A stretch of 28,055 nt of DNA. Origin: a virus. The DNA lies in the IMG/VR virus record IMGVR_UViG_3300048591_001064, positions 1 through 28,055 of that record; one strand, 5' to 3'. Under the pieces are notes generated by a model, which saw only the letters and a program-made list of their open reading frames with translations, did no database searches and had not been told where the DNA came from. Below are positions 1 through 28,055 of the stretch, in pieces; position 1 is the stretch's first letter; the number at the start of each line of letters is the position of its first letter. Position numbers and translations under genes: made by a program.

Positions 1-489
1 AATAATGTTTTGGTGAAAGGTAAAGTGACTAACATCAGGTAGCTCTGCCTCGTCTTTATCTAACTGGTGCAGCTTAATGTAATTGGCCGTAGCCTGATTC
101 AAAGCTTTCACATCCTTAAGCTCTACAGCAAGGTCACGGTCTTGCCGTATCATCTCATCCGCAATAACCCTGCGCATTTCGCGGGTTATGTGCATAATCG
201 GCCCAAATACCTGGTAACACAAATTCAGGTCTGTAATAGCGCTGCCAATGGTGTAGCCGTATTGATGCATCAGCATCTTCTGCACCTTAGGCACAAACTT
301 GTGCTGCAGCAAGAGGCTTTTAGCTGTGATAATGCGCTCAAGCTTTACATGCAGCGCAGGCGTTAACTGGTTGCGCTCATGCACATCATCCACATCGCTT
401 TGCAAAAACGCAATAATGCGCTCCGCATCCGTGCGCACGCCAAGCAACTCCTTAGCGCTGTGCCTCCTTAAGCTTCTCTTTCCATCCAT
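1..489 (-). CDS. Phage protein, possibly small terminase subunit (partial)
   Basis: This frame is open for 163 codons from an ATG at 489 and runs off the left window edge, so the C-terminus is missing. The start MDGKRSLRRHSAKE is preferred because it is the only ATG before the long open stretch; it overlaps the upstream gene by 38 nt. The visible protein is mostly helical and charged, with many Lys, Arg, Glu and Asp residues and no membrane segment. It follows small genes in a leftward block whose continuation, beyond the window, should hold the large terminase and portal that this phage otherwise lacks. A small terminase or packaging-adjacent role is therefore inferred from position only; I recognise no diagnostic motif. 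Confidence 0.6.
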   Translation of the reverse strand, partial: MDGKRSLRRHSAKELLGVRTDAERIIAFLQSDVDDVHERNQLTPALHVKLERIITAKSLLLQHKFVPKVQKMLMHQYGYTIGSAITDLNLCYQVFGPIMHITREMRRVIADEMIRQDRDLAVELKDVKALNQATANYIKLHQLDKDEAELPDVSHFTFHQNII

Positions 490-757
490 ACTCTTTCACA
501 TATTTTTCTACCAACTGCTGGGCAGGGCCGCTACCATTGGCCGCCATATCAAAAACATTTTTTCTAACCTTATACATGGCCAGCAAGCGCCCCTTGTGGT
601 AGCGCTTGTAAATATCAGAGGTTACATCATCCAGCTGCACCAAAAAGCCACCAACATCAATACCAATCGCAAGCGCAGCCTCTTCCGGATTAAAAAGCAC
701 GGCCCCCATATCCTCAACCATCTGCAACTGCTCCTCAGTTATGTCGTCCAAGCTCAT
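452..757 (-). CDS. Small acidic phage protein, function unknown
   Basis: A protein of 101 residues beginning MSLDDITEEQ. I chose the ATG at 757 rather than the one at 805, because it limits the overlap with the PLD-like gene to 23 nt and begins a typical acidic N-terminus. It is soluble and mixed alpha/beta in appearance, with a Lys/Glu-rich helical end. It lies between the PLD-like gene and the partial gene at the left edge, overlapping both, so all three are probably co-translated. I do not recognise the family. A packaging accessory role is possible from its place but not shown. Confidence 0.7.
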   Translation of the reverse strand: MSLDDITEEQLQMVEDMGAVLFNPEEAALAIGIDVGGFLVQLDDVTSDIYKRYHKGRLLAMYKVRKNVFDMAANGSGPAQQLVEKYVKEYGWKEKLKEAQR

Positions 758-1313
758 CCAAAATCCATTTTTTATGATACAATCCAACCTCGCTCCTGGT
801 ATCAATCACACCCGCCTCAACCCGTGGGTTTTTAGTCCAGTTAGCACTGCCCACTATGGCAATGCACCAATCCGCGTTTTGAAGCACACACACCTTAGCA
901 TGCAGCTTAATCAGCTTTAGTTGCGTAAAAACATGCTTCGCCACATCATAAACCTCGGGCGTGCGCTCAATAACCCGATCGCTTAAAATGCAATGCGCCT
1001 CAGTAATGCCACCCGTAAGTTTTAAATTAAGCAACGCCCTCAAAGGCTGCTCCGTCATGCTCCAGCTGGTCATGTATAAGGCAGCGGGCCCAATCTGATC
1101 TATCAAGTAAATAACCAACTGGTGCATGCTCCATTTGCCCATGGTTACAAAATGGAGGTGCACATCTTTCTCCAAAACCCCAATAGCACCCTCAAGGTGC
1201 CGTAAGCTGCCACCCAGTAGCACGCGGCCACCACCAATGCACGATGATGGGGCAGCAACCCCGGCAACCTCAAAGGGCTTAATATCAGCAGTGTTAAACA
1301 ACATCGCCATCAA
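735..1313 (-). CDS. Phospholipase D-like (PLD superfamily) domain protein
   Basis: A protein of 192 residues with a single PLD-type half-site near the C-terminus: HAKVCVLQ at about residues 138-145, followed by GSANWTKNPRVEAG about 15 residues later. In PLD nucleases and phosphodiesterases the signature is HxKx4D with a downstream GSxN. Here His, Lys, Gly, Ser and Asn are present, but Gln occupies the place of the Asp. One-motif PLD proteins of this length normally work as dimers. The enzyme could be a nuclease or a processing factor; no signal peptide is visible, so it should act in the cytoplasm. It overlaps the genes on both sides by about 20 nt, which indicates one operon. Confidence 0.75.
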   Translation of the reverse strand: MMAMLFNTADIKPFEVAGVAAPSSCIGGGRVLLGGSLRHLEGAIGVLEKDVHLHFVTMGKWSMHQLVIYLIDQIGPAALYMTSWSMTEQPLRALLNLKLTGGITEAHCILSDRVIERTPEVYDVAKHVFTQLKLIKLHAKVCVLQNADWCIAIVGSANWTKNPRVEAGVIDTRSEVGLYHKKWILDELGRHN

Positions 1314-1965
1314 TCAATACTTTCAATTCTTCAATCTCCTTGCGCCAAGCCGCCAATTCAGGCTCCTTGCCCACCTTTTTCTTATTCTGGCTAATGCGCA
1401 CCCGCAAACTATTTATACGCCTAACCATAGCCGCCCGGTCAGTAATTTCTATTTCCGCCTTCGGCTGATATTTATTGCTGAGGATAACCTTGTTCTCCAC
1501 CCAATAATCCAACACCCTATAAATCGTATTAATTTCTCGCCAATGGCTCACAATCGCCTGGCACGCATCCGTGCACCTGCCCTGGTCAATTTCATGGAGG
1601 AGCTCCAGTTGGCTATGCAAATGATTTACGGCCTTATACAACTCATTTTGCCTCGTAAAAGCAGGCCATAACTGCTGCGGATAATCCTCCTTTTTTAGCC
1701 GCCCATACTTTACAGGCGTATCCACAGCCTTTTTTAAGGTTGATGTTGATGCAGGGGCCGCCCTCTGTGTGTGGCTAGCCAACACAGTGGGCGTGGGCGA
1801 TAGATCAGTGAGTTCTTGCAGCAACCGGCCACGGTTGTAAAAGGTATCACCAGAGCCAAGCACCTGCAGCAGCACAACCTTATGCGGGGCATGCTTTTTT
1901 AAAAGTGATAAACCTAACGTGTAATCGGCCGGCATAGCAAGCCACCCCTTAATATCATCGTGCAT
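1294..1965 (-). CDS. Helical phage protein, function unknown
   Basis: A protein of 223 residues starting MHDDIKGWLAM. The middle is a low-complexity, Ser/Thr/Pro/Ala-rich linker (about residues 55-85). The C-terminal half is strongly helical and charged, with coiled-coil character over about residues 165-220. Two Cys at about 132 and 136 (GRCTDACQA) do not form a recognised metal site. It starts 30 nt after the preceding gene, immediately downstream of a copy of the TTAAAGGACA motif, and overlaps the PLD-like gene by 20 nt. I do not recognise the family. Confidence 0.75.
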   Translation of the reverse strand: MHDDIKGWLAMPADYTLGLSLLKKHAPHKVVLLQVLGSGDTFYNRGRLLQELTDLSPTPTVLASHTQRAAPASTSTLKKAVDTPVKYGRLKKEDYPQQLWPAFTRQNELYKAVNHLHSQLELLHEIDQGRCTDACQAIVSHWREINTIYRVLDYWVENKVILSNKYQPKAEIEITDRAAMVRRINSLRVRISQNKKKVGKEPELAAWRKEIEELKVLIDGDVV

Positions 1966-1995
1966 AGCCCAAAAGTGGGCATAAAGGCCGCGTGG

Positions 1996-2005
1996 TTAAA
2001 GGACA
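1996..2005 (-). promoter_or_regulatory. TTAAAGGACA motif, copy 1
   Basis: The plus-strand 10-mer TTAAAGGACA (minus strand TGTCCTTTAA) covers the stop codon of the gene at 1996-2235 and lies about 31 nt before the next start at 1965. Three exact copies and one near copy occur in the window, all in the same orientation and all ahead of late genes. Confidence 0.45.
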
Positions 2006-2235
2006 GGCCGCTCAACCATCAACCAAACAAAATCCAACTCCCCCTCATCCGCCACAATATACCCCAGCTCATCCAACACATCAGCCACAAGCTGTGGGTT
2101 TTGCAAATCAGGGTAAACCTCTTTAAATCGAGTAAAAAGAGTAGTGGTAGTAACCGTAATACTAGCCTCTTTTTTGGTTTTTACAGGCGCATAATGATGC
2201 TCCAAAACCTCCTTAACCTTAGCCTTAATTTCCAT
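1996..2235 (-). CDS. Small phage protein, function unknown
   Basis: A protein of 79 residues beginning MEIKAKVKEV. The open frame continues upstream to a TTG at 2280, but the ATG at 2235 is preferred because it follows an A/G-rich leader (AAAGGTAAAA) and avoids a strongly structured inverted repeat. The N-terminal third is basic and helical, and the C-terminus is acidic with a Trp. It is the first gene of the left-hand leftward block. Its stop codon lies inside a TTAAAGGACA motif. No family is recognised. Confidence 0.65.
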   Translation of the reverse strand: MEIKAKVKEVLEHHYAPVKTKKEASITVTTTTLFTRFKEVYPDLQNPQLVADVLDELGYIVADEGELDFVWLMVERPVL

Positions 2236-2259
2236 TTTTACCTTTGGATGTTTAAAATA

Positions 2260-2375
2260 GTAGCCGGATGCTTGCGACAATTACCCTTTTAAAAAGTGTA
2301 ACCTCTGTTTGCACAGAGACACCCGGCTACCTTGATCAAGGCCAGCCAGAACTATAAAAAAAGGATAATTGTCGC
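2260..2375. repeat. Nested inverted repeats in intergenic region
   Basis: GTAGCCGG at 2260-2267 pairs with CCGGCTAC at 2323-2330. Inside lies a perfect CTCTGT/ACAGAG hairpin with a 4-nt loop at 2303-2318. A second, interleaved pair is GCGACAATTA at 2274-2283 and TAATTGTCGC at 2366-2375, each bordered by A/T-rich runs. The region separates the leftward gene at 2235 from the rightward micro-gene at 2497. It could hold divergent promoters or a regulator site, or be a recombination or replication structure. Confidence 0.5.
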
Positions 2376-2395
2376 GGGGCTAAAGTACACCAAAA

Positions 2396-2473
2396 GCGTC
2401 AGGGATTGCAGCGGCTACCCCGCAGCAGCCCGCAGGGGTGCGCGGAGTAATAGCGTAAAGCCCGCCCGGACGC
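2396..2473. other. GC-rich structured element (REP-like or ncRNA candidate)
   Basis: A GC-rich block in a window of more modest GC. Outer arms GCGTC-A-GGG (2396-2404) and CCC-G-GACGC (2465-2473) are complementary around a one-base mismatch, and an inner hairpin pairs ACCCC (2417-2421) with GGGGT (2435-2439). No convincing ORF crosses it. The composition and multi-stem layout recall dispersed intergenic repeats of Bacteroidota chromosomes, but that is memory, not a search result. It lies just upstream of the plus-strand micro-gene. Confidence 0.4.
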
Positions 2474-2496
2474 CCAAAAAACACTAAATTTATGCT

Positions 2497-2610
2497 ATGC
2501 TAAAAAAATGGTTCAATAGCCTATACCCCACACAGCAAGGGTACATCATCCTTGGCCTCATCATGCTCACCATAGCATTCATCCTGCACCTGCTAGGCAT
2601 CATCAAATAG
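2497..2610 (+). CDS. 37-residue single-pass membrane micro-protein
   Basis: A short plus-strand frame encodes a basic N-terminus (MLKKWFNSLYPTQQ) followed by a continuous hydrophobic segment of about 20 residues (about 15-35) and a final Lys, which is the layout of a small inner-membrane protein. It runs against nearly everything else in the window. It is preceded by A-rich sequence and followed within 10 nt by a hairpin terminator that would end its transcript. A holin-like or regulatory membrane role is possible, but nothing in the sequence fixes it. Very short frames can be accidental; the TM segment plus the terminator are the support. Confidence 0.45.
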   Translation: MLKKWFNSLYPTQQGYIILGLIMLTIAFILHLLGIIK

Positions 2611-2617
2611 CAAAACA

Positions 2618-2647
2618 AAAAGCCCCCTAATTGCTTAGAGGGCTTTT
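2618..2647. terminator. Bidirectional intrinsic terminator
   Basis: AAAAGCCC and GGGCTTTT form the arms of a hairpin with inner TAA/TTA pairing and a small loop. It gives a U-run on either strand, so it can end both the leftward head operon (last gene ends at 2685) and the rightward micro-gene ending at 2610. Confidence 0.8.
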
Positions 2648-2684
2648 CGCCTAAATCAACCCAATTATGAAAAAAAACTACTTC

Positions 2685-2885
2685 CTAAAATGTCTCCAGC
2701 GGAAAGTCCGCCTTCTTGGTTTTTTTAACCCGTACTAAATACGGCCAGTTGCTTTGCACAAGCTCCTCCGCTTGGCCAACCGTTAGCGTTTCAAGGTTAT
2801 ATGCCTTACCGCCCCGCAAAAAGCTTTTATGGTGGTAGTTAACCACTTTATAGTGCTTGCGTAAAGCTTCGGGCAACGTAACCAT
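2685..2885 (-). CDS. Small phage protein, function unknown
   Basis: A basic protein of 66 residues (MVTLPEALRK), the last gene of the leftward head operon. Its start overlaps the stop of the preceding gene as TAATG, indicating translational coupling. It has no membrane segment or cysteine motif. Position right after the capsid-associated genes suggests a head-completion or connector accessory, but the sequence does not show it. Confidence 0.75.
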   Translation of the reverse strand: MVTLPEALRKHYKVVNYHHKSFLRGGKAYNLETLTVGQAEELVQSNWPYLVRVKKTKKADFPLETF

Positions 2886-3409
2886 TAAACACCGGCAAAG
2901 GTTACCGTGCCATCATAGCGCACTACGCGGCCAAAGTGTTGCACGCTTACATTCCAACCGCGCTCGCCATCGCTCTCTTTGCCAATTTGCAAAGCAGCTT
3001 TAAACATTACGCCATTGTCAGCATCGCCCATTTGCAAAATCTTGCCATCTTTAAGTGGCACAAGCACAATGTGCTTCTCCTGCACCAACTTTTCGAAAAG
3101 CGCAATTTGCTCATCACCCATACCCGTGGCAAAGCCGGTAAAGTTCAACGCCTGGTCACCGCCCATAACGTTGCCTATATACTCACTCACCAGGTCCTGC
3201 TTATCCGTTTCAAGCTCAAGCTTAAAAAAGCCTTTGGGGCTGGTAAAGGTGTGGTCAGCCACAATCACATTGGCCTCAGCCAAGGTTGCGGGGGTAGTGG
3301 GCACATCGCCAATCACTAAAAAATCATCAACAGGCGCAAAATAAAGCGTGCGCTTGGTGCCTGCTGGGTTCCGCTCTTTCGCGGTGCGTATATCTACGTA
3401 ATCAACCAT
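2885..3409 (-). CDS. Putative virion structural protein (head or tail associated)
   Basis: A protein of 174 residues that appears mainly beta-stranded, rich in Val, Thr, Gly and Phe, without signal peptide or TM segment. It begins MVDYVDIRTAKERNPAG and lies 3 nt after the coiled-coil gene that follows the major capsid gene. Post-capsid genes of this size commonly encode decoration, tail-tube or tail-terminator proteins. A repeated aromatic/Gly pattern (FTGFATGMG, WNVSVQHFG) fits a virion protein, but no specific family is claimed. Confidence 0.7.
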   Translation of the reverse strand: MVDYVDIRTAKERNPAGTKRTLYFAPVDDFLVIGDVPTTPATLAEANVIVADHTFTSPKGFFKLELETDKQDLVSEYIGNVMGGDQALNFTGFATGMGDEQIALFEKLVQEKHIVLVPLKDGKILQMGDADNGVMFKAALQIGKESDGERGWNVSVQHFGRVVRYDGTVTFAGV

Positions 3410-3412
3410 TTT

Positions 3413-3697
3413 TTATAGAGGTTTTAAAATCGTTTGTCCTTCAATACCAAGCACGGCTGCCATAGCTTCTTTGTTTTTGGCAAGCTCATCAATACTAAAA
3501 GCACCAAGCACCGGCACATACGCACCACTGGTCACTTCATACTTTACCTTATTCAGGGTAGCAACTTTAACCTGGGGCGCCTTGGCGGCAGTAGCTCCAG
3601 CTTCTTCAAGCTTCTCCTGCATATCAGCCACTATGCCTTTTAGGTCATTATTTTCAGCCTCTAGGGCTGCAATTTTTTCTTCTAACTCGTTGGCCAT
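3413..3697 (-). CDS. Coiled-coil virion-associated protein
   Basis: A protein of 94 residues. Residues 3-35 form a clear heptad coiled coil (LEEKIAALEAENNDLKG). After an Ala-rich hinge, the C-terminal half looks compact and ends in LKPL. It sits between the major capsid gene and the putative structural gene at 2885, separated from the latter by 3 nt. It may be an oligomeric head accessory or minor scaffold; there is no sequence proof. About 77 nt separate it from the capsid gene, and that gap contains a hairpin without a U-tract. Confidence 0.75.
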   Translation of the reverse strand: MANELEEKIAALEAENNDLKGIVADMQEKLEEAGATAAKAPQVKVATLNKVKYEVTSGAYVPVLGAFSIDELAKNKEAMAAVLGIEGQTILKPL

Positions 3698-3774
3698 AAT
3701 TTCTTTAAAATTTAGGTTGAAGTGTGGGGGCGCTGTGCTGTTACCTACATAGCCCCCTGCGCTTCAGGGTTATT

Positions 3775-4872
3775 TTATGCCTGATCGTTAACCGCTAGGG
3801 CACGTGCGTGAATTTCTTTAAACTCAACACCACACTTAAAGTCCATCATCAGGTTAATGGCGCGTTTTTCTTGCTCCACCAAAATGGTGTTCTCATCGCT
3901 TGCGCTATCAATACCGTAGGTAATGTTATCAGGGGTCGTGCAAATCACGCGGCCACTTCCGGTTAAACCAGGTTCGCGCTTAATCCAGCAGCTTGTGCCA
4001 TCCAACATAACCATGCCTGGCTTCATGCCATCATAGTTGTTGTTTGCGCCATACAGCTCGCGGTATTTGCGGCTATACCAATCGTAAATGGTTGGGCTAA
4101 CCAATAGCTGCGTTTCACCATTCTTATAGGCTTCACCAAGGCCGTCATAAACAAGCTCAAGCTTATCAATTACGTTGGCGGCAGTTATGGCACCGGTTAC
4201 CACAGGGGCAATGTTGGTAGCCGTAATTTCAGCAGCAATAATGGTTTTAATACCATCCATAATAGCGCCAGGCGTAGTACCTGCAGCATTGTAAACACCA
4301 CTAAATAGGGCCTTCATGCGTATATTCTCCTGCACACGTGCTTGCACATATTCAGCAATCATTTGCTCAAAGGGGTAATCATAAGGGTTGCTACCTTTTG
4401 CGTACAATTTACCCAACCAGCTATTGTAAAGATCACTAGGTATAATCTGCAAGTCAACTTTAGCACCGCGCACCTTTAATATGCGTGCGCCAAAAGCAAT
4501 CGCATCAGTAGGTGGGTCAAACGTGGTACTCTTCTTTGGTCGTACCAAATCCGTAATACTCAAGTTTGGCAGAGGTTGCTCATCCTTAACATCATCCATC
4601 ACCGCAAAGCGGTCAGTAATGTTTTGCATGCCAAGCAGCGTTTCCTTAACATAAATGCTGGTGTCATTGCGGAAATAATCACCAAGCTTGGTTTTTAATT
4701 CAGTAATGCTAACCGTTTGCATAAGGGCCCCCTGCATGGTGGGCGTAATCATGCTTAAACCAAAAAGGCCAATGCTACCCACAATAGGGGCAACACCAAC
4801 AAATGCAGCAGATACACCCCCTAGTAAGAAGGTTGCAAATGCCGCGACAAAGAGAGTGAGAGTGCGTTTCAT
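3775..4872 (-). CDS. Major capsid protein with hydrophobic N-terminal extension
   Basis: A protein of 365 residues placed directly downstream of the protease/scaffold gene, where the major capsid gene of HK97-type phages normally lies. The body (from about residue 60) has an N-arm followed by alternating helical and beta regions, and a C-terminal stretch with FKEIHARALAVNDQA that fits an HK97-fold end. Unusually, the first about 50 residues are signal-peptide-like: MKRT, then hydrophobic stretches at about 5-27 and 28-48. From memory, similar extensions occur on capsid proteins of other Bacteroidota phages, and they are probably removed by the protease next door. Assignment rests on position, length and pattern rather than one motif. 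Confidence 0.75.
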   Translation of the reverse strand: MKRTLTLFVAAFATFLLGGVSAAFVGVAPIVGSIGLFGLSMITPTMQGALMQTVSITELKTKLGDYFRNDTSIYVKETLLGMQNITDRFAVMDDVKDEQPLPNLSITDLVRPKKSTTFDPPTDAIAFGARILKVRGAKVDLQIIPSDLYNSWLGKLYAKGSNPYDYPFEQMIAEYVQARVQENIRMKALFSGVYNAAGTTPGAIMDGIKTIIAAEITATNIAPVVTGAITAANVIDKLELVYDGLGEAYKNGETQLLVSPTIYDWYSRKYRELYGANNNYDGMKPGMVMLDGTSCWIKREPGLTGSGRVICTTPDNITYGIDSASDENTILVEQEKRAINLMMDFKCGVEFKEIHARALAVNDQA

Positions 4873-4895
4873 TGTTTATTCGCGATTTTTAAAAG

Positions 4896-5957
4896 TTACT
4901 TTTTTACGTATCCGGCCTTTTCTGCGCTAACCACCCAGCTAGGCTTATCGCCCGTGTTGGTTGGTGCATCATCATCTTCCCCCGCACCAGGTGCAGTTGG
5001 GGCTTGCCCGGCCAAATTGCCCAAACGCTCAACCTCTGCGGTTAAGCGGGTTTGCTCTGCAGTAGCAGCATCAAGCTGTGCCTGCAAAGCCGTTGCGCTA
5101 GCCTCAGCGGCAGCAGCAGCAACCAAGCGCGCGTTAAGCGCCTCAATTTGCTCTTCGGTTGGCTGCACGCTTAGCACAGCATCACCTTCTACAGCCTCAG
5201 CGCCAAAAAAGGCAGCCAAAGCCGTGTGGTTGTTCTTAATTATCATAGTGTCAGTAAAATTTTCGGGGGTAGGGGTAGGCGCAGGGGCAGGGGTGGGCAG
5301 CAAAGCGCCTTTAACCTCAGTAACCAACTTAGCAAACCATGTGGCTTGTTTGGGTTGGTAGTGCTTGCCTAACTGGGCAGCCACTTTAAGCAGCGGGCCC
5401 TGCGCATCAAAATCAGCCGGTAGGTCGGCAGCATCATCAAGCACATCATCCACCAGGCTAACAGCCTTAGCTTCTTGTGCCGTAAAAAAGTTATCCTCGT
5501 AATTAAACCAAAGGGCTTTTACATCCTCCAGCTTTAAGCCGGTTTTGGCAGCCACGCTAACAGCAAGCTGGTTGTCATACTTATCAAGCAGCTCAGCAGT
5601 ATTTCTAAACGACCGGGCATTGCCCCAATCCATACCGCTGGCATTGTGTAGCATAAACAGGCCATTGGCCGCAATTTGGGTGGTGTTTGCGGCAAGCGCG
5701 ATAATCGCCCCCATGCTATACGCTACGCCATCAATAACGGCAACCGTTGGCTTAGTGCTGGCCTTAATGGTGTTGTAAATGCCCAGGCCCTCGTGCACAT
5801 CACCACCAACACTATTTATATGTATGGCAATATCCGCCACCTCGGGGTTAGCCAAAGCAGCGTTAAAATCAGCAATAAAACGCTGGGCAGTGTTATCCAC
5901 ACCACTCCACCAATCATTGCCTATAGCACCATGTAAATAAATTTTTGCCCTTGGCAT
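4896..5957 (-). CDS. ClpP-like prohead protease fused to scaffold
   Basis: A protein of 353 residues. Residues 1-175 are an S14/ClpP-type serine protease: the glycine pair of the oxyanion region in NSVGGDV (48-54), nucleophile Ser81 in AYSMG, His104 in MLHN, and a likely Asp155 in YEDNFF. Residues 221-232 are a Pro/Ala/Thr linker. Residues 238-320 are an acidic, Ala-rich coiled coil typical of a capsid scaffold. It should assemble inside the prohead and cleave scaffold and capsid N-termini. It lies 23 nt before the capsid gene. A Met at residue 238 (ATG at 5246) begins the scaffold part and could be an internal start, as in lambda C/Nu3. Confidence 0.9.
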   Translation of the reverse strand: MPRAKIYLHGAIGNDWWSGVDNTAQRFIADFNAALANPEVADIAIHINSVGGDVHEGLGIYNTIKASTKPTVAVIDGVAYSMGAIIALAANTTQIAANGLFMLHNASGMDWGNARSFRNTAELLDKYDNQLAVSVAAKTGLKLEDVKALWFNYEDNFFTAQEAKAVSLVDDVLDDAADLPADFDAQGPLLKVAAQLGKHYQPKQATWFAKLVTEVKGALLPTPAPAPTPTPENFTDTMIIKNNHTALAAFFGAEAVEGDAVLSVQPTEEQIEALNARLVAAAAAEASATALQAQLDAATAEQTRLTAEVERLGNLAGQAPTAPGAGEDDDAPTNTGDKPSWVVSAEKAGYVKK

Positions 5958-6004
5958 TGCTTTACAATTTCGTCACGGTAAAACAACGCCAGCCAATTTG
6001 CTAG

Positions 6005-6014
6005 TTAAAGGACA
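6005..6014 (-). promoter_or_regulatory. TTAAAGGACA motif, copy 2
   Basis: An exact plus-strand copy of TTAAAGGACA in the 64-nt gap between the gene ending at 6022 and the protease start at 5957, about 48 nt before that start. It is non-coding here, which argues that the shared motif is a DNA or RNA signal and not a conserved peptide end. Confidence 0.5.
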
Positions 6015-6021
6015 GTAAAAC

Positions 6022-6651
6022 TCACGCTTTTAGCAAATATCCACCCGCATCAAGGCTATAATCGGCCTCACTTGGGCCTGAAACCAACAATTTACCCAAG
6101 GTATCCAAACTAAACGTTTCACCATTGCTACCCTCTTGCACCAACTGGCCAAGGTTATTAATGTAGAAGTAAATCGTGGTATCCTTAATATAAAGCGCCA
6201 GCCGGTTTGCTTTCTTTTTAAAGCTAAAGCCAATGCCTTTGCGCCCCCCTAGCTTGGCCGTGGTGGTGTTAAAGCTAAAGCTGCACGGGTCAGTAGGCGT
6301 GCCAAACACACGGCTGGTGCCCTGGTGCGTTCTGTATATAACAACAAACTTTTTGTTAAAGCCCCGCGTAATAGCGCGCATATTGGCCAAAAGGTCGTCC
6401 GGCAAAAAGCCGCTAAGCTCAGCCTCTAGCACAACGCCTTGGGCAGCATTGCCTGCACGCTCCGTATATTCAAGGCTATTATGGTCAGCATAGCCAACCT
6501 GCCACGCATACCCGGCCTTAAGCACAATACCGGCCTCTTCAATTTCCAGATCATCATCTGCTGGCCACGTTAAAATGCCAGAGGCATCAACAAACGTAAA
6601 GCTGTTGATGCCCCCGGTAATAATTCTGCTAACTCCTGTAAATTGTTCCAT
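6022..6651 (-). CDS. Putative virion structural protein
   Basis: A protein of 209 residues, predominantly beta-stranded (FTGVSRIITGGINSFTFVD at the start), with no signal or TM segment. Its C-terminal about 50 residues contain three short Asn/Asp/Gly-Leu-Gly units (NNLGQLVQEG, DTLGKLLVSG, DAGGYLLKA) that look like small repeated beta turns, as in fibre or appendage proteins. It precedes the protease gene in the head operon. A connector, head fibre or other virion role is inferred from position. The start is the only ATG before the conserved body and lies 3 nt after a near copy of the TTAAAGGACA motif. Confidence 0.7.
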   Translation of the reverse strand: MEQFTGVSRIITGGINSFTFVDASGILTWPADDDLEIEEAGIVLKAGYAWQVGYADHNSLEYTERAGNAAQGVVLEAELSGFLPDDLLANMRAITRGFNKKFVVIYRTHQGTSRVFGTPTDPCSFSFNTTTAKLGGRKGIGFSFKKKANRLALYIKDTTIYFYINNLGQLVQEGSNGETFSLDTLGKLLVSGPSEADYSLDAGGYLLKA

Positions 6652-6653
6652 TA

Positions 6654-6663
6654 TTAAGGGACA
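6654..6663 (-). promoter_or_regulatory. TTAAAGGACA-like motif, copy 3 (one mismatch)
   Basis: TTAAGGGACA on the plus strand ends 3 nt upstream of the ATG at 6651, in the same orientation as the other copies. It is closer to its gene than the rest. Confidence 0.35.
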
Positions 6664-6679
6664 GATTTCGACTAAATAA

Positions 6680-7192
6680 TTATAATACCTGTTCTATGAG
6701 CAACCGGCCACTTTTTTGGTATCGGTAGTAGCTTTTTTTAAGCGCTTCGTAGCTTATTTGGTTAAAGTCGATGTTGTACCGCTCCAAATAATTCAACATT
6801 TCCGTTTTCATCTTACCGCTTTTGCGGTTCGCCTCGCCCCGCTCTTGCAGCATGTCTAGCCTGCTAAACAATTCCTTTCTAAAAATGAAATCCAAAAACT
6901 CATTAATGCGTTGGCAATTCGCATCATTAACATGTATGCCCTCATACCGGGCATCATACAAACCGCCCAACTCATCCCTGCTAGGCAGCATAATAGTAAT
7001 GCTATAGGCAGGGGGCGGGCCTTTGGGTGGCAAGCCTTTTTCAACCATCCCAAAAAAGAAAGTGCCCAGGGCACTGTTAGCATCTACATACAGGCGGCCA
7101 TCTTGCTGGGCAAGGTGGCCTTGTATGTATTTTGCCAGGTGTGGCTTTACGCCAATCGTCACTTCAACTCGTTCTTCACTTCTTTGCTTCAT
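6680..7192 (-). CDS. Phage protein of unknown function
   Basis: A protein of 170 residues, basic and mixed alpha/beta (MKQRSEERVEVTIGVKPHLAKYI), with a helical C-terminal half rich in Tyr, Lys and Arg. It has no cysteine motif and no membrane segment. It opens the head gene block after an 80-nt gap and a possible promoter. The opening beta strand and basic helices could suit a nucleic-acid-binding or regulatory protein, but this is weak, and I do not recognise the family. Confidence 0.7.
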   Translation of the reverse strand: MKQRSEERVEVTIGVKPHLAKYIQGHLAQQDGRLYVDANSALGTFFFGMVEKGLPPKGPPPAYSITIMLPSRDELGGLYDARYEGIHVNDANCQRINEFLDFIFRKELFSRLDMLQERGEANRKSGKMKTEMLNYLERYNIDFNQISYEALKKSYYRYQKSGRLLIEQVL

Positions 7193-7230
7193 GCGGTTTT
7201 AGCATTTTAGGGTTTATTGCACAAAAACGC

Positions 7231-7258
7231 GAAATCTATCAAAAGATGCCCATACAAA
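7231..7258 (-). promoter_or_regulatory. Possible Bacteroidota-type promoter
   Basis: On the minus strand TTTG is followed 16 nt later by TAGATTTC, resembling the Bacteroidota -33 TTTG and -7 TAnnTTTG boxes, in the 80-nt gap before the gene starting at 7192. The spacer is a little short and the last base differs, so this is tentative. Confidence 0.3.
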
Positions 7259-7272
7259 AAGTGGTTTATTTG

Positions 7273-7542
7273 TTAAATATCTGACTTTTTTAAAGAGGTA
7301 TTTAAGTGATAAACTGGCAGTTCCGTTATCACAGGTTCATAATCTATAAGCTGCATGGCTGCGTAAACATCGGGGTACTCGGTTACGAGGTGCTGAAACT
7401 CAGCTGCGTTGTATTCTTCTTGGCTAATTATCCAGTTGCCGTTTGTATCTTGTATTGGGTTTAAGCGGCTGCCCTCTGCGCCCTGCAAGGTGCGCATGGT
7501 TTCTATGCTTATCCCTATAGGTAGTTTATACACTTGTACCAT
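7273..7542 (-). CDS. Small tail-fibre-associated protein (possible chaperone)
   Basis: A protein of 89 residues (MVQVYKLPIGISIETM) whose start overlaps the stop of the preceding ConA-like gene as TAATG. The middle contains NGNWIISQEEYNAAEFQHL, followed by an acidic, Tyr-rich helix-like stretch. Small proteins coupled directly behind a fibre or receptor-binding gene are often assembly chaperones; here that is an inference from position. It is soluble, with no motif that settles the function. Confidence 0.65.
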   Translation of the reverse strand: MVQVYKLPIGISIETMRTLQGAEGSRLNPIQDTNGNWIISQEEYNAAEFQHLVTEYPDVYAAMQLIDYEPVITELPVYHLNTSLKKSDI

Positions 7543-8345
7543 TATACGTTGCGGCTTAAGGTTGTGTTGAATTCTTGAACGGCTGTGTAAAGATTTGACT
7601 GGTCTGTAGCAGACAGCCCATCACCAATAAATGAAAAAGCACATTCGTGGTCTGTGTATTCCGCAATCGTCCCCCCGTTATTTCGCGCCCCTATTGCTAA
7701 TTTGCTGTTTGTGTTAGATAGCGTGCGGCCAGTTTGTTGGTTTAAGTTCGTGCCGTTTTTGTATAGTATTAAAGTATTCCCTAACTCCATAGATGCTACG
7801 GCAAAACCTGTTGCAGATGTAGCTGTTATTCGATAGCCTCCGTTTGGTATTTGCGCACCCGCGCTTGCTGTAGCTGAATATCTATTTGTTATCATAAACT
7901 CAGTACTGCCAAACCCAAGCCCCATATCATACCCTTTTGCTGTGTTTGTTCTGTTGTAATACCCAAAGGTCGGGCTTGTTGGCGCTTCCGTGCTTGGGTT
8001 CCAAAAGGTATCCGCCCATGCGTTTGTTCCGTTGGGTAACGCGCCTGTGCTTGAGTGTGTCCAGCCGCCAGAAAACACAAGCCTAAAAGCTGCATCAAGG
8101 TCGCGCGGGTCTTTTAAATTCCATTTGTGTGTACTTGCTGTGCCACCCACCATTGGGTATATGGCTTTCATTTTGCTCCAAATGCTTGCTGCCTTTAAAT
8201 CTAAAACAAGCTGGTTTACAGCGTTTTTTTGTGTGCTATCGGTTATACCGCTGGCATCAAAAAATGCTTGGGCATCGGTGTCAAAGCCGCCAATAACGGG
8301 CGGCTTGGTACCAAATAGTATTAAAGGGTGTCTTGCTATGCTCAT
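7542..8345 (-). CDS. Receptor-binding/tail appendage protein, ConA/LamG-like
   Basis: A protein of 267 residues. About residues 95-250 are beta-rich and contain the pattern of a concanavalin/LamG jelly roll: an ILYKNG strand, a KLAIGARNNGG strand, and a final AFSFIGDGLSATDQSNLY stretch, with many Asn, Thr and Gly. Such domains at the end of a tail-fibre cluster typically bind host surface glycans. It begins 3 nt after the large fibre gene and is coupled to the small gene behind it. No enzyme active site was recognised. The family assignment comes from the strand pattern and place. Confidence 0.65.
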   Translation of the reverse strand: MSIARHPLILFGTKPPVIGGFDTDAQAFFDASGITDSTQKNAVNQLVLDLKAASIWSKMKAIYPMVGGTASTHKWNLKDPRDLDAAFRLVFSGGWTHSSTGALPNGTNAWADTFWNPSTEAPTSPTFGYYNRTNTAKGYDMGLGFGSTEFMITNRYSATASAGAQIPNGGYRITATSATGFAVASMELGNTLILYKNGTNLNQQTGRTLSNTNSKLAIGARNNGGTIAEYTDHECAFSFIGDGLSATDQSNLYTAVQEFNTTLSRNV

Positions 8346-8348
8346 GGT

Positions 8349-9737
8349 TTAGGCTTCTAGGGCGTATCCGATAACATCCCACTTGGTGTCGGCTGCGTTG
8401 TACATCATACCTAAATAAATGGTTTTGCCTACTACCGTTGTTGTTGGTAGCGTTATGCCAATAGCGCGGTATTGGCTGCCGTAGCCTATGGTGCGGGCGG
8501 TGCCATTATCTTTAATGCGCAGGGTAATTGGCTGCATGCTGGTAGGCGTGCCTGTAGGGTTGGCTAGGGTTAGGGCGGCAGCTTGCGCGGTTATGGTTAC
8601 GCAATCGTCAGCATCAGCATTTGGGGTAACGGTGCCTGCACTGGCAGTGCTTTGCACGCGGTTGGTTATGCGTTTGTTGGTTAGGGTGGCGGTTGCCGCA
8701 TTTTTGGTGGCATCGCTTGTATTATCTACGTTGCCAAGCCCAACATCTGCTTTAACTATGCCTGTGGGGTTGTTAATTACCGGGGCGGTAAGGGTTTTGT
8801 TGGTAAGGGTTGCGGTTGCGCTATTCTTTGTCGCATCGCTTGTATTATCTACGTTGCCCAAGCCAACATCGGCTTTAACCAAGCCCGTGGGGCTGTTAAT
8901 TACCGGAGCGGTAAGGGTTTTGTTGGTAAGGGTTTGTGCTGCGGTTTCGCCAACTAATTGTTCGCCTATCCCGGCAGGATCATAGGTCGCTTGGCTCATA
9001 TCGCCCGCGCCAGTGGCAGTAACCGTAGCATCTACATACGCCTTTACGCTTTGCTGGGTGGGTACGTGCGCATCGCTATCGCTAGCCATGTCATCCTCAT
9101 CAATAACTGCGCTATTAGGCAGAGCTGCATCGGCAATAATCTTTACCTCGGTAATTTGCCTTTGCAATTTACCCAGTGCAACAAGCAGCGTATCTGTGGC
9201 TGCAATTACCGCATGTGTAGTAGTTACTAAGCCTGTTATAACTGTGGCCCGCACCGTGGCGGCAAAATCGCTTATAAAGCTGGCCGTTTTGCTGCCGCTA
9301 ATGGTAGCGGCATCTTGCGTGCCGGTGTGCTGGCCTCTGTCCAGAATTTCGGCAATGGTTCTGCCGCCATCCCTAATTATTTTGCCGCTTGTGCCATCAA
9401 ACGTAGCAATGCGCAGGGTTATGGCACTGGCTGGGCCAACAACATCGCCTGTGCCGCCACCACCACCGCTGCCGCCAAGTGGTTGCAGGGTTGTGCCATC
9501 CCAAAACCACATGGTTTTCTCCATAATGGCCACATATATTTTGCGCTGCAGCTTGGTGCTAATGGCAGCAATGGCCGCATAGTTTGCCGCGAATATTACA
9601 TCGCTAAACTTCTGCTTGTTGCCAGCGCTATCTATCACATACAGGTTGCCCTGGTCAGTAAAATACATCTTGCCCGCATGGGCTAGGCCGGTGGGTACAT
9701 TCCCCTCAGCATCTCTATAAAATTTTACTTTGCTCAT
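8349..9737 (-). CDS. Tail fibre protein with 41-residue repeats
   Basis: A protein of 462 residues. The N-terminal about 90 residues (MSKVKFYRDAEG..., MWFWDGTTLQPLGG) match the N-terminus of the next fibre gene at 9751-10338 and probably anchor the fibre to the virion. A Gly-rich hinge follows. Then come two tandem 41-residue units beginning TLTNKTLTAPVIN and containing VGLGNVDNTSDATKN, a motif common in phage tail fibres, and a partial third unit. The C-terminal about 110 residues are beta-rich and probably carry the tip. It lies in a block of tandem fibre genes and is likely a trimeric receptor-binding fibre. Confidence 0.85.
   Translation of the reverse strand: MSKVKFYRDAEGNVPTGLAHAGKMYFTDQGNLYVIDSAGNKQKFSDVIFAANYAAIAAISTKLQRKIYVAIMEKTMWFWDGTTLQPLGGSGGGGGTGDVVGPASAITLRIATFDGTSGKIIRDGGRTIAEILDRGQHTGTQDAATISGSKTASFISDFAATVRATVITGLVTTTHAVIAATDTLLVALGKLQRQITEVKIIADAALPNSAVIDEDDMASDSDAHVPTQQSVKAYVDATVTATGAGDMSQATYDPAGIGEQLVGETAAQTLTNKTLTAPVINSPTGLVKADVGLGNVDNTSDATKNSATATLTNKTLTAPVINNPTGIVKADVGLGNVDNTSDATKNAATATLTNKRITNRVQSTASAGTVTPNADADDCVTITAQAAALTLANPTGTPTSMQPITLRIKDNGTARTIGYGSQYRAIGITLPTTTVVGKTIYLGMMYNAADTKWDVIGYALEA
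8688..8933 (-). repeat. Two tandem 123-bp repeats inside the fibre gene
   Basis: Units at 8688-8810 and 8811-8933 each encode 41 residues (TLTNKTLTAPVIN... to ...ATA) and differ at few positions. A partial third unit, TLTNKRITN, follows. Their similarity makes copy-number change by recombination plausible, altering fibre length. Confidence 0.85.
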
Positions 9738-9750
9738 TGTGCGGTTCGGG

Positions 9751-10338
9751 TTATGCTACATCGCCAGATATTAGCCATGTATCAGTATCTATTTTTAAAA
9801 TTCGTGCTACGCCATATTGAAATGCCAGGGTTGTTGCCCCGAGCACCGTTACGCTGCCCAACCCCGCTATACTTACGCCACCATTGCCTATCAGGGCAAC
9901 ATCAGCATAAAAACCAATGGGTATAGGCACGCTGCTATTTTCAGGCAGATCAAGCTCTTGGCTAGTAGCGCTGGTAAATGCCATTAAAGAGTGGATATCG
10001 CTGACCTGTAGCGTTACCGTGGCGGCTGTAAAGGCGCGCACAGGCTGCAGGCGGGGGGCATAAAGGTTATTTGCGCCAAGTTGTGCAAGTGCGCTGCCCG
10101 TCCAAAACCACATGGTGCCCTCGGCAATAGCCACATATATTTTGCCTTGGTACTTGGTGCTTAGGCCACTTATGGCGGCCTCGTTGGTTTCAAAAATTAC
10201 ATCGCTAAACTTGATTTTGTTGCCGGCACTATCTATTACATAGAGATTGCGCTCATTGGTAAAGTACACTTTACCCGTGTGCGTTGTGCCGGTGGGCACA
10301 CTGCCTTCTGTTGCGCGATGTATCTGCAGCTTGCCCAT
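9751..10338 (-). CDS. Tail fibre protein, paralogue of the 8349-9737 fibre
   Basis: A protein of 195 residues. Residues 1-88 (MGKLQIHRATEGSVPTG, YVIDSAGNK, KFSDVIF, MWFWTGSAL) closely match the N-terminus of the adjacent fibre, while the C-terminal about 105 residues are unrelated and beta-rich, with a run of short strands and turns. This points to duplication of the virion-binding part and swapping of the distal part. It is soluble and has no signal peptide. It is 3 nt from the next fibre gene upstream and 13 nt from the one downstream. Confidence 0.8.
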   Translation of the reverse strand: MGKLQIHRATEGSVPTGTTHTGKVYFTNERNLYVIDSAGNKIKFSDVIFETNEAAISGLSTKYQGKIYVAIAEGTMWFWTGSALAQLGANNLYAPRLQPVRAFTAATVTLQVSDIHSLMAFTSATSQELDLPENSSVPIPIGFYADVALIGNGGVSIAGLGSVTVLGATTLAFQYGVARILKIDTDTWLISGDVA

Positions 10339-10341
10339 ACG

Positions 10342-11058
10342 TTACCAAGCTGTGCTTGTCCATTTCATTACAGCGTTGGCGTTGTAAGTGATGTCGCCAT
10401 CGCCATCCTCGCCAATTTTATTAAGCTGTGTGAGGTTTGTGTGGCTGTGTGCTGCACCACCGCTAACGTCAAACGTTAAGGTGTTGCCAGATCTAACTAT
10501 CGTGATGTTAGCGCTGCCTGCCGCGAAGGTTATGGTTTCGCCCTGGCTAATGGTTTCTGTTGCGCCTGCGCCTACTTTAATGCCAAAGCTGGTCATGAGG
10601 CCAGAAAGGTCTAGGCTCTCATACTCGCTTACCTTGTGCCATGTTGCGGCTGCAAACTCATAGGCATATAGGGCGCTGCCGCTGCTCACGGTGCCATCGC
10701 CTGTGGCATCTAGCACCAAACAAAGGATGTTTTTAGTCGGGCTTAAAGCATCGCGGTCGCCAATGTCTGCAACAACTTCAAAATCGATACCAATACCGCT
10801 GGGCAGTTGCGATATGGGCACCTTGCCGCCACTATCAAGGCTGGCAAGGCCGCTATTGGCGCCTTTTTGAATGCCAATAATGGCTTCAACCAAAGCTTGG
10901 GTGCTTACGTGGCGAGCGCTACCGGCACCACCCGTGCTGTTGGTTACATAAAACTCAGCCGCTGCAACACCATTAATGGTTTTGGTAATCAGGTATAGCG
11001 CGTTCGCTACCGGTGATCCGGGCAGGGCTGTTTCTTTATAAAATTTGATTTTGCTCAT
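10342..11058 (-). CDS. Tail fibre protein
   Basis: A protein of 238 residues beginning MSKIKFYKETALPGSP, a start related to those of the following fibres (M-S/G-K-x-K/Q-F/I). The middle has a collagen-like/fibre linker (GLASLDSGGKVPISQLPSG), which is frequent in phage fibres. The C-terminal part is beta-rich with a HSHTNLTQLNKIGEDGDG segment and ends in a Trp-rich TSTAW. It is probably a component of the same adhesion apparatus as the next two genes. The exact assembly role cannot be read from the sequence. Confidence 0.8.
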   Translation of the reverse strand: MSKIKFYKETALPGSPVANALYLITKTINGVAAAEFYVTNSTGGAGSARHVSTQALVEAIIGIQKGANSGLASLDSGGKVPISQLPSGIGIDFEVVADIGDRDALSPTKNILCLVLDATGDGTVSSGSALYAYEFAAATWHKVSEYESLDLSGLMTSFGIKVGAGATETISQGETITFAAGSANITIVRSGNTLTFDVSGGAAHSHTNLTQLNKIGEDGDGDITYNANAVMKWTSTAW

Positions 11059-11073
11059 GTTGTATCGGTAGGT

Positions 11074-11274
11074 TTACCAGTTAGCGGTTTGCCAATCAGG
11101 GTCATCACTGGCAATAACCACCCACGTGGTAATGCCAGCATCGTAACGCCTAAAATTGAGGATGTCCCACGTAAGCGGGTCATTGGTAGTAGTCTCGCCC
11201 CAAATCACGTTTGTGTTAGCAGGGGCGGTGGTGCCGTAAAGGATGGCCGCAACTTGGCCCAGATTAACACTCAT
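11074..11274 (-). CDS. Small fibre-associated virion protein
   Basis: A protein of 66 residues (MSVNLGQVAAILYGTTAPANTN) that is the first gene after the early-region terminator and therefore probably opens the late fibre block. It is Trp- and Thr-rich and beta-like, ending PDWQTANW, which resembles the Trp end of the next fibre. A role in fibre attachment is plausible. No signal peptide is present, and no catalytic motif is visible. Confidence 0.7.
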   Translation of the reverse strand: MSVNLGQVAAILYGTTAPANTNVIWGETTTNDPLTWDILNFRRYDAGITTWVVIASDDPDWQTANW

Positions 11275-11321
11275 TGCAATGCAGCTTTAATAACCGCAAG
11301 GTGCAACCGCCCCCAAACCCA

Positions 11322-11331
11322 TTAAAGGACA
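11322..11331 (-). promoter_or_regulatory. TTAAAGGACA motif, copy 4
   Basis: An exact plus-strand copy lies between the terminator at 11333-11365 and the start of the first late gene at 11274, about 48 nt upstream of it. This is the position expected for a late-gene control site. Confidence 0.5.
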
Positions 11332-11332
11332 C

Positions 11333-11365
11333 AAAAAAAGCCCCGACTGTAAGGGCAGCCGGGGC
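11333..11365 (-). terminator. Intrinsic terminator of the early/cassette transcript
   Basis: On the minus strand, a 10-bp stem GCCCCGGCTG/CAGTCGGGGC (one G-U pair in RNA) with a 6-nt loop is followed by seven U residues. It lies downstream of the cassette array and before the first fibre gene, so it separates early from late transcription. Confidence 0.9.
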
Positions 11366-11433
11366 AACTATTATGAGTGAATTTAAAGACTATGCAAAAG
11401 TAAAAATTACGCAATGCGCTGAGGGCGCACTGC

Positions 11434-11491
11434 CCATAACTTACGCTAACTAGCACGGCTTGAGGCCGCGCCTGTTAGCTTTCAGTTATAC
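11434..11491 (-). repeat. attC-like site A
   Basis: In minus-strand orientation the site opens with ATAAC, which overlaps the TAA stop of the gene at 11486, and closes with GTTAT. An inner GCTAAC/GTTAGC pair and a GCGGC/GCCG stem around a short loop give the layered arms of a short attC. It is about 58 bp. It ends the last cassette of the array. Confidence 0.55.
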
Positions 11492-11665
11492 GTCAGTTTG
11501 CCCAACGCACTCGAGCAGTACAGATGTATTCTTAGCACTATCAAAATTAGTTCCGTTGAACCAACTTGTATGCTTTGTTTCTATTGCAAAATCCTTTATC
11601 ACAAAGTAATCACCTACCTTTAATTTCGATAGGTCAACGTCTTCTATTTTAATTTTCTCAAACAT
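11486..11665 (-). CDS. Cassette gene: small acidic protein
   Basis: A protein of 59 residues (MFEKIKIEDVDLSKLKVGDYF). I chose the ATG at 11665, which follows an AT-rich leader with TAAAATT; an in-frame ATG at 11689 would add eight residues lying between the attC-like site and this leader. It is AT-rich compared with phage genes and is alone in its cassette: attC-like site B lies before it and site A after it. The KLKVGDYFVIK stretch suggests a small beta-barrel, but no family is recognised. Confidence 0.65.
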   Translation of the reverse strand: MFEKIKIEDVDLSKLKVGDYFVIKDFAIETKHTSWFNGTNFDSAKNTSVLLECVGQTDV

Positions 11666-11699
11666 AATTTTAGTATTAAATCCACCCAATCAAACCGAA

Positions 11700-11755
11700 C
11701 GTATAACACAGTATTTGCGCCATTAAAACGAGCGCAAATACTCGTCCGTTATCGG
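11700..11755 (-). repeat. attC-like site B
   Basis: The minus strand reads CGATAAC ... GTTATACG, with a perfect 11-bp internal pair AGTATTTGCGC/GCGCAAATACT (plus 11710-11720 and 11732-11742) and an 11-nt loop. Outer and inner arms are separated by short unpaired spacers, as in R-box and L-box pairs of integron attC. About 56 bp, lying 5 nt after the stop of the gene ending at 11761. Confidence 0.7.
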
Positions 11756-11760
11756 TCATG

Positions 11761-12261
11761 CTAAAACGGCAAATCGTCATCATCTTGATTAGCCGTTTCG
11801 ACAAGTTCACCTTGACTGCTAATTGACTGGGCAAAATCTATTTCCATATCAATGAAATCAAGCTCAATCTCATTTAAAAACTCTTCAACCATCATCTTAA
11901 ATTCTAAATTGGTTGTAGGTTCTTTTTCAAATTTCGTTTCGGGATTATATTCCCTTGTTTTGACATATTTTTTTCCATCACAAACAGAGCAACTAAGCAT
12001 TATTAGTTTGTTTGGGTTTTCGACTAAGTAGCCAATAGATATTCCGTTTCCAGAAAAAAAGCGGCTACCATTTTTACCTATTTCAAAATCCAAAAAATAT
12101 GACAATCCACCACAATGACCAGAGCCATCGGAGAATTTGCCGTAATAATTTGGTTGATGAAATTTTTCAGTAACAGGTGAATAGATACTGAAACGTGTGT
12201 CAATTAATTCAGGGTAAAACTTTCCTTTAGGCGACACTGATAATAATTTTACTTTTTCCAT
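11761..12261 (-). CDS. Cassette gene: unknown protein with SSB-like acidic tail
   Basis: A protein of 166 residues (MEKVKLLSVSPKGKFYPEL). The ATG at 12261 is preferred over an upstream ATG because it follows the AATAAAATTTAAAC leader shared with the next cassette. It has a single CSVCDGKK cysteine pair, and the last residues are DDDDLPF, the type of acidic end found on bacterial single-stranded DNA-binding proteins, where it binds repair and replication partners. The rest does not look like an OB-fold SSB. It is AT-rich and flanked by attC-like sites C and B. A DNA-maintenance or anti-defence role is possible but unproven. Confidence 0.7.
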   Translation of the reverse strand: MEKVKLLSVSPKGKFYPELIDTRFSIYSPVTEKFHQPNYYGKFSDGSGHCGGLSYFLDFEIGKNGSRFFSGNGISIGYLVENPNKLIMLSCSVCDGKKYVKTREYNPETKFEKEPTTNLEFKMMVEEFLNEIELDFIDMEIDFAQSISSQGELVETANQDDDDLPF

Positions 12262-12298
12262 TTGTTTAAATTTTATTCGTTTGACAATGAAGCACGAA

Positions 12299-12432
12299 CC
12301 GATAACATGCGTTTGGCTCAATGGCGGGTTTAGTGCTTAATTGAGCTTTGTGCCTCGCATCGGCTTTTGTGGTATGTTGACAGTTCCGTGCTCCGAAAAC
12401 CGCCACTGCGCCAAGCGCAACCACGTTAGCGG
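12299..12432 (-). repeat. attC-like site C (long)
   Basis: About 134 bp. The outer ends, minus strand CGCTAACG and GTTATCGG, are complementary, and the arms continue as a long imperfect inverted repeat including CTTGGCGCAGTGGCGG versus CCGCCATTGAGCCAAA. The site begins immediately after the stop codon of the gene ending at 12433. Its central part contains AGCTCAATTAAGCACT, which is also present in site D. Confidence 0.75.
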
Positions 12433-12678
12433 TCAGGCTAAAACGACACCCTTCCGAAGTTTACCAGTTGAAGTGTATTGCTTTTTAATTCGCTTACCTT
12501 CTTTGACAAGCCATTCGCCAAGCTCTACTAATTCGTCAGGGTTGCTAATTGAACTGAATGAAATGTCAAGGCTTACAATGTCGTAAGGCTCACGAGTTTC
12601 ATCTTTTGCGTGTTCGTCAACTGTGATTTCTACATCATCAATAGTTGGATGGTTGATTGTTTCTTTAATAAGTCCCAT
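12433..12678 (-). CDS. Cassette gene: small acidic protein
   Basis: A protein of 81 residues (MGLIKETINHPTIDDVEITVDEH). I selected the ATG at 12678 rather than 12786, because the earlier one lies inside attC-like site D and the later one follows the AT-rich TATAAAATTTTAAAT leader. It is acidic and beta-rich in the first half, with a basic C-terminus (KRIKKQYTSTGKLRKG). The gene is AT-rich and stands alone between sites D and C. The family is not recognised. Confidence 0.7.
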   Translation of the reverse strand: MGLIKETINHPTIDDVEITVDEHAKDETREPYDIVSLDISFSSISNPDELVELGEWLVKEGKRIKKQYTSTGKLRKGVVLA

Positions 12679-12724
12679 TTTGTTGTTATTTAAAATTTTA
12701 TACCCTTGTGAAAACAAGCCCGAA

Positions 12725-12856
12725 CCGCTAACAAGGGTTTGTAGCAATAGGGGCAGAAGTGCTTTAATTGAGCTGTGTACTTCCAATCAGCTTTGGTGGG
12801 TTATTGAACAGTAGTGCATCTAATCCCCTACTGCTACAAGCCCCGAACCGTTATAG
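12725..12856 (-). repeat. attC-like site D (long)
   Basis: About 132 bp. Minus-strand ends CTATAACGG and TGTTAGCGG flank arms CTTGTAGCAGTAGGGG and CCCCTATTGCTACAAAC. The stop codon TAA of the gene ending at 12851 is part of the opening box, a common arrangement in cassettes. It shares the central motif AGCTCAATTAA(A)GCACT with site C and a trailing CGGTTCG with sites B and C. Confidence 0.75.
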
Positions 12857-13246
12857 TTGCTGTAAATTAGGTATCACTTTTCTAAATAGATGTTGTGTTT
12901 TTGTCGTGCCATTATATATCTCACTCTCGATCTTGATGTCAATTTTTAATTTAAGATCTTCTGTCGGGTAAAACACCTGCAATCCTATTTGTCTGGCCAC
13001 TAATTCTTCTAACACAGCGCCTTTGCTTTCCAGCCAGTTGTGTAGCATATAAATAGCATCACACTCACACAGTGCTTTAATATCCTCGCGCATGTAGCTG
13101 TGCCATTCTTTATCATGCAAATGGGGCAAGGCTATCGGGTTTACAGGGGTGTGGCCTTGCTCTTTTAAAAAAGCTTCTGCCTTGGCAAATAGGGCGAGGG
13201 CTTGCTGCTCTATGCCGGTTATTTTTCCGGAGATGTAGATTTTCAT
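12851..13246 (-). CDS. DUF4406-like protein with unusual C-terminal tail
   Basis: A protein of 131 residues beginning MKIYISGKITGIEQQ. Residues 1-95 match the DUF4406 type, a nucleoside 2-deoxyribosyltransferase-like fold often found in phages: the SGKITG start, NPIALPHLHDKEWHSYMREDI in the middle and CDAIYMLHNWLESKGAVLEE near the end. Its substrate is not known. The last about 35 residues (LKLKIDIKIESEIYNG...) are AT-rich, not typical of the family, and run into attC-like site D. I chose the ATG at 13246 because it aligns with the start of the near-identical copy at 14413. That copy is truncated. Confidence 0.8.
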   Translation of the reverse strand: MKIYISGKITGIEQQALALFAKAEAFLKEQGHTPVNPIALPHLHDKEWHSYMREDIKALCECDAIYMLHNWLESKGAVLEELVARQIGLQVFYPTEDLKLKIDIKIESEIYNGTTKTQHLFRKVIPNLQQL

Positions 13247-13336
13247 GCTTTTTGGAGGGGTTGGGGGTTTAACCACGTAATGTTTTGGCTCATGGTGTGG
13301 CTGCGTTTTACGTGGTGAATTGTTTTTCATTCTGTA

Positions 13337-13636
13337 TTAATCAGGTATTTTGGGCAATTCACCCTCTGACTCCCATTCTGATTTAACTATCCTGTATCTG
13401 TTCTTCTTGAGGAGTTCAAATAATTCTTCTGCGCATTTTTCGCAGAGTTCTACTTTGTCAATATCACCGCTTCCTCCTTCTATGTAGTTTGATCCTGTTA
13501 TTCGTTTAACAACGCACTCAAAAACATCATAAAAACGCGGCTGTGTTATTACGTTATCGCATTTATCACACAGATTGTACCTGTCGGTAATAACATCAGC
13601 CTCTATTACTTTCTTAACACGATTGATTACTTCCAT
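13337..13636 (-). CDS. Small zinc-binding protein (two CxxC motifs)
   Basis: A protein of 99 residues with CDKC at about residues 23-26 and CEKC at about 65-68, consistent with one four-cysteine zinc site. The remaining sequence is charged and includes a basic helix. It is AT-rich compared with most of the window and lies with the next gene between the two DUF4406-like copies. DNA or protein binding is plausible. The family is not recognised. Confidence 0.75.
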   Translation of the reverse strand: MEVINRVKKVIEADVITDRYNLCDKCDNVITQPRFYDVFECVVKRITGSNYIEGGSGDIDKVELCEKCAEELFELLKKNRYRIVKSEWESEGELPKIPD

Positions 13637-13639
13637 AAA

Positions 13640-14137
13640 TTAAGCTGTTTGTCTAAGGAATTTTGTTTTTGATATATAATAACCCGCACTTTGGGCGTCT
13701 TCAAGGAAGATCGAAGCCGCGTCCTGGGAAAGAACGAGTTTTTTTCTTTCCTTTCCGTACCCCTCAACGTGTTCCCGACCTGCCTGGTCTGTAAAAACGC
13801 AGCTGAATTCTTGGAACGGGTCTGGCCTATTTTCGCGCCTTATTATTTTAAGCTGCATGGTTGGGTTGTTAGGCAGAATTTCAATCAATATGGTGTAATA
13901 ACGCCTAATCTTTATTCTTCTCAACCTATCAGTCCATCGTGTGTATACGCTTAATTCTAGTAAAAGGATTTTTTTTTGATCGAATTTCAGTGAATCGATT
14001 CTATCCATTAATTTAAAAAACTTAGGTCCGCTATCTGTCTTTTCGTGCTTTTCTCTGAGTATTCTAAGGGTATCCCAGAACTCGTTTATCTCGTTTTGTT
14101 GCGATGCATTTAATTCTGTTGGCTCGTAATGATTCAT
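13640..14137 (-). CDS. AT-rich accessory gene, function unknown
   Basis: A protein of 165 residues (MNHYEPTELNASQQNEINEF). It looks helical in the first half and mixed in the second, where KIRRYYTILIEILPNN forms a beta-like core. It has no membrane segment or metal motif. Its composition is AT-rich, and it is tightly followed by the zinc-binding gene (3 nt). The pair sits between the duplicated DUF4406 copies, so it was probably acquired together with that duplication. Confidence 0.7.
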   Translation of the reverse strand: MNHYEPTELNASQQNEINEFWDTLRILREKHEKTDSGPKFFKLMDRIDSLKFDQKKILLLELSVYTRWTDRLRRIKIRRYYTILIEILPNNPTMQLKIIRRENRPDPFQEFSCVFTDQAGREHVEGYGKERKKLVLSQDAASIFLEDAQSAGYYISKTKFLRQTA

Positions 14138-14200
14138 TTTTTTTTTGTTTTTAAAGAGTAAATATAAAATTGTTTTTAGCCTGGCACCTTTGCTGGCTTG

Positions 14201-14413
14201 CTAGTTGTGTAGCATATAAATAGCATCACACGCGCACAGCGCTTTAATATCCTCGCGCATGTAGCTATGCCATTCTTTATCATGCAAGTGGGGCAGGGCC
14301 ATCGGGTTTACCGGGGTGTGGCCTTGCTCTTTTAAAAAAGCTTCTGCCTTGGCAAATAGGGCAAGGGCCTCTTGCTCTATGCCCGTAATCTTTCCGGAGA
14401 TGTATATCCGCAT
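14201..14413 (-). pseudogene. Truncated DUF4406-like copy
   Basis: Encodes 70 residues identical to the intact copy at 12851-13246 except at four positions. It stops at LHN where the other continues LHNWLESKG: the TGG codon is TAG here. A short homologous stretch (xxSKGA) continues after the stop and then similarity is lost. At nucleotide level about 19 mismatches are seen by eye over about 210 bp. It is missing the conserved C-terminal helix, so it is probably non-functional or a short decoy subunit. Confidence 0.8.
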
Positions 14414-14418
14414 CGCTT

Positions 14419-14661
14419 TTAAATCTTAGATTTTAAATTTTCATTCTCAACATAAACCACCCCATCCTTCAAATACCCGCCAAACCTTTTCAGGTCACTA
14501 TACCCCGGCCATAAAATGTAGGGGCCTTCAAAATTTCCCGTGTTCGGGCTGCGCAAATAATACGTGCTATGCTTCACGTCATTGCCATCCGCAAAGTCGC
14601 TGCGCAAAGCCTTCCGCAGTTGTTTGGTAAAAACGTATTCTAATTCTTGTATTTCATCCAT
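14419..14661 (-). CDS. Small phage protein, function unknown
   Basis: A protein of 80 residues (MDEIQELEYVFTKQLRKAL). The ATG at 14661 is preferred because it begins 2 nt after the stop of the preceding gene; an alternative at 14706 would overlap it by 43 nt. The N-terminus is helical. The middle has a Tyr/Gly/Pro-rich segment (TYYLRSPNTGNFEGPYILWPG), suggesting a small folded domain. No family is recognised. Confidence 0.65.
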   Translation of the reverse strand: MDEIQELEYVFTKQLRKALRSDFADGNDVKHSTYYLRSPNTGNFEGPYILWPGYSDLKRFGGYLKDGVVYVENENLKSKI

Positions 14662-14663
14662 GG

Positions 14664-14861
14664 CTATAGTATAGGTTTCCAGAAACGCAACTTTGTCCTG
14701 CCGCAATAAGGGCAGCGCACCGGCAGCTCATGCTTTTCGTAACCACAAACGCTAGTGTCATCAACCAAAGCAACTTTTTTGTTTTTGCTGATGTAAGCAA
14801 CTCTTTTGTTTTTAGTGTTTACGCACGCAGTACAAATCCGATCAAGGTCATTTTCTGCCAT
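14664..14861 (-). CDS. Small zinc-ribbon-like protein
   Basis: A protein of 65 residues with CTAC at about residues 10-13 and CPYCG at about 50-54, plus an extra Cys at about 39. This is the pattern of a compact zinc ribbon. It precedes the 80-residue gene by 2 nt and follows the candidate origin region. It may bind DNA or a replication protein. No specific family is claimed. Confidence 0.75.
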   Translation of the reverse strand: MAENDLDRICTACVNTKNKRVAYISKNKKVALVDDTSVCGYEKHELPVRCPYCGRTKLRFWKPIL

Positions 14862-14912
14862 TTCTATTTTTTTTTAGTGATTTCAAACTTGCCCAAGGGG
14901 TCGTTTTTCCGC

Positions 14913-15066
14913 CCCAACCTTCCCAACTCTCCCAACTTTGGGCGTTTTATGGCGCTCTTCCCAACCCGTCCCAACTTTTACTATTTGTATTTAAAGAAAA
15001 AAAAAGTATTAATTCATTCATTATTAGCTTGTTAGCTGTCAGGTTGGGAAGGTTGGGAGAGTTGGG
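14913..15066. other. Candidate replication origin (iterons flanking AT-rich core)
   Basis: CCCAAC occurs at 14913, 14922, 14931, 14960 and 14970, and its reverse complement GTTGGG at 15043, 15052 and 15061. In both groups three copies recur with exactly 9-bp spacing, so the two arrays face each other. The roughly 65 bp between are very A/T-rich, like a DNA-unwinding element. The region is non-coding (14862-15111), adjacent to the helicase gene, and not followed by a U-tract typical of a terminator. Confidence 0.6.
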
Positions 15067-15111
15067 AGCGTTTTTCATCTTTTGGCAAGGGCTAAACAGT
15101 TTTTTTTTTCA

Positions 15112-17277
15112 TCAAAAAGGCAAATCATCCTCCTTACCATCAACCACCAGTGGCGCACTAACCGCCCCGGCTTCTAAGCTCTTGCTCCGGCTAAGCGTAA
15201 TGCCCAACGCCTCAAAATCAAAAATGTGGGCGCTCGTCTTAATGCTCGTGTGCTCAAGGTTGCCATCCTGCGTGCTGCGCGTTTTTACAAAATGCTCGCT
15301 GTTTATATACCCGAGGTAATACGCGCGGTTTTTCAAGTAGCTGGTTAAGCTGGTTAAATCAATGGCGCCCATGCCCATGCTGCGCTTAAAGCGTGCATAC
15401 AACTGCTGCACGTTTTTAAGGCGCAGGTAAAGCACCTCTTTGGTGTCACCCAAATCATGATCATAATCGCCATCATCACCCGTCATGCGCAGCAAGCGCT
15501 TATCTTTAATGTTGTAGTGCTCGCCCTCGCGCAGCAAGCCCTCGCCAAACAAGGTCTCCACCGTAGTCCACCAGTCCGTAAGCACATCATTGGTGCTAAT
15601 CATGGCGCTCATCATCAGCACCTCTTCAACCGCCCATTGGCGGTAGGCCGCGCTCTTCCATGGCAGCGTTAAGGCACTCTCATTAAAAAACTCATACAGT
15701 GTAACCAGTGCGGCATAGTTGCGCAGCACCCGCTCATTATAGCTCTTGCCCAAATTGCGGATGGTGTTGGCCATGGCCTTCATCGTTTCGTTAAAACGCG
15801 GGTAATATTCGCGCTCCAACTTTGGCCGGTGCTGCAGCAGCTCCGTAAGGCAGCCGCTCAAACCTTCCTTTTCGGCCAGCTTCAAAAAGTCATACGCATC
15901 GTTTTGCTCTTTGCTGCGCTTTTCTTTTTTATGAAAAACCCGCATCACGCTGCGGCTCAATACGCTGTTATCATCCTTTGTGGACAAATACTGTCCAACC
16001 AAAATCAAAGCGCTGTTTACCCGCATAATCTCCGTTTTGCGCTTGCTGCCACCCTTGCCGCGTTCTCGGCCCTCCCCATCATAGGCGCCTTTTATGGCCT
16101 GAAACCACTCATCTTTTACCACCTGATCATCAAACTCATTCAAAAAAACTGGGCAGTTTTTAAACCGGGCAAGCCTATTGGCAAAGGCAAAATCAGTACC
16201 GCTATTCAGGTTAAAGGCGGGTAATTCTTTAAAAAAGAGGTTGGTAATACTCTCCGCAAACTTGCTCTTGCCGCTCTGGCTGGCACCGTAGCAATACAGG
16301 TGGGGGCAGTTGTTATCTACCTTAAAAACCAAATCTTTAAAGAGGCTAACCAGGCTAAAGCCCACACCACTCAGCGCATGATCATCATACGCCAACTTCA
16401 TTTTATTGCACCACGTTTCAAACGTAATGCTGCTGGGCGCATAGGCCAGATAACGGTCATTTTCATACATGTCATCCTCCAACCTAAAACCCGCGTAAAT
16501 GGTACTGCCTGCCGGGCTAAAAAAGTGCTTGCCGATATGCTCAACCAAACCAACTTCATTATAAGGCTCAAGCTTGCCATTAAAGGTGTGGTTAAACCAG
16601 GCAAAAAAGCCCTCTGTTTGCCATCCCAATGTTTTCAACTCAAACGCCTTGGGGAAATCTTGCAAATACCTCAGTTGTATTTTGTGCAGTTGCTGCTGGT
16701 TGCCAAAAAACAGAAACGTGCCCTTGTCAAATAGAAACTTTTTAAACTGATCTACACTCACCATGGCGCTGCTGGGCATTTCTACCACCTCTGGTGCGTT
16801 AACACCATTGTCAATCTTAATCACACGGGTATTATCATCCTGATCATACTTGTGGAAGATGGGCGTCAAAACGAAATTGCACACGCTCTGAAAACCGCTA
16901 TTGCCATTCTGGAAGTAGTACCCGGTTTTCTCACCATCCGTAAGGGTAAAAAAGCCCCACCTAAAAAACTCATCCTTATCCGCACCACTAGGCCACCTCA
17001 GGCCGTTGCTAGTATCATCAACCACCACCACATCAAGCTCCTGCTTTTGCTTCATGCTGGCCTTAATGTTTTTAATGGGCACCTTAATCAAGGCCGCCAC
17101 CTGCTTGGTGTACTCATCGCGGATTAAATCGCCAGGCACACTATACAGCACCTCCACCACCTTATCAAGCGCATCTTGGCGCGCATGGGCATCCGTAGCA
17201 TTGGCAAACAAATTTTTAGCGAGGCACAAAATGCCATCCTCTTTATACGTGAACAGGTACTCTGTAAATGCGGTCAT
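15112..17277 (-). CDS. Primase-associated AAA+/SF3-like helicase with SSB-like tail
   Basis: A protein of 721 residues. Residues 20-78 (KNLFANATD ... SVPGDLIRDEYTKQVAAL) resemble the region after the TOPRIM domain of DnaG, so this gene may carry the part missing from the short primase. The ATPase core has Walker A GASQSGKS (331-338), a Walker B-like PVFLNEFDD (376-384), a sensor Asn at about 421, and arginines in SVLSRSVMRV (438-447) fitting an arginine finger. It should act as the replicative helicase at the fork. The C-terminus is EDDLPF, an SSB-type acidic tail. It lies beside the candidate origin and downstream of the primase gene. Confidence 0.85.
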   Translation of the reverse strand: MTAFTEYLFTYKEDGILCLAKNLFANATDAHARQDALDKVVEVLYSVPGDLIRDEYTKQVAALIKVPIKNIKASMKQKQELDVVVVDDTSNGLRWPSGADKDEFFRWGFFTLTDGEKTGYYFQNGNSGFQSVCNFVLTPIFHKYDQDDNTRVIKIDNGVNAPEVVEMPSSAMVSVDQFKKFLFDKGTFLFFGNQQQLHKIQLRYLQDFPKAFELKTLGWQTEGFFAWFNHTFNGKLEPYNEVGLVEHIGKHFFSPAGSTIYAGFRLEDDMYENDRYLAYAPSSITFETWCNKMKLAYDDHALSGVGFSLVSLFKDLVFKVDNNCPHLYCYGASQSGKSKFAESITNLFFKELPAFNLNSGTDFAFANRLARFKNCPVFLNEFDDQVVKDEWFQAIKGAYDGEGRERGKGGSKRKTEIMRVNSALILVGQYLSTKDDNSVLSRSVMRVFHKKEKRSKEQNDAYDFLKLAEKEGLSGCLTELLQHRPKLEREYYPRFNETMKAMANTIRNLGKSYNERVLRNYAALVTLYEFFNESALTLPWKSAAYRQWAVEEVLMMSAMISTNDVLTDWWTTVETLFGEGLLREGEHYNIKDKRLLRMTGDDGDYDHDLGDTKEVLYLRLKNVQQLYARFKRSMGMGAIDLTSLTSYLKNRAYYLGYINSEHFVKTRSTQDGNLEHTSIKTSAHIFDFEALGITLSRSKSLEAGAVSAPLVVDGKEDDLPF

Positions 17278-17307
17278 TTATATGGTGGAGTTTTAAAAGT
17301 GATTTTT

Positions 17308-17610
17308 TTATTGTTGGTCTTTGAATACAGGGATCTTCTGATTATGTAAAAAATAAATAAGTTCCATCATAATTGGCATGTCCATTTCCCATGCCAAGAC
17401 GTCCATGGATCTCATTTTCTGTCCGTTGTGCGGCAAAACTACTTTCGTGTAATTTTCACGAACGCCTTTTGCTCGCCAATTATCAACCTGAGTTTTGGTC
17501 ATCATGTTGTTTTTACAAGCATGATATCCTTGATGGAATCCTTTTCTAAACTGCTTTTCACAAAGCATTTGAATTTCCTTCCTGATTTTCTTTTCAGTTA
17601 ATTTATCCAT
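17308..17610 (-). CDS. Small basic protein, function unknown
   Basis: A protein of 100 residues (MDKLTEKKIRKEIQML), basic and helical at the N-terminus with a His/Gln/Gly-rich FHQGYHACKNN segment. There are two Cys but no clear pair. It is AT-rich relative to the primase and helicase on either side, suggesting later acquisition. A nucleic-acid-related function is possible only from position. Confidence 0.7.
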   Translation of the reverse strand: MDKLTEKKIRKEIQMLCEKQFRKGFHQGYHACKNNMMTKTQVDNWRAKGVRENYTKVVLPHNGQKMRSMDVLAWEMDMPIMMELIYFLHNQKIPVFKDQQ

Positions 17611-17641
17611 GTCTTTTTTCTATTTATTAGTTATGGCGTGT

Positions 17642-17914
17642 TTAATTATATACCGCAACTGACGGTTCAAAAAGCTTCATTTCCCCCGTGTTTTTATCAA
17701 CCCAAAGAATAGATCCTCCTATAAAATCAGCTATTTGTTGATAGACGAACGGAACGCACTTTGAAACATATTCGTCAATTATCGGAGCCATGTTTTTTTT
17801 GTTGAGTTCACAACTCCATTCTGCTTTTGCGATTGGGTTGTTTTTGTCTTTACAAATGGTAAAATCACAAGTAGTACCATTTTTGAATTTGTAATTAATT
17901 CTGAACGTAATCAT
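17642..17914 (-). CDS. Small protein, function unknown
   Basis: A protein of 90 residues (MITFRINYKFKNGTTCDFTICKDK), beta-rich in the first third, followed by helices. Two Cys at about 16 and 21 and two more at about 35 and 53 do not form an obvious zinc finger. It is AT-rich and, with the 100-residue gene after it, separates the primase from the helicase. No family is recognised. Confidence 0.7.
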   Translation of the reverse strand: MITFRINYKFKNGTTCDFTICKDKNNPIAKAEWSCELNKKNMAPIIDEYVSKCVPFVYQQIADFIGGSILWVDKNTGEMKLFEPSVAVYN

Positions 17915-17932
17915 TTATTTTTTTTTAAGTTA

Positions 17933-19036
17933 TTATTCACTAATTGCTACTTCCTCAATCTCATCAACCCCCTCCGTTTTATGCTCTTTCACCCAATTCC
18001 GAGCAAGGCTATCAGGGTCCTCAGCAGCGGGCAGCACCAAGGCATCTACCTTAAAGCCAAACTTTACAGCACTGGCCACAGCCTTGTAAAGCGCCTTTTG
18101 CCCCGCGGCATCGCCATCAAAACCAAAAACAAGGTGGTTGGTGTAGCGCTTTAAAATAGTGAGGTGCGCATCCGTTAAGGCCGTACCACACGTGGCCACA
18201 GCTTGGGGGCATCCCGCTTGGTGCAAGCTTATCACATCAAAATATCCCTCAACCACCACAGCAAAACCGCCCGTGCGTATGTGCTGCGCGGCATGGTTAA
18301 GGCCATACAGCACACGCTCTTTATGGTAAAGCCGCGTTTCGGGGCTGTTTAAATATTTTGGGATGCCCTCTTTACCCGTTACATCGCGGCCACCAAAACC
18401 AATCAGCCTATCCGCCTGGTCATGTATCGGGAAGATAATCCTGCCCCGGTACACATCATAATTATTGCCGTTTTTGTGGTTGCACAAGCCCAATTCGCGC
18501 GCAATCTCAAAGAGGCCCACAGGCAACACCTTATCCGTAAGGTAGCGCCACTCATCAGGCGCCCAGCCCAGTTGCCACTGCAGCACCGTATCCTTAACCA
18601 AACCGCGGTTGCGGTAAAGCTCAAGCACCGGCACACTATCAGGCAGCGCCTCATGCAGCGCCTTTTGGTATTGGCTGTGGGCAGCCCGCAAAGTGCAGTC
18701 AAGCTGCGTAAGGTGGTCAACCTCTTCAGCGGTTTGGGCCTTGGCATCATGCTCTACCGGTATGTTGTACAGGTTGGCCAAGTGCGTAATGGCCTCGGGG
18801 TAAGTCATGCCCTTGTAATCCATTAAAAAAGTAACCGGCTTGCCACCCTTGCCGCTGCTAAAACATTTGTAGATGTTTTTGCTCGGGCTAACCATAAAGC
18901 TACCCGTTTTCTCCTGCACAAAAGGGCTGAGGCCCTTCCATGTGCTGCCATTCTTTTTAAGCTCAACAAAAGGCTGTATAACATCCAGCACATTAGCCGC
19001 CTCAAAAACACGGTCAAGGGTTTGTTGGGTAATCAT
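17933..19036 (-). CDS. DnaG-like primase, short, with zinc ligands mostly lost
   Basis: A protein of 367 residues that should make RNA primers at the fork. Residues 30-65 correspond to the CHC2 zinc module, but the ligand positions are Ser37, Val40, Cys58 and Ser61 instead of Cys, His, Cys, Cys. The core motif YRGRIIFPI is at 196-204. The TOPRIM domain has Glu263 in VVEGYFD and Asp307/Asp309 in FGFDGDAAG, so catalysis should be intact. It ends soon after TOPRIM, without the C-terminal helicase-binding domain of a full DnaG of about 600 residues. It overlaps the 58-residue gene before it by 1 nt. Confidence 0.9.
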   Translation of the reverse strand: MITQQTLDRVFEAANVLDVIQPFVELKKNGSTWKGLSPFVQEKTGSFMVSPSKNIYKCFSSGKGGKPVTFLMDYKGMTYPEAITHLANLYNIPVEHDAKAQTAEEVDHLTQLDCTLRAAHSQYQKALHEALPDSVPVLELYRNRGLVKDTVLQWQLGWAPDEWRYLTDKVLPVGLFEIARELGLCNHKNGNNYDVYRGRIIFPIHDQADRLIGFGGRDVTGKEGIPKYLNSPETRLYHKERVLYGLNHAAQHIRTGGFAVVVEGYFDVISLHQAGCPQAVATCGTALTDAHLTILKRYTNHLVFGFDGDAAGQKALYKAVASAVKFGFKVDALVLPAAEDPDSLARNWVKEHKTEGVDEIEEVAISE

Positions 19037-19212
19037 TACTTAATAAATTTTTGGCCGTTGTACCAATACTGATCACACACCCATTGGCCATTATTGCGCT
19101 TGGGTTGGTAAATGGCGTTGCCCACTTTGTTAGGGCCTGTAAACCTGCGGCACCTTTCGCGCATGGGGCAGGTGGCGTTATTGCAGGCGGTAATGTTTTC
19201 TGGTTGGCTCAT
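19036..19212 (-). CDS. 58-residue cysteine-rich micro-protein
   Basis: Encodes MSQPENITACNNATCPMRER and then CRRF, with a further Cys near residue 46. Four cysteines (about 10, 15, 21, 46) could bind one metal. It overlaps the preceding gene as ATGA (4 nt) and the primase start as TAATG (1 nt), strong evidence for a real coupled gene. The C-terminal part is basic and Tyr/Trp-rich. It may assist the primase, but this is inference from coupling. Confidence 0.7.
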   Translation of the reverse strand: MSQPENITACNNATCPMRERCRRFTGPNKVGNAIYQPKRNNGQWVCDQYWYNGQKFIK

Positions 19213-19547
19213 TGGTAACTTATGGTTGACAATCCGCGATAATCCAGCTTGCTCTGTAATGCCTTAAAAAAGTTCGGGTGCGTAAATTCAAAGTGCATAT
19301 CCGGAAGAATAAGCTCTAAATACTCCTCCGCTTTTGCCACAGCTTCGCCCCATTCAGCTAAGTCGTTTGGCATATCAGGCTCCACCAACGTAATGCGCAC
19401 CGTATTGCCTACTCTTTTAGTTGCGGTTTTATATCCCCGCTCATTATTATATGCAGCAACCATTTGCACAATCACAATGCGTGGGTGGTTATCCGGCAAG
19501 AGCATTAAAGCTTCTTCAATTCTGTTTTGGATTTCAGTTCTTTCCAT
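19209..19547 (-). CDS. Small acidic phage protein, function unknown
   Basis: A protein of 112 residues. I chose MERTEIQNRIEEAL at 19547; an upstream ATG at 19619 would add 24 residues lying inside the preceding micro-gene. It begins with a charged helix and has a middle beta-like VGNTVRITLVE segment. The gene is part of a chain of coupled small genes between the ASCH-like gene and the primase. No family is recognised. Confidence 0.7.
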   Translation of the reverse strand: MERTEIQNRIEEALMLLPDNHPRIVIVQMVAAYNNERGYKTATKRVGNTVRITLVEPDMPNDLAEWGEAVAKAEEYLELILPDMHFEFTHPNFFKALQSKLDYRGLSTISYQ

Positions 19548-19551
19548 TTTC

Positions 19552-19701
19552 TTAATTATTATCATGTTCATCAGTAGGGTGCTCTTCATCAGGGCTATTA
19601 AGCCACATTGCAATGCCATCAGCCAGTATGATGATGCTAAAGGTTACTCCACTAGCTAGTATTGATACGGGTATAATCCAGTGTTCAGGGGTTAGTGTCA
19701 T
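19552..19701 (-). CDS. 49-residue membrane micro-protein
   Basis: Encodes MTLTPEHWIIPVSILASG followed by hydrophobic residues to about 34, one TM segment, then an acidic, His/Asp/Glu-rich tail (PDEEHPTDEHDNN). It overlaps the preceding micro-gene as ATGA and ends 4 nt before the next start. The acidic tail is unusual. A holin or membrane-tethered regulator is possible, but it sits among early genes. Confidence 0.65.
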   Translation of the reverse strand: MTLTPEHWIIPVSILASGVTFSIIILADGIAMWLNSPDEEHPTDEHDNN

Positions 19702-19850
19702 GGTTTGCAGTTTTTGTGGGTGATGGCGAATCTGATTAGTATGGCTTTAGAATCATCTGTGAAGCTTGCAACCGGCAGGAAGCGTTTTTGGCCGCAGTTT
19801 GTGCATTTGCATACATCCGAAGAGATGTTGTAGAGAAGGTGCGGGGTCAT
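19698..19850 (-). CDS. 50-residue cysteine micro-protein
   Basis: Encodes MTPHLLYNISSDVCKCTNCG: Cys at about 14, 16 and 19, with a fourth near residue 48, a small zinc-site-like set. It is coupled to both neighbours by ATGA overlaps, so it is very likely translated. No family is recognised. Confidence 0.65.
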   Translation of the reverse strand: MTPHLLYNISSDVCKCTNCGQKRFLPVASFTDDSKAILIRFAITHKNCKP

Positions 19851-19993
19851 GGCTTCTTGGTTGTTAAATCCTGTAATTCCTTCAAAATCTTAGTATTTCT
19901 TTTTAGCTCTTTAAGATTATAAGCCAAGGAAAAACAGGCAACAATTAGCTGGACACTCAAGGTTATAATCATTATTATATCTAGAGTAATCAT
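19847..19993 (-). CDS. 48-residue membrane micro-protein
   Basis: Encodes MITLDIIMIITLSVQLIVAC and continues hydrophobic to about residue 25, a single TM segment, followed by a basic, helical tail (LKELKRNTKILKELQDL). It starts inside the stop of the ASCH-like gene as ATGA. It and the 49-residue gene flank a cysteine micro-protein, so the three may act together at the membrane. That is inference. Confidence 0.65.
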   Translation of the reverse strand: MITLDIIMIITLSVQLIVACFSLAYNLKELKRNTKILKELQDLTTKKP

Positions 19994-20784
19994 GGCTTGG
20001 CTTTCTTTCTCTTGGGCCAGTTGGGCTCATGCTTTAGTTGAAAGCTGGTGCCTGCGTATAGCTCATTAGCTTCTTGCCAAGTGCCTAGGTTGTGCTCCCA
20101 ATTATACCTTGCTTTGAGGTAAGGCACGTCATGTGGGTTGTTGGGATCAGTTTTAAACAAGCCTAAAAACTCATTGAGCGTTTCTTTTGGTTTAACCAGG
20201 GTACTACCATTTGTGGCCTCCTTTCTGCCTAAAGTGCTTACAACTTCAAAGCTTAGCACCCAAACCCAAGGGTTTTTTTCAAGGCTTCCGGGGCCATGAA
20301 TGCTTTTCCAGAGGTTATAAAACCAAAGCTTTGCGGTGCGGTCAGCATCAATAGTGCTGTTTAGCAAGCCCTCGCGCGCAGCATCAATTTCGCTTATGTC
20401 GTGCAACCGCTCAACCCTTACCTCCGTAAGCTTTAGCCAAATCCGGGCAGCATCTTTTGGCATGTGGATGGAAGGTTTCCATCCGTAAAAATGCTCTTGG
20501 CTTGCATAATCTGCACGAAAATCAATTACGCCATCCTGTTCGTTTTTCGCCCACGTTTCGCGCACCCAAAGCAAATCTCCGGGCTGGCCATACGGGCAGT
20601 TTAAATACCTATGGTCATCATTCTCAGTGTCATAAAAATGCGCCTTACTTTTTTCTTGGTTGAGAGATTGAAATTCATCGTTGGGCATAAGGAATTTTAC
20701 CACCCTTCTGGTTTGCGTTTTTCTGCCTTGCAGTATGGCTTGCACCATTGGGGTGCTGAAGATGATGGGGCGCTCTTTAGCCAT
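19990..20784 (-). CDS. ASCH-like domain phage protein
   Basis: A protein of 264 residues beginning MAKERPIIFSTPMVQAILQG. I used the ATG at 20784 because the motif starts there and it overlaps the preceding gene by 8 nt. The first about 190 residues have the ASCH-like pattern of phage early proteins: IIFSTPMVQAIL-GRKTQTRRV, then YGQPGDLLWVRETWA, and WVWVLSFEVV. ASCH domains bind RNA, and related phage proteins are usually annotated only as such. It probably acts in the cytoplasm; the role is unproven. Confidence 0.8.
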   Translation of the reverse strand: MAKERPIIFSTPMVQAILQGRKTQTRRVVKFLMPNDEFQSLNQEKSKAHFYDTENDDHRYLNCPYGQPGDLLWVRETWAKNEQDGVIDFRADYASQEHFYGWKPSIHMPKDAARIWLKLTEVRVERLHDISEIDAAREGLLNSTIDADRTAKLWFYNLWKSIHGPGSLEKNPWVWVLSFEVVSTLGRKEATNGSTLVKPKETLNEFLGLFKTDPNNPHDVPYLKARYNWEHNLGTWQEANELYAGTSFQLKHEPNWPKRKKAKP

Positions 20785-20980
20785 TGGTGGCCTCCTTTTC
20801 TGCTTCATCTACCGGCACACCGTTTAGCTCTTTGAGCTGTGGCAGGGCACCACGTAGCTGCACCACTTCAAAATCACTGTCTCTAAAGCCTTTGGCTTTG
20901 TAGCGCTTAATCTCGTTGGCAACGGCCTGTTTTACCAGGTAGGTTTGCAACGGATTGTTTAAAAAGATTGCGTTTTGCAT
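20777..20980 (-). CDS. Small phage protein, function unknown
   Basis: A protein of 67 residues beginning MQNAIFLNNPLQTYLVKQAV. The ATG at 20980 is preferred over 21016, which would add 12 residues (MIWRHLYKNPIF) from the non-coding gap. It is helical and charged, ending with an acidic tail. It overlaps the ASCH-like gene by 8 nt. Confidence 0.7.
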   Translation of the reverse strand: MQNAIFLNNPLQTYLVKQAVANEIKRYKAKGFRDSDFEVVQLRGALPQLKELNGVPVDEAEKEATNG

Positions 20981-21064
20981 AAAAATTGGGTTTTTGTATA
21001 AGTGCCGCCAAATCAACCCCTGGCAGCATTGGGGCTTTAGTAGGTGCCTTAAAAAGGCAATGGG

Positions 21065-21208
21065 TTACTCTAGCAGGTGTAAATCTTTGGCCAGCCACAG
21101 CAACCAATACGCGGTTGTGCATAAGCCAATGGCGGCCATCAGGCCAAAAAATGCCCAAAGGGCTAGGTTAAAAGCAAACTGCTTATCAATGTGGTTAGGG
21201 CGTTGCAT
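21065..21208 (-). CDS. 47-residue membrane micro-protein
   Basis: Encodes MQRPNHIDKQFAFNLALWAF and continues with a strongly hydrophobic Ala/Leu/Gly/Trp segment to about residue 40, one membrane span, then KDLHLLE. It overlaps the end of the preceding gene by 14 nt. A shadow frame of the opposite reading has no such pattern. A holin-like or regulatory function is possible. Confidence 0.6.
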   Translation of the reverse strand: MQRPNHIDKQFAFNLALWAFFGLMAAIGLCTTAYWLLWLAKDLHLLE

Positions 21209-21476
21209 ATTCGTTGGGGTTTAGGGTTAAAAGCACTTTTGCAAGCCGCTGCGTAAAGGCTAGAGGCTCTTGGTTAATGTCATGTATGGCACGTAAAAAC
21301 GGGTCTGTGGGTACACGCGGCAGTTGGTCTTGCACGGTTGGGCGGCTGCCCCGCAAATTGGCCGTGTATTGGGCAAAGTGGTAATTGCACAGCCATGTGC
21401 CGTTGTTGTACGGGTGCCGTATTTCGGCTACGTTGCCGCACACCGTGCAAAGGCCGTTTTTCAAATGCTTGCCCAT
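21195..21476 (-). CDS. Small zinc-finger-like protein
   Basis: A protein of 93 residues with CTVCG at about residues 10-14 and LCNYH at about 29-33, a plausible Cys2-Cys-His zinc site. The rest is basic and Pro-rich, then helical. It lies 2 nt after the 66-residue gene and overlaps the 47-residue gene. Such proteins in early phage operons are usually small DNA- or protein-binding factors. The specific role is unknown. Confidence 0.75.
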   Translation of the reverse strand: MGKHLKNGLCTVCGNVAEIRHPYNNGTWLCNYHFAQYTANLRGSRPTVQDQLPRVPTDPFLRAIHDINQEPLAFTQRLAKVLLTLNPNEYATP

Positions 21477-21478
21477 CG

Positions 21479-21679
21479 CTAAAGCAATACACCGTTATTC
21501 ATCAACTCACCGGCCATCGCTTTTTTGCGGTTTAGGTAGGCCAACACGTGGGGCTTTGCCTCATCAGGTATTTGCTTATCCCACATCGCCTCATTAGCCA
21601 TAAGCTCAAGGCGCACATATTCAGCCCGTGCATTTGCCTTGGCCGCGTTGTTCAGATCAATATTAATTGCAGTTGCCAT
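21479..21679 (-). CDS. Small helical phage protein
   Basis: A protein of 66 residues (MATAINIDLNNAAKANARAE). I chose the ATG at 21679, which overlaps the preceding gene by 17 nt; the ATG at 21697 would lie further inside it. It is strongly helical with no TM segment and ends LMNNGVLL. The family is not recognised. Confidence 0.65.
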   Translation of the reverse strand: MATAINIDLNNAAKANARAEYVRLELMANEAMWDKQIPDEAKPHVLAYLNRKKAMAGELMNNGVLL

Positions 21680-22097
21680 AGTGCGCTTCATGTTCAATTA
21701 CAGTAGTCTCGGCCCAATACACTAAGTCATGCAACAGCGCGCTGTTGCTGGTAAAATATTTGCTGCTAGCGCCCGGCATAATGCTTATAAGCTCAGGCTT
21801 GTAGGCCATAATTTGGCGGGCCGTGGCAAGCATCGTCCAACGCTCTTGGGTGCTAAGCATCAGCTTTAATTTGTACAAGGCAGCCGCCTTGGCGGTAGTC
21901 ATGTGCCCGCCATACTTGGTAAGCACCTGCTCGCGGTGGTTCACATAATAGCTCAATCGGCTCTTTATGCTGTTATTAATAAAGCTGGGCAGCATTTGCT
22001 TTTTTAGGTTGATGGTAGTCACCTTGCCCAAACCAAACTTCATCACCAACCTAACACGCTCCGCGGTTAATGGCGTAACACTGATTAAATCACTCAT
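21663..22097 (-). CDS. Early-operon protein, function unknown
   Basis: A protein of 144 residues (MSDLISVTPLTAERVRLVMK), basic and mostly helical, with Tyr- and Lys-rich stretches. It starts inside the stop of the LuxR-type gene as ATGA, so the two are coupled. It could be a partner of the LuxR-like regulator. No motif identifies it. Confidence 0.75.
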   Translation of the reverse strand: MSDLISVTPLTAERVRLVMKFGLGKVTTINLKKQMLPSFINNSIKSRLSYYVNHREQVLTKYGGHMTTAKAAALYKLKLMLSTQERWTMLATARQIMAYKPELISIMPGASSKYFTSNSALLHDLVYWAETTVIEHEAHYGNCN

Positions 22098-22651
22098 AAC
22101 AAATGGTTATTAAAGGCCCACACAGCAACATCCACGTTGGTGGTTAGCCCAGTTTTTCTAAAAATATTTTGCTTGTGTTTATCCACCGTGTGCTCCGTAA
22201 TCTCAAGCACATCAGCAATCTGCTTACCGCTAAAGTTGGCAGCAATAAGGCGCACCACATCCATTTCGCGGGCCGTGAGGTAGCCATTGGCCACCGGCAT
22301 AACATGCTTAACCACCTGCTTCAGCACACACTGGCACTCGCCACCACAGGCATGGTTATCATGCGCGCCTAGGGCGTAGCCATCAAAGTCAGCCTCATGG
22401 TTATAGCCACCATAAAGGCACTTGGCATATACATACACCTGGTCATCCTCCAGCGCAACACCAATCTTTTCAAATTGCGCCATCACATCCTCATTAGCCA
22501 GCATCTCATCGCGCAAAAACGCCTTCACCGTAGCAGGCACATCCGTAAAAGGCACCGCGCTACCTTGGTAAATCGCCATCAACACACCCTCAGGCGTGGT
22601 AAATAGCTCAATGCTATTATCAATCAATCCGGGGGGCAGAAGCTGTTGCAT
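22094..22651 (-). CDS. LuxR-type HTH transcription regulator
   Basis: A protein of 185 residues. About residues 120-185 form a LuxR/GerE winged-type helix-turn-helix: LTAREMDVVRLIAANFSGKQ, then DVLEITEHTVDKHKQNIFRK, with the usual helix order and basic recognition helix. The N-terminal about 115 residues are not a typical response-regulator receiver; a CGGECQC cluster near residue 100 may bind a metal or sense redox. It lies 2 nt after the small HTH gene and is probably part of the lysis-lysogeny or early regulation circuit. Confidence 0.85.
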   Translation of the reverse strand: MQQLLPPGLIDNSIELFTTPEGVLMAIYQGSAVPFTDVPATVKAFLRDEMLANEDVMAQFEKIGVALEDDQVYVYAKCLYGGYNHEADFDGYALGAHDNHACGGECQCVLKQVVKHVMPVANGYLTAREMDVVRLIAANFSGKQIADVLEITEHTVDKHKQNIFRKTGLTTNVDVAVWAFNNHLL

Positions 22652-22653
22652 GG

Positions 22654-22884
22654 TTAAGGGTTTTTAATGGTTTCAAGTTGGGCACTCGCCTCAGCGCGCA
22701 AATCCGTAAGCAACTCCATCGCCCGCTTCTGAATTTCGGCATGTATCAAATCAGTATTAATCCACTGATACACGTATTGGCGAGCATATCCGCTGCGCGC
22801 AGCTATTTCAGCCGCCACTTTATTGGCCGGCATCAGTTTATTAATAGCCTCAATCAGTTCGTTTTTCACCTTCTCGTTTGTCAT
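22654..22884 (-). CDS. Small HTH protein, Cro-like
   Basis: A protein of 76 residues with a helix-turn-helix-like segment at about 20-48 (AAEIAARSGYARQYVYQWIN), divergently placed from the short repressor gene on the plus strand, with the operators between. This is the arrangement of Cro and repressor in temperate phages. It is the first gene of the leftward early operon. It is assigned by HTH pattern and position; no homology search was done. Confidence 0.75.
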   Translation of the reverse strand: MTNEKVKNELIEAINKLMPANKVAAEIAARSGYARQYVYQWINTDLIHAEIQKRAMELLTDLRAEASAQLETIKNP

Positions 22885-22953
22885 CGTTACAGAAATCTAG
22901 TATTGCCTTTGTTTAAAATCAGTTGAATATTTGTTTCAAATCCGTTGACAAAT

Positions 22954-22973
22954 CACGAAATAAATTTTCGCAT
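22954..22973. promoter_or_regulatory. Operator O1
   Basis: CACGAAATAAATTTTCGCAT contains the palindrome CGAAA-N5-TTTCG. It lies 31 bp (three helical turns) from an equal site at 22985, in the divergent promoter region of the two HTH genes. Confidence 0.7.
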
Positions 22974-22984
22974 ACGCAAGGATT

Positions 22985-23004
22985 TACGAAAGAATATTTC
23001 GCAT
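22985..23004. promoter_or_regulatory. Operator O2
   Basis: TACGAAAGAATATTTCGCAT again has CGAAA-N5-TTTCG and the same trailing CGCAT as O1. It lies about 70 nt before the start of the plus-strand HTH gene. Confidence 0.7.
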
Positions 23005-23077
23005 CAACCGGCAAAAAGGGTAAAATAATTACGTAACAATTTGATAATCAAAGCAAAAAGCGGTGTAAATTTCTATC

Positions 23078-23476
23078 ATGACCAAAGCCTTAGAAAAAAT
23101 CAAGAACTACATGGAGCAGCACGAGCTGAGCATCGCTGAAATGGCGCGCAGGCTCGATTTTGCCCCTAAAAACATGGAGAACCGGCTTAAGAAGGATAAC
23201 TTTAGCATACAAGAGTTAGAGCTCATTCAAGAGCGTTTAGGCATCGCCATATTCGCAGATGAAGCGAAAGAAAGTTTCGCAATCAACGAACCGCCACCCG
23301 ATTATGGCAATCGGCCCATCAACATTGTCATCAATTTAGGCAAATCAGAAGGCAACCCACTAGCCCAAAAGCTAAGGGCAGCATCTAAACCGGTGCGCCA
23401 ACCGTTTTTTGCAAACGTGGTATTCATGCCAAGGCCGCCAAAGTTTTCAAAATGGGCAATGCCCTCAAAAACCTGA
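23078..23476 (+). CDS. Short HTH repressor candidate
   Basis: A protein of 132 residues, the only sizeable plus-strand gene. Residues 1-60 carry a lambda-type HTH (ISEMARRL-like SIAEMARRLDFAPKNMENRL at 18-37, then an LELIQERLGI helix). There is no S24 peptidase domain, so it would not be cleaved by RecA in the usual way. Operators O1 and O2 are upstream; O3 is inside its coding sequence. The last about 58 codons overlap the opposite-strand gene at 23302, and the final residues look like antisense noise, so the true functional part may end before about residue 100. Confidence 0.75.
   Translation: MTKALEKIKNYMEQHELSIAEMARRLDFAPKNMENRLKKDNFSIQELELIQERLGIAIFADEAKESFAINEPPPDYGNRPINIVINLGKSEGNPLAQKLRAASKPVRQPFFANVVFMPRPPKFSKWAMPSKT
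23263..23282. promoter_or_regulatory. Operator O3 within the repressor gene
   Basis: AGCGAAAGAAAGTTTCGCAA carries a GCGAAA-TTTCGC palindrome with the same 5-nt spacer as O1 and O2, 278 bp from O2. Its location within the coding region suggests DNA looping or roadblock control. Confidence 0.55.
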
Positions 23477-23691
23477 TTGCTGTATTGGTAAAAAGCCACT
23501 GGCCCAAACGTAAAATTCTCACTCAAACCAATCTCGCCACGCACAAAAACAGAAACGCCAGGCGTAAAGCTCCGCGTATCTCCTGCCTTAAAATCTGGCA
23601 ATGCCCAATTTGGGCCAACTGTTAATCTGATGTTTTGTGCGCCAACCGCCATAAAGGCGAGGCAGAGCAGTAGTGTTGTGGCTTTTTTCAT
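23302..23691 (-). CDS. Small secreted outer-membrane beta-barrel-like protein
   Basis: A protein of 129 residues with a clear signal peptide (MKKATTLLLCLAFMAVGAQ) and alternating Gly/Tyr/Phe strands (GPVAFYQYSNQVFE, GLGMNTTFAKNGWRTGLDAALSF) like small outer-membrane barrels. It lies just after the tail genes, as lambda lom does, so a lysogenic conversion or superinfection-exclusion role is likely but inferred. The last about 20 residues fall opposite the repressor gene and look untypical; the barrel may be truncated. Confidence 0.65.
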   Translation of the reverse strand: MKKATTLLLCLAFMAVGAQNIRLTVGPNWALPDFKAGDTRSFTPGVSVFVRGEIGLSENFTFGPVAFYQYSNQVFEGIAHFENFGGLGMNTTFAKNGWRTGLDAALSFWASGLPSDLPKLMTMLMGRLP

Positions 23692-23704
23692 AGCCTCAAA
23701 GCTA

Positions 23705-25186
23705 TCAAATCTTCAAAACCTCCGCCTCTACCAATGTTCTATTTTCTGAAATTTCGTAACTCAGCTTCTTCACAAAGCACCGCCACCCGTCAATCACCCA
23801 CACACTTAGTGGATTAAACTCCGCGAGCTCCGCGCTAGTCAACCACATCCACACCCGCAGCGTGCGCCCGCGTAGCGTAACATCCAACCACGGCTGCCAC
23901 CATTGCGCATAAAGCCCAGCGGCATCCTTCCACGTTAAAGCATAATTAAAACCCGTAGTGTATCGGTTATCACTAGTGGCCAAAGGCATCGGCCCCCAGG
24001 CCGGATTAAGCGTGTACGTGTTTTGCAGCCCGCGGTAAAAAAGCAACCGCACGCCCGGATTATCGCCCAGCCGGTTAATGGTCACCGGTATGTGCCACTC
24101 GCCATCATTATCACGGTCCCACATAGGCAGCGTAGCAATTTGGCTCTCAACCACCTCACTATCAGCCGTGCCGTTTATGCCCTCCAATGTGCCCGCCCAA
24201 TCTGGGGTTGCGCTCAATTCCTCCTCATCAAAAACATACCGCAAGCTGTATGTTTTGTACTGCTCAAACACTGTTTGGTAGCGCTCCACACGCTCATTCA
24301 ACACCACCCTTGGCAAATTAAATAAGCTGCTCCGTGGCACAATGCGCAGCGTATTGGTAGGCGCATCAAACAACACCAGCAAATTAAACAGCTTGCTAAA
24401 GCTGGTCAAAAACTCCTCCACAGCCATATCTGGCACATGCTCTTTTAATTTTATCCCTGCAGGGAAGGTTTGCGTGTACTCACCGCTGGCATTTACCAAA
24501 TTCAATGGCCGCAGATTAAAAAAGATGAGGCTATCAATCTCCGCATCATCCAGAAAATCGCTGTCAATTTTCAAGTCGTACTCATTTTTGAGCACACTCC
24601 AAAACGTCCGCACAAATACAAAGGGGCACATCGGGTTTATACCCGTGCGGTCAAAGCCCTCCCAGTTGCCCGTAACCGTGCGCTGGCTATCCGTTACGTT
24701 TATAAACGTCATGGGGAAATCTCCATTGGGCATACTAACCTCTGCAAAAGTGAGTAGGGCAGTAGCATTGCTCACTTCGGCATCAGCATAATCAAACATA
24801 TTGCTTATGCCACTAAGCTCCGGCCAAGCCGCCATTTCATTAATCTTGGCGCCCTTTATTTTTTCTTTCAAAGCGCCAACCGTACCCACAAAGTACACCT
24901 CAAAGGCCAGATCAGTATCACCTTCTATATAAAGCCGACCACTCTTAAAAACCCGTCCATCCACATAAATACTGCACCCGTAACTCGTGGCAGGGTCCCA
25001 AACCACCTCGGGCACATCCGCAAAGCCGAAAGCCCGCCTGTTGCCCGGTGTTTTTGGCAAGCTAAACCGCCAACTGTGCTCACCCGGTATGCTCAAAAAC
25101 TCATCAAAGGCAAAAGCCTCTTGCATAGATATGCGCAAACCTGCGCCAACATCCAGCATCGTATTATTTACAGCAAGTGCTATCAT
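23705..25186 (-). CDS. Tail structural protein
   Basis: A protein of 493 residues (MIALAVNNTMLDVGAGLRIS), rich in Trp, Phe, Asp and Asn with beta-strand character, no signal peptide and no TM segment. It overlaps the preceding tail gene by 4 nt (ATGA) and ends 13 nt before the barrel-like gene. Size, order after the tape-measure gene and composition suit a distal tail, baseplate or tail-hub component. No enzyme motif was recognised. Confidence 0.7.
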   Translation of the reverse strand: MIALAVNNTMLDVGAGLRISMQEAFAFDEFLSIPGEHSWRFSLPKTPGNRRAFGFADVPEVVWDPATSYGCSIYVDGRVFKSGRLYIEGDTDLAFEVYFVGTVGALKEKIKGAKINEMAAWPELSGISNMFDYADAEVSNATALLTFAEVSMPNGDFPMTFINVTDSQRTVTGNWEGFDRTGINPMCPFVFVRTFWSVLKNEYDLKIDSDFLDDAEIDSLIFFNLRPLNLVNASGEYTQTFPAGIKLKEHVPDMAVEEFLTSFSKLFNLLVLFDAPTNTLRIVPRSSLFNLPRVVLNERVERYQTVFEQYKTYSLRYVFDEEELSATPDWAGTLEGINGTADSEVVESQIATLPMWDRDNDGEWHIPVTINRLGDNPGVRLLFYRGLQNTYTLNPAWGPMPLATSDNRYTTGFNYALTWKDAAGLYAQWWQPWLDVTLRGRTLRVWMWLTSAELAEFNPLSVWVIDGWRCFVKKLSYEISENRTLVEAEVLKI

Positions 25187-26694
25187 GCGTATTGGTCGGG
25201 TTGCTCCTGGGTTAATGTCAATTCCATACCGTTTAAGGTGCCGCTATCTGTATCCCACAAATCTTTGCTGTGGCCAACAATGCTAACAGGCATGTGGTGC
25301 GTGGTGGTAAGCATATACACATCAGGGCTGCGAAGCACCTCTTTAAGCTGCTCCACTTCTGCTCTGCTTAAAAATCCCGTGCTCACCTTCCAGCTATCTA
25401 AGCTCTGCTGATTCAACGTAAAGTTAACCGGCTCATCACGCGCGGGGTTATTCTTCAGCAGCGTAACCCGCTCAACCTTGGCGCTGGTTTCTTTGCTTAT
25501 CATACCGCGCAACTCAAAAAACTCATACACCCCAAAACTATTTTGAAAGAGCAGCTGCATGTAATCCCGTGCCGCGCCATCCTCCAGCGTAAAATGATAA
25601 AACTCAGATAAATAATTACCCGGAAAGCTGGTATTAATAATCACCACACTATAGCTAACCAAATCATCAGCCGCAAGCCCAAAGGCTGTAGCCACCGTGG
25701 CCACACTGCAATCTATGCACCACAAGCTGTGGCGGGCAACGCTAGTTTTAACAATAGGCACCGCGCTAACCGCAGTGCCATCCGTTTTAATACCATCAAA
25801 GCGCACATTATACGTAGTTTCTATACTGGTATGCCAATACGTAAGCACCATTTTAGCCTCTGTGCGCACGCGCTGGCTGCGCATCCGCGTTAAAAAAAGC
25901 TTACTGTTTACATAGGTCATCATTTCATTTTGGGCACTAGCCGCCTTAGCCGCACCGCCCGGCAATGCATAGTGCCAGTTATCCGTAATCAGCTTTTGCG
26001 CTACAGCCGGCACGCCAAAACGCTCCGCCCAACGGCACCTAAACTGCACCACCGCAGCGCTAACATCAGCGCATGCCAGCAGCACAAAATCAGGCTTTGC
26101 CAGCCGGTTATAAAAACCGCGCAGTATTTTATTTAGGTGCATGAACACCGCCCCGCCAAACGGATACGCGCTAACCTCATACGTGTATGCATCGCCATCA
26201 GCAACCACATCAACCACGCCAAGCAGTTCAAAATTATCGCGCTCAACCACATTAACGCCACCCGCAACCGTGGTGCGCGTAATGCCGCTGCCAAAAATTA
26301 CCGTTGTGGTGCTGTAATACGTGCCTTTTTGCCGTGCCGTAAAGCGCACACCACCCGTAATGCTGGCCATCGTAAAATCACCATAAAGCTGCGCATTGGC
26401 CTCAAGGGCAGGCAGTAGCTGAAAATCAACAAAATTCTGCACCGTGCCACCAATTCTTGGCAGTTGCAAACCACTACTGTCAGGGCTGTTTTTAAAAATA
26501 AAAGGCATCAACACAGCCCCCGCACCATAACTAAACGCCATATCCGCATCCGCAGCCGGTATAGCACTAAAAGTTATGTCAAACACATGCGCAACACCCG
26601 CATTACTAAATTGATTGTTACTGCTTAACTCATAAAACGCCCGCCCATCAGCGAGGGTCCACGTGCTAGGCTCTTGCAAAACGCTTATTGCCAT
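25183..26694 (-). CDS. Tail structural protein (distal tail/baseplate type)
   Basis: A protein of 503 residues (MAISVLQEPSTWTLADG), largely beta-stranded with many Val, Thr and aromatic residues. It begins 3 nt after the tape-measure gene and overlaps the next tail gene by 4 nt. In siphophage-like order the gene after the tape measure is usually a distal tail protein. The assignment is from this order; no specific domain was seen. Confidence 0.7.
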   Translation of the reverse strand: MAISVLQEPSTWTLADGRAFYELSSNNQFSNAGVAHVFDITFSAIPAADADMAFSYGAGAVLMPFIFKNSPDSSGLQLPRIGGTVQNFVDFQLLPALEANAQLYGDFTMASITGGVRFTARQKGTYYSTTTVIFGSGITRTTVAGGVNVVERDNFELLGVVDVVADGDAYTYEVSAYPFGGAVFMHLNKILRGFYNRLAKPDFVLLACADVSAAVVQFRCRWAERFGVPAVAQKLITDNWHYALPGGAAKAASAQNEMMTYVNSKLFLTRMRSQRVRTEAKMVLTYWHTSIETTYNVRFDGIKTDGTAVSAVPIVKTSVARHSLWCIDCSVATVATAFGLAADDLVSYSVVIINTSFPGNYLSEFYHFTLEDGAARDYMQLLFQNSFGVYEFFELRGMISKETSAKVERVTLLKNNPARDEPVNFTLNQQSLDSWKVSTGFLSRAEVEQLKEVLRSPDVYMLTTTHHMPVSIVGHSKDLWDTDSGTLNGMELTLTQEQPDQYA

Positions 26695-26697
26695 GGC

Positions 26698-28055
26698 TTA
26701 ATTTAATTTACTTCTGTTCGTAATCACACTATCCTTTGCCTGCCTATCGGCAATATCCCTAACCGTGGCATCCGGAAGCACCGCCACACTGGGCCTATCC
26801 AGCTTATCAGCAATCATGGCCAGCAGCATTTCAACCTTCTCCTGGTTAATGGTGGTATTGGTTACGCTGCTATGCTTCTCCACCACCGTACTGGTTGGGC
26901 CGCCCATAGCAAACCCATTTTTTTGGCTGCGGATGTTCTCCAGCATACCCACAACATTGGCCACATAACCATCCTGCATCATCCATTTGGGCACAACATA
27001 CTCGCCATCATGCACAATGCCGGCAGGTTTAAAGCCTGTGCTATCTGCCGCACCAAAACCAAAACCGGTATATCCGCCAGCTGCGTATTTTTTCAGGCCG
27101 CCAATGCTTTGGGCAGCAACCGTGGCCACACCAATACCACTTCTAATTTTGGCCGCCACAATTTGGGCAGCGGTTATGGGTATGCCCGCAACACCTAACC
27201 CGGCATTGGCAGCGCTTAGCCCTGCAATTTCTTTTTGCAGGTTTACAATAATCTGGCTAATGGCCGCAGCCTTCTCTGCCACAAACAACGTTTTAAAGAG
27301 GCCGCTGCTTCTATCCACATACGTGGTCATGGCTCCGGCCAACTGCTGTAAACCTTCAATCTTGGCATCTTTTACAACATCATCACTCTTTACAACCGCC
27401 TTATTAACCTGGGTAATTTGCCTGTTTTTCTCGTTGTAAATCTGCGTGTACTTTTCTGCAATATCCTTCTCCAGCGCCAACGTATCCTCACCAAACTGCT
27501 GCTTTACAGCCAGCATACTGGCCAAGTGGGCCGCCTCAAGCTCTAATTTTTGCAAATTATACTGCTCTTGCGTAATAAGCTCCTGCTGCAAACTGGTTTC
27601 AAGTTCAATCAAGCCAAGAGTTAAATTATCCTCAAGGCCTTGCTCCGTATTAGTTTGCTGCCATTTCAGCTTTAAGTTACTGAGGTCTTGCTGATAAATT
27701 TCCTCAAGCATCTTCTTCTGCTCGTTGGTAAGCGCCTCATTTTCTAAAATCTTGGTGTAGCGCGCCTGCAGCGCTGCCTCTTCGCGGGCTTGCTCATCTT
27801 GTATGCGCTGTATGTGCAGCTGCGCAATTTGCTCATCCAAACTCCTACGCTTGCTAACAGCATCCTCATCACCGGCACCGCCACCAGTAGCGATAATCTT
27901 CATCCATGTGCCACCGATAAACATCCACAAAAAGCCACCTTCTTCTTTGGTGGTGCCTTCAGGTATTCCGCTGCCGCCAGTTGGGGCAGGGGCAGGGGTG
28001 CCAACCGCATCTAAACCAAGTTTCTTGGCAAGTTCTTCGCGCTCTTTCCGCAACC
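26698..28055 (-). CDS. Tape measure protein, C-terminal part (partial)
   Basis: The frame is open to the right window edge, so the N-terminus is missing; an ATG at 28053 is probably internal. The visible about 450 residues contain long coiled coils (about residues 70-210), then a Gly/Ala/Ile-rich hydrophobic stretch (about 270-330) and a signature GIVHDGEYVVPKWMMQDG near 340-357, which is typical of the C-terminal region of Bacteroidota phage tape measures. It determines tail length and forms the tail core. The following tail genes are 3 nt and 4 nt coupled. Confidence 0.85.
   Translation of the reverse strand, partial: LRKEREELAKKLGLDAVGTPAPAPTGGSGIPEGTTKEEGGFLWMFIGGTWMKIIATGGGAGDEDAVSKRRSLDEQIAQLHIQRIQDEQAREEAALQARYTKILENEALTNEQKKMLEEIYQQDLSNLKLKWQQTNTEQGLEDNLTLGLIELETSLQQELITQEQYNLQKLELEAAHLASMLAVKQQFGEDTLALEKDIAEKYTQIYNEKNRQITQVNKAVVKSDDVVKDAKIEGLQQLAGAMTTYVDRSSGLFKTLFVAEKAAAISQIIVNLQKEIAGLSAANAGLGVAGIPITAAQIVAAKIRSGIGVATVAAQSIGGLKKYAAGGYTGFGFGAADSTGFKPAGIVHDGEYVVPKWMMQDGYVANVVGMLENIRSQKNGFAMGGPTSTVVEKHSSVTNTTINQEKVEMLLAMIADKLDRPSVAVLPDATVRDIADRQAKDSVITNRSKLN

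Follow-up and report, generated by a model that had tools for sequence, protein, structure and literature searches.

What is the function of an ordered array of inverted repeats lying just before a phage operon? The stretch of DNA analyzed here (the window) is a 28,055-base IMG/VR phage record, and most of its genes lie on the minus strand. The original prediction described two interleaved inverted-repeat pairs with a perfect internal hairpin at a divergent junction, considered them too ordered for plain spacer, and suggested paired regulator sites, a packaging site, or an attachment region. It was found that both pairs and the hairpin are real and that one pair is longer than had been stated. 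The A/A' pair comprises 17+17 nt (2274-2290/2359-2375) with a single G.U, and GCGACAATTA/TAATTGTCGC at 2274-2283/2366-2375 is a part of it. The B/B' pair, GTAGCCGG/CCGGCTAC, comprises 8+8 nt (2260-2267/2323-2330) and is interleaved with A/A', and a CTCTGT..ACAGAG hairpin (2303-2318) lies inside the two pairs. The strands of the two helices alternate (A-B-A'-B'), which is the interleaved order of a pseudoknot.

Could such an arrangement be plain spacer? When the surrounding 300 nt were dinucleotide-shuffled 3000 times, three of the shuffles contained an interleaved pair of at least 14 and at least 7 bp. A stricter 15/8 interleaved pattern occurs three times in the whole window, versus a mean of 0.03 and a maximum of 1 in 60 shuffles; the two other occurrences come from a CCCAAC/GTTGGG repeat around 14.9-15.1 kb. 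Folding, which the original prediction had proposed as a check, was performed with programs that do not allow pseudoknots. The minus-strand RNA of the element has a folding z of -5.5 (-49.4 kcal/mol) and the plus strand a z of -3.7, with 0/200 shuffles as good in either case. Both the interleaving and the folding thus exceed those of shuffled sequences, and the claim that the element is too ordered for plain spacer holds. The CCCAAC/GTTGGG repeats, nested both directly and inversely at about 14921-15072, contain the only other interleaved pairs this strong in the window.

On the minus strand, the parts of the element are arranged as follows. A candidate -7 box, TACTTTAG (2380-2387), begins 12 nt before A and matches TAnnTTTG with one mismatch; TAnnTTTG is the -7 element of Bacteroidota, according to excerpts of PMC7366714. 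A, GCGACAATTATCCTTTT (2359-2375), is the 5' strand of stem S1 and lies at the predicted 5' end of the transcript. CTGGCTG (C, 2343-2349) is a possible partner of B within the A:A' loop and would give an alternative fold; the C:B pairing is present in the predicted minimum-energy structure of the window leader. B (2323-2330) is the 5' strand of the interleaved helix S2 and is followed by the internal hairpin H3, CTCTGTGCAAACAGAG (2303-2318), and by A', AAAAGGGTAATTGTCGC (2274-2290), the 3' strand of S1. B' (2260-2267), the 3' strand of S2, ends 24 nt before an ATG. The B:B' helix closes a 71-nt domain (2260-2330) which contains H3 and A'.

The leader sits between this promoter and the first start codon of a minus-strand operon heading towards the terminase genes. 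The upstream capsid operon runs, in the order of transcription, from a protease gene (5957-4896) and the capsid gene (4872-3775) through small genes down to 2685, and is closed by a terminator-like hairpin (2613-2652, minus strand) about 225 nt from the leader promoter. In the downstream operon, all on the minus strand, the first gene (1996-2235) encodes a 79-aa protein predicted to be a winged helix (pLDDT 91), and the second (1294-1965) encodes a 223-aa protein similar in size and order to a gene product of the Microcystis phage Mea-Yong924-1. A PLD-nuclease-like gene (735-1313), a gene at the position of the 'terminase small subunit' in MZ447863 (452-805), and one further gene beginning at 489 belong to the same stretch. 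A 99.5% identical contig runs on into the terminase large subunit (TerL) gene, followed by a gene taken as a putative portal gene. Only one near-identical contig covers the leader region, and the region is unchanged there. A blastn search of 2000-2700 against phages found no DNA relatives, and a tRNA/tmRNA search of the window found none.

Both flanking operons run on the minus strand, so that the claimed divergence of the junction depends on whether a 37-aa plus-strand ORF (2497-2610) is a real gene. This ORF, which has one hydrophobic stretch, lies beyond a plus-strand stretch (2391-2471) resembling the Flavo-1 RNA (RF01705; 26 bits, E 0.005). The stretch is next to the element and on the opposite strand, immediately ahead of the minus-strand promoter. 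However, its score is below the threshold of 42, and it is separate from the interleaved helices. Two other features of the window were observed. The capsid ORF (3775-4872, minus strand) has a hydrophobic, signal-like start, as does the capsid of Mea-Yong924-1. The genes at 12851-13330 and 14201-14413 (minus strand) share the stretch ISGKITGIEQ.ALALFAKAEAFLKEQGHTPVNP, indicating a partial gene duplication.

Is the leader associated with a particular protein? The 79-aa protein has no match in PHROGs or Pfam, and five relatives of it have weak PHROG matches only. Searches of PDB and BFVD gave nothing for it at E<=0.001, and weak likenesses to winged-helix and primase/VirE proteins were seen there. 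A profile of the protein matched 9/395 genomes. In five of the six genomes with the first-gene protein at E<1e-4, a leader lies directly upstream; one of these five is in the profile itself. The first gene encodes a small protein carrying a tryptophan close to its end in 14 of 16 translated window-like leaders, as judged by eye (10 were aligned).

Does the arrangement recur in other phages? Mea-Yong924-1 is a syntenic relative of the window (52% for the capsid, 45% for TerL). At the syntenic place it has a terminator, a TATCTTTG box, and then a leader reading ATCCGTCAGAGTGAG - TGCCTGGACT - hairpin - CTCATTCTGACGGAT - A - AGTCCAGGCA - CC - ATG. The A-B-A'-B'-AUG order of the window thus recurs with unrelated letters. 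The same architecture is present in Mea-Yong924-2, in a Sphingobacteriaceae MAG, and in contig L019. The original prediction would have counted a lack of sequence conservation against itself; comparison with relatives shows that the letters are not conserved and the pairing is, so that this check would have misfired. In the other leaders with the same kind of first gene, B' lies 2-16 nt from the AUG, versus 24 nt in the window. At the syntenic place of L011, L012, and L018, the terminator only was found and no leader.

Relatives of TerL, the capsid, and the first gene were collected from viral contigs, phage records, and genomes, and their sequences were scanned, with a downstream ATG demanded in the scans. 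The resulting catalogue contains 37 distinct leaders of Bacteroidota-type phages and prophages, 19 of which were found without a promoter requirement. The others came from scans requiring a promoter-like box within 22 nt or from a core pattern. The catalogue was picked by eye from the scans; a few leaders found only by other scans were included and doubtful matches were omitted. The doubtful matches were the AT-rich L086, L047, L080, and L056, a second L132 match, and the minus-strand L041 match. Matches within coding sequences (e.g., L012 and L157 25938) and other-strand mirrors of true leaders (L020 and L004, minus strand) were also omitted, as were second matches scoring 22.5 in three full-length records (L135, L154, and L157), which were taken as spurious, the L135 one having a strict box. 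One clear leader is present in 9 of 10 full-length phage records, and the scan of the full-length record L137 gave no leader match. The core pattern of the gut-type leaders was found in five viral contigs, two of them previously collected, and in 0/395 genomes of the class of G001.

A promoter-anchored scan of 5.1 Mb on both strands gave 44 matches scoring at least 22, versus 4 in the reversed sequence, and its strict-box subset gave 27 versus 1. Since the leaders were found by a search for pairing, the percentages of pairing carry some circularity, which does not affect the reversed control or the box spacing.

Does the element act as DNA or as RNA? Interior departures from Watson-Crick pairing in A:A' comprise 13 G.U and 0 A.C in 34 leaders, which came from a search favoring G.U. 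The discovery was therefore repeated without the G.U bonus, giving 21 matches versus 1 in the control. The departures were then 8 G.U, 0 A.C, and 6 others, the last all in four AT-rich matches of three loci that are regarded as false. Related leaders aligned by hand were also compared. Double changes in A:A' number 2, 2, 5, 2, and 4 in five leader pairs (15 in total), and those in B:B' number 3 and 1 in two leader pairs (4 in total), with one broken end pair across the alignments. Single, pair-keeping changes only were found in A of L157/L168 and in B of L097/L098, and no variation in B of L092/L094 and of L139/L140. The A row of L019/L101, excluded from these totals, shows by eye one double change in register and no broken pair. 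Because both strands change together in related leaders and the departures are G.U and not A.C, the interleaved element is judged, from these sequence comparisons, to act as RNA and not as DNA.

The place of the element between the capsid and terminase operons, in the window and in its closest relatives, might suggest a cos/pac packaging site, an attachment site, or a paired operator. A fixed place beside the terminase genes was not found, however. The leader precedes the tape-measure gene in Flavobacterium phage 6H, an operon between TerL and portal in Bacteroides phage BT-TP2, and genes ahead of primase in Porphyromonas gingivalis phages, and a packaging or attachment site is therefore unlikely. 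A DNA site of any of these kinds is also at odds with the G.U departures and with the fixed register of the element to a promoter, at whose predicted transcription start it begins, and I regard it as extremely improbable. The three DNA roles offered by the original prediction were thus not borne out, while a regulatory role in the wider sense is probably correct.

How strict is the promoter register? A TAnnTTTG or TAnnTT box lies within 24 nt upstream of A in 32 of the 37 leaders (21 strict, 11 loose). The distance from the start of the box to A is 10-13 nt in 29 of these 32, being 11-12 nt in 26, and 16, 17, and 20 nt in the remaining three. A strict box at 9-14 nt was found in 20/37 leaders versus 31/11,100 random positions; a box had been required in choosing part of the catalogue, whereas its narrow spacing had not. 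Given this fixed spacing of 10-13 nt from a Bacteroidota -7 box, A would start at or beside the first base of the predicted transcript.

A long stem at the very 5' end could simply be a passive stabilizer that shields the mRNA from 5'-end-dependent decay, as the position of A at the predicted 5' end in most leaders and stems of up to 20 pairs would allow. This leaves the conserved B:B' helix, its compensating changes, and the additional A copy described below unexplained, and it is very improbable. The 5'-terminal position right behind the promoter would also suit transcriptional control, either by a nascent-RNA antiterminator (put- or EAR-like) or by an attenuator. Indeed, the window leader has a weak terminator-like site (2320-2301, minus strand) made of H3 with 8 pairs and a U-rich tail, one of three such sites in the scanned kilobase versus a shuffle mean of 1.5. 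Runs of U7 in gut-type leaders point the same way, and P4 CI works by transcription termination, according to excerpts of PMC4825925. Nevertheless, leaders that act by antitermination should occur on several long operons, whereas one clear leader per genome was found in 9/10 records. The leaders also precede different operons, and B' or the additional A copy is close to the AUG in most of them. Transcriptional control therefore seems improbable. In most of the gut-type leaders inspected (L092, L094, L246, L248, L249, and L136), a hairpin of GGGC/GCCC type lies between A and B, and the U7 run is in its loop.

The additional copy, A'', was defined as an exact copy of A of at least 10 nt within 160 nt after A', measured as the reverse complement of A'. 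It was found in 16/37 leaders, where it lies close to the start codon, overlaps it, or falls within the first codons, while shuffled A' sequences found such a partner in 7 of 7400 trials. The carriers include Cellulophaga phage Ingeline_1, Flavobacterium phage laban6-1, Polaribacter phage Leef_1, BT-TP2, two Porphyromonas phages, and gut-type prophages. The window leader has no A'' of at least 10 nt in that range. In 7 of 9 hand-picked leaders, A':A'' is a stronger duplex than A:A'.

Five gut-type leaders illustrate how these strands vary. Their identity is 0.97 for B and 0.92 for B' (16 and 15 nt), versus 0.40 for A and 0.47 for A'. Nevertheless, A:A' and A'':A' pair at 13/13 positions in all five. 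When strands were swapped between loci (20 swaps each), the mean fell to 8.4 for A:A' and 8.3 for A'':A', with a maximum of 11; in this test, the sites that paired best were used as A' and A''. In two gut-type loci, L092 (9591-9626) and L094 (9642-9677), a similar short upstream ORF starts at the end of A (MMVSPFRKSIG* and MAVSPLRMSIG*).

Is the C:B pairing of the window a second exchange of partners? With upstream partners only, an in-loop partner of B is significant (p<0.05) in 7 of 18 leaders (18 of 21 were tested), including the window (p=0.042). With either side allowed, 6/20 are individually significant, the window has p=0.122, and the Fisher combination over the 20 is 1.5e-6. A universal C:B switch for all leaders was rejected, and the pairing holds in a subset only.

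Does the leader belong to a known RNA family? All 37 leaders were scanned against Rfam. One match above threshold was obtained, and the other 36, including the window, had none. The match is the leader of phage 6H, which is a c4-2 RNA (RF02944; 49.4 bits, threshold 41); in the alignment, the closing stem of c4-2 is B:B' and A' lies inside it. This c4-2 RNA (L132 7809-7887, minus strand) is without annotation in its record. A direct c4-2 search of 30 records with E up to 10 exceeded the threshold in 6H only, gave three weak matches elsewhere (G411, G001, and G408; E 0.007-0.9), the one in the record of L087 lying off its leader, and found no c4-2 in the window. The span of B-H3-A'-B' is 71 nt in the window, 72 in Mea-Yong924-1, 75 in L019, and 79 in 6H. 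The leaders have the compact domain of the C4 clan, with a closing stem, an inner hairpin, and an antisense strand. Based on the 6H match, this anatomy, and the 71-79 nt B-H3-A'-B' order, the family is C4-like in anatomy; by the covariance-model test, the window is not a member of C4.

According to excerpts of PMC5320573, C4-type antisense RNAs occur in phages P1 and P7 and in several proteobacterial orders; the C4 of P1/P7 is a processed RNA of about 77 nt with a conserved core, its variable a' loop sets specificity, and it covers a ribosome-binding site. Like the C4 clan (c4-2, RF02944; P1/P7 c4, RF01695), the present elements are phage leaders with a stem-closed domain of about 77-79 nt in the clan, inner hairpins, and a variable antisense strand of the kind that, in the same excerpts, sets specificity and masks a start region. 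Unlike C4, they have an A that would begin at the first base of the transcript and pairs over 9-20 bp; the window is without a downstream copy, and the window and 35 others are below the model threshold. RNase P processing and action in trans are further marks of the C4 clan.

Taken together, a divergent c4-like antisense leader that controls the start codon of the first operon gene is the reading I prefer, and I consider it fairly probable. The leader probably controls whether the first gene is translated. Transcription would start at the first base of A, and B:B' would close a domain of about 70-80 nt containing H3 and A'. A' may be an exchangeable antisense strand whose partner is A, at the 5' end of the same transcript, or, in some members of the family, also the second copy A'' at or near the first start codon. 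The A:A' helix, transcribed first, would leave the start open. The A':A'' helix would close it, and in the window-like leaders B:B' beside the start region may do so. The exchange of partners would then decide the translation of the first gene, and a released domain could act likewise on other copies of the message, as C4 does. Here I infer translation as the controlled step, the identity of the 'on' state, the trigger, and the like behavior of the window leader despite its having no A''. The function of the window's own leader is proposed by analogy because it has no A'', its B' lies 24 nt from the AUG, its -7 box has a mismatch, and it has no c4-2 match.

The same structures could also form a cis-only translational switch of independent origin, in which a ligand, the winged-helix product, or folding kinetics flips the fold on its own message without the release of any RNA, and in which the resemblance to C4 is convergent. 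The lack of an Rfam match at threshold in 36/37 leaders, the position of B' 2-24 nt before the AUG in window-like leaders, and the in-loop alternative for B in a subset are consistent with it. Since A'' touches or overlaps the beginning of the next gene, whichever that is, the matched change of A, A', and A'' could also follow from a cis constraint alone. On the other hand, 6H has a c4-2 RNA as its leader, its parts following each other in the same order, and a near-random A beside a fixed core is the pattern of a specificity strand. I therefore consider a purely cis-acting switch unlikely.

The c4-like antisense leader could also be seen as a part of something wider, a widespread RNA-based, self-recognizing module of immunity or superinfection control in Bacteroidota phages. 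The first bases of the C4-like domain would copy the start region of the same message and serve as a decoy, A' would pass between A and A'' with B:B' as the fixed pivot, and different operons would carry the module in different phages. As A, A', and A'' diversify in step and the core is fixed, each phage may act on its own kind. The matched change fits a self-specific trans-acting RNA, but a cis constraint by the following gene explains it too. This wider idea is tentative and rather unlikely.

Other structured RNAs are similar in part. P4 CI RNA (seqA/CI/seqC) and Gifsy-1 IsrK have, in excerpts of PMC4825925, a strand complementary to both upstream and downstream sequences; unlike in P4 CI, the present leaders have the interleaved B:B' helix in addition. 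In the T4 gene 32 leader, a pseudoknot upstream of the start codon controls translation, as described in excerpts of PMC3014915. However, this short pseudoknot lies 67 nt upstream and nucleates the binding of the gene product, whereas the present leader has a long stem starting at the predicted 5' end of the transcript.

The order P1-P2-P3-P1'-P2' of HDV-like ribozymes resembles A-B-H3-A'-B'. These ribozymes have a P1 of about 7 bp and a fixed catalytic core, while the leaders are without a conserved core and have no match to them in Rfam. A self-cleaving ribozyme and splicing were rejected, there being no conserved core and many leaders without A''.

Is the leader family new? No description of it was among the matches listed from the open-licence PMC literature. 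The C4-type antisense leader and the structured mRNA leader are already known as kinds. As far as I can tell, three things are new: the spread among phages of Bacteroidota, a partner strand at the 5' end that keeps a fixed register to the promoter, and the way in which A, A', and A'' diversify together. These results suggest that Bacteroidota phages from marine, freshwater, oral, and gut settings commonly share the C4 plan in a form that includes a 5'-terminal partner strand, and public models recognize just 1 of the 37 catalogued leaders. Since the pairing alone is conserved, sequence comparison misses such leaders, and they must be sought by architecture. The family would offer a concrete switch for the timing of phage operon translation and possibly for who is immune to whom.

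Some features of the individual records were also found. The records of laban6-1, Leef_1, and the two Porphyromonas phages place a hypothetical gene across the leader. In BT-TP2 (L136), an RT-3 RNA (RF03068, 125 bits) lies at 40783-40932 on the plus strand, just before the annotated reverse transcriptase gene. The recorded host of Mea-Yong924-1 and Mea-Yong924-2 (L157 and L005) is Microcystis. Their Bacteroidota-type promoter and the relatives of their capsid and TerL suggest that the true host is a Bacteroidota companion.
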